Assembly: GCA_029565685.1 (NCBI GenBank)
Contig: JAKQNR010000052.1
Location: forward strand, 62,001 to 126,000
DNA: 64,000 nt
From: a bacterium
Lineage (GTDB): Bacteria; Zhuqueibacterota; Zhuqueibacteria; Residuimicrobiales; Residuimicrobiaceae
Direction of reading: 5' to 3'
Shown here: positions 1-64,000 of the stretch, piece by piece
Layout: each line of letters opens with the position of its first letter
Position numbering within the stretch: the stretch's first letter is position 1
Notes under the pieces: generated by a model
What the model was told of the DNA's origin: nothing
What the model saw: only the letters and a program-made list of their open reading frames with translations
Database searches by the model: none
Position numbers and translations under genes: made by a program

Positions 1-468
1 GAATGGTATTTCTCCCGCAATGATCAAAAGGCGGCGGAACGGGAGGCGCGGGCCCTGCTGACCATTCATCCCCGTTCCATCGATGGTCTTATGTTCCTCG
101 GCAAACTGGCAGCCACGGACCGGGATTTTATCAGGCTGGCGGAGATCTACGACGCTATTTTTGCCATCGATCCGCACAACCCAGACGCGTATTACAACCT
201 CGGCATCTATTACTATCAGTCAGAGGATCTGGACAACGCGGAAAAATTGTTCAATCGTGCAGTGCGATTGAGCAACCACACGGACAGCCATCTCTACCTC
301 GGGCAAATTTACGAGCGCCGGGGGGAGATCGATAAGGCGATCCAGGAATACCGGTTGCGCATTCGCCATAAAAAGGGATTAGAAGACCGCTTTGCTGATG
401 TGGCGCGCGCGCGGCTGTTCGAACTCACTCGGCCTGACTCAACGGTGCTCACGCCCTATGTGCGCTGA
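1..468 (+). CDS. TPR-repeat protein, C-terminal part (5' end outside window)
   Basis: The reading frame is open from base 1 and closes at the TGA at 466-468, so only the last 155 residues are present. The visible part holds helical pairs with tetratricopeptide spacing and signature residues (for example PDAYYNLGIYYYQ and HLYLGQIYERRGEIDKAI). TPR arrays mediate protein-protein contacts, and nothing here points to a specific partner. The stop overlaps the likely start of folP by 11 bases, so the two are probably co-transcribed. The N-terminus and any signal peptide cannot be seen. Confidence 0.8.
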   Translation, partial: EWYFSRNDQKAAEREARALLTIHPRSIDGLMFLGKLAATDRDFIRLAEIYDAIFAIDPHNPDAYYNLGIYYYQSEDLDNAEKLFNRAVRLSNHTDSHLYLGQIYERRGEIDKAIQEYRLRIRHKKGLEDRFADVARARLFELTRPDSTVLTPYVR

Positions 469-1327
469 TGAGCCGAAAAAGTGGTGGTGCCGGGATCATG
501 CCTTGACCCTGGATCATACGCTGATCATGGGCATCCTCAATGTCACGCCGGATTCTTTCAGCGACGGCGGCCGGTATCTGCAGATCGATCGGGCGGTGGA
601 GCAAGGGCTGCGCCTGATTGAGGAAGGGGCCGACCTTCTCGATATCGGCGGCGAATCCACCCGCCCTGGCTCTCTGCCGGTGGATGAGAAGGAGGAGGCG
701 CGGCGCGTTTTGCCGGTGATCCGCGAGCTCAGCCGGCGAACCGCTGTCCCCCTGTCGGTGGATACCTACAAATCCAGTATCGCCCTGCAGGCGTTGACTG
801 AAGGCGCCTGTGTGGTCAATGACATCAGCGGCCTGACTTTTGATCCACGGATGGCGAAGGTGATTGCGCAGGCTCAGGCCGGGGTGGTCATCATGCACAT
901 GAAGGGTAGGCCGCGCGACATGCAGGTCGAGCCGTTTTATGTTGATGTGGTGAAGGAGGTGCGGGCGTTTTTACGCAGTCAGAAAGAGGCCGCTCTGGCT
1001 GCGGGCATTCCGGAAAACCGCATCGTGGTGGATCCCGGCATCGGCTTTGGCAAACGGCAGCAGGACAATCTGACATTGCTTTGCCGGCTCGATCAGCTGG
1101 ACCTGGGATCGCCCATTCTGGTGGGGCCTTCGCGCAAATCCTTCATCGGCGCCATTCTCAACCTGCCGCCGGAAGAGCGGTTGCATGGCACCGCCGCGGC
1201 GGTGACCGCCGCGGTGCTCCAGGGCGTTGACATTGTGCGCGTTCATGATGTAAAGGAGATGAAGCAGGCCGTCGCCGTAGCGGAGGCTCTGCGCCACTGT
1301 AGGGTTGGTCTCTCACAAGCGAGATAG
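458..1327 (+). CDS. folP: Dihydropteroate synthase
   Basis: Joins p-aminobenzoate to 6-hydroxymethyl-dihydropterin diphosphate to make dihydropteroate in folate synthesis, in the cytosol. The family signatures are clear: GILNVTPDSFSDGG (about residues 25-38), LDIGGESTRPG (about 64-74), VNDISG, and VDPGIGFGK (about residue 190), spread over a TIM barrel of normal length (289 aa). The frame extends further upstream, but ATG 458 gives a normal N-terminus and overlaps the preceding stop. cdaA starts 8 bases after the stop. The folP-cdaA pairing is recurrent in bacteria outside the Firmicutes and supports both calls. Confidence 0.95.
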   Translation: MCADEPKKWWCRDHALTLDHTLIMGILNVTPDSFSDGGRYLQIDRAVEQGLRLIEEGADLLDIGGESTRPGSLPVDEKEEARRVLPVIRELSRRTAVPLSVDTYKSSIALQALTEGACVVNDISGLTFDPRMAKVIAQAQAGVVIMHMKGRPRDMQVEPFYVDVVKEVRAFLRSQKEAALAAGIPENRIVVDPGIGFGKRQQDNLTLLCRLDQLDLGSPILVGPSRKSFIGAILNLPPEERLHGTAAAVTAAVLQGVDIVRVHDVKEMKQAVAVAEALRHCRVGLSQAR

Positions 1328-1335
1328 CTGATTTC

Positions 1336-2157
1336 ATGTCATCCACCTTGTTCAAAATTGGCTTTCTGCCTATTACCGTCATGGATATCCTCGATATCCT
1401 GATCATGTCCTTTGTTATTTTCAAGACCTATAATTTTATCCGTGGTTCTCGGGCGGCGCAGATGCTGGCCGGACTGATCATCATTCTGGTCCTGTCGGTG
1501 ATCGCGCCACTGGCGCATCTGCGCGGGATCAGTTGGATTTTAAACAATATGCGCACCGTCTGGTTGGTGGCGTTCGTCATCCTGTTTCAACCGGAATTGC
1601 GGCGCATGCTTATCCATATCGGACAAAACCGGGTGATCCGCTTTTTCGTCAAGGTCAGCGGCAACAAGATGATCGAGGAGGTGCTCGAGGCGGTGTTCGC
1701 TTTGCGCGCCAAGGGCTACGGCGCACTCATCGTGCTGGCGCGGGAGACCGGACTCAAGAGCGTGATCGAATCCGGCGTTCGTTTGCAGGCGGAAGTTTCC
1801 TCCGAGTTGATCTTGTCGGTTTTTAATCCACGGTCGCCGCTGCATGACGGCGCCATTGTCATTCAGAACGATGTGATCGAGTCGGCGCGATGCATTCTGC
1901 CGTTGATCGAACACGCTCAGGCGGCTAAAAACCTCGGCACCCGCCACCGCGCGGCCCTGGGATTGTCTGAGGAGACCGACGCTATGGTGATTGTGGTCTC
2001 GGAGGAAACCGGCCGCGTGTCTCTGGCCATCGCCGGCGAACTGCAGTATGATTTGACTGAAGAGGAACTGCGGGCCAAATTGCTGCAGGGTCTCACCATC
2101 GTGGCGGCGGTGGAATCCCGCCAGCGTCGATTGGAAGCAGCGACGGAGAATCACTGA
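1336..2157 (+). CDS. cdaA: Diadenylate cyclase (c-di-AMP synthase), CdaA type
   Basis: Condenses two ATP into cyclic di-AMP. The N-terminal 75 or so residues hold about three hydrophobic membrane segments, followed by the DisA_N-type cyclase domain. Its two catalytic signatures are present: DGA inside SPLHDGAIVI (about residue 170) and the RHR-type motif in GTRHRAALG (about 201). Length (273 aa) is typical for CdaA. No CdaR or GlmM gene, the usual Firmicute neighbours, is nearby. The stop overlaps the next start by one base (TGATG), which implies translational coupling with the Ntn-hydrolase. Confidence 0.95.
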   Translation: MSSTLFKIGFLPITVMDILDILIMSFVIFKTYNFIRGSRAAQMLAGLIIILVLSVIAPLAHLRGISWILNNMRTVWLVAFVILFQPELRRMLIHIGQNRVIRFFVKVSGNKMIEEVLEAVFALRAKGYGALIVLARETGLKSVIESGVRLQAEVSSELILSVFNPRSPLHDGAIVIQNDVIESARCILPLIEHAQAAKNLGTRHRAALGLSEETDAMVIVVSEETGRVSLAIAGELQYDLTEEELRAKLLQGLTIVAAVESRQRRLEAATENH

Positions 2158-3326
2158 TGGTGAAACGCGGGCTGCTTTGTTTGGGAATCCTCGTTTCCGC
2201 CGTCCAGGGGTATGAGGGCTGCACCGTGGCGGTGATCTCTGGTAAAGCGACGGCGGATGGCCGGCCGTTGCTGTGGAAAAACCGTGACAGCAGTTTTCGC
2301 GAGAATGAGGTGGCATTTTTTCGCGGCCTTTGCCACGATTTTATCGGCGTCATCAATGCGGGGGACACCACCCAGGTCTGGATGGGCGTCAACACAGCCG
2401 GGCTGGCGATCATGAATGCCGAGTCCATGGACCAGCCGGGCGACAGCGCTGACGCTGAAGGTTTTTTCATGAAGCAGGTGCTGGCTGAATGCGGCCGGCT
2501 GCAGGATGTGGAGACGCTGCTGCGGCAAACCAACTTGACAGGTCGCGGCACCCGCGCTAATTTCGGCTGCATCGATGCCTTCGGCGGCGCTGCGCTGTAC
2601 GAAACCGGCAACCGTTCCTTTGTCTGTTTTGACGTCAACGATCCCCTGATCGCTGCGGATGGGTTTCTGGTGCGCGCCAATTTTTCCATGACCGGTCAGC
2701 AGGACCGCAAGGGGCAGGGACCCTGGCGATATCAGCGCGCCCGCGCTCTGCTGCAAAAACCGGCCAGACAGAGCATTCTCTCCTTTGAGTATCTCCTACA
2801 GACCGTATGCCGGGATCTGGTCACTGAGGAGGTGAACCCATACCCACTGCCGTTCACCGGTTCCATGGATGGGGCGCCGAAGGGCTGGTTGTGCACCCAG
2901 AACAGCATCAACCGGCACCGTACCGTCTCCTGTGCTATTTTTCACGGCGTCAGACCGGGCGAGCCGCCGCTGCTTACCACTCTATGGTGTCTATTGGGCG
3001 AGCCGCTGTGCAGTATCGCTGTACCGCTCTGGGCCGGCGCAGGACCAGTCGATAAAGCGCTTGACGGCAAACACCATTCGGCCCTCAACCGCACCTTTCA
3101 ACGCAAACACGCACGGCTGTATCATGATAAAAAGAATCCGGATTATCTCGATACCCGCAAGCTGGTGAGCGACCGCTCTTTCACCCGACGGCAGGTTAAA
3201 ATCGAACAGGAGATCCTGGCTGACACGCGACGGGCGTTGGCGCGCTGGCGAGAGCGTCTGCCGGCTGCCGAGGAACTGGCCAAGTTTCAGAACGATCAGA
3301 TAACCTATGTTGTAAGAAGATATTGA
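2157..3326 (+). CDS. Secreted Ntn-hydrolase of the C45 / linear amide hydrolase type
   Basis: Residues 1-21 form a short hydrophobic signal-like stretch that ends directly before Cys22 in the context EGCTVAV. The following text (GRPLLWKNRDSS, NTAGLAIMNAES, ANFGCIDAFGG) matches the N-terminal-nucleophile fold of the acyl-CoA:6-aminopenicillanate acyltransferase / choloylglycine hydrolase group. In that family Cys becomes the N-terminal nucleophile, so signal cleavage at 21/22 could itself create the active enzyme. Length is 389 aa. The substrate is an amide or peptide bond and cannot be predicted more narrowly. It starts one base inside the cdaA stop and lies 32 bases before the cyclase gene. 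Confidence 0.7.
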   Translation: MVKRGLLCLGILVSAVQGYEGCTVAVISGKATADGRPLLWKNRDSSFRENEVAFFRGLCHDFIGVINAGDTTQVWMGVNTAGLAIMNAESMDQPGDSADAEGFFMKQVLAECGRLQDVETLLRQTNLTGRGTRANFGCIDAFGGAALYETGNRSFVCFDVNDPLIAADGFLVRANFSMTGQQDRKGQGPWRYQRARALLQKPARQSILSFEYLLQTVCRDLVTEEVNPYPLPFTGSMDGAPKGWLCTQNSINRHRTVSCAIFHGVRPGEPPLLTTLWCLLGEPLCSIAVPLWAGAGPVDKALDGKHHSALNRTFQRKHARLYHDKKNPDYLDTRKLVSDRSFTRRQVKIEQEILADTRRALARWRERLPAAEELAKFQNDQITYVVRRY

Positions 3327-3358
3327 ATCAACCGTACGTTCTTTTTCTACGAGCCCGG

Positions 3359-4963
3359 ATGATGAACGACAAATGGAACCAAATCGCCAAATCGCCTGAA
3401 GCGGCCGCACTGCTCAAGCTGTTCCTGCGCATCGATGAGATCTGCGATCATGAAGGTGATGTGGTGGAGTTTCTTCCCAACTTGCTGCACCAGCTGGCGC
3501 AGCTGCTGGACGTGCAGTCTGCCGCTATCACCATCAACGACAGCCAGCTGCATCAGCGCGTGCTGAGCCGCTACGATCGCGGACGGGCGCTGATCGCCAA
3601 CGAGCAGCTCAGTCGGATCGCGCAGCAGGCGACCGCCGCGCGGTCGATCCTATCCCTGGAAGAGCCGGAAGAGAACTTGACCTGTGCGCTGGTCATGCCC
3701 ATCATCAAGCACGCACGGGTTCTCGGCGCTTTTATTCTGGCCAACAAATCGGCCGGCCCTTTTGGCGACTATGATCACATGGTGGTCACCCTGGTGGAGG
3801 CACGCATGGATGACGCCATTGATGAGTGGTTGCGTTTGCAGGAACAACGCCGCATCTCCACCGAGAACCGAGTGATCAAGGAGTTGGACAAAATCCGCGA
3901 CGAGACCACGGATCAGGGCGAAGCGCTGGATCAGATGATCGCCACGATTCTAGACTCGGTGAAGGCACAGATCGGATTCATCACCCTCTACGATGCGGAA
4001 AAGGACCGCCACCTGCCCGGCGGCAAGGTGCTGCGCGGCCGCAGACCTATGAGCCAGGAGGATTATCGGCTGGTCGGCGATCTGGTCCGAGAGGCCAAGC
4101 TGCATCATAAAACCGTCGTGCGCCACAAGCTGTCCAACAGCGAGATCGATTCGGTGATCATCGCGCCCATGTTCATCTCCGGCCTTTTCCTCGGCGCCGT
4201 GGTGGTGATCAACAAGGAACAGGGCCTGTTCGATGAAGCGGACCAGCGGCTGGTAGAGTCCGTGGCCGGCATCATCGACAGTTTTATTTTTCAGGAAGAG
4301 AAATTCAGACGGTTGATGATGCTGGTGGGACGCGAAGCCACACGCGATGTGGAGGAGGCGCTGATCATGCAGCGGCCGGACACCGCCCGCGGGCAACGCA
4401 TGGAGATCACCATGCTGTTCGCCGATATCCGCGAGTACAGCCGGATCACGCGCGAGATGGACCCCACCACCGCTGTGCGCATGCTTAACGATTATTATAA
4501 CGCCGTCACGCCCATCGTCACCGGCCACGACGGCATTGTCGACAAGTATGTCGGCGACGAACTGGTGGCCCTGTTCACCAAAAACACCGCTCAGGGCGTG
4601 CATCAATTGCTGGCAGTGGAGACCGCACTGGAGATTCAGGCGGAATTGGCACGGCTGAACAAAGAGTGGGAGATCACCGGCAGACCCCTGATTTCCATCG
4701 GCGTAGGCGTGCACACCGGAGAAGTGGTGCTGGGGCAGATCGGCAGTTTTGACCGCAAGGATTACACCGCCATCGGCGCTAACATGAATTTCGCCGCGCG
4801 ACTGCAGAGCCTGGCCAAGCCCGACCAGATCATCATCAGCGAGGCCACCTATGTGGCGCTCACCGGCAAGGTCATGGCGCGTCGGATCGGGCCTTTCGAG
4901 ATCAAGGGGTTCGGCGAGAACTTGGCGTATTTAGTGGAGGGCCGGTCGCCGGACCATTTGTGA
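3359..4963 (+). CDS. GAF-domain class III adenylate/guanylate cyclase
   Basis: A soluble signalling enzyme of about 534 aa: two GAF-like sensor domains (about residues 25-170 and 190-325), then a class III nucleotide cyclase domain (about 345-520). The metal-binding Asp lies in MLFADIREYS, the second in KYVGDELVALF, and GVGVHTGEVVLGQIGS with GANMNFAARLQ complete the fold. It makes cAMP or cGMP; I cannot assign the base with confidence. ATG 3359 or 3362 is the likely start, although an upstream TTG at 3323 keeps the frame open. It is the last gene of the run from folP. Confidence 0.88.
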   Translation: MMNDKWNQIAKSPEAAALLKLFLRIDEICDHEGDVVEFLPNLLHQLAQLLDVQSAAITINDSQLHQRVLSRYDRGRALIANEQLSRIAQQATAARSILSLEEPEENLTCALVMPIIKHARVLGAFILANKSAGPFGDYDHMVVTLVEARMDDAIDEWLRLQEQRRISTENRVIKELDKIRDETTDQGEALDQMIATILDSVKAQIGFITLYDAEKDRHLPGGKVLRGRRPMSQEDYRLVGDLVREAKLHHKTVVRHKLSNSEIDSVIIAPMFISGLFLGAVVVINKEQGLFDEADQRLVESVAGIIDSFIFQEEKFRRLMMLVGREATRDVEEALIMQRPDTARGQRMEITMLFADIREYSRITREMDPTTAVRMLNDYYNAVTPIVTGHDGIVDKYVGDELVALFTKNTAQGVHQLLAVETALEIQAELARLNKEWEITGRPLISIGVGVHTGEVVLGQIGSFDRKDYTAIGANMNFAARLQSLAKPDQIIISEATYVALTGKVMARRIGPFEIKGFGENLAYLVEGRSPDHL

Positions 4964-4970
4964 GAAGAAT

Positions 4971-5405
4971 TTGCAATTTGACGATTTATCGAACAAGATC
5001 ATTGGATGGGCATTCGAGGTTCATCGAAACTTAGGACCTGGTTTATTGGAATCTGCTTAGGAGCAATGTCTGGCGAGAGAATTTTCTTTGGCTGATATTG
5101 CTTTTAAGATGCAAAAGTCCATATCCATAGCATATAAAGGTGTTCAACTCGATTGGGAATGCCGGTTAGATATGCTTGTCGAAAACAAAATAATTCTTGA
5201 AATCAAATCTGCAGATGAATGATGACCGATTCATGCGGCGCACATATTGACCTATATGAAATTGGCCAAAAGATCAATCGGTTTGCTGATAAATTTCAAC
5301 GTCGAACTTGAAAAAGAAGGGATCGGAAGATTCGTTCTTTTATCTTCGTGCTCTTTGTGGTTTTATCATTTTATTCAATTATTATCCCGGCGATTTAACT
5401 GTTGA
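4971..5405 (+). pseudogene. GxxExxY family protein, inactivated by in-frame stops
   Basis: One frame from TTG 4971 reads as a GxxExxY (PD-(D/E)XK-like) protein nearly end to end: IIGWAFEVHRNLGPGLLESA, then LDMLVENKIILEIKSADE, then PIHAAHILTYMKLAKRSIG and LLINFNVELEKEGI. It is broken by TAG at 5058-5060, exactly where the family has the Tyr of ESAYE, and by tandem TGA codons at 5220-5225. The 3' end runs into the left terminal repeat of the adjacent IS element. The family is common and its function is unclear. Confidence 0.8.
5377..5391 (+). repeat. IS element left terminal inverted repeat
   Basis: AATTATTATCCCGGC. It is the exact reverse complement of 6257-6271. Confidence 0.75.
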
Positions 5406-5435
5406 ATTACCACTAGTGATGTTGTATATTAACGC

Positions 5436-6266
5436 ATGAAAAAACAAGATGGCAGAAAGTTAAAGGCGGACGCCAGAGAATTCGCGCAAAAAAAAGCGAT
5501 CGAGCTCTGGAAAAAGGGCCGCACACGGATTTATATAGCCGAAATCTTGGGCGTCCACAAGGTTACAGTCGGTTCATGAATCAAAATTTAGCAAACCAAA
5601 CGCATCAAGGGATTACGTATCGGCAAACGTGGCCGTCCATACGGCGCTTGTCGGACATTGAGTCCTGAACAAGAGGCATTTATCCAGAAAACCTTCCAGG
5701 ATAAGATGCCCGATCAGATCAAATTACCCTTTGCGCTTTGAACTCGCCGCGCCATACAAACGCTGATTCAGGATCAGTACCAACTTAAGATGCCGATCCG
5801 CAGTATTGGTGAATATCTGCGACGTTGGGGATATACACCACAGAAGCCTATCCAGCGTCAGCAATCAAGGAACGGTTCGATTTATGTGCTATGATAGCGC
5901 GCTGAATTCCGCAATTTTCATAAGATTCCTGCGCCGGTTAATAAAACATAGTTCTAAAAAAGTGCTTTTGATAGTAGATAATTTAAAGGTTCATCATTCT
6001 GGGCCTGTAAAAGAGTGGATCGAAGCGCACAAAGAAAAGATAGAATTGTTTTACCTTCCTGCGTATCCTCCTGAACGGAATCCGGATGAATATCTGATCG
6101 AGATCTAAAACAATCAGTGTCGAACATGGCACCGGCCAGAAATAGCGATCAACTTTAGAAACAGATCAAAACATATATGCGAGGTATTCAACGATTTCCT
6201 AAAAGAATCAAACTATACTTTACGAACAGATATGTTGGATATGCAAGTAATGAATTGCCGGGATAA
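5436..6266 (+). pseudogene. IS630-family transposase, deleted and frameshifted
   Basis: From ATG 5436 the frame gives an IS630-like helix-turn-helix (IAEILGVHKVTVGS) followed by stops, then MPDQIKLPFAL, a TGA where the family has Trp, and IRSIGEYLRRWGYTPQKP. Around 5845 the text jumps to another frame, where SNQGTVRFMCYDSALN, VLLIVDNLKVHH and YPPERNPDEYL continue the DDE domain. About 70 residues, including the first catalytic Asp region, are deleted. A further frameshift near 6100 and a TAG near 6150 precede the C-terminus (IQRFPKRIKLYF). It cannot encode an active enzyme. Confidence 0.85.
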
Positions 6267-6271
6267 TAATT
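6257..6271 (-). repeat. IS element right terminal inverted repeat
   Basis: Exact inverse of 5377-5391. It overlaps the end of the transposase frame, which closes at the TAA at 6264-6266. Confidence 0.75.
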
Positions 6272-6304
6272 TTGGCTTTATACAGGGAGAGATAGGAGTC
6301 TATA

Positions 6305-6847
6305 ATGATTACCAAAGAGCAACTGCAGCAGTATCGGACACGGGCAAAGGCTTATCTGGACCGGGCGGGCATCGTACTGACCGCCAAAGAGGCCGCAGAA
6401 ATCGAGGTGGCGGATTTCAATCTTGGCCGCACCGAAGAGATCGGCCTGGAGCTGGTGGTGTACGTCAATACCGAGCGCTGCTGCGCCAAGGAACTGGTGC
6501 TGTTCCCGTGGCAGATCTGTCCTGAACATCGCCATCCGACGGTTGCCGGTGAACCGGGCAAGGAGGAGACCTTCCGCTGTCGCATGGGACAGGTGTATCT
6601 CTACATCCCCGGTACGCCCACCGCCGCTCCCCGCGCTCGGATTCCCCAGGATAAAAAGGATACGTTCACGGTGTGGAAAGAGATCGTGCTCAACCCCGGC
6701 GAGCAGTATACCCTTCAACCCAACACGCTGCACTGGTTCCAGGGCGGCCCGGAGGGCGCCATTGTCTCCGAGTTTTCGACTAAAAGCCGGGATGAGGCCG
6801 ATGTGTTCACCGATCAGGAGATCAACCGGATGACTAGGGTGCTGTGA
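6305..6847 (+). CDS. D-lyxose ketol-isomerase
   Basis: Interconverts D-lyxose and D-xylulose; related enzymes also act on D-mannose/D-fructose. The 180-aa protein is a single cupin that follows the Bacillus YdaE family closely: AGIVLTAKEAAEIEVADF, ELVVYVNTERCCAKELVLFP, then the metal-binding segment CPEHRHP (about 73-78), the downstream Glu in KEETFRCR (about 88) and His in NTLHWFQGG (about 142). The RBS AGGAG lies 6 bases before ATG 6305. The gene begins right after the dead IS element, so its native promoter may have been displaced. Confidence 0.9.
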   Translation: MITKEQLQQYRTRAKAYLDRAGIVLTAKEAAEIEVADFNLGRTEEIGLELVVYVNTERCCAKELVLFPWQICPEHRHPTVAGEPGKEETFRCRMGQVYLYIPGTPTAAPRARIPQDKKDTFTVWKEIVLNPGEQYTLQPNTLHWFQGGPEGAIVSEFSTKSRDEADVFTDQEINRMTRVL

Positions 6848-6932
6848 GCACCCTTCCTGGCGAAGCTTATTGGCTGCACGGCTGCTCTGCCGGCCGCGGA
6901 TTCATGCAAACAGCAGAAAGGAGAACCGGACC

Positions 6933-7001
6933 ATGAACGCAGCGCTTGCCCGTTGTTCTTCCTGCTGCCCCGCCCTTTGCCGCCAAGTGGTTCCTGGCTA
7001 A
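6933..7001 (+). CDS. Possible 22-aa Cys-rich microprotein
   Basis: ATG 6933 follows a strong Shine-Dalgarno (AAAGGAG) at 9 bases and opens a 22-codon frame ending in TAA at 6999-7001. The peptide has four cysteines (positions 8, 11, 12 and 16). It lies between the isomerase and the convergent URO-D-like gene, whose last bases it touches. It could equally be the leftover start of a lost gene. Only the RBS supports it. Confidence 0.25.
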   Translation: MNAALARCSSCCPALCRQVVPG

Positions 7002-8089
7002 GCATTCACCAAACCTTTGCCTATCTCTCTTCCTCGGTTGACGAAAAAGTGCATCGTGCTGTATTCCACCTCCGGCGGTTCTGAATGATCGCTGTGCAAA
7101 ATATAGCCGCCCCGACCCTGAATGATGGGCGGAATTTTTTCCTCCAGCTCGGCTTCGATTTTGCGGCGGTCGTTGCTGATCAGTGTGCGCGTATCGATTC
7201 CGCCGAAGAAGGCTATGCGATCGCCGAACCGGCGGAACAGGCGCAGTAAATCCATGCCGGCTTTGACCTCCATGGCTTGCAGGCAATCCATCCCCGCCTC
7301 GATCAGTCCGGCTACCAGCGGTTCGACAAATCCGCACGAGTGGACGATCACCGGCAGGCCGTGTCCGTGGGCGAAATCGAACAGCAGGCGATGACCGGGT
7401 TGAACGATCTCACGGTACATGGCCGGCGACATGAACGGCCTTAATTTAAAGCCCATATCCTCAAAAAAATACAATGCATCGGGTTTGCCGGCTTTGGCGA
7501 ACAGCGTCTCCAGGTGTATGAGGGTGAATCGGGCATAGGTCATCACCATGTCCTTGACCCACTCCGGATCCAGCGCCATGCCGACCAGCATGTTCTCGTG
7601 GCCGCACATTGGGTGGATCTGTTCAAAGGGCGCGATGCCGGCCCAGCAGAAATAACGCTGTTTTTCCGCTGCCAGCTTGCGCTCGTGGATATATTTTTCA
7701 TAAGGCAGTCGGCGTTCATCTACATCGAGCAGATGCGGCTTGATCAGCTCCAGCCATCCCCGTCTCTCCTGAACGGCAAAAGCCACGTGCTCTGGCGTGC
7801 TGTCGTGCAGTTTGTGTCGCCGCAGCTTGGCGCCGTTGCCGTTCAAAGTCAGAATGGTCTCCTCGGTCTCCTCTAATACCACGGGTTCAAAAACCGGGTC
7901 AGCGATGGAATTGATCCAGCCACCGGTGCGCAGGTCCTGGCCGAAATGTTCATAGACGTCTTCATCTGCACTCAAGTGGCCTTGTTCTCTCCATTTGCGA
8001 ATCGTGGCTTCCCAGGGATTGATCACCACGGGGATGTGATCCACCGGTTCGCGTTTCAGTGTGCGGTGCATGCGTTCATGGCTGGTCAA
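6998..8089 (-). CDS. URO-D family protein (methyltransferase-like)
   Basis: A uroporphyrinogen decarboxylase-fold protein of 363 aa. Family marks are the N-terminal RMHRTLKREPVDHIP, the central FFEDMGFKLRPFMSP, and the metal-site-like HSCGFVEPLVAGLIEAG followed by FGGIDTRTL. The His/Cys arrangement (IVHSCG) suits the MtaA/CmuA-like corrinoid methyltransferase and O-demethylase branch more than heme-pathway HemE. The start is TTG 8089, because AAGGAG lies 7 bases upstream; an ATG further upstream at 8152 keeps the frame open but lacks this. No corrinoid protein partner is adjacent, so the substrate is unknown. Confidence 0.8.
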   Translation of the reverse strand: MTSHERMHRTLKREPVDHIPVVINPWEATIRKWREQGHLSADEDVYEHFGQDLRTGGWINSIADPVFEPVVLEETEETILTLNGNGAKLRRHKLHDSTPEHVAFAVQERRGWLELIKPHLLDVDERRLPYEKYIHERKLAAEKQRYFCWAGIAPFEQIHPMCGHENMLVGMALDPEWVKDMVMTYARFTLIHLETLFAKAGKPDALYFFEDMGFKLRPFMSPAMYREIVQPGHRLLFDFAHGHGLPVIVHSCGFVEPLVAGLIEAGMDCLQAMEVKAGMDLLRLFRRFGDRIAFFGGIDTRTLISNDRRKIEAELEEKIPPIIQGRGGYILHSDHSEPPEVEYSTMHFFVNRGREIGKGLVNA

Positions 8090-8168
8090 TGGATGTCTCC
8101 TTGCCGGAGTCTGTGGGTTCGTTGTTCGCCTGCTGCCGAAGGCGTTCTCCATTTCAGGCGTTTTCGTT

Positions 8169-8196
8169 TGATACAGAGGACGGGCTGTTTGTATCA
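8169..8196. promoter_or_regulatory. Inverted repeat, possible operator
   Basis: TGATACA at 8169-8175 and TGTATCA at 8190-8196 form a perfect 7-base inverted repeat with 14 bases between. It lies between the divergent URO-D-like gene and the small secreted ORF, about 80 bases upstream of the former. No regulator is identified. Confidence 0.3.
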
Positions 8197-8329
8197 GGCT
8201 GAAACAAATGGTATAAAAGGCTGACGAATTTATCGGGTTAAGTTATATAAAAGCAATATACATTTTCCAATTACAATTTTGGCATTAAACTTGCAATGAT
8301 CTGAAATGAAATAACAGGAAAAACCGCGT

Positions 8330-8587
8330 ATGAAGAATACTTTGTCATTGATGCTGTTGATGGCTGGAATGGCGCTGGCTGTGGGGACCGAGCCGCCGGC
8401 AATTCAGGATGAGATTATTCTGCCGTCGATCAAAATAGAAAAACAGGCGCCTCGATCGTCATTCGAAGAGACGCTGGTGGCGACCAAATCTCAAACAGAG
8501 GGCCTGGGCAACGCACCAGCTCGCGGCGTTCCGGTTTCATCGGTCAACACCGCCGGCGAGGTTTCATCTGGCACCTGTGTAGATTAA
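8330..8587 (+). CDS. Small putative exported protein
   Basis: 85 aa with an N-terminal signal-like segment (NTLSLMLLMAGMALAVG) and a low-complexity, polar remainder with a single Cys near the C-terminus. An RBS-like AACAGGA precedes ATG 8330, and a candidate promoter (TTGGCA at 8279-8284, then TGAAAT after 17 bases) lies upstream. A strong terminator follows. I recognise no family. The gene stands alone between two oppositely oriented genes. Confidence 0.5.
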   Translation: MKNTLSLMLLMAGMALAVGTEPPAIQDEIILPSIKIEKQAPRSSFEETLVATKSQTEGLGNAPARGVPVSSVNTAGEVSSGTCVD

Positions 8588-8643
8588 GACACGATAGATA
8601 CCAAGCTCCGCACCATCTTCCTCCTCTGTTTCATTCAGACGCC

Positions 8644-8675
8644 AAAAGGGCCGGGATGCTCATCCCGGCCCTTTT
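8644..8675. terminator. Bidirectional intrinsic terminator
   Basis: A 14-bp stem (AAAAGGGCCGGGAT pairing with ATCCCGGCCCTTTT) with a 4-base loop and T/A runs on both sides. It serves the convergent ends of the small exported protein and the acyl-CoA ligase. Confidence 0.85.
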
Positions 8676-8689
8676 GTTTGGTGCGCTAT

Positions 8690-10600
8690 TTACTCCATCC
8701 TGGATAGGATGGTCATGTTCTGTTTGTTGCAGATGTCTTTGGCTTCCGGGGTGAAAAGATAGTCCAGCCGCGTTTTGTAATACTCTACGATTTTATTGCG
8801 CACCATTTTCAGCGTAGAGTTGAGCATGCGGTTTTGTTCCGTGAACGGTTCCCCGAGCACGCCCACGGCGGCTGGCAACCATTTGCCTGGGAACAGGCCG
8901 GAATACGCTCCGCCTTCCTTATACTGGTCGATCTCTTTCTGCAACTGCTGCAGCGCCCGTCGCTGTCCGGCTTCACTCTGCTGGGAAAGATTTTCGCTTT
9001 TCAACAGCCGCAGCAGCGCCTCGCGATTGGGCACAAGCAGGGCAACGGTATACGGCGATTGGTTGTTGTAGAGCATGATCTGGTCGATATAGGCTGAATG
9101 GGCGATGATATTTTCTTCAATGCCCTCGGGGCTGTATTTTTCGCCGTCGTTGCTGATCAGCAGGCTCTTGGCCCGACCCAGCACATAGAGAAAGCCGTCC
9201 GGATCCATATAGCCCAGATCGCCGGTGTACAGCCATCCATCGCGAATAGTTTCTTGAGTGGCTTTTTCGTTGCGCCAATATCCGGCCATGACGTTTTCGC
9301 CCTTGCAGACGATTTCGCCCTTGGCGCCGACGGGCAGTTCGCGGCCGTTTTCATCGCAAATTTTCACCTGCAGATTGGCGACCACGGCGCCGGAGGAACC
9401 CAGTTTGTGGCGTTTTGGCACATTGGCGGAGATGATGGGCGCTGCTTCGGACAAGCCATAGCCTTGATACATGGGGATGCCGATGGCATAGTAAAAGCGT
9501 TGCATGTCGATGTCCAGCAACGCGCCGCCGCCGATGAAGAACTGGAGCCGTCCGCCAAAGTTCTCGCGGATTTTGCTGAACAAAATCTTGTCGTAGAGCA
9601 TCATCATCGGTTTGAGAAGCATGCGGCTGCCTTTGCCGCGATCGATGCCGAGGCCGTTATACTTGTAGGCGGTCGCCATGGCTTTTTCGAACAGCTTGAC
9701 AGCGCGAGGGCCTTTGGCGCGAATGCCTTTTTCGATGTTCTTGCGGAAATTCTGCGCCAGGGAGGGCACGCTGAGCAGAAAGGTCGGCCTGGTCTCCTTG
9801 ATATTGAGCGGAATGTTCTTCAAGGTCTCCATGGGGGTCTTGCCGACCTGAACCGATGCCATGGAAGCGCCGTTGCTCATCAGGGTGTAGATGCCGGCCA
9901 CATGGGCAAAGGCATGGTCCCAAGGCAAAATCAGCAGGGAGAGATACCATTCCGGAATGGGCAGCAAGGAGCTGGCCTGTTCCACATTGGCGGTATAGTT
10001 GCGGTGGGTCAGCATGATGCCCTTGGGATCCGCAGTGGTGCCTGAAGTGTAGCAGATGTTGGCCAGGTCCTTTTCCGCGATGCTTTGCCAGGTGGCTTCA
10101 AACTGACTGCGATTGGCGTCCAGATAGTGCTTGCCTTTGTCTAACAGATTTTGTAAAGTAATCTGGTCCCGGTCATAGGTTTCGCATTCGTCCAGCAGGA
10201 TGATCTTTTCCAGCTCAGGCAGATCCTTTTTAATCTTTTGGATTTTTTCGACCTGGCCGCTGGAGATCACCACCATGCGCGCACCGGAATGAGCGAGGCG
10301 GAATTTAAGCTCCGACAGCTCATCCAACTTGACCGATATCGGCACATTGATCGCTCCTGCATAGAGAATGCCGAACTCAGCGGTCACCCAGTCGGTGCGG
10401 CCTTCCGAGATCAGCGCCAGGCGGTCTCCTTTGGCGACCCCCAGGCTTAAAAGCCCGGCGGCGAATTGATGGATCCGCTCGCGCATCTCCCGGTAGGTCA
10501 TGGGCTGATAGGCTTTGTCCTTTTTCTCCCACATTAATACATTGGGGCCGTACTTTTCGGCGCTGGTTTCCAGCAGCCTGGGCAGAGTTCGTTGGTCCAC
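8690..10600 (-). CDS. Long-chain acyl-CoA synthetase (AMP-forming)
   Basis: Activates fatty acids to acyl-CoA through an acyl-adenylate. The ANL-superfamily marks are present: the P-loop YTSGTTADPKGIMLTHRN (about residues 185-202), YQGYGLSEAAP (about 375), DGWLYTGDLGYMD (about 455) and the C-terminal GRAKSLLISNDGEKYSPE hinge. About 636 aa, close to FACL/FadD15-type enzymes. I place the start at GTG 10600, which has GGAG 6 bases upstream and gives VDQRTLPRLLE as N-terminus. An in-frame ATG at 10630 would collide with the divergent dnaG. It ends at a shared terminator. Confidence 0.9.
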   Translation of the reverse strand: MDQRTLPRLLETSAEKYGPNVLMWEKKDKAYQPMTYREMRERIHQFAAGLLSLGVAKGDRLALISEGRTDWVTAEFGILYAGAINVPISVKLDELSELKFRLAHSGARMVVISSGQVEKIQKIKKDLPELEKIILLDECETYDRDQITLQNLLDKGKHYLDANRSQFEATWQSIAEKDLANICYTSGTTADPKGIMLTHRNYTANVEQASSLLPIPEWYLSLLILPWDHAFAHVAGIYTLMSNGASMASVQVGKTPMETLKNIPLNIKETRPTFLLSVPSLAQNFRKNIEKGIRAKGPRAVKLFEKAMATAYKYNGLGIDRGKGSRMLLKPMMMLYDKILFSKIRENFGGRLQFFIGGGALLDIDMQRFYYAIGIPMYQGYGLSEAAPIISANVPKRHKLGSSGAVVANLQVKICDENGRELPVGAKGEIVCKGENVMAGYWRNEKATQETIRDGWLYTGDLGYMDPDGFLYVLGRAKSLLISNDGEKYSPEGIEENIIAHSAYIDQIMLYNNQSPYTVALLVPNREALLRLLKSENLSQQSEAGQRRALQQLQKEIDQYKEGGAYSGLFPGKWLPAAVGVLGEPFTEQNRMLNSTLKMVRNKIVEYYKTRLDYLFTPEAKDICNKQNMTILSRME

Positions 10601-10682
10601 GGTTTTCTCCGGTTGGTGAATGGGCTTCATGGCGGAAAAGGATATCAATAATCCGGATAAAAAGCAAGGATTTTTTATCTCT

Positions 10683-12470
10683 GTGTCCATCAGTCAGGAT
10701 AAAATCGATCAGGTAAGGCAGGCCAGTGATATTGTCGAGGTGGTCTCCACCTATGTCACCCTGCAGCGCCGCGGTAAAAATTATTTTGGTCTCTGTCCGT
10801 TTCATCATGAAAAGACCGCCTCGTTCAGCGTCAATCCCGAGCTGCAGATTTTTCACTGTTTCGGCTGCGGCGCCGGCGGCAATGTATTCACCTTTATCAT
10901 GCGTATGGATCGGCTGACCTTTCCGGAATCAGTCCGGCGGTTGGCCAAGGCCGCCGGCATTCTGCTGCCTGAGGAGAACGAGGACCTGGCCGGCCTGCAG
11001 GAAAAAGAGGCGCTGTTTTACGTCAACAGAATGGCGGCCGAGTTTTTTCATAAAATGCTGCTCGAATCCGGCGAGGCGGAGGGCGCGCGCAACTATCTGC
11101 AGCAGCGGGGCATCACCAAGGAGGAGTGGCAAGAGTATTCGATCGGCTATGCGCCCAACCGCTGGAACGGACTGTTGGAGCATGCCAAAGAGCTGGGCGT
11201 TCAAGCGGAGCTGTTGCTTCGCGCCGGTCTGGTGATTCAGAACGAACGAGGCGATTACTATGACCGTTTTCGCGGCCGAGTGGCGTTCGCCATCCACAAT
11301 CTCACCGGCCAGGTGGTGGCCTTTGGCTGCCGCCGATTGATCGAGGACAGCTCTCCCAAATATATCAATTCACCGGAGACCGATATTTATCAGAAGCGAT
11401 TGGTGCTCTATGGTTTGCACTGGGGCCGCCAGGCGATGCGCGATCAAAACGCTGCGGTCATCCTGGAGGGCTACACCGATCTGATCAGCATGCGGCGGGT
11501 CGGCGTGTTGAACGTGGTGGCGAGCGCCGGCACTTCACTGACCGAGGAGCACAGCCGCCTGTTGCGCCGTTACACCAGCAACGCTTTTCTGCTCTATGAC
11601 GGCGATGCAGCCGGCGCTTCGGCGTCCCTGCGCGGTGCGGATGTGCTGCTGGCCAACGGGCTGGACGTTCGCATCGGCACGCTGCCCTCTGGGCAGGATC
11701 CGGACGAGTTCGCACGGTCTCAGGGACGCAGCGGAGTGGAGGCGGTACTGGCCGCCTCGGTACAGCTGCAGGATTTCAAGCTGCGCCGACTGCGGGATCA
11801 GGGATTGCTGGCCACGCCTGGATTAAAGGCGACGGCGGTGCGCGATCTGTTGGCCACAGTCGCCAGAATGTCTGATCCGCTGCAAAAGTCCTTTTACGTC
11901 CGTGATCTGGCGGAGAAGCTGCAACTGGAGGAACCGGTATTGTGGCAGGAGGTGCGCAAGCACGAGAGGACGCAGCGCACTGCCCTGCGCAAGGAAGCCT
12001 CAGAACCGGAGCTGTCGGCAGAGGAAAGATATTTTCAGACGCGGCGCGGCGCGGCGGAGCTGGCGTTGCTGGATGTGGTTCTGAAACATCCGGATCTCGC
12101 CTCCACCCTGACGCGCATGATCTCGTTTACTGAATTCAGCTTTCCAGAGATCCGCGAGCTGTTTCAGCGGATCGAGATGGAGGTCGTCGACGGCGCGGCC
12201 ATCGATCCGGCGCGGTACATCGCCTGCATCCGCACGCCGCACATCGCCACCAGTCTTTCGCAGTCCTTTGAGCGCCAGGCGCACTATCCGAATCCACAAA
12301 AGTTCGCTTTTGATTGCATCAAGATCATCCGAATGACGCGGATCGACGAACGCATCGAGGAAATCCGCCAGCTGTTGAAGGAGAAGAACCAGGCCACACC
12401 GGAGCTGTTGCAGGAATATCAGGAGCGCATTCAGGAGCGGCAGCGCATTCACCGCAGCATCGCCGAGTGA
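10683..12470 (+). CDS. dnaG: DNA primase
   Basis: Makes RNA primers for replication with DnaB and DNA polymerase III. The order of domains is canonical: CHC2 zinc finger (CPFHHEKTASF with CFGCGAGG, within the first 65 residues), the catalytic core, and a TOPRIM domain (EGYTDLISM, SAGTSLTEEH, LLYDGDAAGASA). The C-terminal DnaB-binding region is shorter and divergent. I chose GTG 10683 because it gives the standard N-terminus (SISQDKIDQVRQASDIVEVV) and has CAAGGA upstream, though at a long 12-base spacing. ATG 10629 or 10620 would add a non-homologous extension. It is divergent from the acyl-CoA ligase. Confidence 0.93.
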   Translation: MSISQDKIDQVRQASDIVEVVSTYVTLQRRGKNYFGLCPFHHEKTASFSVNPELQIFHCFGCGAGGNVFTFIMRMDRLTFPESVRRLAKAAGILLPEENEDLAGLQEKEALFYVNRMAAEFFHKMLLESGEAEGARNYLQQRGITKEEWQEYSIGYAPNRWNGLLEHAKELGVQAELLLRAGLVIQNERGDYYDRFRGRVAFAIHNLTGQVVAFGCRRLIEDSSPKYINSPETDIYQKRLVLYGLHWGRQAMRDQNAAVILEGYTDLISMRRVGVLNVVASAGTSLTEEHSRLLRRYTSNAFLLYDGDAAGASASLRGADVLLANGLDVRIGTLPSGQDPDEFARSQGRSGVEAVLAASVQLQDFKLRRLRDQGLLATPGLKATAVRDLLATVARMSDPLQKSFYVRDLAEKLQLEEPVLWQEVRKHERTQRTALRKEASEPELSAEERYFQTRRGAAELALLDVVLKHPDLASTLTRMISFTEFSFPEIRELFQRIEMEVVDGAAIDPARYIACIRTPHIATSLSQSFERQAHYPNPQKFAFDCIKIIRMTRIDERIEEIRQLLKEKNQATPELLQEYQERIQERQRIHRSIAE

Positions 12471-12535
12471 ACCAGGACCTCCGCGGATCGCTCCGTGGCT
12501 AGAGTCTGAAAGATCCTTTAAACCATGAGAAACCC

Positions 12536-14959
12536 ATGAAAAAAAAATATGAAACTGTGCCGGTCCGGCAGCTGCGTTGGCAGTGTACTGACTCGGATCT
12601 GTGTTTTGAATCCACTGAGGACCTTTCCATCTTTCCCGCCATTCTGGGCCAGGACCGTGCGGTGCGCGCCATCACTTTTGGATTGCAGATGGATTATCCC
12701 GGCTATAACATCTATGTGGCCGGCGCCAGCGGCACCGGCCGCACCACCACCGTCAAATATCTGCTCAGGGATCCGCGATTTCAAAAGGAAGAGCCGGACG
12801 ACATCTGTTATGTCAACAATTTCAAGCGTCCGGACATGCCCATCGCCCTGGTCATGCCGGCAGGACGGGGCGCCGCTTTTCGCAAGGAGATGGAATTCCT
12901 CATTGAGCATCTGCGCACCACCATTCCGCAGCTGATGGAGAGCGAACAGGTCCGCGAACAGCGGGAGGCGTTGGCGGAATCATTCAATCAGCAACAGACC
13001 CAGCTGATCAAAGCGTTCGAACAGCGAGCGGGCCAGGAGCACTTTACGATCGTGCAGGTGCAGATGGGTCCCTATTCCAAACCGGATGTGCTGCCTGTGA
13101 TCAAGAACCAGCCGACGCCGCTGGAATCGCTCAACGAATTGGTTCAGTCTGGCGCAATCACTGCGGAGCAGGCGACAGAGATTCAGCAGAAATACGTGGA
13201 GCTGAACAAAGAGCTGGCCAAAGTGTTCAAAGCCAGTCAGAAACTGCAGAAGGAAAAGCGCAACCGCCTGGCGGCCCTGGACCGAGAGATCATTCGGCCG
13301 GTGATCGAGGAACCGCTCAACGAGATTCGGCTGGAATTCACCGGTGAAAAGCTGCACGGCTATCTCGACGCCGTGTTGAACGGACTGCTGGAAAATCTGG
13401 AGCTGTTCAAACCCAAGGGCGAGTCTGAGGAAGAGGCGGCTAAAAAAGGCGCCTCGGGTCAGGATCCTTTTCTCGAATATCGCGTCAATGTGATCGTGGA
13501 CAATTCGGACAAAAAAGGCGCACCGGTGATCTTTGAGAACTCGCCTACCCTGGCCAAGCTGTTCGGCACCATAGAGCGGGTTCCGGACGCCAACGGCCAC
13601 TGGCGGACCGATTTCACCAAAATCCGCGCCGGCTCTCTGCTGTTGGCCAACGGCGGCTACCTGGTCCTGCACGCAATGGACGTGCTGCAGGAACCAGGCG
13701 TGTGGAACGCGTTGAAGCGGGTGCTTAAAAACCGCGCCACAGAGATCGTCGGTTACGACGTGGCGTTTCTGTTCGCCGCCTCTGCGATGAAGCCGGAGCC
13801 CATCGGCGTAAACGTCAAGGTCATTATGATCGGCGACAGCTACCTGTACCACCTGCTTTATGAGGCGGACGACGAGTTTCAGAAAATATTCAAGATCCGC
13901 GCGGATTTCGATTCCACCATGGTGCGCGATTCGCCCAACCTGCACCGCTACGCCGAGTTCATCAAACGGTTGATCGTCGACGAAAAGCTGCTGCCCTTTG
14001 AACGCTCCGCCGTGGCCGAGGTCGCGGAACACGGCGTGCGGTTGGCCGGACGGCAGAACAAAATTTCCACCCGCTTTACCTATATCGCAGATCTGATGCG
14101 CGAAGCCCATTATTTCGCCGTTCAGGAAAAGGCGGCCCGCGTGCAAGCCGTTCATGTGGACCGGGCGCTCAGCGAAGGCCGCCACCGGCTCAATCTGGTG
14201 GAGGAAAAAATACGCGAGATGATCGGCGAGGGCGTTCTGATGATCGACACCACCGGCAGTCGGGTCGGCCAGGTCAATGGCCTGTCGGTCATGAGCATCA
14301 GTGATTACGCCTTCGGCATGCCCACGCGCATCACCGCTCAGGTGGCCATGGGCCGCAGCGGCATCATCAACATCGAACGGGAGGCGGCGATGAGCGGTCC
14401 GACCCACGACAAAGGCGTGCTGATCCTGGCCGGCTATCTGCGCGGCAAATTCAGCCAGGACAAACCGCTGGCCATCAGCGCCAGTCTTTGTTTCGAGCAG
14501 TCTTATGCCGGCGTGGACGGCGACAGCGCCTCTTCCACCGAGGTCTATGCGCTGTTGTCCCGTCTGGCTGATCTGCCCATCCGTCAGGATCTGGCGGTCA
14601 CCGGATCGGTCAATCAGAACGGCGAGATCCAGCCCATCGGCGGCGTCAATGAAAAGATCGAAGGTTTTTTCTACACCTGCAAGGTCAAGGGCGAATTGAC
14701 CGGCACCCAGGGTGTGTTGATCCCGCGTCAGAACGTGGCGGATCTGATGCTGCATACCGAGGTGGTGGAGGCGGTGCAAAAAGGATTGTTCAGCATTTAT
14801 CCAGTGGACACCATCGACCAGGGCATCGAGATCCTCACCGGCCGGCCCGCGGGTAAAGCGAACCGGACCGGCAAGTATCCCGCTGCTTCTGTCTATGGCC
14901 GGGTGGACAGCCGATTGCGGAAAATGGCCCGGGGTTTGCGCGCCTTTTCTGCGCTCTGA
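12536..14959 (+). CDS. Lon-like ATP-dependent serine protease (LonB/COG1067 type)
   Basis: A single-chain AAA+ protease of 807 aa. It has an early Walker A (GASGTGRTTT, about residue 65), a long central helical insert (about 100-300, coiled-coil-like), a second ATPase part (GSLLLANGGYLVLHAMD) and a C-terminal Lon protease domain. The Ser-Lys dyad is visible: Ser664 in GDSASSTE and Lys707 in NEKIEGF. This architecture matches the family often called Lon-related putative ATP-dependent protease rather than housekeeping LonA. It starts 65 bases after dnaG. Confidence 0.9.
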   Translation: MKKKYETVPVRQLRWQCTDSDLCFESTEDLSIFPAILGQDRAVRAITFGLQMDYPGYNIYVAGASGTGRTTTVKYLLRDPRFQKEEPDDICYVNNFKRPDMPIALVMPAGRGAAFRKEMEFLIEHLRTTIPQLMESEQVREQREALAESFNQQQTQLIKAFEQRAGQEHFTIVQVQMGPYSKPDVLPVIKNQPTPLESLNELVQSGAITAEQATEIQQKYVELNKELAKVFKASQKLQKEKRNRLAALDREIIRPVIEEPLNEIRLEFTGEKLHGYLDAVLNGLLENLELFKPKGESEEEAAKKGASGQDPFLEYRVNVIVDNSDKKGAPVIFENSPTLAKLFGTIERVPDANGHWRTDFTKIRAGSLLLANGGYLVLHAMDVLQEPGVWNALKRVLKNRATEIVGYDVAFLFAASAMKPEPIGVNVKVIMIGDSYLYHLLYEADDEFQKIFKIRADFDSTMVRDSPNLHRYAEFIKRLIVDEKLLPFERSAVAEVAEHGVRLAGRQNKISTRFTYIADLMREAHYFAVQEKAARVQAVHVDRALSEGRHRLNLVEEKIREMIGEGVLMIDTTGSRVGQVNGLSVMSISDYAFGMPTRITAQVAMGRSGIINIEREAAMSGPTHDKGVLILAGYLRGKFSQDKPLAISASLCFEQSYAGVDGDSASSTEVYALLSRLADLPIRQDLAVTGSVNQNGEIQPIGGVNEKIEGFFYTCKVKGELTGTQGVLIPRQNVADLMLHTEVVEAVQKGLFSIYPVDTIDQGIEILTGRPAGKANRTGKYPAASVYGRVDSRLRKMARGLRAFSAL

Positions 14960-15284
14960 GCCGGTCCGAATTTCGATCGTCGAGAGAGTTGGTTTGTTGA
15001 AAACAGGTCTTTTCTTTCCCGCCTATGCTTAAATGCATGAATACCCATTCATGTGTAAACCAGAAGCAGCCTTTCCGCTTTCGCTTTTCCACGGTTGTGC
15101 GGAGGATGATTTTCACGCGCAGCTGCGCCCGCTGGCAAGCAAATGCAGCGGGACACGCTCTGTCCGGCTGCAGACCACGCGTGGTGCATGCACCTGCGCA
15201 GACGACGCCCGCCTCGGCGAGTCCCGCGTGCAGCGACCACAACCGGTTCCTGCCCAGTAAAACCGTCATCCGTTGTGAAACCAT
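14960..15284. other. Non-coding interval
   Basis: About 325 bases with no convincing gene. Frames on both strands are open for 60-150 codons but lack family resemblance. It holds a small hairpin near 15036-15053, two overlapping palindromes (15174-15194) and, at its right edge, the promoter of the next gene. Confidence 0.5.
15174..15194. repeat. Two overlapping perfect 12-base palindromes
   Basis: ACCACGCGTGGT (15174-15185) and GGTGCATGCACC (15183-15194) share three bases. They lie about 90 bases upstream of the -35 box at 15285. They may be a regulator site or a cruciform-prone sequence; function unknown. Confidence 0.4.
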
Positions 15285-15313
15285 TTGACTATTCCTTTTG
15301 TTTGCCGTAAATT
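15285..15313 (+). promoter_or_regulatory. Sigma70-type promoter
   Basis: TTGACT (15285-15290), 17-base spacer, TAAATT (15308-15313). The RBS and ATG of the sugar isomerase-like gene follow within 30 bases. Confidence 0.65.
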
Positions 15314-15341
15314 ATTCTTTTATCTTTTAAAAAGGAGAACG

Positions 15342-16256
15342 ATGTTCGGTATATCCACCGCCTGGTGTTCCGGCCGCGTGAACGACGGCGTCGAGCTGCT
15401 GTCGGAAATCAGCCAGACCGGCCTGAATCATCTCGAGATCGACTATCGCGTGACCGGAGAGATGCTCAGGCAGATGCGGCCCCATCTGCTGAACGGCGAT
15501 TTCACGGTCCTCTCGGTGCACAATTACTGTCCTTTGCCGGACGGCCGCAGCCGGGAGGAGGCCAGCCGGCTTTTTCCGCCGTCGACATTCGATGCGGAGG
15601 AGCGCCGACTGGCCATACGTTATTCCATTCGGACCGTGCAGCTGGCTGCAGACCTGGGCGCGTCCATTGTTGTTTTTCATCTGGGACAGGTGGAGATGGC
15701 TCAGGACCTGGATGAATTGAATGAGTTGTTTCTTCAGGAACGGATCCAGACCGCGCAGGCGGAAGAGTGGCGCAAGACCAAACTGACGGAACGCCGCAGC
15801 CTGGCCGCTCCCTATGTGGATGCGGTGTTATTCACCTTGGATCCCATCCATGAAGAGGCCTGCCGTCTCGGCGTGGACATCGGCGCGGAGAACCGCCTGC
15901 GTTTCAATGAAATCCCTTTTGGCGATGAATGCGAACAGATCCTGAGCACCTTTCGCGGCGGCCGGTTGCGCTACTGGCACGACTGCGGTCATGCAGAGAT
16001 CAACCATCGCCTGGGCTTCCTGAATCACGAAAAGGATCTGCTGGTCCGCTTTCGAGAACATCTGGCGGGTTTTCATCTGCATGATGTATGCAAGCTCAAA
16101 GATCATCTGGCGCCGGCACAGGGCGATATGGATTTTCGCATGCTCAAACCCTATATCGGCGACACGACCATCAATATTTTAGAGATTCATCATCCGGCGA
16201 CCGCGGAACAGATCCGCGCCGGCGTGGAATACCTAAGAGGCCTGGGCCTCTCCTGA
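15342..16256 (+). CDS. Sugar phosphate isomerase/epimerase-like TIM-barrel protein
   Basis: 304 aa of the xylose-isomerase-like TIM-barrel superfamily (AP endonuclease 2 / IolE-like). Typical strand ends with putative metal ligands are visible: VFHLGQVEM, IGAENRL, YWHDCGHAEI, GFHLHDVCKLKDHLAP and NILEIHHPA. Such proteins isomerise or epimerise sugars or inositols using a divalent metal; the substrate is not predictable here. The start ATG 15342 has AAAGGAG at 6 bases, and an in-frame TTG at 15285 falls in the -35 box and is rejected. The radical SAM gene follows after 26 bases. Confidence 0.75.
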   Translation: MFGISTAWCSGRVNDGVELLSEISQTGLNHLEIDYRVTGEMLRQMRPHLLNGDFTVLSVHNYCPLPDGRSREEASRLFPPSTFDAEERRLAIRYSIRTVQLAADLGASIVVFHLGQVEMAQDLDELNELFLQERIQTAQAEEWRKTKLTERRSLAAPYVDAVLFTLDPIHEEACRLGVDIGAENRLRFNEIPFGDECEQILSTFRGGRLRYWHDCGHAEINHRLGFLNHEKDLLVRFREHLAGFHLHDVCKLKDHLAPAQGDMDFRMLKPYIGDTTINILEIHHPATAEQIRAGVEYLRGLGLS

Positions 16257-16282
16257 CCGACCTGGCAGCGTACTAGAGGATC

Positions 16283-17092
16283 ATGGAAAGAAACGAAACC
16301 AGAAAAGCGATCGCCAAGGACGGCTTGGTCTACGGACCTGTGCATTCGCGACGATTAGGTCTGTCCTTGGGGTTGAACATTTGTCCAACAGCGAGGAAAC
16401 AGTGTTCCTTTGACTGCATCTACTGCGAATGCGGCAGCCGGCCGCCGCTGCTGACCGTAACGGCGGCCGAAGCTTGGCCCGCTCCGCTGCAGGTTGAGGA
16501 GGCGCTGGCTCAGGCTTTGCGGCGGGTGCAGGCGGTGGATTGCATCACCTTTGCCGGCAACGGCGAGCCGACGCTGCACCCTGCCTTTGCCGAGATCGTA
16601 ACCAGAGTGCGGAGATTGCGCGACGCACAGGCGCCGGGGCTCAAGCTGGTCCTGCTTTCCAATGCATCCGGCCTGAGACAGGAGGGCGTACGCGCTGCGT
16701 TGCCTTTGATCGATCTTCCCATCCTCAAGCTCGACGCCGGAACAGAGGAGACCTTTCAACAAATCAACCGTCCGGCGGCCCCGCTGTCGCTCGCTGACAT
16801 CCTGGACTGCTTGAAAACCCTTTCTCATTATTTTCTGCAGTCCTTGTTCGTCGCCGGCCGCTATAGTAATATCGATGAACAAAGCGTGTCAGCCTGGATA
16901 GACCGCGTGGGCGAGCTTGCTCCCCAGGGGGTGCAGATTTATTCGTTGGATCGAACCGCGCCGGTCCGCGGTCTGGCTCCGGTTGCGCTGGAAACGCTGC
17001 AGTCCATCGCCGACCGCTTGCGTGCGCGGATTGACATTCCGGTCTCGGTATTTGCTTCAAGCGTTCAGAAAATGAAGATCGGAAACAAATGA
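16283..17092 (+). CDS. Radical SAM protein (COG0731-like Fe-S oxidoreductase)
   Basis: 269 aa. The N-terminal GPVHSRRLGLSLGLNICP leads into a cysteine cluster, KQCSFDCIYCECG, which supplies the CxxxCxxC-type 4Fe-4S site. FAGNGEPTLHP is the usual glycine-rich SAM-binding segment, and LPILKLDAGTEETFQQINRP matches the Fe-S oxidoreductase group related to wybutosine-type enzymes. The reaction is unknown for this group. Its stop overlaps the next start by four bases (ATGA), so it is translationally coupled to the PdxA-like gene. Confidence 0.85.
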   Translation: MERNETRKAIAKDGLVYGPVHSRRLGLSLGLNICPTARKQCSFDCIYCECGSRPPLLTVTAAEAWPAPLQVEEALAQALRRVQAVDCITFAGNGEPTLHPAFAEIVTRVRRLRDAQAPGLKLVLLSNASGLRQEGVRAALPLIDLPILKLDAGTEETFQQINRPAAPLSLADILDCLKTLSHYFLQSLFVAGRYSNIDEQSVSAWIDRVGELAPQGVQIYSLDRTAPVRGLAPVALETLQSIADRLRARIDIPVSVFASSVQKMKIGNK

Positions 17093-18111
17093 ATCAGTCG
17101 GAAAAGCCCATCATCGCCGTCACGCTGGGTGATCCTGCCGGAGTAGGACCCGAGATCACGCTCAAGGCGCTGAAGAATGAACAGGTGCAGCAGGCGGTGC
17201 GGCCGGTGGTGTTCGGCGACGCCCAGGTGTTGCGCCAAGCCATGGATATCACCGGATTGCGGTTCAATCTGCAACCCCTGCAGCGCATCGATCAAGCGGT
17301 GTTCGAACCCAGCACCATCCTGGTGGTGGAAAGCGATATGATCAACGCGCCGGTGCAGATGGGTGCGGCGCAGGATCTGTGCGGACGCGCTGTTTTCTCT
17401 TATCTGGCCAATGCCGTCGACTGGACCATGAGCGGGATCACCCAGGCCATGGTCAGTGCGCCGGTCAGCAGAGAGTCGCTTCGTGCGGGCCACATTCCTT
17501 ACTGGGATCAGACCGAGATTTTGGCCAAGTTAACTCAGACCGAAACGCCCATCTCCCTGCTCATGACCGGCCCGCTGCGCATTCTGCTCTATGCTCGGCC
17601 TATGCCGTTCCGCCAGGTGGCGGAGCATCTGTCCGTCGACCGCCTAGTGGCGGCGCTTCAGCGCGGCGATCAGGGCATGCGTCAGCTTGGCGTTGAACGC
17701 CCGCGCCTGGCTGTGGCGGCGCTCAATCCGTGCGGCGGAGAGAAGGGCCTTCTCGGCGATGAAGAGGCCGCCCTACTCGCTCCGGCTGTTGCGCAGGCTT
17801 GCCGTCTGGGGCTGAATGTCAAAGGTCCGGCGCCCGCTGATCTGGTTTTTTGTCATGCCCTCGCGGGTATGTATGATGCGGTGCTTGCGCTGTACTACGA
17901 TCAGGGACGCATCGCAGCCTTTTGTTATGATTGTCAGCGGACGATCGAACTGACCCTGGGGCTGCCTTTTCTGCACATCGCCGCAGATTATGGAACCGTT
18001 TTGGAAGATGCTGGAAAGAACATGGCCGATCCCGTCGGCATGATCGAATGCCTGCTGGCATGCAGCCGCTACGGCCAAACGGCGCGCGAATTTTTTAAAA
18101 AGAACACTTGA
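17089..18111 (+). CDS. PdxA-like dehydrogenase lacking the metal-binding histidines
   Basis: By overall sequence this is the PdxA (4-hydroxythreonine-4-phosphate dehydrogenase) family: GDPAGVGPEI near the N-terminus, SAPVSRESL, RPRLAVAALNPCGGE, and GKNMADP near the C-terminus, over 340 aa. In E. coli PdxA the divalent metal is held by His166, His211 and His266. Here the matching contexts read DQTE instead of GHTE (Gln141), ARPMP instead of a THxP-type motif (about Pro171), and YYDQG instead of YHDQG (Tyr270); DHGT is also DYGT (Tyr301). A normal metal-dependent oxidative decarboxylation is therefore unlikely. No other B6 gene is nearby. The frame is intact, so this is a diverged paralogue, not a pseudogene. 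Confidence 0.8.
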   Translation: MNQSEKPIIAVTLGDPAGVGPEITLKALKNEQVQQAVRPVVFGDAQVLRQAMDITGLRFNLQPLQRIDQAVFEPSTILVVESDMINAPVQMGAAQDLCGRAVFSYLANAVDWTMSGITQAMVSAPVSRESLRAGHIPYWDQTEILAKLTQTETPISLLMTGPLRILLYARPMPFRQVAEHLSVDRLVAALQRGDQGMRQLGVERPRLAVAALNPCGGEKGLLGDEEAALLAPAVAQACRLGLNVKGPAPADLVFCHALAGMYDAVLALYYDQGRIAAFCYDCQRTIELTLGLPFLHIAADYGTVLEDAGKNMADPVGMIECLLACSRYGQTAREFFKKNT

Positions 18112-18136
18112 CAGCAAAACGAAAAAGTAGTATATT
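18108..18136 (+). promoter_or_regulatory. Consensus sigma70-type promoter of the trpB2 leader
   Basis: TTGACA (18108-18113, perfect -35), 17-base spacer, TATATT (18131-18136). It overlaps the last codons of the PdxA-like gene. Transcription should start near 18143, about 18 bases before the leader peptide ATG. Confidence 0.85.
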
Positions 18137-18160
18137 CGACTATATAAAACAGGAATGTTC

Positions 18161-18259
18161 ATGTTATCAAATTCTTGCACATCGTCCGTGAACGCGCAAA
18201 GAGGTCTTTGGTGGAGCTGGTGGTGGCGTACGTCCGGACGTAGTGGGAGAAAAGTATAG
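18161..18259 (+). CDS. trpL: Trp-rich leader peptide of the trpB2 attenuator
   Basis: ATG 18161 has AGGA six bases upstream and opens a 32-codon frame ending at TAG 18257-18259. Codons 17-22 (18209-18226) read TGG TGG AGC TGG TGG TGG, that is WWSWWW: five Trp in six. Trp is otherwise absent from the peptide. The position just behind a strong promoter and just before a terminator and a tryptophan synthase gene is that of a trpL-type control peptide. Its role would be to stall the ribosome when charged tRNA-Trp is scarce. The symbol is by functional analogy, not homology. Confidence 0.88.
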   Translation: MLSNSCTSSVNAQRGLWWSWWWRTSGRSGRKV

Positions 18260-18307
18260 CATGATCAGCTATTGATAAATACTCCACGCCTTTTCAGGCC
18301 CGCTACG
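18229..18307 (+). promoter_or_regulatory. Attenuator pairing segments (1:2 hairpin and 2:3 antiterminator)
   Basis: Segment 1 (18229-18233) can pair with 18238-18242 around a CCGG loop, directly after the last Trp codon. Segment 2 (18239-18247, CGTAGTGGG) can instead pair with segment 3 (18299-18307, CCCGCTACG) over nine base pairs with one G-U. That pairing consumes the 5' arm of the terminator. Segment 2 nearly copies the terminator's 3' arm (GTAGCGGG). A ribosome stalled on the Trp codons would cover segment 1 and free segment 2; a ribosome at the leader stop would cover segment 2 and let the terminator form. The pairing is seen in the sequence; the mechanism is inferred from known trp attenuators. 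Confidence 0.8.
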
Positions 18308-18331
18308 TTCACTCAGTAGCGGGCTTTTTTT
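18298..18331 (+). terminator. Intrinsic terminator of the trpB2 attenuator
   Basis: GCCCGCTAC (18298-18306), 9-base loop, GTAGCGGGC (18316-18324), then seven T. The 9-bp stem is perfect. It lies 39 bases after the leader stop and about 100 bases before trpB2. Confidence 0.9.
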
Positions 18332-18429
18332 ATGCGCTCGGCCTACTCTTGTCGGCGCCAAGGTGATTTGGAAAAATGGATGAAAGCAGCCGTACAACAG
18401 ATAACCCTTACAAGCAAAGGAGTAGAAAA

Positions 18430-19806
18430 ATGGAAACGACCAAGTTTGTGCTGACTGAGAATGAGATGCCGCGTCAATGGTATAATCTCAACGCTGACTT
18501 TCCCAAGCCCATGCTGCCGCCCCTGGGGCCGGACGGTAAACCGCTTGCGCCGGAACAGCTGGCGCCGGTGTTTCCCATGAACCTCATCGAGCAGGAGGTC
18601 AGCACCGATCGCTGGATCGACATTCCGGAAGAGGTGTTGAGGATGTATGCCATATATCGTCCTTCGCCGCTGCACCGCGCCCGCGCGCTGGAGCAGGCGC
18701 TGGGCACGCCGGCGCGGATTTATTACAAAAATGAAAGCGTCAATCCAGCCGGAAGCCATAAACCCAATACCGCCATTCCCCAGGCCTATTTCAACAAGGT
18801 GTTCGGTATTAAAAAAATCACCACCGAGACCGGCGCCGGTCAGTGGGGCTGCGCTCTGGCGCTGGCGTGCAGTCTGCTTAAAATGGAATGTAAAGTCTAC
18901 ATGGTGCGCATCAGCTTTGAACAAAAGCCCTTCCGCCGCCTGATGATGGAAACCTGGGGCGCCAAATGCATTCCCAGCCCCAGTCCGGAAACCAACTCTG
19001 GCAGAAAATTCCTCAGTGATTTTCCCGACGCTCCGGGCAGCTTGGGCATGGCTATCAGTGAAGCGGTCGAAGAGGCGGTCAGCGACAGCACCGGCAAGAC
19101 CCGCTATTCCTTGGGCAGCGTGCTCAATCACGTCATGCTGCATCAGACCATTATCGGGCTCGAGGCCAAGAAGCAACTGGCCTTGGCCGGAGAGAAGAAG
19201 GTGGATCGAATCATCGGCTGCGTGGGCGGCGGCAGCAATTTCGCCGGCATTTCGTTCCCCTTTGCCCTGGACCTGATCAACGGCGCGGATATGGAGATCA
19301 TTCCAGTGGAGCCCAGTTCCTGCCCCACCATGACCCGTTCGCCCTTTTCCTACGATTTCGGCGATACCGCTGAGATGACGCCGCTGTTGCCCATGCACTC
19401 TTTGGGCCACATGTTCATGCCGCCGCCGATCCACGCCGGCGGCCTGCGCTATCACGGCGTTTCGCCCATGATCAGTCATGGCATCAACCTGGGTCTGTTC
19501 AAGCCCCGTTCTTACGATCAGCTGGACTGCTATGAAGCAGCGGTTCAATTTGCCCGTACAGAAGGCATCATCCCTGCACCGGAGACCAGCCATGCCATCG
19601 CCGGCGCCATCGATGAAGCGCGCAAGGCCAAGGAAGAGGGCAAAGAGCGCGTGATCCTCTTCAACTTTAGCGGACACGGCCTCATGGACCTGCGCGGCTA
19701 TGACCTCTATTTCCGTGGGGAGCTGGTGAACTATCCTCTGCCGGAAGAAGAGTTCAAGAAATCGATCGCAGTGCTCAACAAACTGCCCAAACCGGCAAAA
19801 TACTAG
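18430..19806 (+). CDS. trpB: Tryptophan synthase beta chain, TrpB2 type
   Basis: Makes L-Trp from indole and serine with PLP. 458 aa, longer at the N-terminus than TrpB1 (LAPVFPMNLIEQEVSTDRWI), as is usual for the TrpB2 branch. The PLP lysine is Lys111 in AGSHKPNT, the phosphate loop is GGGSN (266-270), and TETGAGQWG and SGHGLMDL are also present. AAGGAG upstream of ATG 18430 decides the start; an ATG at 18376 lacks an RBS. No trpA or other trp gene is here. TrpB2 enzymes are often thought to salvage free indole. The upstream attenuator shows that the cell ties this gene to its tryptophan supply. Confidence 0.95.
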   Translation: METTKFVLTENEMPRQWYNLNADFPKPMLPPLGPDGKPLAPEQLAPVFPMNLIEQEVSTDRWIDIPEEVLRMYAIYRPSPLHRARALEQALGTPARIYYKNESVNPAGSHKPNTAIPQAYFNKVFGIKKITTETGAGQWGCALALACSLLKMECKVYMVRISFEQKPFRRLMMETWGAKCIPSPSPETNSGRKFLSDFPDAPGSLGMAISEAVEEAVSDSTGKTRYSLGSVLNHVMLHQTIIGLEAKKQLALAGEKKVDRIIGCVGGGSNFAGISFPFALDLINGADMEIIPVEPSSCPTMTRSPFSYDFGDTAEMTPLLPMHSLGHMFMPPPIHAGGLRYHGVSPMISHGINLGLFKPRSYDQLDCYEAAVQFARTEGIIPAPETSHAIAGAIDEARKAKEEGKERVILFNFSGHGLMDLRGYDLYFRGELVNYPLPEEEFKKSIAVLNKLPKPAKY

Positions 19807-19813
19807 CCGCCAC

Positions 19814-19847
19814 GGCCGGACTCTTTCAGCGAGTCCGGCCTTTTTTT
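19814..19847 (+). terminator. Intrinsic terminator after trpB2
   Basis: GGCCGGACTC and GAGTCCGGCC form a perfect 10-bp stem with a 7-base loop, followed by seven T. It begins 8 bases after the trpB2 stop. Confidence 0.9.
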
Positions 19848-20208
19848 GGTGGCGCGCTCGGCAGGCGCCATTCACTCGGAATTAGATCTCCCGTGAGCCC
19901 TCGCAGGGACGTGAATAGCGGCAGCATGCTTTTTGCCGTGTTCCCGATGATTCGAATATGATCATTGCGAAGGCAATAATTTTGTTGGCAAATTGTGTTA
20001 AAAAGTGTTACTTTTGCCGACACAGTTATCAGCAACCTGGATCATTCTTCTCTGTCCTGAAAATCATTACCACCCATATAACGTTTTAACATCCGCTTCT
20101 TGAGCAAGCGTCTGCGCCGGCACAGCGGCGCCTTGACCGGCGCGAGCGAGTGTTCTTTCATTTTCAATGGGCTTTACAGCACTGGTAAAAATGTGACAGG
20201 AGGGACTT
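19848..20208. other. Intergenic interval without a recognised gene
   Basis: About 360 bases. I see no coding family and no RNA gene. The AT-rich stretch around 19950-20010 could hold a promoter for the following operon, but no box is convincing. The Shine-Dalgarno AGGAGG of the next gene lies at its end. Confidence 0.5.
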
Positions 20209-20745
20209 GTGCCGCAACCACCCAGCAAGTTGATGCCCGCTGTATACGGCGGCTTGGCGATCGGCATCATCAGCGGCGTGCCGTTTTTAAGTTGGATCAA
20301 TTGCGCCTGCTGCGCCGGCGTGATGGGCGGCGGATTTCTGGCAGTTTATCTCTTTCGCCGCGAGCTTGATTCCCGCTACCATATGGACTTTTCGGATGGA
20401 GCTCAGCTCGGATTGCTGGCAGGCCTTTTCGGCGCAGTCATCGCCACGGCCCTGAGCCAGGTGTTCGCTACGGTCAGCTACGAGATGGTGCACAACATCA
20501 TCACCACCTACCTTCAGGACCCGGAGATGGAGGAGATGTTTGATCGCTTTCGGCCGGATATGTTGACCGGCGGTCTGCTCTTTTTCGGCTTTTTGATCAA
20601 TCTGGTTTTCTATACTCTTTTTGGCCTGCTCGGCGGCCTGGTCGGTGTCAGCCTGGTGGGCAAAGCCAGGCTGCCCTATGAACCGCCGCCGGACCAGCCG
20701 ATGCCTGAGGACACGAAGCGGGATTCCGGCGCTCCTCCGCTATGA
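20209..20745 (+). CDS. Hypothetical integral membrane protein
   Basis: 178 aa with four or so hydrophobic segments: LMPAVYGGLAIGIISGVPF, CAGVMGGGFLAVYLF, GAQLGLLAGLFGAVIATAL and a long one in LLFFGFLINLVFYTLFGLL. A CACC pair after the first segment (NCACCAG) could bind a metal or form a disulfide. A polar, proline-rich tail follows. GTG 20209 has AGGAGG about 6 bases upstream. The stop overlaps the next ATG by four bases. Similar small proteins occur in many environmental genomes; the function is unknown. Confidence 0.65.
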   Translation: MPQPPSKLMPAVYGGLAIGIISGVPFLSWINCACCAGVMGGGFLAVYLFRRELDSRYHMDFSDGAQLGLLAGLFGAVIATALSQVFATVSYEMVHNIITTYLQDPEMEEMFDRFRPDMLTGGLLFFGFLINLVFYTLFGLLGGLVGVSLVGKARLPYEPPPDQPMPEDTKRDSGAPPL

Positions 20746-22169
20746 TGGACAAGCTTGCCGCTTATCTGCGGCAAAAGGGACGGCCGGCTTCGGCTGAAGA
20801 GCTGGTCCGCCAGGTGCTCAGAATCTCTGTGCCGTCACCTGCCCTGGCCGAGAAACTGCTGGCATCGATTGCCGGCCAGGAGCACAACCTGGTGCGTGAC
20901 GGCCGGGGTTTGTGGCGGTTGCGCGAAGAGGCTCAACCGGCAGAAGCGGAACTGCCGGTGGAGACGTTTTTTTTTCTGCGGCCGCATTCCGGGCAGGAGG
21001 GTCATTGGTCTTGCTGGTCCGGGATCCGCTACGGCCGTCTGTGGAACGGCGTCTTTCAACTTGCGGACCAAGCACGGCAGGGGACTCTCGCCGAGTCTCT
21101 TTCCGCGTTCGCCGCAGAACGGAAAACGCATCCTTTGGTTCTATCCGGATTTGAACAGCACGCTGCGCAACTCCGCTCCGCTTCGCGCTCGTTGCTCGGC
21201 ATCGATCTCGCTGATCCCGTGTTGACCCTGCGACGTTTGGCTGAACTCGTGTTCCCTGAAAATGCACCGACTGCCATGACGGAGTTGACGCGTTTGCTGC
21301 CCGGCGCTGGTTATGCTGAGGGAGAGCCCGAAGTGCAACTGCAGGCAGAGGCCGGTCTCCTGCTGATGTTGCTCGAACGGCTGCACGACAAGGGTGTTTT
21401 ACATCTCTCCGATCTGTTGCGGATTTACCCTCCGGTTCGTCATCAGCCCGATTTTACCGCTTTTGCCTTTGATGATGCCTTTATCGCCTCGCTGCCGCAT
21501 GCGCCGGGCGTGTATGTGATGCGGGATCGCCAGGAACGGATTCTTTATGTCGGCAAAGCCGCCGATCTGTTCGAACGGGTGGGCTCTTACTTTCGCGCCA
21601 GAGGCGCGGTGGATGAAAAACTGCAGACTCTGTGGAATCAAATTCACCAATTGCAGATCATCCGTACCGGTTCTGAACTGGAGGCCTTGCTGTTGGAGAA
21701 CCGGCTGATCAAGGAGCTGCATCCGCTCATCAACACACAGGTGAAAGTGTTCGGCCGCACCCATCGCCGTAAAAGCCGGTTTCCGCGCATTGTTCTGCTT
21801 CCCTCTGCCTGTGACGATTCGCAGGCACTCTATTTTCTGCATCCGGAAAAGGCGCTTTATTGTTGTCTGCTGGCGGCAGAGGAGGAAAGCCCTTCGGCAG
21901 CGTGGACCATTTTTGACCGCCGGCTGTCGCTGAATGCGCAAGAGGAACTGGAGGCAGAGATCGACGGTTATTTTTTTCACCCCGGTCCACTCCTGCCGGC
22001 GGCGGATGAACGGGCCGAGATAGCGGTGAGCTGGTTGGCGGCTCATGAAGAACAGGCGGAGAGCATCGACATGCGCGGCGTCCTCTGCGCGGCTGAGGCG
22101 TTGCGAACCATTCAAGCTTTTTTGCGCGATGGCCGCTCGAATATGAAACGGATTTTTTACCATTCCTAG
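20742..22169 (+). CDS. Winged-helix / degenerate DnaQ-like / GIY-YIG domain protein
   Basis: 475 aa. Residues 1-65 look like a winged helix (YLRQKGRPASAEELVRQVL, NLVRDGRGLWRL). Residues about 75-225 follow the order of a DnaQ-type exonuclease (VLTLRRLAELVFP, then LTRLLP), but the catalytic DEDD acids are not where they should be. Residues about 245-335 are a UvrC/Cho-type GIY-YIG nuclease: PGVYVMRD, ILYVGKAADLFERV and the Glu-bearing LEALLLENRLIKEL. The C-terminal 140 residues are unassigned. DnaQ-GIY-YIG fusions are known, but there the exonuclease is active. A DNA repair or structure-specific nuclease role is inferred. Confidence 0.75.
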   Translation: MMDKLAAYLRQKGRPASAEELVRQVLRISVPSPALAEKLLASIAGQEHNLVRDGRGLWRLREEAQPAEAELPVETFFFLRPHSGQEGHWSCWSGIRYGRLWNGVFQLADQARQGTLAESLSAFAAERKTHPLVLSGFEQHAAQLRSASRSLLGIDLADPVLTLRRLAELVFPENAPTAMTELTRLLPGAGYAEGEPEVQLQAEAGLLLMLLERLHDKGVLHLSDLLRIYPPVRHQPDFTAFAFDDAFIASLPHAPGVYVMRDRQERILYVGKAADLFERVGSYFRARGAVDEKLQTLWNQIHQLQIIRTGSELEALLLENRLIKELHPLINTQVKVFGRTHRRKSRFPRIVLLPSACDDSQALYFLHPEKALYCCLLAAEEESPSAAWTIFDRRLSLNAQEELEAEIDGYFFHPGPLLPAADERAEIAVSWLAAHEEQAESIDMRGVLCAAEALRTIQAFLRDGRSNMKRIFYHS

Positions 22170-22178
22170 AGGTTGCCT

Positions 22179-24005
22179 TTGCCGCACAGAGCCGGCGAAA
22201 AAAACAAGGAACTGTGGAAGCGTCCGGTTTTTCTTCCGCGATGGAGGGTCTCCCGCCTCCTGGCCGTCCTTTATCTGTGGGTCTGCCTGGTCGTTCCTGC
22301 GCTTCTGTACCCGGCTGACCTGAGTTACACGCTCGCGTTCGATCAGCTCACCTGGAAATATATCACGGTGACCATACAATTGGAAAATCCCTTTGGCCGC
22401 CGCCTGTTGTTTTCCATGCCCAACTGGATCCCCGGCGCCTATGAATGGGGTTCGTTCGGGGACCAGGTGATAGATTTTTCCGCTGTCGACCGCAACGGTG
22501 CAAAGCTGGCCTGGGAAAAGCTCAGCCGCAGCGACTGGGAGGTGCAGGGCGGTGAAGGCCTGGTTACCATCGCCTACACTTTAAAACCATTCAGCCGTTC
22601 GTATTGGGGCACTGGTTTGGATTCCACCGGCGCGCTGTTGGAGGGCGCCGCCACCTGGATGCGCGTGCGCGATTCGGAGAAGGCGCCGGTTCGAGTGCGG
22701 GTGCATGCTCCGGCCGGCTGGCGCATCGCCACCGGTCTAACAGGGGAAGCAGGGGGGAGTTGGGTTGCTGCCGACTATGATGAGTTGGCGGATTGTCCGT
22801 TTCTGTTGGGCGCGCTCAGCGACACGGCGTTTTTCGTCGACGGCGCACGCCACGAACTCTATTTTCATGGCGAAGCGGCGATCGATCGTCCAGCGTTCGC
22901 CGCCATGATCGGCAAGATTGTGGCCGCCCAATCCCGGTTGATGGGCGGCCTGCCTTATAGCCGGTATGTGTTTCAATTCATCCTCAGCGACGATGAGCGG
23001 GGCAGCAGCGGCCTCGAGCACCGCAACAGCACCACCATCCGCTTGCCGAGCCTGGAGGTGATGAAAGATGTGCGCAGCGCGGCCTCGATCATCAGCCATG
23101 AATTTTTTCATCTATGGAACGTCAAGCGCATCACCAATGCAGCGTTTGCGCCGTTAAACTATCAACAGGAGGCGCGTACAGAATCTTTGTGGTGGTTCGA
23201 AGGAGTGACCAGCTATTATGCCGATTTGGCCCTGTTGCGCAGCGGCGTCTGGACGGTGGATGACTTTTTGCGCCATCAGGCCAGGGAGATAGAACGTCTG
23301 CAGGAGAATCCTGATCGCCTGCGCACCACCCTGGCGCAGGCGAGCTGGCGCGTCTGGCAGAACGGGTTCGCCGGGCCGGGCATATCGTATTACAACAAAG
23401 GCCAGTTGCTCGGACTTTTGCTGGACGTCATGATCCGCAAAGCCACGCATAACGAAAAATCACTTGATCATGTCTTGCACTATTTGTATCATACCTATGC
23501 CAGGGCCGGCCGCGGCGTCGGCGATGACGAGTGGGCGGATATACTGCGGCAGGTGGTCGGCAAGGATTTTACTGCGTTTCTCGATCGCTATCTTTACGGC
23601 CTGGTTGAACTGCCGTTTCAGGAGATCCTGGCCTTTGCCGGCTTGCAGGCGGTTGTCCAGACAGAGCCGACGCCTTTCATCGGCGCCATTCGCATCATCG
23701 GTCCACGCAACCGCGTTTTTTCTTTGGATGAAACTTCGGCGGCCGGCCGTGCCGGATTGCGGCGCAATGACCTGATCCTCAGCCTCGACGATCAGGCTTT
23801 CAAGGGTGAAGCAGCGTTGTATGAATGGGTGGGGAAGAAAACCATCGGCGACACCGTCCGGCTGCTGATCAGCCGTGATGGCGTTCAATGGCCGCTGACC
23901 GTCCCGGTGGAAAAGAGAGATCAAATCTCCTGCAGCCTTTCTCTTTCTCCGGATCCGGATCCAGTGACTCTGGCCATCAGGAACAGCTTGTTGAGCGGAC
24001 CATGA
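22179..24005 (+). CDS. M61 family metallopeptidase with PDZ domain
   Basis: About 608 aa, with a signal or anchor segment near residues 25-45. The zinc motif HEFFH (about 307-311) sits in SIISHEFFHLWNVKRI, with the downstream Glu in LWWFEGVTSYYADL, all typical of the glycyl aminopeptidase family M61. A PDZ domain follows (AAGRAGLRRNDLILSLDDQ). Such enzymes trim peptides in the periplasm. I take TTG 22179 as start because AGAGG ends 6 bases before it; TTG 22173 touches that RBS. Its last codon overlaps the M14 start (ATGA). Confidence 0.9.
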   Translation: MPHRAGEKNKELWKRPVFLPRWRVSRLLAVLYLWVCLVVPALLYPADLSYTLAFDQLTWKYITVTIQLENPFGRRLLFSMPNWIPGAYEWGSFGDQVIDFSAVDRNGAKLAWEKLSRSDWEVQGGEGLVTIAYTLKPFSRSYWGTGLDSTGALLEGAATWMRVRDSEKAPVRVRVHAPAGWRIATGLTGEAGGSWVAADYDELADCPFLLGALSDTAFFVDGARHELYFHGEAAIDRPAFAAMIGKIVAAQSRLMGGLPYSRYVFQFILSDDERGSSGLEHRNSTTIRLPSLEVMKDVRSAASIISHEFFHLWNVKRITNAAFAPLNYQQEARTESLWWFEGVTSYYADLALLRSGVWTVDDFLRHQAREIERLQENPDRLRTTLAQASWRVWQNGFAGPGISYYNKGQLLGLLLDVMIRKATHNEKSLDHVLHYLYHTYARAGRGVGDDEWADILRQVVGKDFTAFLDRYLYGLVELPFQEILAFAGLQAVVQTEPTPFIGAIRIIGPRNRVFSLDETSAAGRAGLRRNDLILSLDDQAFKGEAALYEWVGKKTIGDTVRLLISRDGVQWPLTVPVEKRDQISCSLSLSPDPDPVTLAIRNSLLSGP

Positions 24006-26506
24006 AGCGAACTTTCATCCTGATTCTTTTTTTCGGCGCTCTGGCCGCAGCCTACGCAACGGTGACCTCGCCGGTACAATTTCTCGGTTTTACGCCCGGC
24101 GATGATCATCAATTGGCTGATTACGAAACTATCATCTCTTATTTCAAAGAGCTGGAGCAGGAATCCGACCGCCTGCTGCTGCAGGAATTAGGCCGGACTA
24201 CCCAAGGCCGGCCGCTGTATCTGGCGGTGATCTCCGCTCCGCAAAACCTGCGCGACCGGAAGCGGATCATAGCGCGTCAGGCCCGTTTGGCGCGGCCGCT
24301 GGGACTGAGCGCCGGCGAGGCGAAAAAACTCATCGAGCAGGCGCCGGTGATCGTCTCCATCAACTGCTCCATTCATCCGCGCGAGATCGGCGCTTCGCAG
24401 ATGAGCATGGAGTTGGCCTACCGGCTGCTGAACGACCGGTCGCCGGAAATGCAGATGATGCTGAACAAAGTGGTGCTGCTGTTGATGCCCAGCCAAAATC
24501 CGGACGGCCTGGATGCCATCGTGCGCGGTTATGAGAAAAACCTGCGCGCCGGCAGACCGGACGCCCCCATCTCTCAACCGGATCATCCCTACGCCGGCCA
24601 TGATCTGAATCGGGACTGGTTCATGCTGTCGCAGAAAGAAACCCGGTTGACCGTTGAAAAAGTATACAATGTCTGGCGACCGCATATCGTTTTTGATCTG
24701 CATCAGATGGGGTCTGCCGGCGGCCGCATGTTCTTGCCGCCGTATGTGGATCCCTACGATCCCTATATCGATCCGTTGCTGCAAGCCGGATTGTCGGCGC
24801 TGGGCCATATGATCGCCATGGACATGACCGCTCTGGGGTTGTCTGGGATCGTTCATAACCTCTACTTTGATTCCTATTCACCGGCACGCAGTTACATACC
24901 CTACCACGGCGGCGTCCGCGTTCTCGGAGAGATCGCTTCCGCTCACATCGCCACCCCCATTCAGGTGGAGGAGACGGATCTGCACGGTGAAGGCGATTTT
25001 CATCCGCTCCGGCGTTCCTGGCGCCAGCCGCTGCCCTGGACCGGCGGCCGCTGGTCGCTAGCCGATATCGTGCGTTATGGATTGGAGGCAAGCCTGGCGC
25101 TGCTCCGCCATGCCGCCTCGGATCGCAGACTGTGGGTAGCCAATGTCTTTCAGGCGCTGAAACGGCAGGCAACAGGCGATCCCAAACCGGATTATTACAT
25201 CTTTCCAATGGACCAGCACGACATGTTCAGCCTTTATGAATTACTGTCGTTGCTGCGCACTGGTCTTGTGGACATCTATCGCACCACCGCGCCTTTGCAG
25301 CTTGCGGAAGGCACTCTGCCGCCGCCGGTGTATGTCATTCCCGGACAGCAGCCCTATGCCGCCTATGCCCGCACGCTTTTGCAACAGACTCGCTATGAAG
25401 AGGTGGCGCCGCCTGGATCAAAACCCTATGACGTGACCACTCATTATCTGCCTGGTTTGCTGGGCGTCCGAATGTACCGGTTTGAAGGGCCTCTGCCGGA
25501 TCTGGAGTATGTGTCCAGACTGCCGCGGCCGCGGCTTACCGAATCTGGTCCTATGCGAGGGCATGGTTTGCTCATCGATTACCGCAGCAACCAGGCGATC
25601 AGAGCAGTGACCCGGCTTTTCAAAGCGCAAGCGCCGGTCTTTTGGCTGCGCGATTCGGTCAGCACCACCTCCGCGGACGTTCTGCCTGCAGGTACGCTGT
25701 ATGTGGATCAGACCAGCCGTTACCATCTCAACGATCTGCCGGTGAACCTGTTTTATCCGGCGCAGTCCCTATCCCGGCCAGCGTGGCGATTACGGCCGCC
25801 TGCCATCGGTCTGTTCGCTGTACAGGCTGAAGCCGATGAAGGATGGATCCGTTTTGTTCTGGAGGAGTATGGATTTGATTACACCCGCCTCTCCATGGAA
25901 GGGGTTTGCGACCCGGAGCTGGCGGAAAAGTTTGACGTCATCGTATTTCCGGATCAATCTCCGGAGCGTTTGCGCGAGCTTTTTCTTGCTCCGGCCTCAG
26001 CGACCGGCGAACGCAATGCGCTGGACCGGTTGCAGGCGTTTGTCCAGTCAGGCGGCAGCCTGGTGATGATCAACCGCTCCTGTAATCTGCTGGTGGACCG
26101 GTGGGCGCTTGCTGTAAAAAATACGGTGCAGGATTCCAAGGCAGAGGAATATTTTGTCCCTGGTTCGCTGTTGCGCATGAATGTGGCTGTGGACCATCCA
26201 GGGGGATACGGTTTGCCGGATAGAATCGCGGGTTTTGTCCACCGCAGCCCGGTCTTTCAACCGCTGGCGCCTTGGGTTGAAACGGTGGCGACCTATCCGG
26301 ACAGCCATCTGCTGGCCGGTGGATTTCTCCGCGGAGAGCGTCTTATGGCCTCAGGGTGCTCGGCCGCCTGTGTGGCCCTGGGCAAGGGAAGGGTGTGGCT
26401 GTTGGGTTTTATGCCCCAGTTCCGGGCGCAGAGTCACGCCACTTATAAATTGTTGTTCAACGCTCTTTTCTTTTCCAACGCTGAAGCGGTCGAAAGACCA
26501 GAATGA
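24002..26506 (+). CDS. Secreted M14 family zinc carboxypeptidase
   Basis: 834 aa with a signal peptide (KRTFILILFFGALAAAYA). The M14 zinc ligands are readable: HPREIG (His125, Glu128) and DLHQMGSAGG (His234), with SQNPDGLD and LNRDWFMLSQKE between. The C-terminal third (GLFAVQAEADEGWIRFVLEE, DVIVFPDQ) resembles the glutamine-amidotransferase-like beta/alpha module often found behind this branch. It probably degrades exogenous peptides in the periplasm. Start overlap with the M61 gene implies one operon of two peptidases. Confidence 0.9.
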   Translation: MKRTFILILFFGALAAAYATVTSPVQFLGFTPGDDHQLADYETIISYFKELEQESDRLLLQELGRTTQGRPLYLAVISAPQNLRDRKRIIARQARLARPLGLSAGEAKKLIEQAPVIVSINCSIHPREIGASQMSMELAYRLLNDRSPEMQMMLNKVVLLLMPSQNPDGLDAIVRGYEKNLRAGRPDAPISQPDHPYAGHDLNRDWFMLSQKETRLTVEKVYNVWRPHIVFDLHQMGSAGGRMFLPPYVDPYDPYIDPLLQAGLSALGHMIAMDMTALGLSGIVHNLYFDSYSPARSYIPYHGGVRVLGEIASAHIATPIQVEETDLHGEGDFHPLRRSWRQPLPWTGGRWSLADIVRYGLEASLALLRHAASDRRLWVANVFQALKRQATGDPKPDYYIFPMDQHDMFSLYELLSLLRTGLVDIYRTTAPLQLAEGTLPPPVYVIPGQQPYAAYARTLLQQTRYEEVAPPGSKPYDVTTHYLPGLLGVRMYRFEGPLPDLEYVSRLPRPRLTESGPMRGHGLLIDYRSNQAIRAVTRLFKAQAPVFWLRDSVSTTSADVLPAGTLYVDQTSRYHLNDLPVNLFYPAQSLSRPAWRLRPPAIGLFAVQAEADEGWIRFVLEEYGFDYTRLSMEGVCDPELAEKFDVIVFPDQSPERLRELFLAPASATGERNALDRLQAFVQSGGSLVMINRSCNLLVDRWALAVKNTVQDSKAEEYFVPGSLLRMNVAVDHPGGYGLPDRIAGFVHRSPVFQPLAPWVETVATYPDSHLLAGGFLRGERLMASGCSAACVALGKGRVWLLGFMPQFRAQSHATYKLLFNALFFSNAEAVERPE

Positions 26507-26513
26507 GGTAGCG

Positions 26514-27257
26514 ATGGCGAAAAAGAACGCCTATCTTTCCATGAACCGCAAATGGATGATCCGCCGCATCATCAGCAGCTATATGCGGGCGAAAAACATG
26601 TTCAGCAACATGTCGCGGGATTTTCAAGCCGGCCGGCCTATTGTGTTCGAGAATCTCAAAAAGCTGTCTGACCTGCTGTTCGAGATCAAGGGAAACCTCT
26701 ATCTGATCTTCAAGCGGCCGGTGGATCCTAAGACCATGAAGTTCGAGGAAGGCGACAAGATCACGCCCAGCCGCAGGGAGATCGACCTGATGAACAATGT
26801 GGGGCTGCTGTTTCATAAAACTCTGGTGGCGCGTGAGCTGAAATACGTCATGGATCATTATACCATCGATTCCACGGATTATGTGAACTCGAACATCTCC
26901 CTGGGATCATATTTTGAAAAAATCCAGGCGTTCTTTGACGCCGGCGCCGCACTGATTCGAGAGTTATTTAAGGATTATTCCGACAATGAGGCGTTGTTGC
27001 ACTATGTGTTGGAAAACGAGCGCTATGTACAGGATTTTCTCAATGAGCCGGTGACGGATCTGTTTAAATCGGTGTTCGGCGAAACATTTATGGCCCAACC
27101 CTACCGAGTGGTCGGCCGCTATTGCCTGGAGAGCGGGTGGAACGAACGGGCGAAACGATTTCTAAGCGAAGCGCTGCGCCTGGACCCCTCGGACCGTGAC
27201 ACACGCAGTCTGCTGACCCGGGTCAAGACCGGGCTGAGCGGCGGGAAAATAGTCTGA
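26514..27257 (+). CDS. Conserved-looking hypothetical protein
   Basis: 247 aa, cytosolic, highly charged at the N-terminus (MNRKWMIRRIISSYMRAKN), with a C-terminal TPR-like helix pair (GRYCLESGWNERAKRFLSEALRLDPSD in two pieces around the central Asn). I recognise no family. ATG 26514 follows GAGGT at 6 bases, and the frame's long upstream extension only shadows the M14 gene. It is 7 bases downstream of the M14 stop and about 80 bases before the STAS gene. Confidence 0.65.
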   Translation: MAKKNAYLSMNRKWMIRRIISSYMRAKNMFSNMSRDFQAGRPIVFENLKKLSDLLFEIKGNLYLIFKRPVDPKTMKFEEGDKITPSRREIDLMNNVGLLFHKTLVARELKYVMDHYTIDSTDYVNSNISLGSYFEKIQAFFDAGAALIRELFKDYSDNEALLHYVLENERYVQDFLNEPVTDLFKSVFGETFMAQPYRVVGRYCLESGWNERAKRFLSEALRLDPSDRDTRSLLTRVKTGLSGGKIV

Positions 27258-27268
27258 ATGGAAAATAG

Positions 27269-27297
27269 TTGCGTCTTTGGACAAAAACATGTATCTT
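27269..27297 (+). promoter_or_regulatory. Candidate promoter of the STAS gene
   Basis: TTGCGT (27269-27274), 17-base spacer, TATCTT (27292-27297). Each box departs from consensus. The gene's ATG follows after 43 bases. Confidence 0.4.
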
Positions 27298-27340
27298 TAG
27301 CTATTATTGATCAATCCCTTAATAACCGCTGGAGGAACAT

Positions 27341-27679
27341 ATGGCTTTGAAAGAAAACATGACCGGCGACGTGGCCGTCATCGAGTTGAAAGGCAAACTC
27401 ATGGGCGGAGCAGAGACTCTGGAAATTCACGACAAGATCAAGGATCTGATCGCCAGAGGCAACAACAAGGTCGTGGCGGACATGGAAAAAGTCAGTTGGA
27501 TGAACAGCACCGGCCTGGGTGCGCTGATGGGCGCCATGACCTCTCTGCGCAATGCCAAGGGAGATCTCAAACTGTCGAAAATTCCCGATAATGTCGAAAA
27601 CTTGTTCGCGATCACAAAATTAATCACCATTTTTGATACCTTTGAAACCGTCGAGGAGGCGGTGGCGGCGTTTAAATAA
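27341..27679 (+). CDS. STAS-domain anti-anti-sigma factor
   Basis: 112 aa and a complete SpoIIAA/RsbV-like STAS domain: VAVIELKGKLMGG, then the switch segment VSWMNSTGLGALMGAM with the phosphorylatable Ser56, and a C-terminal helix. Unphosphorylated STAS proteins bind an anti-sigma kinase and release a sigma factor. No kinase or phosphatase partner is in the window, so it acts with genes elsewhere. GGAGG lies 6 bases before ATG 27341, and a strong terminator follows. Confidence 0.9.
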   Translation: MALKENMTGDVAVIELKGKLMGGAETLEIHDKIKDLIARGNNKVVADMEKVSWMNSTGLGALMGAMTSLRNAKGDLKLSKIPDNVENLFAITKLITIFDTFETVEEAVAAFK

Positions 27680-27821
27680 TCGTCTGCTTAGACCGTTCAT
27701 CGACGCCGGCGCCATGATGCCTCCCGTGGGGGAACCTGTTCTCAAAGACGGTCGCAGAAGCTCTTGCAATCGTTGATAGAGTCCGGAAAGCGATTTGAAT
27801 GGTTGTTGAAGCATAAATCCT

Positions 27822-27878
27822 GGTCCGTGATATCTCACCTTCATCCGTCGATGAAAGGTGAGAGTTGCGGACCTTTTT
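27822..27878 (+). terminator. Intrinsic terminator
   Basis: GGTCCG/CGGACC forms the outer stem, and CTCACCTTCATC pairs with the segment at 27850-27862 with one bulge. T5 follows. It separates the STAS gene from the next gene. Confidence 0.8.
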
Positions 27879-27906
27879 GTTTTTCATGCAGCTGTACAGG
27901 TGAACC

Positions 27907-29853
27907 ATGAAGGCAATCCAAGTGTGCAAAATCGGTCTGGCGGCGCTGCTGTTGTATGCTGTGCCGGGATGGGGTCAATTTGAGGGACGGTTGGATGCGG
28001 TGATCATCAAGGGGGACAAGCTCTCCGCCTATGGCGGCCAGGAGCTAAAGTTCATCAAAATTTTCAGGTATAACGCGCTGCAGCACGCCTGGAGAATCAT
28101 CCCCTCGCAGATCGACGATTGCGACGAACGTTATTATTATCCTTCCCACGAAGCGACGCCGAAAAACCTGAGCGCACGGGATGAGCTGCTGTTCATGGCC
28201 CGCGATGCCGGCGATTACGCCTCTGTGAACGAATGGATCCCTTATCCCGGGTCACGGGACATGCCGCGCTATCAGATCGAACTCACCGATTCCATCGGAC
28301 AACGGCGATATCTCTATGCCTATTTCGTGCCGGATGACGGCGTGGAGGAGGATCCCACGGATTACATGCGCTACCGGCCGGTGGTGGGATCGGCGCCGGA
28401 CAGCGTTATTTCCAAGTACTATATCCTCAGCTATAATCCCGAGGGGCTGTGGTATTCCATCAGCATTCCGGTCAGCGAAGACGGGAACGATCAGAATTTT
28501 TTCGACCGCCTCAAAATCAGGATGCAGGCGGATATCAGCGTTTTATGGTCATTCAACGACATCCTAATAACTGAAGATAATTTTAAGAAAAATGGGGAAT
28601 CGAGATATATTGACGGCAAAATTCGGCTGATTAAGACCTGGGAAATGAAAATGAGCGTCAAGTTAGGAGGATCGACTATTACTCAACCAATCAGCGCGCT
28701 GGTATTGAAATACTATCCCTACTACAACGAGTTCTCCTTTCCTGTGCCGACCTCTTATTCCGGCGATCAGATAAAAGTCAAGCGGGTCGATATGCTGCGA
28801 TTGTCCACGGATTTGCAGCCCAAGACCGCTGTTCTACGTATGTACACCAACAACGATCTCTGGCAGCATCCCGACGGCGTGGCGGTGGACCGGGTCAACG
28901 ATGCGGTCAGCACCAATTTGAACATGGCTGCATGGAACTGGTGGCTGCAGGCAGGCAACGGCGGTTCCCTGCTCAGCGTGGGCTATCTGCAGCCCATCCT
29001 TGGCGTCACGCCGAGCCTCTATTACTGGGACAACCCGACTGGCACCAACGACACGGGCGGTACGAAACTGGATACAGGGGATATGACCTCCTGGGGCGAT
29101 ACGGGCATCAAGTACGGCGCCATTGTGCCGCAGGACGGCGGCGAAAATATCAACATGGCCTTTCGTTTCTATTTTCTCGGCAGGAACATCACACCGGACA
29201 GCGCTTATGCGCTCAAGAGCCAGACCGCGTATCCATTGAACGTGGTGGTTCGGGAACAGGGCGCCGCTGTGCCGGTGGAGCTGACCGCCCTGAGCGCCAC
29301 CGCCAAAGAAAATGCCATTCAACTGGCCTGGGCCACTGCCTCCGAGACCAATAACCTTGGCTTTGAGGTGCAACGCAAGGATGCGACAGCCACAACCTGG
29401 CAGACTATTGCCTTCGTCAAGGGCCATGGCACTGTGGTCTCACGGCGCGATTATTTTTATGAGGACCCTGCTCTCTCTCTGGGTTGTTATCACTACCGGC
29501 TCAAACAAATCGATACGGACGGCGCCTTCACCTATTCCACCATCTTGGAGGCGGAAGTGGCAGCGCCCAAGGAGATGTCTCTGGCGCAGAACTATCCCAA
29601 TCCGTTCAACCCCACCACCACCATAGACTACCGCATCGCGCAGAACAGCGGCGAGACCATCACGCTGTCCATTTTTGACATGCTGGGGCGAACCGTGCGA
29701 ACGCTGGTGAACGAGCCGGCGCAGCCGGGCTATTATCGCATCCTTTGGGACGGCCGCGACGACAGCGGCCGCATGACTGGCTCCGGCGTGTACTTTTATT
29801 TGCTCAGCGACGGCCGCAGCCGCATTCTGCACAAGATGATCAAAGTGCAATAG
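27907..29853 (+). CDS. Secreted protein with C-terminal sorting (FlgD-like) module
   Basis: 648 aa. A signal peptide (IGLAALLLYAVPGWG) opens the protein. The body has beta-rich, domain-like text without recognised family, including a segment with aspartate-rich turns (IDDCDERYYYP). From about residue 455 comes a fibronectin-like module (VPVELTALSATAKENAIQL), then the terminal module SLAQNYPNPFNPTTTIDY, FDMLGRTVRTLV and GSGVYFYLL. This tail is the usual sorting/anchoring signal in KSB1, Calditrichota and Ignavibacteria-like genomes. The cargo function is unknown. Confidence 0.8.
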   Translation: MKAIQVCKIGLAALLLYAVPGWGQFEGRLDAVIIKGDKLSAYGGQELKFIKIFRYNALQHAWRIIPSQIDDCDERYYYPSHEATPKNLSARDELLFMARDAGDYASVNEWIPYPGSRDMPRYQIELTDSIGQRRYLYAYFVPDDGVEEDPTDYMRYRPVVGSAPDSVISKYYILSYNPEGLWYSISIPVSEDGNDQNFFDRLKIRMQADISVLWSFNDILITEDNFKKNGESRYIDGKIRLIKTWEMKMSVKLGGSTITQPISALVLKYYPYYNEFSFPVPTSYSGDQIKVKRVDMLRLSTDLQPKTAVLRMYTNNDLWQHPDGVAVDRVNDAVSTNLNMAAWNWWLQAGNGGSLLSVGYLQPILGVTPSLYYWDNPTGTNDTGGTKLDTGDMTSWGDTGIKYGAIVPQDGGENINMAFRFYFLGRNITPDSAYALKSQTAYPLNVVVREQGAAVPVELTALSATAKENAIQLAWATASETNNLGFEVQRKDATATTWQTIAFVKGHGTVVSRRDYFYEDPALSLGCYHYRLKQIDTDGAFTYSTILEAEVAAPKEMSLAQNYPNPFNPTTTIDYRIAQNSGETITLSIFDMLGRTVRTLVNEPAQPGYYRILWDGRDDSGRMTGSGVYFYLLSDGRSRILHKMIKVQ

Positions 29854-30380
29854 GCGGCGCTTCTTGAATTGACTGGATTTTTCAGCCTGTCTTAAAAATA
29901 ACAAACGTCCATGAGGCGTTATTCGCCGACTAATTTAAAAAAGACTGTCATTGAAGGCCCGGCACGCGACAATAACGCCAATCTACGCTGGAGCGAAGAC
30001 GGCAATCCCCTTAGACTGGCAGTTATCCCATCATGTAATCTCTGGATGGAAGTATTTCAATTTGTCTTGCCGAGCCCGCAATCCCATATTCCGAAATGCC
30101 GAATGCAGTCGCGCAGGGCGAGGAATCTATCAACGCGCAGGTCCATAACCATGCGCATGCTCTGTTTGTCGCCGGATCTTTCGGCCTGTTGCTGATTCTG
30201 CACACAGGCTCAGCCATTCATATCAGATGGAGAATCGAATGATGCATAATTGTTTGATGCCTCCACGGGTGAATGGCTGTGCCTGCCCACGGGTGAACGA
30301 ATATTCCCCTTTCCTCCTGCCGGCCGCGACGGAATTGTCTCTTGATTTTTTACCGCATTTCTCCTATATTGCTTGATGTT
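29854..30380. other. Intergenic interval with a possible decayed repeat
   Basis: About 525 bases and no supported gene. Segment 29944-30012 (GTCATTGA ... GGAGCGAAGACGGCAATCCCC) resembles dispersed intergenic repeats of the GTCATTGCGAGGAGCGAAG type. Around 30263-30297 the 11-mer CCACGGGTGAA occurs twice, 24 bases apart. Confidence 0.4.
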
Positions 30381-31073
30381 ATGGCGGCACAAGGCCGGAA
30401 AATACCCGCCTGGCCTGCGGACCAGCGGCCGCGCGAGCGGCTGCTGCAGCAGGGAGCTGAGGCTCTCTCCGAGGCGGAATTGCTAGCCATTCTGCTGCGC
30501 ACCGGCAACGTTCAGGACACGGCATTGGATTTAGCGCGCAAGCTGCTCCGCGATTATGGAAGCCTCCGCGGCATCGATGGACAGACTGCTGATACTTTGA
30601 AAGCCATCAAAGGCATCGGCCCGGCCAAGGCATGCCAGATCAAGGCGGCGCTGGAGTTGAGCAAGCGCCTGGTGCAGGAAAAATGGAAAAAGAAAGAGCG
30701 GATCCAGTGCTCCGACGATGCCTTTCACTATCTGCGACTGCGCATGCGCGATCTGTCGCGTGAAGTGTTCCGTGTGCTGTTCCTGACCACTCGGCACGAT
30801 ATCATCGATGATCAGGAATTGTTCAAAGGCAGCTTGTCTGAGAGCGTCGTCTCCAGCCGTGAGATCATTCTCTATGCCGTGCGCTGCGGCGCCGCGGCCA
30901 TCATCCTGGTGCACAATCATCCCAGCGGAGAGCCGGCGCCGTCGCCCGAGGACAAGCAGATCACTCACAAAATCATCGAAGCGTGCCGCTACGTGGATAT
31001 TCAGGTTCTGGATCATCTCATCATCGGGCATGACAGTTATTTCAGTTTTGCCGATGAGGGGCTCCTGAATTGA
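30381..31073 (+). CDS. radC: RadC family (JAMM/MPN+) protein
   Basis: 230 aa. Helix-hairpin-helix repeats at the N-terminus (ALSEAELLAILLRTG, IKGIGPAKACQI) precede a JAMM metalloprotein domain with Glu in GSLSESVVSSREI and the zinc motif HNHPSGEPAPSPED (His178 onward). The family was named as a DNA repair gene, but that role is doubtful and the true function is unsettled. I use ATG 30381 in preference to an upstream TTG at 30342. The stop is 101 bases before the microcompartment vertex gene. Confidence 0.93.
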   Translation: MAAQGRKIPAWPADQRPRERLLQQGAEALSEAELLAILLRTGNVQDTALDLARKLLRDYGSLRGIDGQTADTLKAIKGIGPAKACQIKAALELSKRLVQEKWKKKERIQCSDDAFHYLRLRMRDLSREVFRVLFLTTRHDIIDDQELFKGSLSESVVSSREIILYAVRCGAAAIILVHNHPSGEPAPSPEDKQITHKIIEACRYVDIQVLDHLIIGHDSYFSFADEGLLN

Positions 31074-31174
31074 ATCAGCCCGGCGGGCGATCTCCTGAAG
31101 CAAAAGGTACATCGCTGCATTCCGAACCCGCTGTTTGCGCCGGACAAAGCGTGCAGGCGGACAAGGAGGTTTTT

Positions 31175-31462
31175 GTGGAATTAGGCAGAGTGTCGGGCAC
31201 GGTGGTGGCGACGGTCAAGGAGCCCAAACTCATGGGCGCCAAGCTGTTGCTCGTCGAACTCCTCGACCTTGAAGCCCAACCGACGGCGAACTCGGTGGTG
31301 TCCGTCGATACCGTCGGCGCAGGTCACGGCGATGTCGTCCTGGTCGTTCGCGGCAGTTCCGCCCGTCAGGCCGACAAGATGGAATCCGTGCCTACCGATG
31401 CCTGCGTCATCGCCATTGTGGATGCGCTGGAAGTATCGGGCCAAGTCAGATATAAGAAATAA
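31175..31462 (+). CDS. Microcompartment vertex protein (EutN/CcmL)
   Basis: Pentameric BMC-P proteins cap the vertices of bacterial microcompartments. The 95-aa protein follows the family from its first residue (VELGRVSGTVVATVKEPKLM, then GAKLLLVELLDLE and GHGDVVLVVRGSSARQ). The start is GTG 31175, because AAGGAGG lies 5 bases upstream; the frame extends back to 31070 but adds nothing homologous. The next gene is the aldehyde dehydrogenase, 57 bases on. No hexamer gene is in the window. Confidence 0.92.
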   Translation: MELGRVSGTVVATVKEPKLMGAKLLLVELLDLEAQPTANSVVSVDTVGAGHGDVVLVVRGSSARQADKMESVPTDACVIAIVDALEVSGQVRYKK

Positions 31463-31519
31463 TCCAAGGGGATTCACTCCTTTTTTAACAAGATGCATTG
31501 ATTGAAGAAAGGCATTAAA

Positions 31520-32938
31520 TTGGACAATCAGCAGATTGAGAGCATTGTGCAAAAGGTGGTTGCGCAGCTAAAGCAAACCGGTCTGATGGACGGTCATGCG
31601 AGCGGCCTGGGCGCCGATGGCTTGTTCGACAATATGGAGGACGCCATCGATGCGGCTGTGGTCGCTCAGAGCAAGTTGACCGAGGGCGGCGTGGAGCTGC
31701 GCCGCCGGGCGGTGGAAAGTCTGCGCAAAATGGGACAGGAACACGCGGTGGACATCGCCCAACGCGAGATGGCGGAAACCAAGATGGGCAAGTATGAACA
31801 TAAAATTTTAAAGATGCAGGTCGCTTCGCAGCGAACGCCCGGAGTGGAGGATCTGCAGTGTGAGGCGGTTTCCGGTGATCATGGGTTGACGGTCAATGAG
31901 ATGGCGCCCTTTGGCGTCATCGGCGCCATCACGCCGGTGACGCACCCGGTGCCCACTCTGCTCAACAATGCCATCGGCATGATCTCTGCGGGCAATGCGG
32001 TGGTGGTCAATCCTCATCCCAACGCCATGAATGTTTCCGGATACGGCGTGCAGCTGATGAACCGCGCCATTGTCGCAGCCGGCGGTCCGTGCAATCTGGT
32101 GACCGCGGTGCGTAAACCCACCATGGATACGGGGAAAATTTTATTCAACCATCCCAAAATCGATCTGTTGGCCATCACCGGCGGTCCCGGCGTGGTGCGT
32201 GCCGCCATGCAATCGGCTAAACGCGCTATTTGCGCAGGCCCGGGCAATCCCCCGGTGGTGGTGGATGAAACCGCGGATTTGGCCAAGGCCGCCCGCTCCA
32301 TCGTCGAGGGCGCGGTCTTTGACAACAATCTGCTCTGTATCGCAGAGAAGGAGATCGTGGCGGTCGCCCAGGTGGCGGATCAGCTGATGCGTGAGCTGGA
32401 GGCCATCGGCTGCGTCCGTTTGACGCTGGCGCAGATGGATCAGCTGGCGGAGAAAGCGTTTGAGAACGGCGGTCGCGGCGTCAAGGAGCCGGTGGTCAAT
32501 CGGCAGCTGGTGGGCCGCGATGCCGCGGTGCTGGCCAAAGCCATCGGCCTGGATCTGCCGGCGTCTGTCCCCATGCTGTTCGGCGAAACGCCGTGGGATC
32601 ATCCGTGGGTGATGGCGGAGCAGATGATGCCCTGTCTGCCGGTGATTCGGGTTGCGGATGTGGATGCGGCCATCGAAATAGCGCGCAAAGTGGAGCACGG
32701 CTTTCGCCATACCGCCATCATGCACTCGAAAAACGTCGCCAGTTTGACCAAGATGGGCAAGGTGATGAACTGTACGCTGTTCGTCAAAAACGGTCCTTCC
32801 ACCGCAGGCCTGGGCCTGAACGGCGAAGGCACGTTTACCCACAGCATCGCCAGCCCCACCGGCGAGGGCATCACCACTGCGCGGACGTGGACGCGCATGC
32901 GGCGATGCACCATGGTCGATTATCTTCGAATAGTATGA
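31520..32938 (+). CDS. CoA-acylating aldehyde dehydrogenase, microcompartment type (PduP/EutE-like)
   Basis: Oxidises an aldehyde to acyl-CoA with NAD+ and CoA inside a microcompartment. The first 20 residues ([18 protein letters not shown]) form an amphipathic helix that matches the encapsulation peptides of PduP-type enzymes. The catalytic Cys273 lies in [31 protein letters not shown] and NPHPNAMN complete the family marks. 472 aa. TTG 31520 has AAGAAAGG 7 bases upstream, whereas TTG 31502 has no RBS. The likely substrate is propionaldehyde or lactaldehyde, but that depends on genes not seen here. Confidence 0.9.
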
Positions 32939-32948
32939 GGCTGCAGTG

Positions 32949-33764
32949 ATGGCCATTGAATGGTTCAAGGGACTCTCGCCGGTTTATCAGGCGCTAGGCG
33001 CCACGCTGTTCACCTGGTTTCTCACTGCCCTGGGCGCAGGGATGATCTTTTTTTTCAAGAGCGTCAATCGAAAGATGCTCGACGCCATGCTGGGTTTTGC
33101 CGCCGGCGTGATGATCGCCGCCAGCTATTGGTCATTGCTTGCGCCGGCCATCGAGATGGCCGAACAGAACGGCTCGCTCGCCTGGGTTCCGGCGGTGGTG
33201 GGTTTCTTGGCAGGCGGTGCGTTTTTGTGGCTGGTGGACCATCTTTTACCCCATCTTCATCTGGGCTTTCCCACGGCCGAGGCCGAAGGCATTAAAACCC
33301 ACTGGCAGCGCAGCGTGCTGCTGGTGCTGGCCATCACTCTGCACAACATTCCCGAGGGGCTGGCGGTGGGCGTCGCCTTTGGCGCGTTGGGAGCTCAGCT
33401 GCCATCCGCCACGCTGGCCGGCGCCGCCGCTTTGGCCATCGGCATCGGCATTCAGAATTTCCCCGAGGGATTGGCGGTATCCGCGCCCTTGCGTCGTGAA
33501 GGGATCAGCACGTTCAAAAGTTTTTTCATGGGACAGCTGTCGGGCGTGGTGGAGCCGATCGCCGGCGTGCTGGGAGCGGCCGCGGTGCTGTTGATCAGGC
33601 CGCTGTTGCCCTATGCGTTGGCGTTCGCCGCCGGCGCCATGATCTATGTGGTGGTGGAGGAGTTGATTCCCGAGTCGCAGCTGGAGAAAAACACTCACAT
33701 CGCCACCATCGGCACCATGCTGGGGTTTGCGGTCATGATGACCCTGGATGTGGCGCTTGGGTGA
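32949..33764 (+). CDS. ZIP-family metal transporter
   Basis: 271 aa and eight or so membrane segments. The two metal-site helices are plain: [16 protein letters not shown] and [18 protein letters not shown] third, [13 protein letters not shown], completes the pattern. ZIP proteins move zinc or other divalent cations into the cytosol. ATG 32949 is preferred to GTG 32946, with GAGG upstream. It begins 10 bases after the dehydrogenase stop, so the two are probably co-transcribed. Confidence 0.9.
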
Positions 33765-33893
33765 ACGCACGGACCGGCAGCAGGCTCGCGCAGTCGCCCT
33801 CTCTCCTTTTTTCCGCGTACCGATTCATCCGCCTTCGTCCTTCTCTCACGAAGCGGAAAACCGTAGCCACGCCAACCTTTGATTCGATGAAAC

Positions 33894-35675
33894 ATGAAAT
33901 TAAGCGATCGTAAAATTCACATCCTCTCCGAAAACCTGATCAATAAAATCGCGGCCGGTGAGGTGATCGATCGGCCGGCCTCGGTGGTCAAAGAGCTGGT
34001 CGAGAACGCCATCGATGCCGGCGGCCGGCACATCACGGTGGTCATCAAAGCCGGCGGCAGCGGGCTCATTCAGGTGGTGGATGACGGCTGCGGCATGAAC
34101 GAAGAGGATGCCGTCCTGTCGTTGCAGCGGCATGCCACTTCCAAAATAAAAACCTATCGCGATATCGAACGCATCGCCACGCTGGGTTTTCGCGGCGAAG
34201 CGCTGGCCAGCATCGCTGCGGTGAGCCGCATGGAGGTGCGGACCGTTCCGCGCGGCGAGATGGAGGGCACGTTGTTGACCATCGAAGGCGGCGCGGTCGA
34301 TCAGGTGGCGAAAACCGGGGGCAATCCCGGGACGCTGATTGCAGTCAAGAATCTGTTTTTCAATACGCCGGCCCGCCGCAAATTCCTGCGCGCCGAAAGC
34401 ACGGAATACCGCTACATTCTGGCCATGATGAACCGGTTCACCCTGGCCTACCCCGAGATCGCATTTACGCTGATCCATGAGTCCAACACAGTATTCGATT
34501 TTAAGCCTGCCGACCTGCAGGCGCGCATCGGGGAGGCGCTCGGCCGCCGCACCGCGGACAATCTGATCCCGGTCAAGGATGAAAACACGCTGGCGCCCCT
34601 GTCCGGTTTTATCGGCAATTTCGATTGTTTGCGCCGTTCGCGCAATGATCAGTATCTATTCGTCAACCGCCGTTACGTCAACGACCGGACGTTGGGATAT
34701 GCGATCGCTTCCGCCTTTGGCGAACGCATTCCCATCGGCCACTATCCGCTGTATGTGCTGTTCCTCGACATCGATCCCGAGCGGGTGGACGTCAACGTGC
34801 ATCCCACCAAAAACGAAGTGAAATTCGCAGACCAAAAGATGCTGTACGATCTGGTTCGCGGCGCCATCAAACGGGCGCTGCAGACCGATTCCATTGTTCC
34901 GCAGCTGCAGCGCTTTACGCCGGGCGGCTCTACGGAAAACTTGCCTCGGTTTCAAACGTCGCTGCAACAGGAGATTCTGGATTTTCATCAAACCCGGATC
35001 GACTTTTCCCGACCCGAAGCCTCGAGCGGCGCGGCGATGCCTTCGCCGCCGCCGGCCGGACCGATGAGTTCGCCGGCAACGGTAGGCCGGGAACCGGAGC
35101 CTGCATCTCCCCCCGCCATGGTCTGGCAGATGCAGAACAAGTATATATTGGCGCAGATTAAAAGCGGCCTGGTGGTCATCGATCAGCATGCCGCCCATGA
35201 ACGCATTCTTTATGAAAAGGCGAAAACGAACTTTGCCCGGACAGAGGCCGCGTCGCAGCAACTGCTGTTCCCGCAGACCATCGACTTAACCCCTCAGGAT
35301 TATAACATCCTGCAGGAAATTCTGCCGCTGCTGCATAAACTGGGATTCCTCATCAAGTGCTTCGGCGGCCGCACTATTGTGGTGGAGGGCGTGCCGGTGG
35401 GCCTGCGCATCGGCGCGGAGGAAAAAATTCTGCTGGAGCTGCTGGAAGAGTACAAGGAAAACATGGACACCGAGGTGGATATTCAGGAGCGGGTGGCTAA
35501 AAGCTGGGCCTGTCGCAGCGCCATCATGACCGGAGACAAGCTCTCCACAGAGGCGATGACCGCATTGATCGACCAGCTGTTCGCCACGCAGAATCCCTAT
35601 TTTTGTCCACACGGCCGTCCCACGATCATCACCCTTTCCACCGAAGAATTGGACAAACGATTTGAGCGCGCCTAG
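33894..35675 (+). CDS. mutL: DNA mismatch repair protein MutL
   Basis: 593 aa. The GHKL ATPase is intact: AAGEVIDRPASVVKELVENA, DDGCGMNEED, ATLGFRGEALASI and NLFFNTPARRKFL. After a proline-rich linker the C-terminal dimer domain carries the metal-dependent nicking motif DQHAAHERILYE (about 428-439), with ACRSAIM and CPHGRPT. The strand-nicking activity means that no MutH is needed. The start overlaps the next gene at its far end: miaA begins 14 bases inside mutL. Confidence 0.96.
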   Translation: MKLSDRKIHILSENLINKIAAGEVIDRPASVVKELVENAIDAGGRHITVVIKAGGSGLIQVVDDGCGMNEEDAVLSLQRHATSKIKTYRDIERIATLGFRGEALASIAAVSRMEVRTVPRGEMEGTLLTIEGGAVDQVAKTGGNPGTLIAVKNLFFNTPARRKFLRAESTEYRYILAMMNRFTLAYPEIAFTLIHESNTVFDFKPADLQARIGEALGRRTADNLIPVKDENTLAPLSGFIGNFDCLRRSRNDQYLFVNRRYVNDRTLGYAIASAFGERIPIGHYPLYVLFLDIDPERVDVNVHPTKNEVKFADQKMLYDLVRGAIKRALQTDSIVPQLQRFTPGGSTENLPRFQTSLQQEILDFHQTRIDFSRPEASSGAAMPSPPPAGPMSSPATVGREPEPASPPAMVWQMQNKYILAQIKSGLVVIDQHAAHERILYEKAKTNFARTEAASQQLLFPQTIDLTPQDYNILQEILPLLHKLGFLIKCFGGRTIVVEGVPVGLRIGAEEKILLELLEEYKENMDTEVDIQERVAKSWACRSAIMTGDKLSTEAMTALIDQLFATQNPYFCPHGRPTIITLSTEELDKRFERA

Positions 35676-36579
35676 GGTTTTTTTCCTCATCGGCCCAACG
35701 GCGGTCGGCAAGACCGAGCTGTCCCTCGAGTTGGCAAGCCGTTTCTCCGCCGACATCGTGTCCGCTGATTCGCGGCAGATCTACCGCTACATGGACATCG
35801 GCACCGCCAAGCCCACCCCGAAGGAACGCAGCCGGGTCCCCCACCATTTTATCGACATTCGCGATCCCGATGAACCCTACAGCGCCGGCGAGTTCGGACG
35901 CGCGGCGCGGCAGTGCATCGCGGATCTGCTGCGCCGGGGGCGCGGCGTCTGGGTGGTGGGCGGCTCCGGCTTTTATCTTCAGGCGTTGGTCGCCGGTCTG
36001 TTCGCGCCCCAAGTCTCGGACCCTCTGGTCAAAGAGAAATGGCGGCAGGCTATTCGCGAACAGGGCCGCGAGGCGGTCTATGCCTATCTGCAGCGGGTGG
36101 ATCCAGAGACGCACGACCGATTGCACATCAACGATACGCAGCGCATCGTCCGCGCCTTGGAAGTGTATGAACTTTCCGGTCGACCCATCTCCCATTTTCG
36201 TTCCGGCGAAGAACAACCGGCGGATTTCACGCCGCTCTACATCGGCCTCGATCGTCCACGTTCCAGCCTCTATCAACGCATCGAAAGCCGGGTGGATCGC
36301 ATGCTGGAGAGCGGGCTGTTGGAGGAGGTGCGCGGCCTGCAGGAAAGAGGCTGGGATGCGCGGCTGAACGCCCTGCGCACGGTGGGTTATAAAGAAGTAT
36401 TCAGTTATTTCGACGGTCGAATCGATTACACGCGGATGGTACAGCTGATCAAGCAGAACTCGCGCCGTTACGCCAAACGGCAGGAGACCTGGTTTCGCAA
36501 GATTCCAGATGTGACCTGGTTCGATTTGGAGCAGAGCGGGATCGAAGAGATCGCCGAGTTCGCCCAACGCCATGGATAA
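35662..36579 (+). CDS. miaA: tRNA dimethylallyltransferase
   Basis: Adds an isopentenyl group to A37 of tRNAs that read UNN codons. 305 aa with the P-loop GPTAVGKTELS (from residue 11), the DxRQIY motif (SADSRQIYRYMDIGTAKPT) and the pre-C-terminal RYAKRQETWFRK. TTG 35662 is the only start that fits the normal N-terminus; it overlaps the mutL stop. The mutL-miaA pair is a recurrent arrangement. Confidence 0.95.
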   Translation: MSAPRVFFLIGPTAVGKTELSLELASRFSADIVSADSRQIYRYMDIGTAKPTPKERSRVPHHFIDIRDPDEPYSAGEFGRAARQCIADLLRRGRGVWVVGGSGFYLQALVAGLFAPQVSDPLVKEKWRQAIREQGREAVYAYLQRVDPETHDRLHINDTQRIVRALEVYELSGRPISHFRSGEEQPADFTPLYIGLDRPRSSLYQRIESRVDRMLESGLLEEVRGLQERGWDARLNALRTVGYKEVFSYFDGRIDYTRMVQLIKQNSRRYAKRQETWFRKIPDVTWFDLEQSGIEEIAEFAQRHG

Positions 36580-36659
36580 AAACACAGACCGCGCCGCCTC
36601 CACAAGCCGCACGGTTGAACGGAACGAGACCTTTGCAACAGAACAGAATGGACGACAGG

Positions 36660-38843
36660 ATGCGAAATATTCGAATTGCATTGACGGCCCTGCTGCTCTT
36701 CAGTCTGGGATCGGTTTTTACGCTCACTGCGCAAAAGAAAAAGCTCACCTACTCGCTCAGCAGCGGCCGCGCCGGCGATCCCCGCTTATTGACCCCTCTG
36801 CCGCTCATCGAAGGATGGCTGGATAACGAGCATTACCTGGTGCGTGAAAACAGAAAGCCGGACGGCAGGATTCTTGCCGTGAGCGTGACCGATGGCCAAA
36901 GCACGGTCTGGCTGGATCCTGATTCGCTGAACAAAAAACTCCCGCAGGGATTCGATGTAAGCAGCAGCCTGCAGCACAGTGCGGATTACGTTCATTTTTT
37001 ATTCAGCAAGGATCAGGACCTCTATTATTTCAATGCGCAGCGCGGCCTTTTCAAGCGGCTGACCCAATCGGCCGCTGCCGAGGAGACGCCGCATTTTTCA
37101 CCGGATCATCGCCGCGTGGCTTTTACCCGGGAGCACGATTTGTATGTGGTTGCCATCGACAGCGGCGAGGAAACGCGCATCACCGACGATGGCGCTGAGC
37201 TGATTTTAAACGGCATCCATTCGTGGGTGTATTATGAAGAGGTGTACAACCGCGCCCGCCGGGGTTTCTGGTGGTCGCCGGCCGGAGACCGGCTTGCGTT
37301 CGTCCGCTATGACGATTCGTCGGTGCCGGAGTTCAGTCTGTTCTGCGCCGACAGTGTGCACGGTTCCTGGGAAACAGCCCGATATCCCAAAGCCGGAGAT
37401 GCCAATCCCAAGGTCGCCCTGGGTGTGGCGAATCTGGCGGACGGCCGCATCACCTGGATGAATTTGGAGGCTGACGAGGATCATTATATCGCCCATCCCA
37501 TTTGGAGTCACGATGGCCGAGCGCTCTATTTTCAATGGCTGAACCGCGGTCAGGATCATCTAAAGCTGTATCGAGCCGACCCAGCCAACGGCGGCTGCTC
37601 GGTGGTGTATGAGGAAAGACAGCCCGCCTGGGTTGAATTCTTTGAGGATATGCAGCTGTTGGAGAACGGGACCGGCTTTTTGCTGCGCTCCGATAAAAGC
37701 GGGTGGCCGCACCTCTATCACTATGACCTGAGGGGACGGTTGCGCCGGCAACTCACCAGCGGAGAATGGGCGGTGAAACGCATTGAACAGGTGGACGAAA
37801 AGCGGGGTTGGGTGTATTTCTCCGCAGGCCGGCCCGTCGGCACCGAAACCCAGCTTTTCCGCGTGGGTCTGAAAGCGGGGCCTCTGCAGCAACTGACCCA
37901 CAGCCCTGGCGCCCATTCCGTTCGTCTTTCGCCGGACAGCCGTTTTTTTATCGATACCTGGTCCAACATTGCCCAACCGGCTAAAATGGAATTGGTGGTC
38001 ACGGGCGGCAAACCGGTGTGCACATTGGCGGAGGCAAACAGCCCGCAGTTGGCTGAATACGAACTGGGTCGCGTGACCCTGTTCTCTATTCCCACCGGCG
38101 ACGGCTTTTTTCTGCCCGCTGTCTGGGTTCTGCCCGCGGATCTGGACAGCAGCAAAAAATATCCGGTGTTGATCTCCGTCTATGGCGGACCGGCCGCGGC
38201 CACGGTCAGCAACTCGTGGCAGGCATTGCGCAACCATTATTACGCGCAGAACGGCATTATTTGGCTGTCTGTGGACCATCGCGGCTCCGGGCATTTTGGC
38301 AAAAAGGGGGCGGCATTGATGCACCGCCGCCTCGGCCATTGGGAGATGAATGATTACATCGAAACGGTCAAGTGGTTGCGACGCCAGCCCTTTGTAGATT
38401 CCACCCGCATTGCGATCACCGGCGGCAGCTACGGCGGGTATGTGACCTGCTTGGCGCTTACCCGCGGCGCCGGCTATTTCACCCACGGCATCGCCGAGTT
38501 CCCTGTCACCGATTTCCGGCTGTACGATTCCATCTACACCGAACGTTACATGGATGCACCGGCTGAGAACCGCAGCGGTTACGACAGCACTTCGGTGATG
38601 ACATGGGCGGAACGCTACCATGGTTTGTTGCGCATCACCCACGGCACTCTGGACGATAACGTGCATATGCAAAATACCCTGCAGTTGATCGCGGCGCTGC
38701 AAGACCGGAACCGTCATTTCGAAATGATGATTTACCCCGGCAGCCGTCACGGCTACGGTCCGGCAAAAGGTCGGCACAGCGGCCAAGAGTCCATGCGGTT
38801 CTGGTTCCGCCAGCTGCTGGATCGCGAGTGGACAGCGGATTGA
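36660..38843 (+). CDS. Dipeptidyl peptidase IV-like serine peptidase (S9B)
   Basis: About 727 aa, with a signal peptide (MRNIRIALTALLLFSLGS). An eight-bladed propeller precedes the alpha/beta hydrolase with catalytic Ser590 (GGSYGGYV), Asp in GTLDDNV (665 or 666) and His697 (GSRHGYG). The Glu-Glu motif that holds the substrate N-terminus appears as WVYYEEVYN. This argues for true dipeptidyl peptidase activity on exported peptides. ATG 36660 is the likely start, with ATG 36648 possible. Confidence 0.93.
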   Translation: MRNIRIALTALLLFSLGSVFTLTAQKKKLTYSLSSGRAGDPRLLTPLPLIEGWLDNEHYLVRENRKPDGRILAVSVTDGQSTVWLDPDSLNKKLPQGFDVSSSLQHSADYVHFLFSKDQDLYYFNAQRGLFKRLTQSAAAEETPHFSPDHRRVAFTREHDLYVVAIDSGEETRITDDGAELILNGIHSWVYYEEVYNRARRGFWWSPAGDRLAFVRYDDSSVPEFSLFCADSVHGSWETARYPKAGDANPKVALGVANLADGRITWMNLEADEDHYIAHPIWSHDGRALYFQWLNRGQDHLKLYRADPANGGCSVVYEERQPAWVEFFEDMQLLENGTGFLLRSDKSGWPHLYHYDLRGRLRRQLTSGEWAVKRIEQVDEKRGWVYFSAGRPVGTETQLFRVGLKAGPLQQLTHSPGAHSVRLSPDSRFFIDTWSNIAQPAKMELVVTGGKPVCTLAEANSPQLAEYELGRVTLFSIPTGDGFFLPAVWVLPADLDSSKKYPVLISVYGGPAAATVSNSWQALRNHYYAQNGIIWLSVDHRGSGHFGKKGAALMHRRLGHWEMNDYIETVKWLRRQPFVDSTRIAITGGSYGGYVTCLALTRGAGYFTHGIAEFPVTDFRLYDSIYTERYMDAPAENRSGYDSTSVMTWAERYHGLLRITHGTLDDNVHMQNTLQLIAALQDRNRHFEMMIYPGSRHGYGPAKGRHSGQESMRFWFRQLLDREWTAD

Positions 38844-38863
38844 TGCCACGCACAGGAGCGGCG

Positions 38864-40369
38864 ATGGAAAAGAGACGCCCTTTTGAACACAGCATGCGCT
38901 TCGTTCTTTCAGCCGGACTGCTCTGCCTCGTGCTTTCTTCGCTTACCAAGGCCGGCGCTCTGCTTGCGGCTGAAGCGCACGGTCGGGAATCCGCATCCGC
39001 CCCTTTGACCCTGAATATAAAAGACACCGGCTATCGCGGCATCTGGTATATGAATCAGCCGTCTGAGGATGAATATGTTTACAAATACAGCGGCGGATTG
39101 GGCACCTATTGCGCGAACCATGCCCCTTTTGCCGTCTATTGCGATCGTGTGCACAAGACTTTTTTCTGCTACGGCGGTGCGGCGCCGGACGACGACCGCC
39201 GTCTGTGGCATATGGTCTCTTACTACGACCATCGGACAGGCGTCGTGCCGCGGCCGACGGTTTTGCTGGATAAACAAACAACGGATGCGCACGACAATCC
39301 GGTGATCTCGGTGGACGGTCAGGGGCATGTGTGGATTTTTTCCACTTCGCATGGCGCCGACCGTCCATCCTACATCCACCGCAGCAAACGCCCCTATGAT
39401 ATCGATGCCTTTGACCTGATCTCTGCCGCCTTTGTCCAGGACGGGCAAACCTCGGCGATCACCAATTTCTCTTACATGCAACCGTGGCACGTAACGGGCA
39501 AAGGCTTTATCAGTTTTTTTACCAGATATCGGGATCCGGCCAATCGCACCAGTTTTTTTTCGAACAGCAGCGATGGAATTCTATGGAGCGCACCCCAGCG
39601 CCTGGCGGCCATCGAAGAGGGTCATTATCAGATCAGTGCGGTCGGCCGGCATATCGCAGGAGCAGCCTTTAACTATCATCCCCGCGGCAAAGGGGTGAAC
39701 AGCCGCACCAATCTTTATTACATGGAAACCCCTGACTGGGGCAGAACCTGGCGGGCGATCGACGGCACGCCTCTGCCGCTGCCGGTCACCGGCATTTCCA
39801 ATCCGTCGCTGGTCCACGATTATCGCAGCGACAGCCTGCTGGTGTACCTGATGCAGGTGGTGTACGATGAGGCGGATCGCCCGATCATCCTTTATTTGAC
39901 CAGCAAGGGATATGCCTCTGGCCCGAAGAACGATCCCAGAACCTGGATGACAGCGCGCTGGACCGGGGCAGAGTGGATGTTTAATCCGATCACCGTCTCT
40001 GACAACAATTATGATCTGGGATCGCTGTACCTCGAGGCCGGCGGCGTCTGGCGCCTGATCGCGCCGACTGAACCGGGTCCGCAGCGCTTTAACACGGGCG
40101 GGGAAATGGTTCTTTGGGTGAGCCGGAATCAGGGCCGATCCTGGGAAAAAGAGAGACAGATGACCGCCGGCAGCCGGTTTAATCATACTTTTGCCCGTGC
40201 AGTCGTGAACGCCCATCCGGATTTCTATGCCATCTGGTCTGATGGCCATGCACGGCGCCCGTCGGAATGCCGTCTGTATTTCTGCGACCGCGAGGGACGG
40301 GTTTTTATGCTGCCTCGACGAATGACCGGCGATCAGGAAAAGCCTGTGGAACGGAAAACCGGCCGCTGA
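38864..40369 (+). CDS. Exported BNR-type beta-propeller protein
   Basis: 501 aa. AGGAG lies 5 bases before ATG 38864, and a hydrophobic segment (FVLSAGLLCLVLSSLTKAG) forms the signal. The mature text opens with DTGYRGIWYMNQP and continues with repeated propeller blades (GHVWIFSTSHGADRPSYIH, SNPSLVHDYRSDSLLVYL, VSRNQGRSWEKER with an Asp-box). Related BNR-4 proteins are found near polysaccharide lyases and some are lyases themselves. Binding or cleavage of a polysaccharide is an inference. It lies between the S9 peptidase and the TonB receptor. Confidence 0.75.
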   Translation: MEKRRPFEHSMRFVLSAGLLCLVLSSLTKAGALLAAEAHGRESASAPLTLNIKDTGYRGIWYMNQPSEDEYVYKYSGGLGTYCANHAPFAVYCDRVHKTFFCYGGAAPDDDRRLWHMVSYYDHRTGVVPRPTVLLDKQTTDAHDNPVISVDGQGHVWIFSTSHGADRPSYIHRSKRPYDIDAFDLISAAFVQDGQTSAITNFSYMQPWHVTGKGFISFFTRYRDPANRTSFFSNSSDGILWSAPQRLAAIEEGHYQISAVGRHIAGAAFNYHPRGKGVNSRTNLYYMETPDWGRTWRAIDGTPLPLPVTGISNPSLVHDYRSDSLLVYLMQVVYDEADRPIILYLTSKGYASGPKNDPRTWMTARWTGAEWMFNPITVSDNNYDLGSLYLEAGGVWRLIAPTEPGPQRFNTGGEMVLWVSRNQGRSWEKERQMTAGSRFNHTFARAVVNAHPDFYAIWSDGHARRPSECRLYFCDREGRVFMLPRRMTGDQEKPVERKTGR

Positions 40370-40516
40370 CCCCGCCGCGGGTTAGGCCTCGTTCCGCCCG
40401 AGGCAAAACCGTCGCGGAAAAGTCTGCGGCTGTGCGCAACGGTGCAGAAATATTCGATGCGCATTTTGTGTTATTCATGGACGAATGGAAATACGATAAA
40501 GGATGGACAGATACCT

Positions 40517-42802
40517 ATGAGACGGATTGGAATTCTATTAACATTGATTTTACTGGCAGGAGGCCGGCCGACGGTCGGCGCAGAGATGACTCGGTTGGGC
40601 AAAATCACCGGCCATGTGTTCGATGCCGCCACCCGCGAGCCTCTGATCGGCGCTAACATACAGGTCGTCGGAACAACTTTAGGCGCTGTCTCTCGTCCTG
40701 ACGGCGCGTTCACCATCGACCGCGTTCCGGAGGGCACTTGGGCTCTGCGAGTAACCATGGTCGGATATAAAGCCATCATCGAAGCGGATTTAGTGGTGAA
40801 CTCGGTCAAGCCGCTGGATGTCAAGTTCGGCCTGAACCAGACGGTTTTACAGGGCGCCAGCGTAACCGTGAAGCCGAATTATTTCGAAGCAGTCAGCGAC
40901 AAACCGCTCAGCGTGCAGACCCAGACCTATGCCGAACTGCGGCGGTTGCCCGGAGGTCTTGAAGATGTGGTGCGCGCCATATCCATTCTGCCGGGTGTGG
41001 CCCAGGCTCAGAACGGCCGCAATGACCTCATTGTGCGCGGCGGAGCGCCTTCGGAAAACTTGTACGTGGTCGACGGCATCGAGGTGCCGAATATCAACCA
41101 TTTCGGCACTCAAGGAGCTACCGGCGGTCCGCTCAGCTTCGTCAACCTGGACTATGTAGCCAACACCACTTTTTCCACCGGCGGTTTTGGCGTACGTTAC
41201 GGCGATCGCCTTTCCTCCGTCACCACGATCGAACTGCAGGAAGGCCGTGAGGACCGCTGGGGCGGAAAGGCCACGGTCTCCGCCTCCCAATTCGGCCTCA
41301 ATCTCGAGGGCCCGGTTGACGAAAAGGGCACTCTGGTGTTTTCCGCCCGACGCAGTTATCTCGACTTTATTTTCAAAGCCGCGGGTTTTGCCTTTGTGCC
41401 GGAATATTGGGATTTTCTCATCAAGAGTGAATACCAACTCAGCTCCCGCGACCAACTCTTCTTCACCGCCTTGTCCGCCATCGATGACGTCAAGCTTTTT
41501 AATGACACCGCGGAAAAACGCTATGACAATTCTAGGGTTATCGCCAGCGATCAGTACCAGGCGGTGGCTGGATTGACCTGGCGGCGATTATACCGTTCAG
41601 GCTATTCCACGGTGACGCTGAGCAACAACCGATTTCGCTACGATCTGGTCCAGTCCGATACGCTGCAGAACCCTATCTTTAAGAATAATTCTTTGGAGCG
41701 CGAAACCCTGTTGACCGCAAATCTGGTCTGGAAGCCGGCCAGACGAACGGAAACGACGATCGGCGGCCAGGCGCGCGCGGTCCTGTTCGACAGCGATGTC
41801 AAGTTGCCGTTGTTCGTCACCCCTTATGGCCGTGCACTGGAGGTGGATGCGCTGTTGGATACCACGGCGGTCAAAGCCGCCGCCTGGTTGCAGCTGGCGC
41901 AAAGAATCGGGCCTTTTACCCTGACGGCAGGGGGGCGCGTGGACTATTTCAATCTGATCGATCAAGGCGCTGTTTTTTCTCCGCGCGTAACCGTGGAGTA
42001 TGACTGGCGGGCTCTCACCAAGTTCAGCGTCAGCGCCGGCCGCTATCACCAGGCGCCGGCCTACATCTGGCTGGTCGCCAATCCGCAGAATCGGGCGTTG
42101 CGGCAGATTCGGGTGGATCAATACATCGTAGGCGTTCAGCGGATTTTAAAAGACGATGTGAAAGTTAATCTGGAGGGGTATTATAAGGATTATTCCCGTT
42201 ATCCCGCCAGTCTGCTTCAGCCCTGGCTGGTGATGGCCAACACCGGCGCGGGCTTTGGCGGCTCGGAGGATGGTTTCGCAGCGTTTGGTCTGGAACCCCT
42301 GGTGAGCCGTGGGACCGGCTGGGCGCGCGGTGTGGAGTTTTTTCTGCAAAAGCGCATGGCCGAGGTGCCGCACTATGCACTGCTCAGCATCAGCTATAAT
42401 GAGTCTAAATTCAGTGGGCTCGACGGCGTTCTTCGTCCAAGCAGCTTTGATCAACGCTGGATCATCAACTTTGGCGGCGGTTACATCCCCAACAGCCGTT
42501 GGGAGTTCAGCGCCAAATTTCGCCTGGCTACGGGGCGTCCCTACACGCCGTTCGATGCGAACTTTAACAAGCCCGCGGAGCTGTATAACAGCCAACGCAT
42601 CGGTGTAAACCATTCCCTGGATCTGCGCGTGGACCGGCGCTGGAACGTCGGCAAGATGTATCTCATCACCTACGTAGACATACAGAATATCTACAACCGT
42701 CCTTTTAATGACATTCCACGCTGGAACAGCTACAAGCAGGAGTTGGACGGCACTTCGAGCATCGGCATTTTGCCCTCCATCGGTCTCAGCGCCGAGTTTT
42801 AA
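40517..42802 (+). CDS. TonB-dependent outer membrane receptor
   Basis: About 761 aa. A signal peptide (MRRIGILLTLILLAGG) leads into a carboxypeptidase-regulatory-like domain (GKITGHVFDAATREPLIGAN), then the plug (ISILPGVAQAQNGRNDLIVR, NLYVVDGIEVPN) and a 22-strand barrel that ends in Phe as usual. No SusD partner is adjacent, so the substrate class is open. ATG 40517 is chosen for the signal peptide; AAGGA is farther upstream than usual. It ends at a bidirectional terminator. Confidence 0.92.
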   Translation: MRRIGILLTLILLAGGRPTVGAEMTRLGKITGHVFDAATREPLIGANIQVVGTTLGAVSRPDGAFTIDRVPEGTWALRVTMVGYKAIIEADLVVNSVKPLDVKFGLNQTVLQGASVTVKPNYFEAVSDKPLSVQTQTYAELRRLPGGLEDVVRAISILPGVAQAQNGRNDLIVRGGAPSENLYVVDGIEVPNINHFGTQGATGGPLSFVNLDYVANTTFSTGGFGVRYGDRLSSVTTIELQEGREDRWGGKATVSASQFGLNLEGPVDEKGTLVFSARRSYLDFIFKAAGFAFVPEYWDFLIKSEYQLSSRDQLFFTALSAIDDVKLFNDTAEKRYDNSRVIASDQYQAVAGLTWRRLYRSGYSTVTLSNNRFRYDLVQSDTLQNPIFKNNSLERETLLTANLVWKPARRTETTIGGQARAVLFDSDVKLPLFVTPYGRALEVDALLDTTAVKAAAWLQLAQRIGPFTLTAGGRVDYFNLIDQGAVFSPRVTVEYDWRALTKFSVSAGRYHQAPAYIWLVANPQNRALRQIRVDQYIVGVQRILKDDVKVNLEGYYKDYSRYPASLLQPWLVMANTGAGFGGSEDGFAAFGLEPLVSRGTGWARGVEFFLQKRMAEVPHYALLSISYNESKFSGLDGVLRPSSFDQRWIINFGGGYIPNSRWEFSAKFRLATGRPYTPFDANFNKPAELYNSQRIGVNHSLDLRVDRRWNVGKMYLITYVDIQNIYNRPFNDIPRWNSYKQELDGTSSIGILPSIGLSAEF

Positions 42803-42808
42803 TTTTCG

Positions 42809-42840
42809 TCCGCCGGACTGCATCGACATGGTCCGGCGGA
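42809..42840. terminator. Bidirectional intrinsic terminator
   Basis: TCCGCCGGAC and GTCCGGCGGA form a perfect 10-bp stem. A T-rich run follows on the plus side. It separates the receptor from the convergent epimerase gene. Confidence 0.75.
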
Positions 42841-42844
42841 TCAT

Positions 42845-43750
42845 TTATTTTTTCGTTTTAGAAAGAACCACCGGAACGGCGGAAGCAAGATCCGCTTGAT
42901 CAAATCGAAAGCCGCTGGCGAGCAGTTTTGCCGGAATGGCCCGGGCGCTGCTCAGCAGCATCTCCTGCGCCATGTCGCCCAAGATCAGACGAAGCAGAAA
43001 GGCCGGCGCCGCGAACACCGCCGGACGGTGCAGGCCCTGAGCCAATATACGGGTAAAGACTGCATTGCTCACCGGCTGTGGGGCTGTGACGTTCACGGGT
43101 CCCGCAAGGTCCGGGTGAAGCAAAAGATGGGCGATGGCGCGGTGCACATCGTTTGCAGTGATCCAGCTCCAATATTGCCTTCCGTGGCCCAGCTTGCCGC
43201 CTAGTCCGCAGCGGAGCAGCGGCAGCAGTCTGGCCAACGCACCACCCCCAGAATCGAGAATAATGCCGAACCGGCTGTGGATCAGTCGGATGCCGGCCTT
43301 TGCAGCCGGCAGCGCTGCGTTCTCCCACTCGACGCACACATCGGCTAAAAAGCCTTTTCCCGGACCAGCGGACTCATCCAGGAGTGCATCGCCCCGATCT
43401 CCGTAATAGCCCACGGCCGAGGCGCTGATAAAAACTTGGGGTGGACGCTTTAAATCCCCCAGACAGCGGCTCAACAGCAGAGTGCCGTTTTTTCGACTGG
43501 ACAAAATTCGAGCTTTTTTCGCAGTCGTCCACAAGCCGGACAGATTTTCCCCCGCCAGATGAATGACGCCGTCCATCCCCTCCAGAGCGCTGCCGTTGAT
43601 CTGATTTTCATCCGGATTCCAATAGATCTCTTTTTCAGAGTTTAACGGGGTGCGCCGAACCAGCGCATGGATTTCATGTCCTTGCTGGGCAAGATGGCGC
43701 GTCAAACCATTGCCGACCAATCCACTGGCGCCGGACAGAACAATTTTCAT
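42845..43750 (-). CDS. TIGR01777-type NAD-dependent epimerase (YfcH-like)
   Basis: 301 aa. A short-chain dehydrogenase fold with the nucleotide loop SGASGLVGNGL at residues 5-15, VIHLAGENL, SASAVGYYGDRGD and the C-terminal extension seen in this family. The substrate and role are unknown in all members. AGGAGG lies upstream of ATG 43750, and an extended frame to 43819 has no merit. It follows the membrane protein gene on the same strand by 82 bases. Confidence 0.9.
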   Translation of the reverse strand: MKIVLSGASGLVGNGLTRHLAQQGHEIHALVRRTPLNSEKEIYWNPDENQINGSALEGMDGVIHLAGENLSGLWTTAKKARILSSRKNGTLLLSRCLGDLKRPPQVFISASAVGYYGDRGDALLDESAGPGKGFLADVCVEWENAALPAAKAGIRLIHSRFGIILDSGGGALARLLPLLRCGLGGKLGHGRQYWSWITANDVHRAIAHLLLHPDLAGPVNVTAPQPVSNAVFTRILAQGLHRPAVFAAPAFLLRLILGDMAQEMLLSSARAIPAKLLASGFRFDQADLASAVPVVLSKTKK

Positions 43751-43832
43751 ACCTTGCACCTCCTGTAAAAGGTTCCAGGCGGCAGGACCGGCGCATGGCC
43801 CTTTCGCCTCCATCGGCACGAACAGGCGTCGG

Positions 43833-44513
43833 TCAGTCCGCCGGTTCCTGCCTGTGGCCTGGCACGAGAAGTGCGATGCCGCTCAACAGCATCGGCAATG
43901 CCAGAACGGTGAAGAGCATGAGGCCGCCATAAAAGCTGCGTTGGCTGGGGAGAAAAACGAATCCAAATCCCAGGCCGAGCAGGATCAGCAGCACGCCGCA
44001 CAGCCGCGGCCATCGGTCCGTTGCCAGCGCCAAACCCGTCAGCAATAGAAACGGCAACATCTCCACCAGCGTCATCCAGGAAAGTCCGTGCGACAATAAC
44101 GCAAAGATCAGCCAGACGCCGGCAAAGAACAAGGTGATAGAACGCGCTGCTTTTTGCGGAGGATGATTTTGCAACAGACTGATGAACAGCTTGACCGCCA
44201 GCGGAATCACCAGCAATGCCAGCATGGCGTCGCCCGGATGCTTGTTCTGGATCAAATAGTCCTTGATGAGGACGATGAGCAACACAACCAGGTAAGCGTA
44301 AAACGCCATGGCGGTGGAGAAGCGGCTGATCTGCAACTGCCGTTCATCCACATGGCTGCGATGAACAAACTCACGGATCAATGGAACGGCCACCAGCACC
44401 ACGGCTGCTGCGATCAGCGCCGGCGGCGGCAGCGCCCGGGAAAATCCCAGCATGATGGTCCCCACCAGCGCCAGCAGATACGCCCCTGCCAATAGATATC
44501 TGATATTTTTCAT
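43833..44513 (-). CDS. Hypothetical membrane protein paired with an HTH regulator
   Basis: 226 aa with seven or more hydrophobic segments (YLLAGAYLLALVGTIMLGF, LIAAAVVLVAVPLI, LLLTGLALATD and others) and a short polar tail. Its ATG overlaps the stop of the upstream HTH gene (TGATG), so the two are translationally coupled. Small XRE regulators coupled to a multi-pass membrane protein form a recurrent but poorly understood pair. GGGAGG precedes the start. Confidence 0.65.
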   Translation of the reverse strand: MKNIRYLLAGAYLLALVGTIMLGFSRALPPPALIAAAVVLVAVPLIREFVHRSHVDERQLQISRFSTAMAFYAYLVVLLIVLIKDYLIQNKHPGDAMLALLVIPLAVKLFISLLQNHPPQKAARSITLFFAGVWLIFALLSHGLSWMTLVEMLPFLLLTGLALATDRWPRLCGVLLILLGLGFGFVFLPSQRSFYGGLMLFTVLALPMLLSGIALLVPGHRQEPAD

Positions 44514-44725
44514 CACGCCTCCCAATCTTGTTTTTCTAGAACAAAAAGATCTTCAAGCCGGACGTTCACCACCCGGCTGAGTTTGAGCGCCAGCCGTACA
44601 GATGGATTGAATGCCCCTTTTTCAATCGCGATGATGGTCTGGCGGCTCACCTGAACGCGTTCCGCCAGTTCCTGCTGCGTCAACTCTCCAGCCAGAAAGC
44701 GATATTTTCGCAGATGATTGATCAT
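44513..44725 (-). CDS. XRE-family HTH transcriptional regulator, short type
   Basis: 70 aa, almost all helix-turn-helix: TQQELAERVQVSRQTIIAIE (about residues 16-35), followed by KLSRVVNVRLEDLFVLE. This is the YozG/YgzD-like group of very short Cro/CI regulators. It likely controls its own operon through the AT-rich dyads upstream (44793-44831). Confidence 0.9.
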   Translation of the reverse strand: MINHLRKYRFLAGELTQQELAERVQVSRQTIIAIEKGAFNPSVRLALKLSRVVNVRLEDLFVLEKQDWEA

Positions 44726-45179
44726 GCACGCCTCGATCCACGCTTGAATGACTCAGCGGCTCAAAGGTTTTGTTCCGCTGTAGAATGAAAAATGTAATCT
44801 TTTACTTACTTAATGTAATTTATTATTTACATATTGTCAACTATTATTATTAAAATTTGAGTAAATTTTACCCGGCGAAACGTTACAGCTGAGGCATTTC
44901 GAAAAGAACGCAACAACTGAAAGGATGGAGCGAAGAGCGTCGCTGGATTGTCCGCTGCTGCGGGCTTTTAATCTCGCAAAATAATGCACCGCTCCAACGC
45001 ATATTTTTAACATGCTGATATTCAGTGACTTGATTCACAAAGACGCTTTTATATATGATTGGATGAATGACGCCTCGTCGTCGGTTGTTGCTCGGGATGG
45101 CCAGGAAAGGGCTGCCGGCCAAAAAACGCTTGCATTTCGCGGGAATAATTAATAAAATAGCCAAGATTTTCATACTAAT
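44726..45179. other. AT-rich intergenic region upstream of the HTH operon
   Basis: About 450 bases. It contains the TGTAA/TTACA dyads and an unusually AT-rich stretch (44790-44880). A 96-codon frame on the minus strand (44883-45173) has no RBS or family resemblance, so I do not call it. Confidence 0.5.
44793..44831. promoter_or_regulatory. Candidate operator dyads of the HTH regulator
   Basis: TGTAATCTTTTAC (44793-44805) and TGTAATTTATTATTTACA (44814-44831) are tandem imperfect palindromes sharing TGTAA. They lie about 70 bases upstream of the regulator's start. Confidence 0.45.
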
Positions 45180-45251
45180 GCGGGAGTAGTTCAGCGGTAG
45201 AACGCAAGCTTCCCAAGCTTGATGTCGCGGGTTCGATCCCCGTCTCCCGCT
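45180..45251 (+). tRNA. tRNA-Gly (anticodon CCC)
   Basis: The cloverleaf folds fully: acceptor GCGGGAG/CTCCCGC, D-arm GTTC/GAAC, anticodon stem CAAGC/GCTTG with loop TTCCCAA, T-arm GCGGG/CCCGT with TTCGATC. The anticodon CCC reads GGG. The CCA end is not encoded. A terminator follows directly. Confidence 0.95.
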
Positions 45252-45259
45252 CTGACTCT

Positions 45260-45294
45260 AGCCTCTTCCACCTTCGGAATGAGGCTTTTTTTTT
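45260..45294 (+). terminator. Intrinsic terminator after tRNA-Gly
   Basis: AGCCTC TTCC and GGAA T GAGGCT form a 10-bp stem with one bulge, then nine T. Confidence 0.85.
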
Positions 45295-45401
45295 GCTGTA
45301 GGCCAGAGTCAGCTATAGAATACTTCTTGGCATTCAATGATGAATTTTGTATTTTTTCTTTTGCTTACAAGGGATCGTGCTATGAACTGCGTGGAGGTTT
45401 C

Positions 45402-46574
45402 GTGAAAAATTTCACTTATTATAATCCAGTAAAAATCGTTTTCGGCAAAGGGGCGATCGATCAGTTGCGGACTTTGGCGCCTGCTTCCGCAAATCTGCTG
45501 CTCACTTATGGCGGGGGATCGATTAAACGGAACGGCGTCTATGATCAGGTCCTCGCGGCGCTGCAGGTAAAGCGGGTGGTCGAGTTCGGCGGCATCGAAC
45601 CCAATCCGAAATATGAAACCTTGTTGGAAGCGGTCGAGGTTGTAAAAAAGGAAAAGATCGATTTTCTCTTGAGCGTGGGCGGCGGATCGGTCCTTGACGG
45701 CACCAAATTCATTGCTGCAGCGGCTCATTTTTCCGGCGCTGATCCCTGGGAGATCATTACCAAACACCGCCGGCTGCAGCAGGCCGTGCCGCTGGGTGCG
45801 GTGTTGACCCTGCCCGCCACTGGCTCGGAGATGAATAGTTTCGCCGTGATCTCCCGGGCTGCGACGCAGGAAAAATTGTCCTTTGCCAGTTCAAAGATCT
45901 TTCCGCGGTTTTCCATTCTCGATCCGGAAACCACGCGGTCATTGGATATGCGTCAGACGGCCAACGGGGTGGTGGACGCCTTTGCCCATGTGCTCGAGCA
46001 ATACATGACTGTTCCGGTGAATTCGCCGTTGCAGGATCGGCAGGCGGAAGCCATCCTTTTGACGCTGATTCAGGAAGGGCCGAGAGTGATGGCTAATCCG
46101 AATGATTACGACGTCCGCGCCAACATCATGTGGTGCGCGTGTCAGGCGCTCAATGGTCTCATCGGTTGCGGCGTTGTGCAGGACTGGTCAACGCACGCCA
46201 TCGGCCATGAGCTGACGGCGTTTTACGGCCTCGATCATGCTCAGTCCCTGGCAGTGGTGTTTCCGGCGTTGTTGCGCCATCAACGGGAAAGGAAAGCGGC
46301 CAAGCTTCTGCAGTACGGCGAGCGGATTTTCGGCATCACCGAAGGAAGCGAAGCGCAGCGCATCGAGCAGGCCGTCGACCGAACCGAGCGCTTTTTCCGT
46401 TCTCTCGGCGTGGGCACTCGCCTGGCGGACTATGGCATTCAGGCGCAGGGTTTGGAACGCATCGGCCGGCGCATCGCTGAACGGGATGGAAAAATCGGCG
46501 AGCACCAGGCCATTGGTCAAAAAGAGATCGACGAAATTTTGTCAGCTGCGTTGTATCAGGATGATGACAAATAA
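45402..46574 (+). CDS. Iron-containing alcohol dehydrogenase (YqhD/BdhA-like)
   Basis: 390 aa. The fold is clear from NPVKIVFGKGAIDQL, SVGGGSVLDGTKF (nucleotide), LTLPATGSEMNSFAVI, and the metal ligands around HVLEQYMT, HAIGHELTAFYGLDHAQ. The close likeness is to NADPH-dependent butanol dehydrogenases that reduce aldehydes. GTG 45402 follows GGAGG at 6 bases. Its stop lies just before manA, and an in-frame ATG of manA overlaps it. Confidence 0.9.
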   Translation: MKNFTYYNPVKIVFGKGAIDQLRTLAPASANLLLTYGGGSIKRNGVYDQVLAALQVKRVVEFGGIEPNPKYETLLEAVEVVKKEKIDFLLSVGGGSVLDGTKFIAAAAHFSGADPWEIITKHRRLQQAVPLGAVLTLPATGSEMNSFAVISRAATQEKLSFASSKIFPRFSILDPETTRSLDMRQTANGVVDAFAHVLEQYMTVPVNSPLQDRQAEAILLTLIQEGPRVMANPNDYDVRANIMWCACQALNGLIGCGVVQDWSTHAIGHELTAFYGLDHAQSLAVVFPALLRHQRERKAAKLLQYGERIFGITEGSEAQRIEQAVDRTERFFRSLGVGTRLADYGIQAQGLERIGRRIAERDGKIGEHQAIGQKEIDEILSAALYQDDDK

Positions 46575-46590
46575 CGAGCGGATCACGGTT

Positions 46591-47871
46591 ATGAAGGACA
46601 AACACACCGTATTGTTCGAGTTCGCCAGTCAGCCCCATCTGGTCCGGCTAGCCGGCCGGGTGCAGCATTACACCTGGGGCGGGTTCGAATTCATCCCCCG
46701 CCTGATCGGGGAGGATAATCCAAATCGGCAACCCTATGCCGAGCTCTGGATGGGTGCGCATCCGCGATTTCCCTCTATCGTGGACCTCGGCCTGCCGGTG
46801 AATTTGGACGAAGTAATTGCCGTGGACCCGAAAAAGATACTCGGCAGTGAGGCCGCGGCTCTTTTTCAGGGCAAACTGCCTTATCTGTTCAAGGTTTTGG
46901 ATGTGCGGCAGATGCTTTCCATTCAGGTGCATCCGAGTCTTGATCAGGCGCAGAAAGGCTTTGCCAGGGAAAACCGCAAGGACATTCCCCTGCAGGCGCC
47001 GGAGCGCAATTATAAGGATCCGTACCACAAGCCCGAGCTGCATATCGCGCTGACGGATTTCTGGATGCTGCATGGTTTCCGGCCCTATGCGGAGATTGTG
47101 CGTACCTTGAAGGCTGTGGCGGCTTTTCAACCCTTGGCGAATTATGAAAAAAAGCTGTCCAAACTCGTTTTGTCCGAGGCCGACAAGCTGCGCCGATTAT
47201 ACAGCGCCATCATGGAGATGCCGCAAGCAGAGGTGGATGCTGTTCTCTCCAGACTGTATGATCAGCTGGCCCAGATGTCCGCAAGAGGCACAATGGCGAA
47301 GCGCCATCCGCATTACTGGGCGTGGCGGGCGTTTTCGCAATTTCCGCCGAACGCAGGCCATTGGGATCGTGGGATTTTTTCCATCTATTTGATGAACCTG
47401 CTGCACATTCCAGAGGGCCGCGGCACGTTCCAACCAGCCGGGGTTCCACACGCCTACCTGGAAGGGGTGACGGTGGAGTTGATGGCCAACTCAGACAATG
47501 TGTTGCGCGGCGGCCTGACCGACAAGCACATCGATGTGAAGGAATTGCTGCAGACGGTGTCCTATGAGTGTGTTGCGCCCAAGCTCATTAAGGGCCGTCA
47601 GCTGGGATCCATCGAACGGATTTACGCAGTGCCCTTTGACGGCTTTCAGTTGTCGCGCCTCACCCTGCCGCCGGGCAAGGAGTACAAGAGCCGGATGCAC
47701 CATGGACCGGATATCCTCCTGCTGCTGGAAGGGGAAGCCTGGGTCCATTCTCTCTGTCTTTCTCTATCCTTAGACCGCGGCGACAGCATCTTTGTGCCGG
47801 CAAATGTGCCGTATGTGCTGCGCACGACGACTTCGGCGGTTGTGTACAAAGCGACCACAGCCAAAGGATGA
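46591..47871 (+). CDS. manA: Mannose-6-phosphate isomerase, class I
   Basis: Interconverts mannose-6-phosphate and fructose-6-phosphate with zinc. 426 aa. The metal ligands lie in MLSIQVHPS, KPELHIALT and the cupin FQPAGVPHAYLEG; YTWGG at the N-terminus is also diagnostic. I use ATG 46591; ATG 46561 would overlap the alcohol dehydrogenase stop. The stop overlaps the murJ start (ATGA). Confidence 0.92.
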   Translation: MKDKHTVLFEFASQPHLVRLAGRVQHYTWGGFEFIPRLIGEDNPNRQPYAELWMGAHPRFPSIVDLGLPVNLDEVIAVDPKKILGSEAAALFQGKLPYLFKVLDVRQMLSIQVHPSLDQAQKGFARENRKDIPLQAPERNYKDPYHKPELHIALTDFWMLHGFRPYAEIVRTLKAVAAFQPLANYEKKLSKLVLSEADKLRRLYSAIMEMPQAEVDAVLSRLYDQLAQMSARGTMAKRHPHYWAWRAFSQFPPNAGHWDRGIFSIYLMNLLHIPEGRGTFQPAGVPHAYLEGVTVELMANSDNVLRGGLTDKHIDVKELLQTVSYECVAPKLIKGRQLGSIERIYAVPFDGFQLSRLTLPPGKEYKSRMHHGPDILLLLEGEAWVHSLCLSLSLDRGDSIFVPANVPYVLRTTTSAVVYKATTAKG

Positions 47872-49469
47872 ACGAGTCTCGTCACAGTGCCTGGAAGGGC
47901 TCAGCGAGCGGCGCAGGATCAGCAGCACAAGTCGGTCTGGGAATTTTTCTCAGTCGCATCGCCGGCCTGATCCGCGACCGTGTTTTTGCCCATTTTCTCG
48001 GCAGTTCGGATGCGGCGGATGCCTTTAAAGCAGCGTTTCGGATTCCCAACATGCTGCAGAATCTTTTCGGCGAAGGCGTCCTCTCTGCATCGTTCATCCC
48101 GGTGTACGCCCGTCAGCTCGCTGAGGGCAGGGAGGAGGAGGCGGGCCGGACCGCTGGTGCGATTGCAGCGATCTTGGGGCTGGTCGTATCGCTCTTTGTG
48201 CTGCTGGGCGTCGTCTTTACTCCGATTTTGATCACTGTGATCGCGCCTGGCTTTATCGGCGCCAAGCGTGATTTGACCATCGATCTGGTGCGCATTTTAT
48301 TTCCCGGCGCCGGTCTGCTGGTCTTGTCCGCCTGGTGCCTCGGCATACTCAACAGCCACCGTAGATTTTTTCTCTCCTATTCAGCTCCGATCTTTTGGAA
48401 TCTTGTCATGATCGCCAGCCAGCTCGGCTTTGGACCGCGGATGGGGCAGGAGCCGCTCACAGTGGTCTATGCCTGGGCGTCGGTGCTGGGCAGCGCCTTG
48501 CAGTTTTTGCTGCAATTGCCCACTGTGTTGCGCGTGAGCCGCTCTTTGCGCTTGTCGTTGGATTTTCATTCGCCACCGGTCAAGGCTGTCTTGCACAATT
48601 TTATCCCGGTGTTTTTTGGCCGCGGGGTTACCCAGATCAGCGCTTTTATCGATGAAATGATCGCCAGCCTGCTGCCCACCGGCGCGCTGGCGGGCCTGGG
48701 TTATGCTCAGACCCTGTATCTGCTGCCGGTGAGTCTTTTCGGCATGTCGGTTTCCGCTGCCGAGTTGCCCGCCATGTCCAGTGCCACCGGCGATCCAAAG
48801 GAGATAGCCGGGTATCTCGCCGACCGGCTGAATGGCGGTTTGCGGCGGATCGCCTATTTTATCATTCCGTCCAGCGCCGCTTTTCTGATTTTAGGCGATG
48901 TCATCGTCGCTGCAATTTATCAGACCGGCCATTTTGTTCATCACGATGTTGTTTTTGTCTGGACCATTCTGGCGGGCTATGCCTTTGGCCTTTTAGCCGC
49001 CACCCAGAGCAGGCTGTATTCGTCCGCCTATTATGCCCTTCGCGATGCGCGTACGCCCTTTCGTTTGGCGGTAGTGCGTGTGTCGGTCAGCGCAGCCCTG
49101 GGTTTGCTGTTGGCGTTGGCAGCGCCCAGGTGGCTGGGGTTGGCGCCCCGCTGGGGCGTGGCCGGCCTGACCCTGGCGGCAGGGATTGCCAGCTGGTTGG
49201 AGTTTTGGCTGCTGCGCAGGAAAATGAAGATAAAGGTCGGTTCCACTGGTCTGCAGCCAACCTATGTGCTCAAACTGCTGGGCTGTGCGCTGGCAGCGGC
49301 TCTCATTGCCTTTCTCGTCAAACAGACGGCAGTCGGACTGCATCCTATCTGGACGGCGGCGCTGGTGCTAAGCTTGTACGGCGGGCTGTATATTTTACTG
49401 ACCGGCGTCGCGGGCGTGATGGACCGCAGAATCATCAATAGGCTGTTCAGCCGCCTGACCGGCCGCTGA
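47868..49469 (+). CDS. murJ: Lipid II flippase MurJ
   Basis: Flips the peptidoglycan precursor lipid II across the inner membrane. 533 aa with about 14 membrane segments. The N-terminal signature (GLGIFLSRIAGLIRDRVFAH, FKAAFRIPNMLQNLFGEG, LSASFIPVYA) is characteristic. It is coupled to manA by a 4-base overlap. The last segments are shorter on loops but complete. Confidence 0.95.
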   Translation: MNESRHSAWKGSASGAGSAAQVGLGIFLSRIAGLIRDRVFAHFLGSSDAADAFKAAFRIPNMLQNLFGEGVLSASFIPVYARQLAEGREEEAGRTAGAIAAILGLVVSLFVLLGVVFTPILITVIAPGFIGAKRDLTIDLVRILFPGAGLLVLSAWCLGILNSHRRFFLSYSAPIFWNLVMIASQLGFGPRMGQEPLTVVYAWASVLGSALQFLLQLPTVLRVSRSLRLSLDFHSPPVKAVLHNFIPVFFGRGVTQISAFIDEMIASLLPTGALAGLGYAQTLYLLPVSLFGMSVSAAELPAMSSATGDPKEIAGYLADRLNGGLRRIAYFIIPSSAAFLILGDVIVAAIYQTGHFVHHDVVFVWTILAGYAFGLLAATQSRLYSSAYYALRDARTPFRLAVVRVSVSAALGLLLALAAPRWLGLAPRWGVAGLTLAAGIASWLEFWLLRRKMKIKVGSTGLQPTYVLKLLGCALAAALIAFLVKQTAVGLHPIWTAALVLSLYGGLYILLTGVAGVMDRRIINRLFSRLTGR

Positions 49470-49625
49470 GCCAGGGCTGAATGGATTCCAGTAAGCCGAG
49501 CTGTGAACGACGTTGAACCTTCATGGCCTGCTCGCCGCCTTTTTGCCGAGTCGTCAAATGCTGAAATCGTCCATGACTTCTTGATCGACGCATGCCTGCA
49601 ATGTGTGAGCCCGCTCTCAGGGCCG

Positions 49626-50546
49626 TTATTTGATCAGCCGCAACTGATGATCGCTGAGACGGTAATCCGAGATCTGCAATTCCGTCAGATTGATCTGCAT
49701 CTTTAAACCGAATTTTTTTTCCAATCGGTTCAACGGCAGGTTGATTTTGCCGATGGATAATTGGGATTCGGGCAAGAGCCGAATCATATTCCTCTCTCTG
49801 TATGGAAGCAGATCCAGTTTAAGGTACACCTGCGACAGGCTGTGCTCTGGGATCATTTTCAGCAAAGCGATCCACGCGCGCTCTGCTTCGTCGGAAAGAG
49901 ACTGATAGGGTGCGTGCCGCAGATCGACGATCAGCTCCAGGACGGCGCGGTTCTCAGTCAGGGTGGTCTTGCACCCCTTGAGAAACAGCTCCGGCTGATA
50001 GCCGTTCTGCCGCAGTGTTTCCTTGATCAGGGGATAGATCTGGGATTCGAGCAGAGTCACTTGTCTACGGCTTTCCAATTCCTGCAGATAAGCTTCCACA
50101 GTCGCTGGGCGCAGTGCAGGCAGGGGGTCGAGCGATGTGTTCTCCCGGACCATCGGCGTTTCCTGCCCAGAGAGTGCCGGGGATGAGGGCCTCGAGTCGA
50201 TAGAAGATGGCGGAATGGGAGCGGCGGATCGAGGCCTTGTGGACCGAATAAAGTCGCCGCTGTTTTCAGATCCGGACGAGTTCGCGATGGGCCGGCCGAA
50301 AAAGGCTGACGAGTCCGGCGGGTCAATGGGATTTGCAGCCGTTCGTTCCATAGCGGAGCTGTTTTCCCGCTCTGCCGTTCTTTCGGCTTCAAACCAATCC
50401 GGCGTATACGAAATCCGTTGCACAGCATAATACCGCAGCGCAATCACCACCAGAGCCAGCAGGACCAGCAGCAGTAGAAAGAGGCGCAACAGCTTGTGCC
50501 GTGAGACGGCCGGCGCATAGGGGGCATTGATCTTTTTTCTTTTCAT
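49626..50546 (-). CDS. Hypothetical membrane-anchored protein
   Basis: 306 aa: a short basic N-terminus, one hydrophobic anchor (LLRLFLLLLVLLALVVIAL), a long Ser/Pro-rich linker (about 50-140), then a folded-looking C-terminal domain (LESQIYPLIKETLRQNGYQ, SLSQVYLKLDLL). I recognise no family. The layout (anchor, linker, periplasmic domain) suggests an envelope role. It lies just downstream of mntP on the same strand. Confidence 0.6.
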   Translation of the reverse strand: MKRKKINAPYAPAVSRHKLLRLFLLLLVLLALVVIALRYYAVQRISYTPDWFEAERTAERENSSAMERTAANPIDPPDSSAFFGRPIANSSGSENSGDFIRSTRPRSAAPIPPSSIDSRPSSPALSGQETPMVRENTSLDPLPALRPATVEAYLQELESRRQVTLLESQIYPLIKETLRQNGYQPELFLKGCKTTLTENRAVLELIVDLRHAPYQSLSDEAERAWIALLKMIPEHSLSQVYLKLDLLPYRERNMIRLLPESQLSIGKINLPLNRLEKKFGLKMQINLTELQISDYRLSDHQLRLIK

Positions 50547-50579
50547 ACTGAATATTTTCCATTAGGTGAGGCGGCGGCC

Positions 50580-51146
50580 TCATCCGTTAAAGAACAGATG
50601 CTGGATCAGAATTTTAGCGCCTATGGCGATCAGGACTGCACCGCCGAGGATTTCCATTTTCTTGCCCAGATACAAACCGAATTTTTGTCCCAGATCCACG
50701 CCTACCAGAGTGAGCGCAAAGGTGATGCTGCCGATGATCAGCGCCGGCGTCACGATCGGCGTATTTAAAAATGCGAAACTGAGACCGACCACCAGCGCGT
50801 CGATGCTGGTGGCGACCGCCAGAGCGAGCAGGATGCGAGGATTCAGGATATCCATGGTTTTATTTTTACCGCTGTTGTCCAAGGCTTGGCCGATCATCCG
50901 GGCGCCGATGGTCGTCAGCAGCAGGAACGCAATCCAGTGGTCGATGCTGCTGATGAGATCGCGCAGCTGTACGCCTGCCAGCCATCCCAGGATAGGCATC
51001 AACGCCTGAAAGCCGCCGAAGGCCGCTCCGATCTTGAGCGCCTGGCTCGGCTGAATACGTCCATAGATCAAACTGCCGCTGATCGCCACCGCAAAGGCGT
51101 CCATGGAGAGGCCGACGGCGATTAAGATAACGCTGACGAGATCCAT
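50580..51146 (-). CDS. mntP: Manganese efflux pump MntP
   Basis: 188 aa and six membrane segments in two related halves: GLSMDAFAVAISGSLIYG and ATSIDALVVGLSFAFL carry the paired Asp of the DUF204 repeat. It exports Mn2+. AGGA precedes ATG 51146. I looked for a yybP-ykoY manganese riboswitch upstream and did not see one. Confidence 0.93.
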   Translation of the reverse strand: MDLVSVILIAVGLSMDAFAVAISGSLIYGRIQPSQALKIGAAFGGFQALMPILGWLAGVQLRDLISSIDHWIAFLLLTTIGARMIGQALDNSGKNKTMDILNPRILLALAVATSIDALVVGLSFAFLNTPIVTPALIIGSITFALTLVGVDLGQKFGLYLGKKMEILGGAVLIAIGAKILIQHLFFNG

Positions 51147-51293
51147 TCAAGTTCCTGTTCAGTCTTGCGTGATATAACTTGAAAAAATATAGTGATTTTT
51201 CATGGAGATTCCAAGGGCGGAAAAATTCTTCTTGCAAATTTATAAAAAACCGGCGACATTCTTTTAGGATCGGTCCTTCTTCAGGCGGAAAGT

Positions 51294-52190
51294 ATGGGTA
51301 GGATGAGAAAGAGCGCTGCAAGTTTGTTAGATTGGTCAAGTGCGCTGAGGCCCAAGCAGTGGATTAAAAACGTTATCGTGTTCGCCGGTTTGTTCTTTGC
51401 GGAAGATATTTCCGATGTGCACAAGATCATTCCGGCGGTGTTGGCGTTTCTTTTGTTCTGCATGGTTTCCAGCGGCGGCTACTTGATCAATGATGTATTG
51501 GACCGGAAAAAGGATGCCCTGCATCCGAAAAAAAAGCAGCGGCCCATCGCCTCCGGCCGGGTGCCGGTGGTTCCGGCGCTGGCGCTGGCGGGAATCCTGC
51601 TGCTGGCGGGCATCGGTTTGAGCCTTTCTTTGCGCTTTTCTTTCGGCGTGCTGATCCTTTGCTATGTGATCCTGACGATCTCCTATTCTCTGCTGCTTAA
51701 ACGGATTATCATACTGGATGTGCTGGTGATCGCTTCCGGTTTCGTGTTGCGCGCCATCGGCGGCACCCTGGCCATCGAGGAGGCGATCTCATCCTGGCTG
51801 ATCATCTGCACCATCTTTCTTTCCCTCTTTCTGGCCTTGACCAAACGTCGCAGTGAGATCATCGCTCTGGGTGAGAACGCCGCGGCTGTGCGGAAAACGC
51901 TTTCCGGTTACAGCCCGCAGTTTCTCGATCAGATGATCAACACCGCCACTGCGGCCTGCCTGATGTCGTACAGCCTATACACTCTGGACAGCAATACAGT
52001 GGCCAAATTCGGCACCCGCAATCTGGCCTTCACCCTGCCTTTTGTGATTTACGGTCTTTTTCGTTATCTTTTTCTGGTGCATCATCATAACATCGGAGAA
52101 TCCCCGGAGGTCGCCCTGCTGCACGATATGCCGATCATTCTCTGCATGATTCTCTATGTGGGTACAGTGACCGCCATCATCTATCTCTGA
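51294..52190 (+). CDS. UbiA-family prenyltransferase, DPPR synthase-like
   Basis: 298 aa with eight or nine membrane helices. The two Asp-rich prenyl diphosphate motifs are NDVLDRKKDALHP (about residue 65) and a second near LLKRIIILDVLVIASG. KKKQRPIASG and the N-terminal SALRPKQWIKN match decaprenyl-phosphate phosphoribosyltransferase (Rv3806c-like). Such enzymes move 5-phosphoribose onto polyprenyl phosphate as a first step to a ribose or arabinose donor. The epimerase partners are not nearby. It ends 10 bases before the TPR gene. Confidence 0.82.
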   Translation: MGRMRKSAASLLDWSSALRPKQWIKNVIVFAGLFFAEDISDVHKIIPAVLAFLLFCMVSSGGYLINDVLDRKKDALHPKKKQRPIASGRVPVVPALALAGILLLAGIGLSLSLRFSFGVLILCYVILTISYSLLLKRIIILDVLVIASGFVLRAIGGTLAIEEAISSWLIICTIFLSLFLALTKRRSEIIALGENAAAVRKTLSGYSPQFLDQMINTATAACLMSYSLYTLDSNTVAKFGTRNLAFTLPFVIYGLFRYLFLVHHHNIGESPEVALLHDMPIILCMILYVGTVTAIIYL

Positions 52191-52199
52191 ATCAGAGAA

Positions 52200-54512
52200 A
52201 TGCTTTGCATGAAAGGGTCGTCGAAATTGGCAACGAATCCCCTGCAGGCCGATCGCTGTGCAGGCCGGCAGGTAAAAGCGGCCTGCTGGTTGCGGCGGCG
52301 CTGGACGATGGTTTGGCTCCTGGTTCTCTGTGCGCTGGCGGCGTGTACGTCTTCCGCCCGTAAGGAGGAGCAGGAGATTAAAAAGCTTCTCGCCACTTCC
52401 GCCGGCTATTTGAATGAAAGAGGCGTCGCGGAATTGGAGGGCGGCCGGTACCATGCGGCGGTTGAGTATTTTCATCAAGCGCTGGCGTTGACCAGCTATG
52501 ATCCGGTGCTGCACAACAACCTGGGGGTGGCTTTTTTCCGCTTGGGATGGTTGGACTCAGCCATCGTCTCCTATGAAGCTGCGGTGCGTCTGCGGCCGCA
52601 CTATTTCACGGCTTACCGGAATCTCGCCGGCGCTTATCTGGCAGCGCGCAAAACGCCGCTGGCGCTGAAGGCGATCGATCTGGCTCTGCAGCATCATCCG
52701 GACGCGGCCAATTACAGCTTGCGGGCAACCATCCATGAGCAGATGGAGCACTATGAATCGGCTGTCCGCGATTATCGTTCGGCTCTTTCTTTGGCGCCTG
52801 ATTCTGCGAACCTGTACAACAACCTCGGCGCGCTCTATTTCCGGCTGAGCCGTTTGGAGCAGGCCATGGCGCAGTTTGAGCTGGCGCTGCAGAAAGAACC
52901 GACTCATGCAGCCGCGGCTTTCAACCTGGCCAATGCGTTGGCCCGTCAATGCCGGCTGGAGGAGAGCCGTCGGTATTATGAACAAGCCCTGCAGCAGGCG
53001 CCGGCCATGTATGAGGCGGAAAACAACCTCGGGCTGGTGTTGCTGGCCCTGAATGATGAAACAGGAGCGATCGACCGCTTTCGCCGGGCACACGCCATTA
53101 AGGCGGACGCCGACGTCGTGTTGCATAATTTATCTTTGGCGCTTGCCCGTTTGGATTCTTTGGATGCCGCTCTGGCGTTGATCGATCGCGCTCTGCAGAT
53201 TCAGCCGGATAAGGCGAATTATCATCAACAGCGGGGAGCGGTGCTTGCCAAGTTACAGCGCCCGGCGGAAGCGCGCAGCGCCTTTCTGCGCGCGATCGCA
53301 CTGGATTCAACGCTGGCCGTCAGCTACCATGAACTGGGAAATGTCTATTATGCCGCTGAGGAGATCAGTCCGGCTCTGCAGGCCTTTCAGCAGGCGCTCG
53401 AACGCTATCCGGACTATGTGGCCTCGCGTTACCTGGGCAAGGATGCGAACAGAAATCATGCGTATCTCGATCTGCTCACCGGCTGCGACGCCGCCTCCAA
53501 GATCTCTGCAGATTATGCCGCGGTCTATCTCAATCTCGGCAAGAGCTATTTAGCCATGAACGAGGAGCAATCGGCTGAACAGGCTTTTCGAAAAGCGGTT
53601 TCGCTGCAGCCGCAACGACCGGATGCCTATGAATGGCTGGCTGTGCTCTATCAGCAGCGCAAACAAGGACGGCAGAGCCGGATCATGACCGCGCAGGGCC
53701 GCTTTTGTCGAGGCCGGTTTGCCCTGGAGCTCGATTCTCTGCAGGCTGCCGAGCGCTATGGCCGACAGGCATTGCAGCTCCATCCACGCTACGCGGACGC
53801 GCTGGCGCTTATGGCAGAGATTCGCATCAAACAGAAGCGACTGAACGAGGCGGAGGCTTTTCTACAGCGGGCGATGGCGCTGGAACAACGATGCGAATAT
53901 CTCTGGCTGGTCCAGGGGGATTATCAGGTCCAGCGCAGACAGATGGAGAAGGCCTTGGCAGCGTATGCAAAGGCGTTGCAGATCAATCCGGATTCTGTTC
54001 CTGCGCATAGCCGGATCGCCGCGCTGCTGCTTTCGCTGGAACGGACTGAGGAAGCGGCCAAGCATCAGGCGGAGGTTCATTTTCTTCAGGGACGGGAGTT
54101 CGAAACAGCCGGCCAGTTGGATCGCAGTTTGCGTGAATACGGCCTGGCCGCTGAGCTGATGCAGCGGCAGGCTCGGTATCTCACCGCACAGGGGTTGGTC
54201 TATGTGAAAAAGCATGTGAATGACGAAGCCGAACAAAAACTGCACCGTGCGCTGCAGTTGGATTCGTTGCAGGTACAGGCCTGGTATGGTCTCGGTGTCA
54301 TTCACGGCGACCGGGGCGCCTATGATCGTGCGATCTCCTATCTGCAAAAAGCGATCAGTCTGGATTCACTTTTCGGCCAAGCGCATTATTCGCTGGCGGT
54401 GAACTATTATTTCAATCAGCAGCCGGAGCTGGCACGCCGGCATTTGGCCATCGCCCAGACTCTGGGCGTTGTCATCCGCAAGGAGCTGCAGGAAGCGCTG
54501 CAGGCGCCCTGA
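52200..54512 (+). CDS. Large TPR lipoprotein
   Basis: 770 aa. A lipobox (LCALAAC) suggests acylation at the Cys near residue 49, and ten or more TPR repeats then fill the rest (for example VLHNNLGVAFFRLGWLDSAI, NLYNNLGALYFRLSRLEQAM, AVYLNLGKSYLAMNEEQSAE). The true start may be later: ATG 52308 or TTG 52290 puts the lipobox at a more normal distance. It probably scaffolds an envelope complex. Confidence 0.8.
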   Translation: MLCMKGSSKLATNPLQADRCAGRQVKAACWLRRRWTMVWLLVLCALAACTSSARKEEQEIKKLLATSAGYLNERGVAELEGGRYHAAVEYFHQALALTSYDPVLHNNLGVAFFRLGWLDSAIVSYEAAVRLRPHYFTAYRNLAGAYLAARKTPLALKAIDLALQHHPDAANYSLRATIHEQMEHYESAVRDYRSALSLAPDSANLYNNLGALYFRLSRLEQAMAQFELALQKEPTHAAAAFNLANALARQCRLEESRRYYEQALQQAPAMYEAENNLGLVLLALNDETGAIDRFRRAHAIKADADVVLHNLSLALARLDSLDAALALIDRALQIQPDKANYHQQRGAVLAKLQRPAEARSAFLRAIALDSTLAVSYHELGNVYYAAEEISPALQAFQQALERYPDYVASRYLGKDANRNHAYLDLLTGCDAASKISADYAAVYLNLGKSYLAMNEEQSAEQAFRKAVSLQPQRPDAYEWLAVLYQQRKQGRQSRIMTAQGRFCRGRFALELDSLQAAERYGRQALQLHPRYADALALMAEIRIKQKRLNEAEAFLQRAMALEQRCEYLWLVQGDYQVQRRQMEKALAAYAKALQINPDSVPAHSRIAALLLSLERTEEAAKHQAEVHFLQGREFETAGQLDRSLREYGLAAELMQRQARYLTAQGLVYVKKHVNDEAEQKLHRALQLDSLQVQAWYGLGVIHGDRGAYDRAISYLQKAISLDSLFGQAHYSLAVNYYFNQQPELARRHLAIAQTLGVVIRKELQEALQAP

Positions 54513-54538
54513 AGCGGCCGGCTTTTTCTACACTCTGG

Positions 54539-55606
54539 TCAGCGTCGATTCAAAGGCGCGTGGAATTCGGCCGTCGGGGCATACAGGAGCAGACGGTCGT
54601 TATGCACCAAACGGCTGGCCTTGGTGATTCCCAGTAGAAACATACCGATCTTTATTTCCCGCTGCAGCTGACGAATGACGGCGATAACGGCATCCGGGGA
54701 TTTCATCGCCGGTTTGAAAAACGGAAATGCCAGGCCCACCAGCGATGCGCCCATCACCATGCATTTGATGACATCGATGCCGCTGCGCACGCCGCCGGAA
54801 CCGATCAGGGTGATCCGTTTGCGCAAGGGGCGGAGCTGTTGCAGCGCCAGCGGCGTTGGAATGCCCCAATCCTGAAAAGTCAGGCCAAGATCGTACGAAT
54901 CTTTGCGCCGGTCGCGCCGGTGTTCGATGCGGCTCCAGGAGGTGCCGCCGCTGCCGGCCACGTCGAAATAGTGCAGGCCGTGACGAAGTGCCAGACGTAC
55001 ATCCTGAGGGCTGAGACCGGCCCCCACCTCCTTGAGGATGATCGGTTTATGCAGCCGGCGGTTGAGATCGGCGATCTTTTCGATCAGACCGGCAAAGTTT
55101 ACGTTGCCCTCCGGCTGCACCGCCTCTTGCAGCGGATTGAGGTGCAGATAGAGTGCATCGGCTTGCAGCACTTCCACAGCTGTCTGGCAATGCTGCAGGC
55201 CGAACCCATAGTTGAGCTGAACCGCACCCAAGTTGGCGAACAGCAGCGTGCTGGGGGCAAAGCGGCGCAGATCAAAGCTGGCTCGCGCCTGTGGATGGGT
55301 AAACATCACTCGCTGGGAGCCCACGGCCATGGCCACCTGAGTGGTTTGTGCAGCCAGCGCCAAATTTTTATTGATCACGCGGACGAGCGGATCATCGCCG
55401 CCGGTCATGGAAGAGATCAACAGGGGGGCGCTCAGCTGTTTGCCCATGAAACGGATCGAGGTGTCCACCTCTTCCAGGTCGATTTCCGGCAGGCCGCGAT
55501 GAGCCAGCAGGATTTGGTCAAAGTAATTCTTGCGCCGATCGATGTCGCTGTCCGCCAGTACCACATCGATGTGCTGCTTTTTTCTGCTGTTGATGGATCG
55601 GTTCAT
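54539..55606 (-). CDS. fni: Isopentenyl-diphosphate delta-isomerase, type 2
   Basis: Interconverts IPP and DMAPP with FMN and NADPH. 355 aa; RKKQHIDVVL at the N-terminus, PLLISSMTGGDD, LHLNPLQEAVQPEGN, VAGSGGTSWSRIE and GSGGVRSGIDVIK are diagnostic of the type 2 flavoenzyme. It converges on the TPR gene and diverges from the lipoate ligase-like gene. Confidence 0.95.
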   Translation of the reverse strand: MNRSINSRKKQHIDVVLADSDIDRRKNYFDQILLAHRGLPEIDLEEVDTSIRFMGKQLSAPLLISSMTGGDDPLVRVINKNLALAAQTTQVAMAVGSQRVMFTHPQARASFDLRRFAPSTLLFANLGAVQLNYGFGLQHCQTAVEVLQADALYLHLNPLQEAVQPEGNVNFAGLIEKIADLNRRLHKPIILKEVGAGLSPQDVRLALRHGLHYFDVAGSGGTSWSRIEHRRDRRKDSYDLGLTFQDWGIPTPLALQQLRPLRKRITLIGSGGVRSGIDVIKCMVMGASLVGLAFPFFKPAMKSPDAVIAVIRQLQREIKIGMFLLGITKASRLVHNDRLLLYAPTAEFHAPLNRR

Positions 55607-55728
55607 GTGCGGTCCTCTGATTTGCCCCTTCCAATGTAGCCAAAAAAACGGAGCATTTCAACCTCTGGTTTTGCAGCACGTCTTTTTTCGTCGAATTGTG
55701 ACCAAGGACTAAATCGCTGATATTCCGC

Positions 55729-55757
55729 TTGACTGGAAAATAAAAAAGATGTATGAT
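55729..55757 (+). promoter_or_regulatory. Sigma70-type promoter
   Basis: TTGACT (55729-55734), 17-base spacer, TATGAT (55752-55757). It drives the lipoate ligase-like gene at 55818. Confidence 0.65.
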
Positions 55758-55817
55758 CAGAGTTAGACAGTATCAGACAGGATTTGGGGGGAAGCGGGAA
55801 GGACGACGGGAAACACG

Positions 55818-56435
55818 GTGAACCTGTACGATGATCTTATGGATGGGCTGTCGGCTGCAGCTCCGCTGCGGGTGGTTTTGTGGCAGCCGACGTCGATCGC
55901 CGTGGTGGTGGGGTATTCACAGCAGCCTGCGGTGGAGGTGCATATGGATCGCTGTCGCCGGGACGGGGTTCCGGTGATGCGGCGACGGGGCGGCGGCGGC
56001 GCCGTGGTGCTGATGCCCGGGATTCTGTGCCTGACCTGTGCGTTCGTAAGCCGACAAAGTGATTCGCCCTACTATTTCTTCCAAAAGATCAACGCCTTTC
56101 TCATCGAGCAACTGGCACATGTTTTTCAGGTGCCTGACGTTCGAGCCGCCGGCATCAGCGATCTGGTGATCAACGAAAGAAAGATTCTCGGCTGTTCCAT
56201 GCATAAATCCCGCCATCGCTATCTGTATCAGGGTTCTCTGCTGGTTCAGCCGGACCTGGATTTGATCGAGCGCTATCTGCGTCACCCTTCCAGGGAACCG
56301 GATTACCGCAAGGGCCGCGGGCATGAGACTTTTGTCACCAGTCTGGCGCAGGAGGGCTACCCGCTGTCGGTCCGGCAACTCAAGCAGGGCCTGGAGGCCG
56401 GTTGCGCGGAACAGCTCGCTGCATGGTTACTTTAA
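55818..56435 (+). CDS. Lipoate-protein ligase A-like protein
   Basis: 205 aa of the biotin/lipoyl ligase (LplA/LipB) fold: VVVGYSQQPAVEVHMDRCRR, the RRRGGGGAVV motif (about residues 55-65), and the catalytic Lys in NERKILGCSMHKSRH. The small C-terminal domain of LplA is missing, as in short LplA-like or LipM/LipL-like forms. Whether it uses free lipoate or moves octanoyl cannot be told. GTG 55818 is the start. Confidence 0.8.
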   Translation: MNLYDDLMDGLSAAAPLRVVLWQPTSIAVVVGYSQQPAVEVHMDRCRRDGVPVMRRRGGGGAVVLMPGILCLTCAFVSRQSDSPYYFFQKINAFLIEQLAHVFQVPDVRAAGISDLVINERKILGCSMHKSRHRYLYQGSLLVQPDLDLIERYLRHPSREPDYRKGRGHETFVTSLAQEGYPLSVRQLKQGLEAGCAEQLAAWLL

Positions 56436-56448
56436 TCGGGAGGTGTGT

Positions 56449-57327
56449 ATGAAAATCCGTTTATATCTGCTGACGCTTTTCGCCGCCAGCCAATGGGCTC
56501 TCGGCCAGGAGATCGGCGATTATATTTCAAAATACACCGCTGAAAACGGCAAGGGCTATATGCAGCCCCTGGCGGATGTATTCGGCGCTGATCTCAACAG
56601 TGGTCTGTTCCAAGGCGGCAGGCTGCCTCAGGTCGGCTTTCACCTGACCATCGGCGTCAAGGGGGTGACGGCGAAAATCGGCGACGACCTGAGGACCTTC
56701 AAGGCCACGACCGAAGAACCTTTCAGTCCGACGCAGACGGAAAAAGTGCCGACGATTTTCGGCAAGAACGAAGCGGTTGCGGTGACGGGCGTAGGCGGGA
56801 CGGTGTACAATTTCCCCGGCGGTTTCGACATGGACATGATGCCGCTGGTGATCCCGCAGGCGACCATCGGCACCTTGCTCGGCACAGAGGCAACCGTGCG
56901 TTATTTTATGGCCAATCTAGGCGAGGACATCGGCGATCTCAAACTGGCGGGCATCGGAGTGCGGCACAGCATCAGTCAGTATCTGCCCCTTCTGCCCATT
57001 GATCTGTCCGTCGGTTATTTCACTCAGAAATTCTCTGTGGGAGAAGTGGTGGAGGCCCAAGCCGTCTATTACGGGGCGCAGGTCGGCAAGACCTGGGGAC
57101 TTTTCTGCCTATACGGCGGCGCCGGCTACGAGTCCACAGAGGTTACGGTTGCCTATGAACAGGAGAAAGACGTTGAATCAAGCCGAGTGTCGTTTGACAT
57201 GAAATCAGAGGATCAACTGCGTTTTACGGTGGGCGTCGGTTTGAATTTGGTCATTTTAAAAATTCACGTGGATTACAACCTCGCCTCCCCAAAAACTTTG
57301 TGCGCGGGCATCGGTTTCGGCTGGTAG
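56449..57327 (+). CDS. Exported outer-membrane barrel-like protein
   Basis: 292 aa. GGGAGG lies upstream of ATG 56449, and KIRLYLLTLFAASQWALG is the signal peptide. The rest is glycine- and aromatic-rich with alternating strands (LPQVGFHLTIGVKGV, IDLSVGYFTQKF, LFCLYGGAGYES) and ends in Trp, as do many barrels. It resembles the DUF6588 proteins of the Bacteroidota. The role is unknown. A lipoprotein gene follows. Confidence 0.7.
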   Translation: MKIRLYLLTLFAASQWALGQEIGDYISKYTAENGKGYMQPLADVFGADLNSGLFQGGRLPQVGFHLTIGVKGVTAKIGDDLRTFKATTEEPFSPTQTEKVPTIFGKNEAVAVTGVGGTVYNFPGGFDMDMMPLVIPQATIGTLLGTEATVRYFMANLGEDIGDLKLAGIGVRHSISQYLPLLPIDLSVGYFTQKFSVGEVVEAQAVYYGAQVGKTWGLFCLYGGAGYESTEVTVAYEQEKDVESSRVSFDMKSEDQLRFTVGVGLNLVILKIHVDYNLASPKTLCAGIGFGW

Positions 57328-57358
57328 CCTGTAATGAACTTTTCGCTAGGAGCTTGCC

Positions 57359-57976
57359 ATGAAACGAGTGATTCTTTTAATAGCAGTCCTGACCGCATCG
57401 GCGTGGTTGTCGTCCTGCGAAAGCCGGCGTTTTCAGTTCGTCGCCACTCTCAATAGGACCGTGGATTTTGCCGTGGATCATAGTGGGCCGTTCAAGACAG
57501 TGCGCACGATCACGGCGGCGCAGATCCGCAATAACCTGAATGTGCCCGAAGGCAGCACAATTAAAAGGGTGGACATCGAAGCCCTTTCAATCGTGCCGGA
57601 GACCAAGGCCGGCAACGAGGCGACTGAAGTCAAGGTGCGCGGAACGATCAAGGATCAGGGCCATGAAGTGGAGCTGTTCAAAGAGACTTCCATTCATTTG
57701 ACCACCGGGGTGGATGTCGGCTACGGCGTCCGTGTGCCTTTGCAAAAACTGGTCGATCTAGGCATAAGCGCTTTAAAGACTAAAATCAATGATCATGTGA
57801 GCCGTCTCAACGATGCGGATATTGAAATCAATCTCTACGGCACTACTCTGCCGGCCGGAAAACGGCTGCTGATGACCGTTCACTTTGACATCAAGGCCAC
57901 CGTGCTCTATGAAAAGTGCATCGATACGCCCAACTTTTTCGGCGGGGAAAAGTGCGAGGAGGGGGAGGAGGATTAG
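57359..57976 (+). CDS. Hypothetical lipoprotein
   Basis: 205 aa. The N-terminal RVILLIAVLTASAWLSSC ends in a lipobox (LSSC). The mature part is beta-rich (FQFVATLNRTVDF, IKRVDIEALSIVPETKAG) and ends in an acidic tail with a Cys pair. I recognise no family. TAGGAG precedes ATG 57359. It is probably co-transcribed with the barrel-like gene. Confidence 0.7.
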   Translation: MKRVILLIAVLTASAWLSSCESRRFQFVATLNRTVDFAVDHSGPFKTVRTITAAQIRNNLNVPEGSTIKRVDIEALSIVPETKAGNEATEVKVRGTIKDQGHEVELFKETSIHLTTGVDVGYGVRVPLQKLVDLGISALKTKINDHVSRLNDADIEINLYGTTLPAGKRLLMTVHFDIKATVLYEKCIDTPNFFGGEKCEEGEED

Positions 57977-58093
57977 GGTGGTCTGAAGGCCGGTCGACTA
58001 AATGATGATGATCTGTTCACTATGAAAGGCAATCAGGGTTTCGATCTCGATCACCGTAATGCGTTTCCCCCCGGCCACCTGACTCAGGCGGCC

Positions 58094-58133
58094 GGCCTTC
58101 GCCCCCTCTTCCGCTCCAGAGGGGGCGAAGGCC
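58094..58133. terminator. Strong hairpin between convergent genes
   Basis: A perfect 15-bp stem (GGCCTTCGCCCCCTC, 10-base loop, complement at 58119-58133). T-tail is weak, so termination is likely but not certain. Confidence 0.65.
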
Positions 58134-58142
58134 TAAAGCTTT

Positions 58143-59813
58143 TCAGCTGAACCTCTCCAATCTTTTCATCACACTAAAGATAAACGCAGCGGACAGCAGG
58201 CAGCACACCGCCAGCACGGTCCACAACTGCCAGAGCGCGATTTTATCCCACAGATAGCCGATAACGCTCAGCAAATAATTGCCCAGCGCCGTGGCTGCGA
58301 ACCACCCGCCCTGCGCCACGCCCTTTAACCGCGGCGGCGCCACTTTGCTGACAAAGGCGATGCCCATGGGGCTGATAAACAGCTCAGCGATCGTCAGCAC
58401 GAAATAGGTGCCTATCAGCCAGTAGACAGAAACACGGCTGTCCAGCGGTACCGCCTGACCTGGCGCCATATCTTTGGGGCTCAGCAGGCCCAGGGAGGCG
58501 ATCACCAGCAGGGCAAAGCCGGCGGCGGTGATGATCATGCCGATGCCGATCTTGCGCGGGGCGGACGGTTCCTTTTTTTTCGCTCTCAGCCAGGCGAAAA
58601 CGCCTAAAACCAGCGGTGTCAACGCTACGATGAAAAAGGGATTGAAATGCTGAAATTTTTGCGGTGTGAACAGGTTGGAACCGGAATAGCCCTGGTAGCG
58701 CCACCAGGCCAGTGCGACGAAAACCACCACGCCGACGGCGGCGAGCATGCGCTGCATGGAGGGGGTTCCTCGTCTGAGCAGATAGAACGCAGAGAGCGCG
58801 GCAAGAAAGATGGACAGTAGACCAAACAGGTCAAACCAAAGGTTGGTTGCTTTGCCGACGTGGGTCACCGTATAGTCGCGGGCAAAATAGGTCATGGTGA
58901 CGCCGTTTTGATGAAAAGACATCCAGAAAAAGATGACCACGGCAAAGATCAGGCCCAGCGCGATAAGTCGCGGCCGGGTTTCCGCCTCGTTGTACGTCGT
59001 CTGATTCATGGCGGCCGCGGTTTTTTGCGTTCCCATATGGTCGGCATGTTGGTAATATTTGCGAAAGATCCAAAAGATCAGCATGGAGGCAATCAGGCTG
59101 AAGCATGCGACGCCGAAGCCATAATGATAGGACTCGCTCAGAGCGTTGATATAGTGGGTCGAGAAATCGCCGAGCGTTGCCAGCGTGACGCGGCTGTCCT
59201 GGGTTTGAGCGATGGCGAGATAGCCCGGTACATCCTCCAACTGGTTTTTCAAAAAAGCGTTGGCCATGGCGGGCAGGCGGCCGTCGTAGAAAAACTGATG
59301 CTTTTTCAAAATCCAATTGCTGATCACCTCTGCCGCGGTCGGCGCCAGCATGGCGCCGATGTTGATGCCCATGTAAAAAATGCTAAAGGCGGAGGTGCGT
59401 TTGCCCTCGTATTGGGGATCGTCGAACATCTTGCCCACCAGCGCCTGCAGGTTGCCTTTGAACAGGCCGGTGCCGATGGCGATCGTGGCCAGGGCGAGGA
59501 CGATCAGCCCGAAACCTGATCCCATAGTCGTGGGGATGGCCATAAGCGAATAGCCCACGAACATGACGATCATGCCGAGGCTGATGGTTTTGCTGTAGCC
59601 CAGCACCCGATCCGCCAGCAGGCCGCCCAGCAGCGGAAAGAAATAGACAAAGGACATAAAGATGCCATAGACCTGGCTGGACGAGGCAGCGCTCATCCCG
59701 TACTTGGCCTGAAGGAAGAGAATAAAGATGGCCACCATGGTGTAAAAACCGAATCGTTCGCCCATGTTGGCGAAAAACGCGACGGTCAATCCTTTGGGAA
59801 GTCCTTTGAACAT
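58143..59813 (-). CDS. POT-family peptide transporter
   Basis: 556 aa, MFS type with about 14 helices. The first helix carries NMGERFGFYTMVAIFILF, the ExxERF-type motif of proton-coupled oligopeptide transporters, and FSIFYMGINIGAMLAPTAAE is the PTR2 signature. It imports di- and tripeptides, the expected product of the S9, M14 and M61 peptidases in this window. Confidence 0.9.
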   Translation of the reverse strand: MFKGLPKGLTVAFFANMGERFGFYTMVAIFILFLQAKYGMSAASSSQVYGIFMSFVYFFPLLGGLLADRVLGYSKTISLGMIVMFVGYSLMAIPTTMGSGFGLIVLALATIAIGTGLFKGNLQALVGKMFDDPQYEGKRTSAFSIFYMGINIGAMLAPTAAEVISNWILKKHQFFYDGRLPAMANAFLKNQLEDVPGYLAIAQTQDSRVTLATLGDFSTHYINALSESYHYGFGVACFSLIASMLIFWIFRKYYQHADHMGTQKTAAAMNQTTYNEAETRPRLIALGLIFAVVIFFWMSFHQNGVTMTYFARDYTVTHVGKATNLWFDLFGLLSIFLAALSAFYLLRRGTPSMQRMLAAVGVVVFVALAWWRYQGYSGSNLFTPQKFQHFNPFFIVALTPLVLGVFAWLRAKKKEPSAPRKIGIGMIITAAGFALLVIASLGLLSPKDMAPGQAVPLDSRVSVYWLIGTYFVLTIAELFISPMGIAFVSKVAPPRLKGVAQGGWFAATALGNYLLSVIGYLWDKIALWQLWTVLAVCCLLSAAFIFSVMKRLERFS

Positions 59814-59900
59814 GCGCTGATTCTCCTGTTGGGGTTCATAGCCGCTGCCGATCCGGGGCGGTTTGCGCCGCAGCGTCGGCGGTTCGTGTCATCGAGGATT

Positions 59901-62900
59901 TCAGTCCACTCTCACCAACTCGTAGGTTCCCGCCTCTGCTTCGAGGACGGCGGCTTCTTTGCCGAGACGGACGAATTTCAAGCCCGGGATGGCGCTTGCC
60001 GCTTTGCCTTTATGGATCAGATGGCGGCCGCCCTCCAGCAGGGTGGGTTCCTGCTGGCCTCCGGTTGGAAAATGTATCTCTGCAGTGGTGTTGGCCGGTA
60101 TGGTCAGCCACATTTTCAAGGTGTTCGTCTCTTGCTGCCAACGGCAGGAAAGCGGTCCATACAGGGTGTTCAACTTGGCCTCCGCCCATTTCAAATCACC
60201 CACTGGTTGGGGTGCGATGATGGCGCGTTTATAGCCCGGATGTTGTATGTCGACGCGCAGGCCGGCGAGATAATCATAGAACCAGCGACCCACGGCGCCG
60301 AAGGCGAAATGATTGCGTGAGTTCATACCCGGCCCTTCGGTGTCGCTGTTCCACAGCTCCCAGATGGTGGTTGCGCCTTTTTCCACCATATAGCCCCAGG
60401 AGGGGAAGGTTTTTTGCGATGCCAGCTGGTAGGCCAGATCGTGATAGCCATACCGGCTCAGCATCGGCAGGATGACCGATGTGCCGATAAAGCCAGTGGA
60501 CAGGTGCGTGTCGCGGCCGCGCACATCCTCGGCGATGTTGCGGATCACTGCGGCGATCTGTTGTTGCGGGACCAGGCCGAAGGCCAGCGGCAGCAGGTTG
60601 GCCGTTTGGGTTTTGCCTTCATACCAGCCGTCCGCCGGGCGATAATATTTTTTATTGAACGCGGCAGCGATCTTGCGCGCCAGCTCGGCATAGGCGGCGA
60701 CGTCCGCCTCTTTGCCGATGATCTTTGCCATCTGGCTCATCAGGGTGACGTCTCGGTAATAGTAGGCTGCGGCGATGGGTTTTTTCGGCGAAGCGGTCAA
60801 CGACACCCAGTCTCCGTATCCATCGCGCTCATAGAGATCGTCCTGGCTGTGGTTTTTCATGTATTCAACCCATGCGGCCATGTTGGGGTAGTATTGTTCG
60901 ATGATCCGCCGGTCGCCGTAATACTGATAGACCACCCAGGGGATGATCACCACCGCATCGCCCCAGGCGGGGCTGGCCACGCTGTATCTGTCCAGGCAGG
61001 GATTGACGTCGCGCACCGCACCGTCCGCGCCCTGGCAGTCGGCGATGTCTTGCATCCATTTGCGGAAGAAATCCGCCATATCGCGGTTAAAGCAGGCGGT
61101 GGGGGCGATGACCTGGGCATCGCCCATCCAGCCCAGCCGTTCATCTCGTTGCGGGCAGTCAGTGGGAACACTGTGCAGATTGCCGGTCAATCCCCAGCTG
61201 ATGTTGTGCTGGATCCGGTTGATCAACTCATTGGAACAGGTAAAGACGCCGGTCTCAGTCGCGTCGCTGTTGAACACGCAGCCGGTGATTGCATCCAGTC
61301 CTGGTTTGCCGGGATAACCGGCGACCTGGACGTAGCGGAAACCGCGGTAAGTGAAGGTCGGCTGATAGACCTCTTTGCCCTTGCCCTTGAGGATATAGGT
61401 GTCTGTGGCTTTGGCGCTGCGATAATTGTCCTTGTACAGGGTGCCGTCCGGATTCAGCACCTCAGCGAAGGAGAGCTCCACTCTCTGGCCGGCTGGACCT
61501 TTTACAGAGAGGCGGGCGTTGCCCGCCATGTTCTGCCCCATGTCAAAGACATACACGCCCGGAGCGGGTTCGGTGACGGCGATGGGGGTGAGCTCGCGGG
61601 AGGTGCGGATGGGCGGGCCTTCCTGGCTGCACACTACGGCGCTGTCGGCGGGCACGATGACCGCCGGTTCCCAGTCCGCGTTTTTGAATGAAGGTTCATT
61701 CCACCCCGCCTGTTCCAGTCGGGCGTCGTAGACTTCGCCGTCATAGATGTTGTCGAACAGGATCGGCGCTTCATGCACCTGCCACGATTCGTCGCTGACC
61801 ACCGACTGAGTGCGGCCGTCGGGGAATTCTATTTTAATTTTGCACAAAAGGCGCAGGGGGCCCTCGCTGTAGGCGCGGCGGTTGCCGCCGCCCATGCCGC
61901 CGCTCCACCAAGCGTTGCCCACCATGGCGGCTACGGCATTGGAGCCCTTTCTCAGCAGCCTGGTGACGTCATACGTTTGATAATGGATCCGCTTGGGATA
62001 ATCGGTCCAGCCCGGCGTCAGCCGTTCGTCTCCAACCCGTTTGCCGTTGATGTAGAGCACGTAGCTGCCCAGACCGGTGACATAGACGCGCGCCTGATCA
62101 AAATAGTGATCGATGTCGAACTCTTTGCGCGCCAGAATCGCGCGCAGCGGCTGGGCCGACTCACCCGGTTTGCCCCAGATCCCTCCGCCCCATGATTCGA
62201 TCTCCCTGCAGGCGCTCCACGTCCGGTCCTGCGCAGGTGCGATTTTCCAATCGCCCGCGGCCTGATCCGAGCATTTCCAGGAGCGGTCGGTGAAGAGAAA
62301 TTGCTGGCTGCCATCGGCCAGGGTGATCTCCAGGGTTGCGATCAGGCCGCAGATGTCGCCGGCGGTGTTGATCGCTTCGACCGCCAGGCTGTTTGCACCG
62401 GCGTGGAGCTGGGCGAGAACATCGTACTCATGGAGCTTATGATAGCCGGCGCCCTTGCCGATTTCAGCTCCATTGAGAAACACGCGAAAGATGTTGTCCG
62501 CGGCGATGCGCAACAGCGCTTTGTTTGCGCTTTGGGGCAGCTGAAAAGACCGACGGAAATAGATCGGCAGGTTGATCTGACGGTTGCTCGGATGCCAGAT
62601 CCAAGCGCCCATGGCCGGTTGTTCCGGCTTTTCCCTTTTTTCGATCTTGCCGATCCATTTCACCTCTTCCCAGTCATGGGGAAAAAACAGAGCGGTTTCA
62701 AAAAAGGCGGTTTTACTGAACGCTGACATTTCGCCCTGCTGGTCCCAAGTACGCACGCGCCAGAAATAGCGCCGCCCGCTTTCCAGCAGCGAGCCGTCGT
62801 AGGAAATGTGCACGTTCTGATCGGATTCCTCTTTGCCGGTGTCCCAGATATCCGGTTCATTGCGTTCAAGCCGTTCGCGGGTGCTTGCCACTTGAATCTG

Positions 62901-63092
62901 ATAGGCGGTTTGCCTGGCGCCGCGACGAGGATCGTTGATCTGCCAGAACAAACGCGGCCGTTCTCCGCTGACCCCCAGCGGGTTGGTGCGATATTCGCAG
63001 CGCAGGTTCACCGGCGCGCCGAGCTTTTTTTCAAACAGGGAACAACTCAGGCTGAGCAGAAGGGAGAGAAGCAGGAGTAACTTGGCTTTCAT
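59901..63092 (-). CDS. Alpha-L-rhamnosidase (GH78), lipoprotein
   Basis: Cleaves terminal alpha-L-rhamnose from glycans or glycosides. 1063 aa. The signal peptide ends in a lipobox (LLSLSC). N-terminal beta domains lead to an (alpha/alpha)6 barrel with the catalytic segment DCPQRDERLGWMGDAQ (about residue 650) and the later ATTIWELWNSDTEGPG. A C-terminal beta domain closes the protein. AAAGGAG lies 5 bases before ATG 63092. Its promoter is divergent to the deacetylase gene. Confidence 0.93.
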   Translation of the reverse strand: MKAKLLLLLSLLLSLSCSLFEKKLGAPVNLRCEYRTNPLGVSGERPRLFWQINDPRRGARQTAYQIQVASTRERLERNEPDIWDTGKEESDQNVHISYDGSLLESGRRYFWRVRTWDQQGEMSAFSKTAFFETALFFPHDWEEVKWIGKIEKREKPEQPAMGAWIWHPSNRQINLPIYFRRSFQLPQSANKALLRIAADNIFRVFLNGAEIGKGAGYHKLHEYDVLAQLHAGANSLAVEAINTAGDICGLIATLEITLADGSQQFLFTDRSWKCSDQAAGDWKIAPAQDRTWSACREIESWGGGIWGKPGESAQPLRAILARKEFDIDHYFDQARVYVTGLGSYVLYINGKRVGDERLTPGWTDYPKRIHYQTYDVTRLLRKGSNAVAAMVGNAWWSGGMGGGNRRAYSEGPLRLLCKIKIEFPDGRTQSVVSDESWQVHEAPILFDNIYDGEVYDARLEQAGWNEPSFKNADWEPAVIVPADSAVVCSQEGPPIRTSRELTPIAVTEPAPGVYVFDMGQNMAGNARLSVKGPAGQRVELSFAEVLNPDGTLYKDNYRSAKATDTYILKGKGKEVYQPTFTYRGFRYVQVAGYPGKPGLDAITGCVFNSDATETGVFTCSNELINRIQHNISWGLTGNLHSVPTDCPQRDERLGWMGDAQVIAPTACFNRDMADFFRKWMQDIADCQGADGAVRDVNPCLDRYSVASPAWGDAVVIIPWVVYQYYGDRRIIEQYYPNMAAWVEYMKNHSQDDLYERDGYGDWVSLTASPKKPIAAAYYYRDVTLMSQMAKIIGKEADVAAYAELARKIAAAFNKKYYRPADGWYEGKTQTANLLPLAFGLVPQQQIAAVIRNIAEDVRGRDTHLSTGFIGTSVILPMLSRYGYHDLAYQLASQKTFPSWGYMVEKGATTIWELWNSDTEGPGMNSRNHFAFGAVGRWFYDYLAGLRVDIQHPGYKRAIIAPQPVGDLKWAEAKLNTLYGPLSCRWQQETNTLKMWLTIPANTTAEIHFPTGGQQEPTLLEGGRHLIHKGKAASAIPGLKFVRLGKEAAVLEAEAGTYELVRVD

Positions 63093-63115
63093 GAAAACTC
63101 CTTTCACTTTTGCTT

Positions 63116-63144
63116 AAAATAGCACTTCCTGAACACTTTTGCAA
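63116..63144 (-). promoter_or_regulatory. Promoter of the rhamnosidase gene
   Basis: On the minus strand TTGCAA, 17-base spacer, TATTTT. The boxes lie 23 bases upstream of the ATG, so the 5' leader would be very short. Confidence 0.4.
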
Positions 63145-63185
63145 GGATTAGCTGACTTAATGAATCCCGGAGCGGCAGAAAAGGG

Positions 63186-63213
63186 TTGTGTCGAACGAAT
63201 TTTCTGTTATATT
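63186..63213 (+). promoter_or_regulatory. Promoter of the YdjC-like gene
   Basis: TTGTGT (63186-63191), 16-base spacer, TATATT (63208-63213). It precedes the ATG at 63256 by about 43 bases. Confidence 0.45.
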
Positions 63214-63255
63214 GTTTTCAAATCCCTGTTCACCAATCGCATTGGGAGCGAGACC

Positions 63256-64000
63256 ATGATCGCAAAATATATTTTGGCGGTATGTCTATTGGGCTGCAGC
63301 GTTTTGTGCAGCTGCCATAAGGGCCGGGCCGCCCTGCCCCTGGAAACCACCGGGGTGAACACCCAAGCGGAAAAGCTGGGCTATCCTGCAGGCAAACGCA
63401 TCATCATTCTGCATGCCGACGATGCCGGCATGTGCGTGGAGGCCAACCAAGCTATTCAGAAATATCTGTTAGCCGGAGAGATTCAATCTACGGCTGTGAT
63501 GATGCCCTGCCCCGCTGCGGCGGACATGATCACCTGGGCAGTTCAGCACAGCGCCTACGATATCGGCATCCATACAACCCTGACCAGCGAATGGAATGCC
63601 TACCGCTGGGGACCGGTGAGCGACGCCGGCCGCGTGCCCGGTCTGATCGATCCGGACGGCTATTTGTGGAAAGCGGTCATCGGTGTGGTGCTGCATGCCG
63701 ACGCCGAGGAGGTGGAGACGGAGATCCAAAGTCAGATAGAAGCGGCGAAGGCGCTGGGCTGGAACCCAACCCATATGGATACCCATATGGGCACAGTCTA
63801 CGGAAAAGCCGAATTCACTCAGGTCTATCTGAACCTTGCCATGAAATATAGCATTCCAGCCATGGTGCCGGATCCTAGAGACGACCTGATGCAGCGGTTC
63901 CGCAGTGAAGGCTATCCCATCACTGAAGAGATGGTGAGCCATCTGTCGCGCTACCGGCAACCTCTTTTGGATGACTTTCGTTCCATCGAATCCGCACCCT
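63256..64000 (+). CDS. YdjC/ChbG-like carbohydrate deacetylase, partial
   Basis: The frame is open from ATG 63256 (GGGAG upstream) to the window edge, at least 248 residues; the stop is outside. A lipoprotein-like signal (AVCLLGCSVLCSC) comes first. The family metal site is clear: IILHADDAG, DIGIHTTLTSEW and NPTHMDTHMGT. Homologues deacetylate chitooligosaccharides. It is divergent from the rhamnosidase, and both are exported, so they may serve the same glycan. Confidence 0.88.
   Translation, partial: MIAKYILAVCLLGCSVLCSCHKGRAALPLETTGVNTQAEKLGYPAGKRIIILHADDAGMCVEANQAIQKYLLAGEIQSTAVMMPCPAAADMITWAVQHSAYDIGIHTTLTSEWNAYRWGPVSDAGRVPGLIDPDGYLWKAVIGVVLHADAEEVETEIQSQIEAAKALGWNPTHMDTHMGTVYGKAEFTQVYLNLAMKYSIPAMVPDPRDDLMQRFRSEGYPITEEMVSHLSRYRQPLLDDFRSIESAP

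Follow-up and report, generated by a model that had tools for sequence, protein, structure and literature searches.

The stand-alone trpB2 gene of the DNA analysed here is very probably controlled, as a one-gene unit, by a ribosome-mediated tryptophan transcription attenuator, which would act as a starvation-triggered switch for indole salvage. The window, i.e., the whole stretch of 64,000 nucleotides, contains a promoter, a leader ORF, an antiterminator and an intrinsic terminator at 18108-18331, directly ahead of trpB2. The features of the locus are:

17089-18111, forward strand: gene of the PdxA-like 4-hydroxythreonine-4-phosphate dehydrogenase family (NF002992, E 1.6e-96, under its curated cut-off)
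18108-18136, forward strand: sigma-70-type promoter TTGACA-17-TATATT (11 of 12 consensus positions)
18151-18154, forward strand: Shine-Dalgarno-like AGGA, 6 nt 5' of the ATG at 18161 (by sequence)
18161-18259, forward strand: leader ORF of 32 codons, MLSNSCTSSVNAQRGLWWSWWWRTSGRSGRKV, with the core WWSWWW (ATG 18161, stop codon TAG 18257-18259)
18209-18226, forward strand: five Trp codons, TGGTGGAGCTGGTGGTGG, the putative sensing element (codons at 18209, 18212, 18218, 18221 and 18224)
18229-18242, forward strand: palindrome TACGTCCGGACGTA, which permits local 1:2 pairing in the window and is not conserved (by sequence)
18236-18247, forward strand: segment 2, the 5' strand of the antiterminator, inside the leader ORF (12 pairs with segment 3; covariation)
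18298-18306, forward strand: 5' arm of the terminator, GCCCGCTAC (9-bp core)
18299-18310, forward strand: segment 3, the 3' strand of the antiterminator, whose 18299-18306 part doubles as the 5' strand of the terminator
18316-18324, forward strand: 3' arm of the terminator, GTAGCGGGC (segment 4; four of the nine pairs changed on both sides)
18325-18331, forward strand: T7 tract of the intrinsic terminator (by sequence)
18430-19806, forward strand: trpB2, coding for a TrpB-like PLP enzyme of 458 codons (NF009057, 697 bits, cut-off 366; TIGR01415, 624.6 bits, cut-off 518.85)
19814-19840, forward strand: intrinsic terminator behind trpB2, with a 10-bp stem and T7 (by sequence)

The PdxA-like gene is the upstream neighbour and lies outside the trpB2 unit, its stop codon overlapping the -35 hexamer. 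The promoter, which an earlier note on this DNA had pointed out, ranks first among four promoter-like sites in 17600-20200. An identical TTGACA-17-TATATT precedes the leader in 11 of the 20 leader loci described below; the best site in the remaining nine matches 8-10 of 12 positions, the picks for L018, L019, L021 and L050 being poor due to an over-long ORF or search span. The 32-codon ORF with a ribosome binding site and a WWSWWW core was recovered as the note had described it. A second in-frame ATG for this ORF is located at 18155. trpB2 starts with ATG 18430, preceded by AAAGGAG (another in-frame ATG is found upstream, at 18376), and since it is followed by a terminator of its own, it constitutes a one-gene transcription unit. 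Together with the TIGR01415 and NF009057 matches, this bears out the earlier identification of the target as a stand-alone trpB2.

The duplex between segments 2 and 3 (18236-18247 with 18299-18310) consists of 12 pairs, two of them G-U; the earlier note was right that segment 2 pairs with the terminator 5' arm, but its count of nine pairs was too low. This pairing outdoes that of 500 dinucleotide-shuffled versions of the leader part after the Trp run (p ≤ 0.002), and the fold of 18138-18332 has a z of -3.3. The 9-bp terminator stem and T7 are present as proposed, with the arms at 18298-18306 and 18316-18324.

We propose the following mechanism. When charged tRNA-Trp is scarce, a ribosome translating the leader would stall on the Trp run with its front edge close to where segment 2 begins. 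This would let segment 2 pair with the emerging segment 3, so that the terminator is not formed and trpB2 is transcribed. With plentiful tryptophan the ribosome would continue across segment 2 as far as the stop codon. Segment 2, being covered or unwound just when the choice is made, would leave segment 3 to the 3:4 terminator, ending transcription near 18331.

A related leader is located ahead of trpB2 at 18 of the 19 loci of the same order for which the 5' end is available, the exception being a distant paralogue. A Trp-rich leader ORF was present at all 15 order loci that have sequence upstream of a complete gene with over 70% identity, and at three further 5' fragments. In another family of the class (f13) both loci have a leader ahead of trpB2, and these two, together with the 18 order loci, make up the set of 20 leaders. 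At least three Trp within seven codons of a short ORF no more than 400 nt from trpB2 were found at every one of the 20 loci in the clades that have the leader, compared with none of 20 on the reverse strand and 0.00 expected from mononucleotide shuffles. Conservation and these controls rule out that the leader is a chance occurrence or an artefact. All 20 leaders possess the Trp run, the conservation of which had been suggested as a check, and an intrinsic terminator with a T-run between the leader ORF and the gene.

Segment 2 starts inside the leader ORF in all 20 leaders, as the earlier note had observed for the window, in a search not restricted to the ORF, although this unrestricted picker took Trp-run sequence in L009 and L021 and only six pairs in L014. 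The shuffle tests of 2:3 and 1:2 pairing were restricted to the part of the leader ORF downstream of the Trp run and therefore cannot by themselves show the location of segment 2 in the ORF. The 2:3 pairing beats the shuffles at p < 0.05 in 19 of 20 leaders and is weak in L021 (p 0.074). The duplex of the post-Trp part has a mean energy of -19.5 kcal/mol with the leader's own segment 3 vs. -15.5 with those of the others; none of 20000 permutations was as low (p = 5e-5, 20 leaders), this and the other pairing and covariation p values being too small by some amount due to near-copy rows (L006/L007, L012/L013, L008/L052). The own segment 3 ranked first of 20 in just three leaders, and its rank was 14-16 in L009, L010 and L021.

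Compensatory changes, the other suggested check, are present in all three segments. In the terminator 14 cells are altered in both partners, a count reached by 0 of 500 shuffles, and in the antiterminator nine, reached by 1 of 500. The antiterminator count is lowered by MAFFT, which by inspection misplaces segment 2 in L011, L016, L018, L021, L030 and L050 (rows that were retained). Two of the five measures of antiterminator covariation were not above the shuffles. At the level of sequence, then, the parts of the attenuator are in place and conserved, and segments 2, 3 and 4 covary. The Trp run, the terminator and the covarying segments support the trpL-type attenuation logic put forward in the earlier note.

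The 1:2 protector hairpin is a feature of the E. coli trp and his layout, not of attenuation as such. In the window, segment 2 can indeed pair upstream, as the earlier note had it (p = 0.04 vs. shuffles; 11 of 14 segment 2 bases pair upstream in the ribosome-free fold). As a conserved part, however, a 1:2 protector or pause hairpin is not supported, since this pairing beats the shuffles in just four of the 20 leaders. In E. coli trp the 1:2 hairpin makes the polymerase pause, which keeps it in step with the ribosome (PMC1183508).

Equilibrium folding does not support switching: the terminator probability exceeds 0.5 in 18 of the 20 leaders when the ribosome is stalled on the first Trp codon and in 19 of 20 when it is on the last one. 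As the terminator is favoured at equilibrium despite the stall, the switch would have to be kinetic. For a ribosome stalled on the first Trp, the antiterminator is expected to gain 7.9-25.6 pairs ahead of the synthesis of segment 4. In six of 20 leaders the footprint of a ribosome waiting at the stop codon begins only downstream of segment 2, so parking alone would be unable to hide the segment there. The low antiterminator values in the "stop" folds are built in, because segment 2 was removed along with the RNA behind the ribosome front.

The earlier note had called the host a likely FCB-group bacterium, which appears right by inference, as its family has a named member labelled candidate division KSB1. 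trpA, trpC and trpE gave no match at E ≤ 0.001 in the six genomes of this family (G000-G005), the window's own included. Four other PALP hits in the window's genome are two threonine synthase-like proteins, one CysK and one D-cysteine desulfhydrase/CuyA-like protein, and these assignments rule them out as TrpB1. As the genomes are drafts (with 91.8% completeness for that of the window), missing genes do not prove a loss, yet five family genomes that are at least 90% complete agree. Across the order, 11 of 22 genomes are without trpA and trpC; the leader precedes trpB2 in eight of the eight such genomes with the trpB2 5' end available, as well as in all ten genomes having both trpA and trpB2. 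Relatives with the full trpEGDCFBA operon also retain trpB2 plus its leader, and trpE in these relatives is likewise preceded by a Trp-rich leader.

As the searches for trpA, trpC and trpE were negative in this organism, the most likely role of TrpB2 is to convert scavenged indole and serine into tryptophan. The attenuator would then probably govern indole salvage and not the last step of a complete pathway. Bacteroides TrpB2 allowed growth of an E. coli trpA mutant through indole cross-feeding (PMC11535334), and the TrpB2 of T. kodakarensis was linked to indole salvage (Hiyama 2014, as cited in PMC11085991). It is conceivable, if unlikely, that the attenuation is real while TrpB2 makes another product or receives indole from an undetected TrpA-like source: the NCBIfam name of the family is just "TrpB-like", and drafts may miss genes. 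However, the Trp codons of the leader connect the gene with the supply of tryptophan, and the use of cross-fed indole by the Bacteroides enzyme also argues for salvage. The closest solved chains to TrpB2 are 6hul, 4qys and 6hte. Lys110, Glu132 and the GGGSN loop, which we take to be the PLP lysine, the catalytic Glu and the phosphate loop expected of the enzyme, are invariant in eight aligned TrpB2 and speak against another product as well.

The leaders are 23-42 codons long as called, i.e., longer than E. coli trpL (15 codons, PMC1183508), and trans action of a leader peptide has been reported (PMC7298713), as for peTrpL of Sinorhizobium. The Trp-rich ORF could accordingly be a gene for a small protein that acts in trans, with the terminator as its 3' end and trpB2 expressed via leaky read-through or from another promoter. 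We regard this as highly unlikely. Apart from the Trp codons and the SG that segment 2 encodes, there is hardly any conservation in the peptide (over 20 rows two columns are invariant, both Trp, and one Gly is nearly so), whereas the RNA segments covary; a trans-acting peptide gives the 2:3 pairing no role, and the leader, terminator and trpB2 remain together in 20 leader loci.

With 150 of 256 candidates scored, the leader-peptide profile found no site in the window's genome at E ≤ 10 other than the window leader, which itself has E 7.8e-10; the outcome was the same at E ≤ 0.01, where all 101 candidates were scored. The pattern TGGTGGNNNTGGTGG has nine sites there vs. three for a reversed-pattern control. 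Eight of the nine were located: one is the window leader and the other seven are inside ORFs of at least 150 codons, so they were rejected as other Trp-leader genes.

TrpB2 can in principle use other substrates, and tna-type leaders also use Trp, so the leader might encode an inducer-type arrest peptide similar to TnaC, with high tryptophan stalling the ribosome and turning trpB2 on, e.g., for a degradative or other use. This is less probable still: the Trp runs tolerate differing neighbours, which is a mark of codon starvation and not of a specific arrest peptide, and the trp biosynthetic operon of relatives has the same kind of leader. Least probable of all is a T-box, riboswitch or protein-bound (TRAP-like) attenuator with an incidental short ORF, to which one could relate three sub-threshold Rfam matches in 17900-18700 (Trp_leader, anti-hemB and MEG8_3) and the orphan "trpB motif" of Firmicutes and Fusobacteria, listed as a strong riboswitch candidate (PMC11109978), while no T-box or riboswitch family matched this region at E ≤ 5 and the conserved parts of the leader alignment are the Trp codons, segments 2, 3 and 4 and the T-run.

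The attenuator of trpB2 shares with the E. coli trpL type the run of Trp codons in a short ORF, the alternative 2:3 and 3:4 hairpins, the intrinsic terminator and a target in tryptophan synthesis. It differs in having segment 2 inside the ORF and no conserved 1:2 pause or protector hairpin, in its target (a lone trpB2 instead of trpE...A) and in its host, a KSB1-type FCB bacterium. The Trp_leader family itself (RF00513) does not include it, as the score (19.4 bits, E 0.34) is under the gathering threshold of 41 bits. Actinobacterial trp leaders, including that of C. diphtheriae trpB2A, also combine double or triple Trp codons with a conserved complementary triple (PMC1262725). However, they belong to a different phylum, trpB2 adjoins trpA there, and their triple is gGCC-rGCy-GGCC (PMC1262725), while here it is mostly AGTGGG-CCCGCT-AGCGGG. 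Chlamydia trpBA with its predicted trpL likewise represents an auxotroph retaining the last step for salvage (PMC3937554, PMC6504234), but its trpB and trpA are under TrpR and the attenuator is disputed in these sources, whereas here the gene is a lone trpB2 and the RNA covaries across 20 loci. The window protein passes the cut-offs of TIGR01415, the stand-alone TrpB2 of Thermotoga, Thermococcus and Bacteroides, and resembles structures 6hul, 4qys and 6hte; the literature searched yielded no case of leader control over a trpB2 of this type.

Beyond the order, 80 relatives with 60-80% identity were surveyed (by length and place, L090 is contig G003:C96 and L117 is contig G040:C220). At least three Trp in seven codons, with ATG and within 400 nt, were found in nine of 80 (0.2 expected, reverse strand 0), and in 12 of 80 with any start codon and within 500 nt (reverse strand 0); of these matches, L139, L159 and L164 resemble chance hits. 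L118 (Desulfobacteraceae) may be a further case, with a terminator and a candidate antiterminator at p 0.068. WxW leaders occur in six further Bacteroidota (L100, L101, L103, L113, L114, L145); the class with at least two Trp and ATG comprises 20 of 80 relatives, with 4.3 expected and two on the reverse strand, so its chance rate is not negligible. In some Bacteroidota trpB2 is preceded by leaders of the same layout and different sequences. Ten of the weaker profile hits in relatives (L188-L195, L197 and L198) were inspected, and no clear leader was among them.

According to a 2010 survey, leader-peptide systems were known solely from Proteobacteria and Actinobacteria, and it added one in Firmicutes (PMC2965389). 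New aspects here are the host taxon, the control of a lone gene that has persisted beyond the trp operon, and the placement of segment 2 within the ORF. A leader-peptide system with covariation is now found in a deep uncultured FCB lineage, with leaders of the same layout in some Bacteroidota. There is perhaps an even chance that in a large part of the FCB group the stand-alone trpB2 serves salvage under tryptophan starvation and has a translational sensor of its own. On this reading the sensor has survived the loss of the trp operon, and the attenuator does without a conserved 1:2 pause hairpin through the placement of segment 2 in the reading frame, directly where the front of the stalled ribosome would be. 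The link of the trpB2 leader to tryptophan starvation, kept after the loss of the trp pathway, provides good genomic evidence for indole salvage by TrpB2, and the system allows one to ask directly how attenuation runs without a conserved pause hairpin.

All parts of the ribosome-mediated tryptophan attenuator that the earlier note had claimed in front of trpB2, a lone TrpB-like gene behind a Trp-rich leader ORF, are present in the sequence at the window locus:

17089-18111, + strand: pdxA-like gene, the upstream neighbour; its stop codon is overlapped by the promoter's -35
18108-18136, + strand: promoter TTGACA-17-TATATT, 11 of 12 positions matched
ATG 18161 to TAG 18257-18259, + strand: leader ORF, 32 codons
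18209-18226, + strand: Trp codons of the leader, five in number
18236-18247 with 18299-18310, + strand: segment 2:3 antiterminator, 12 pairs
18298-18306 pairing with 18316-18324, + strand: terminator, followed by T7
18430 (most likely start, AAAGGAG ahead), + strand: trpB2, passing both the NF009057 and TIGR01415 cut-offs
19814-19840, + strand: terminator 3' of trpB2

The promoter had been called perfect; it is there, with one mismatch by our score. The antiterminator, credited with nine pairs, turned out to be longer. Since trpB2 has its own terminator, the transcription unit consists of one gene, and trpB2 is stand-alone as claimed. The genome is a 5.28-Mb draft, 91.8% complete, and probably belongs to a KSB1-type FCB bacterium. 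Among other genes in the window, 16283-17092 codes for a radical SAM protein whose best NCBIfam matches all stay below cut-off, the families matched being viperin-like (E 1e-7) and further ones of the radical SAM type, and the product of 20742-22169 has a UvrC-like stretch (residues 248-334), with DEDD exonuclease and UvrC family matches below cut-off.

TrpB2 was found in 20 of the 22 genomes of the order. Conservation of the Trp run was confirmed: a Trp-rich leader ORF starts 194-349 nt ahead of trpB2 at all 15 order loci with a complete gene (>70% identity), and the leader is also carried by three 5' fragments (L050, L051, L052) and by both genomes of f13, another family of the same class (L021, L030). 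This count leaves out the order loci that lack a 5' end (L022, L032, L048, L049). Only one order locus whose 5' end is present lacks the leader: L024, the second TrpB2 of genome G010, 65% identical and located elsewhere in the tree; the other trpB2 of G010 has the leader. No leader was found at ten other class loci read (L023, L025-L029, L031, L033-L035), and class matches for TrpB2 extend beyond the loci read. A leader-peptide profile matched 19 of 63 class genomes at E <= 0.01 (17 of the order and two of f13). The best match was the trpB2 leader in each of them, with one weak second match, in G002; G021 is absent from this result, though matched by another leader-profile run.

Order terminators are built as CCCGCT...AGCGGG with few exceptions, and those of f13 and locus L018 as CCCACT...AGTGGG. 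The compensatory changes predicted by the earlier note are borne out by both-side changes in the two structures and by a preference of leaders for self-pairing. On alignment A2 (20 rows, compared with 500 shuffles), the terminator has both-side changes at 4 of 9 pairs, 14 cells, which none of the 500 shuffles reached, while the count of its pair types does not stand out from shuffles (498 of 500). The antiterminator has both-side changes at 3 of 9 pairs, 9 cells (1 of 500 shuffles as high in cells), whereas pairs changed on both sides (281/500) and pair types (272/500) are not above shuffles; its counts include six rows which we judged on reading to be misaligned. Independently of A2, the post-Trp part of the leader forms a duplex with its own segment 3 at a mean of -19.5 kcal/mol, compared with -15.5 when the segment 3 comes from another leader; none of 20000 permutations gave so low a mean. 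Own segment 3 is the top partner in just 3 of 20 leaders and ranks 14th-16th in L009, L010 and L021. The 2:3 duplex beats dinucleotide shuffles at p < 0.05 in 19 of 20 leaders, L021 being the exception (p 0.074). In L016, L050, L052 and the window's own leader, 2:3 pairing reaches beyond the terminator stem into the loop, so the terminator repeat alone does not account for it. At one position segment 3 forms U-G with segment 2 in 15 of 20 rows, whereas with segment 4 it forms G-C in 17 and A-U in 3, which makes 2:3 weaker relative to 3:4.

As described for the window, segment 2 was placed with its start inside the leader ORF in all 20 leaders, by a search open to regions beyond the ORF. With the Trp run excluded from the search, its start lies 0-14 nt past the final Trp codon, which would be approximately where the leading edge falls when a ribosome stalls at that codon. 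Folding ahead of a ribosome stalled on the first Trp, with segment 4 not yet made, gives 7.9-25.6 expected antiterminator pairs. For a ribosome that has reached the stop codon the expectation is 0.1-6.3, a low figure built in by removing segment 2 with all RNA behind the ribosome front. Once segment 4 is present, equilibrium favours the terminator even in stalled states (18 of 20 leaders at the first Trp, 19 of 20 at the last), which means that the choice has to be made kinetically. A ribosome parked at the stop codon has left segment 2 behind its footprint in 6 of 20 leaders; in these, the segment has to be concealed by a ribosome in motion or by refolding upstream. The proposed upstream 1:2 pairing holds in the window (p 0.04) but not as a conserved part, as it is better than shuffles in only 4 of 20 leaders. 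In E. coli the 1:2 hairpin makes polymerase pause, and passages of PMC1183508 describe a sharp response as depending on it.

In prototroph relatives of the order the trpE operon also has a leader, WWW or WWWW, seen at all eight trpE loci whose upstream sequence is available (L068-L075; L067 is truncated). Behind it stand two tandem intrinsic terminators, everything lying no more than about 400 nt ahead of the trpE match; the first is CGCCGTGGATGC...GCATTCACGGCG in most of these loci. Segment 2 extends over the end of the ORF, and its pairing with the 5' arm of the first terminator reaches p <= 0.05 versus mononucleotide shuffles in 6 of 8 (L073, p 0.27; L075, p 0.07). The trpE operon and trpB2 leaders of the order would constitute a small regulon.

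A search for Trp-rich short ORFs before other trpB2 genes has found strict ATG leaders within 400 nt in 9 of 80 named relatives (0.2 expected), including two class loci already counted and L118. The latter, Desulfobacteraceae-labelled, has a possible leader AWWFQAAASRYWWRTARW 211 nt upstream of trpB2, a terminator and an antiterminator with p 0.068. In Bacteroidota-labelled records the leaders are short, W-rich or WxW, and unlike those of the window's order in sequence; a terminator follows the leader at L091, L092, L095, L138 and six WxW loci (L100, L101, L103, L113, L114, L145). L092 has a 12-pair antiterminator within the ORF, unrelated in sequence to the order's, and candidate 2:3 pairing is weaker than this in most other Bacteroidota loci. 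L160 and L158 (Deltaproteobacteria-labelled and unclassified records) have Trp leaders NWAWWW and NWCWW followed by two terminator-like hairpins, the candidate antiterminator of L160 lying just 3' of the leader stop codon. A TrpB2 tree of 106 rows, built by a quick method and weak at 38 of its 103 inner branches, has no leader label on its Planctomycetota rows; "no leader" as a label takes 8 changes on this tree versus 25.5 in shuffles.

Judged by sequence, the predicted mechanism is trpL-type attenuation, a known kind; membership in RF00513 was rejected, as the leader fails that model. Closest, according to passages of the respective papers, are Actinobacterial trp attenuators, one of them on a trpB2A operon (PMC1262725), and the predicted and disputed trpL of Chlamydia trpBA (PMC3937554, PMC6504234). 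Non-subscription literature was searched for trpB2 leaders, attenuation and salvage, Bacteroidetes Trp attenuators, trpB auxotrophy and indole, and Trp leader peptides across phyla; no description of this system was found among the best 10-20 matches listed per topic, and we therefore consider this variant of a known mechanism to be new. The same literature yielded no paper on KSB1 and tryptophan auxotrophy.

Four trp clusters were read: the ORFs of each are ordered as a trpEGDCFBA operon, with a trpB that scores above the TIGR00263 cut-off. These prototrophs thus have trpB2 on top of a full operon. trpA (over cut-off) and trpC occur in the same 11 of 22 order genomes, and trpE is over cut-off in 9. 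The leader is present in all ten order genomes with both trpA and trpB2 and in all eight that lack trpA and trpC and whose sequence covers the trpB2 5' end. In the window's own family no match to trpA (PF00290), trpC (PF00218) or trpE (TIGR00564) was found at E <= 0.001 in any of six genomes, of which five have a completeness of 90% or more; control genomes matched in 14 of 14 cases, with the TIGR00564 cut-off passed by only 5 of 14. The window genome's four other PALP matches were rejected as TrpB1: two are threonine synthase-like (L001 and L003), one is a cysteine synthase and one D-cysteine desulfhydrase/CuyA-like. Of the trp genes covered by these searches, which did not extend to trpD, trpF and trpG, trpB2 is thus the only one found in this family. 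According to passages of PMC11535334, a TrpB2 from Bacteroides with 59% identity to the Thermotoga protein let an E. coli trpA mutant grow by cross-feeding, ascribed by the authors to indole. The putative role of the window trpB2 is most likely indole salvage.
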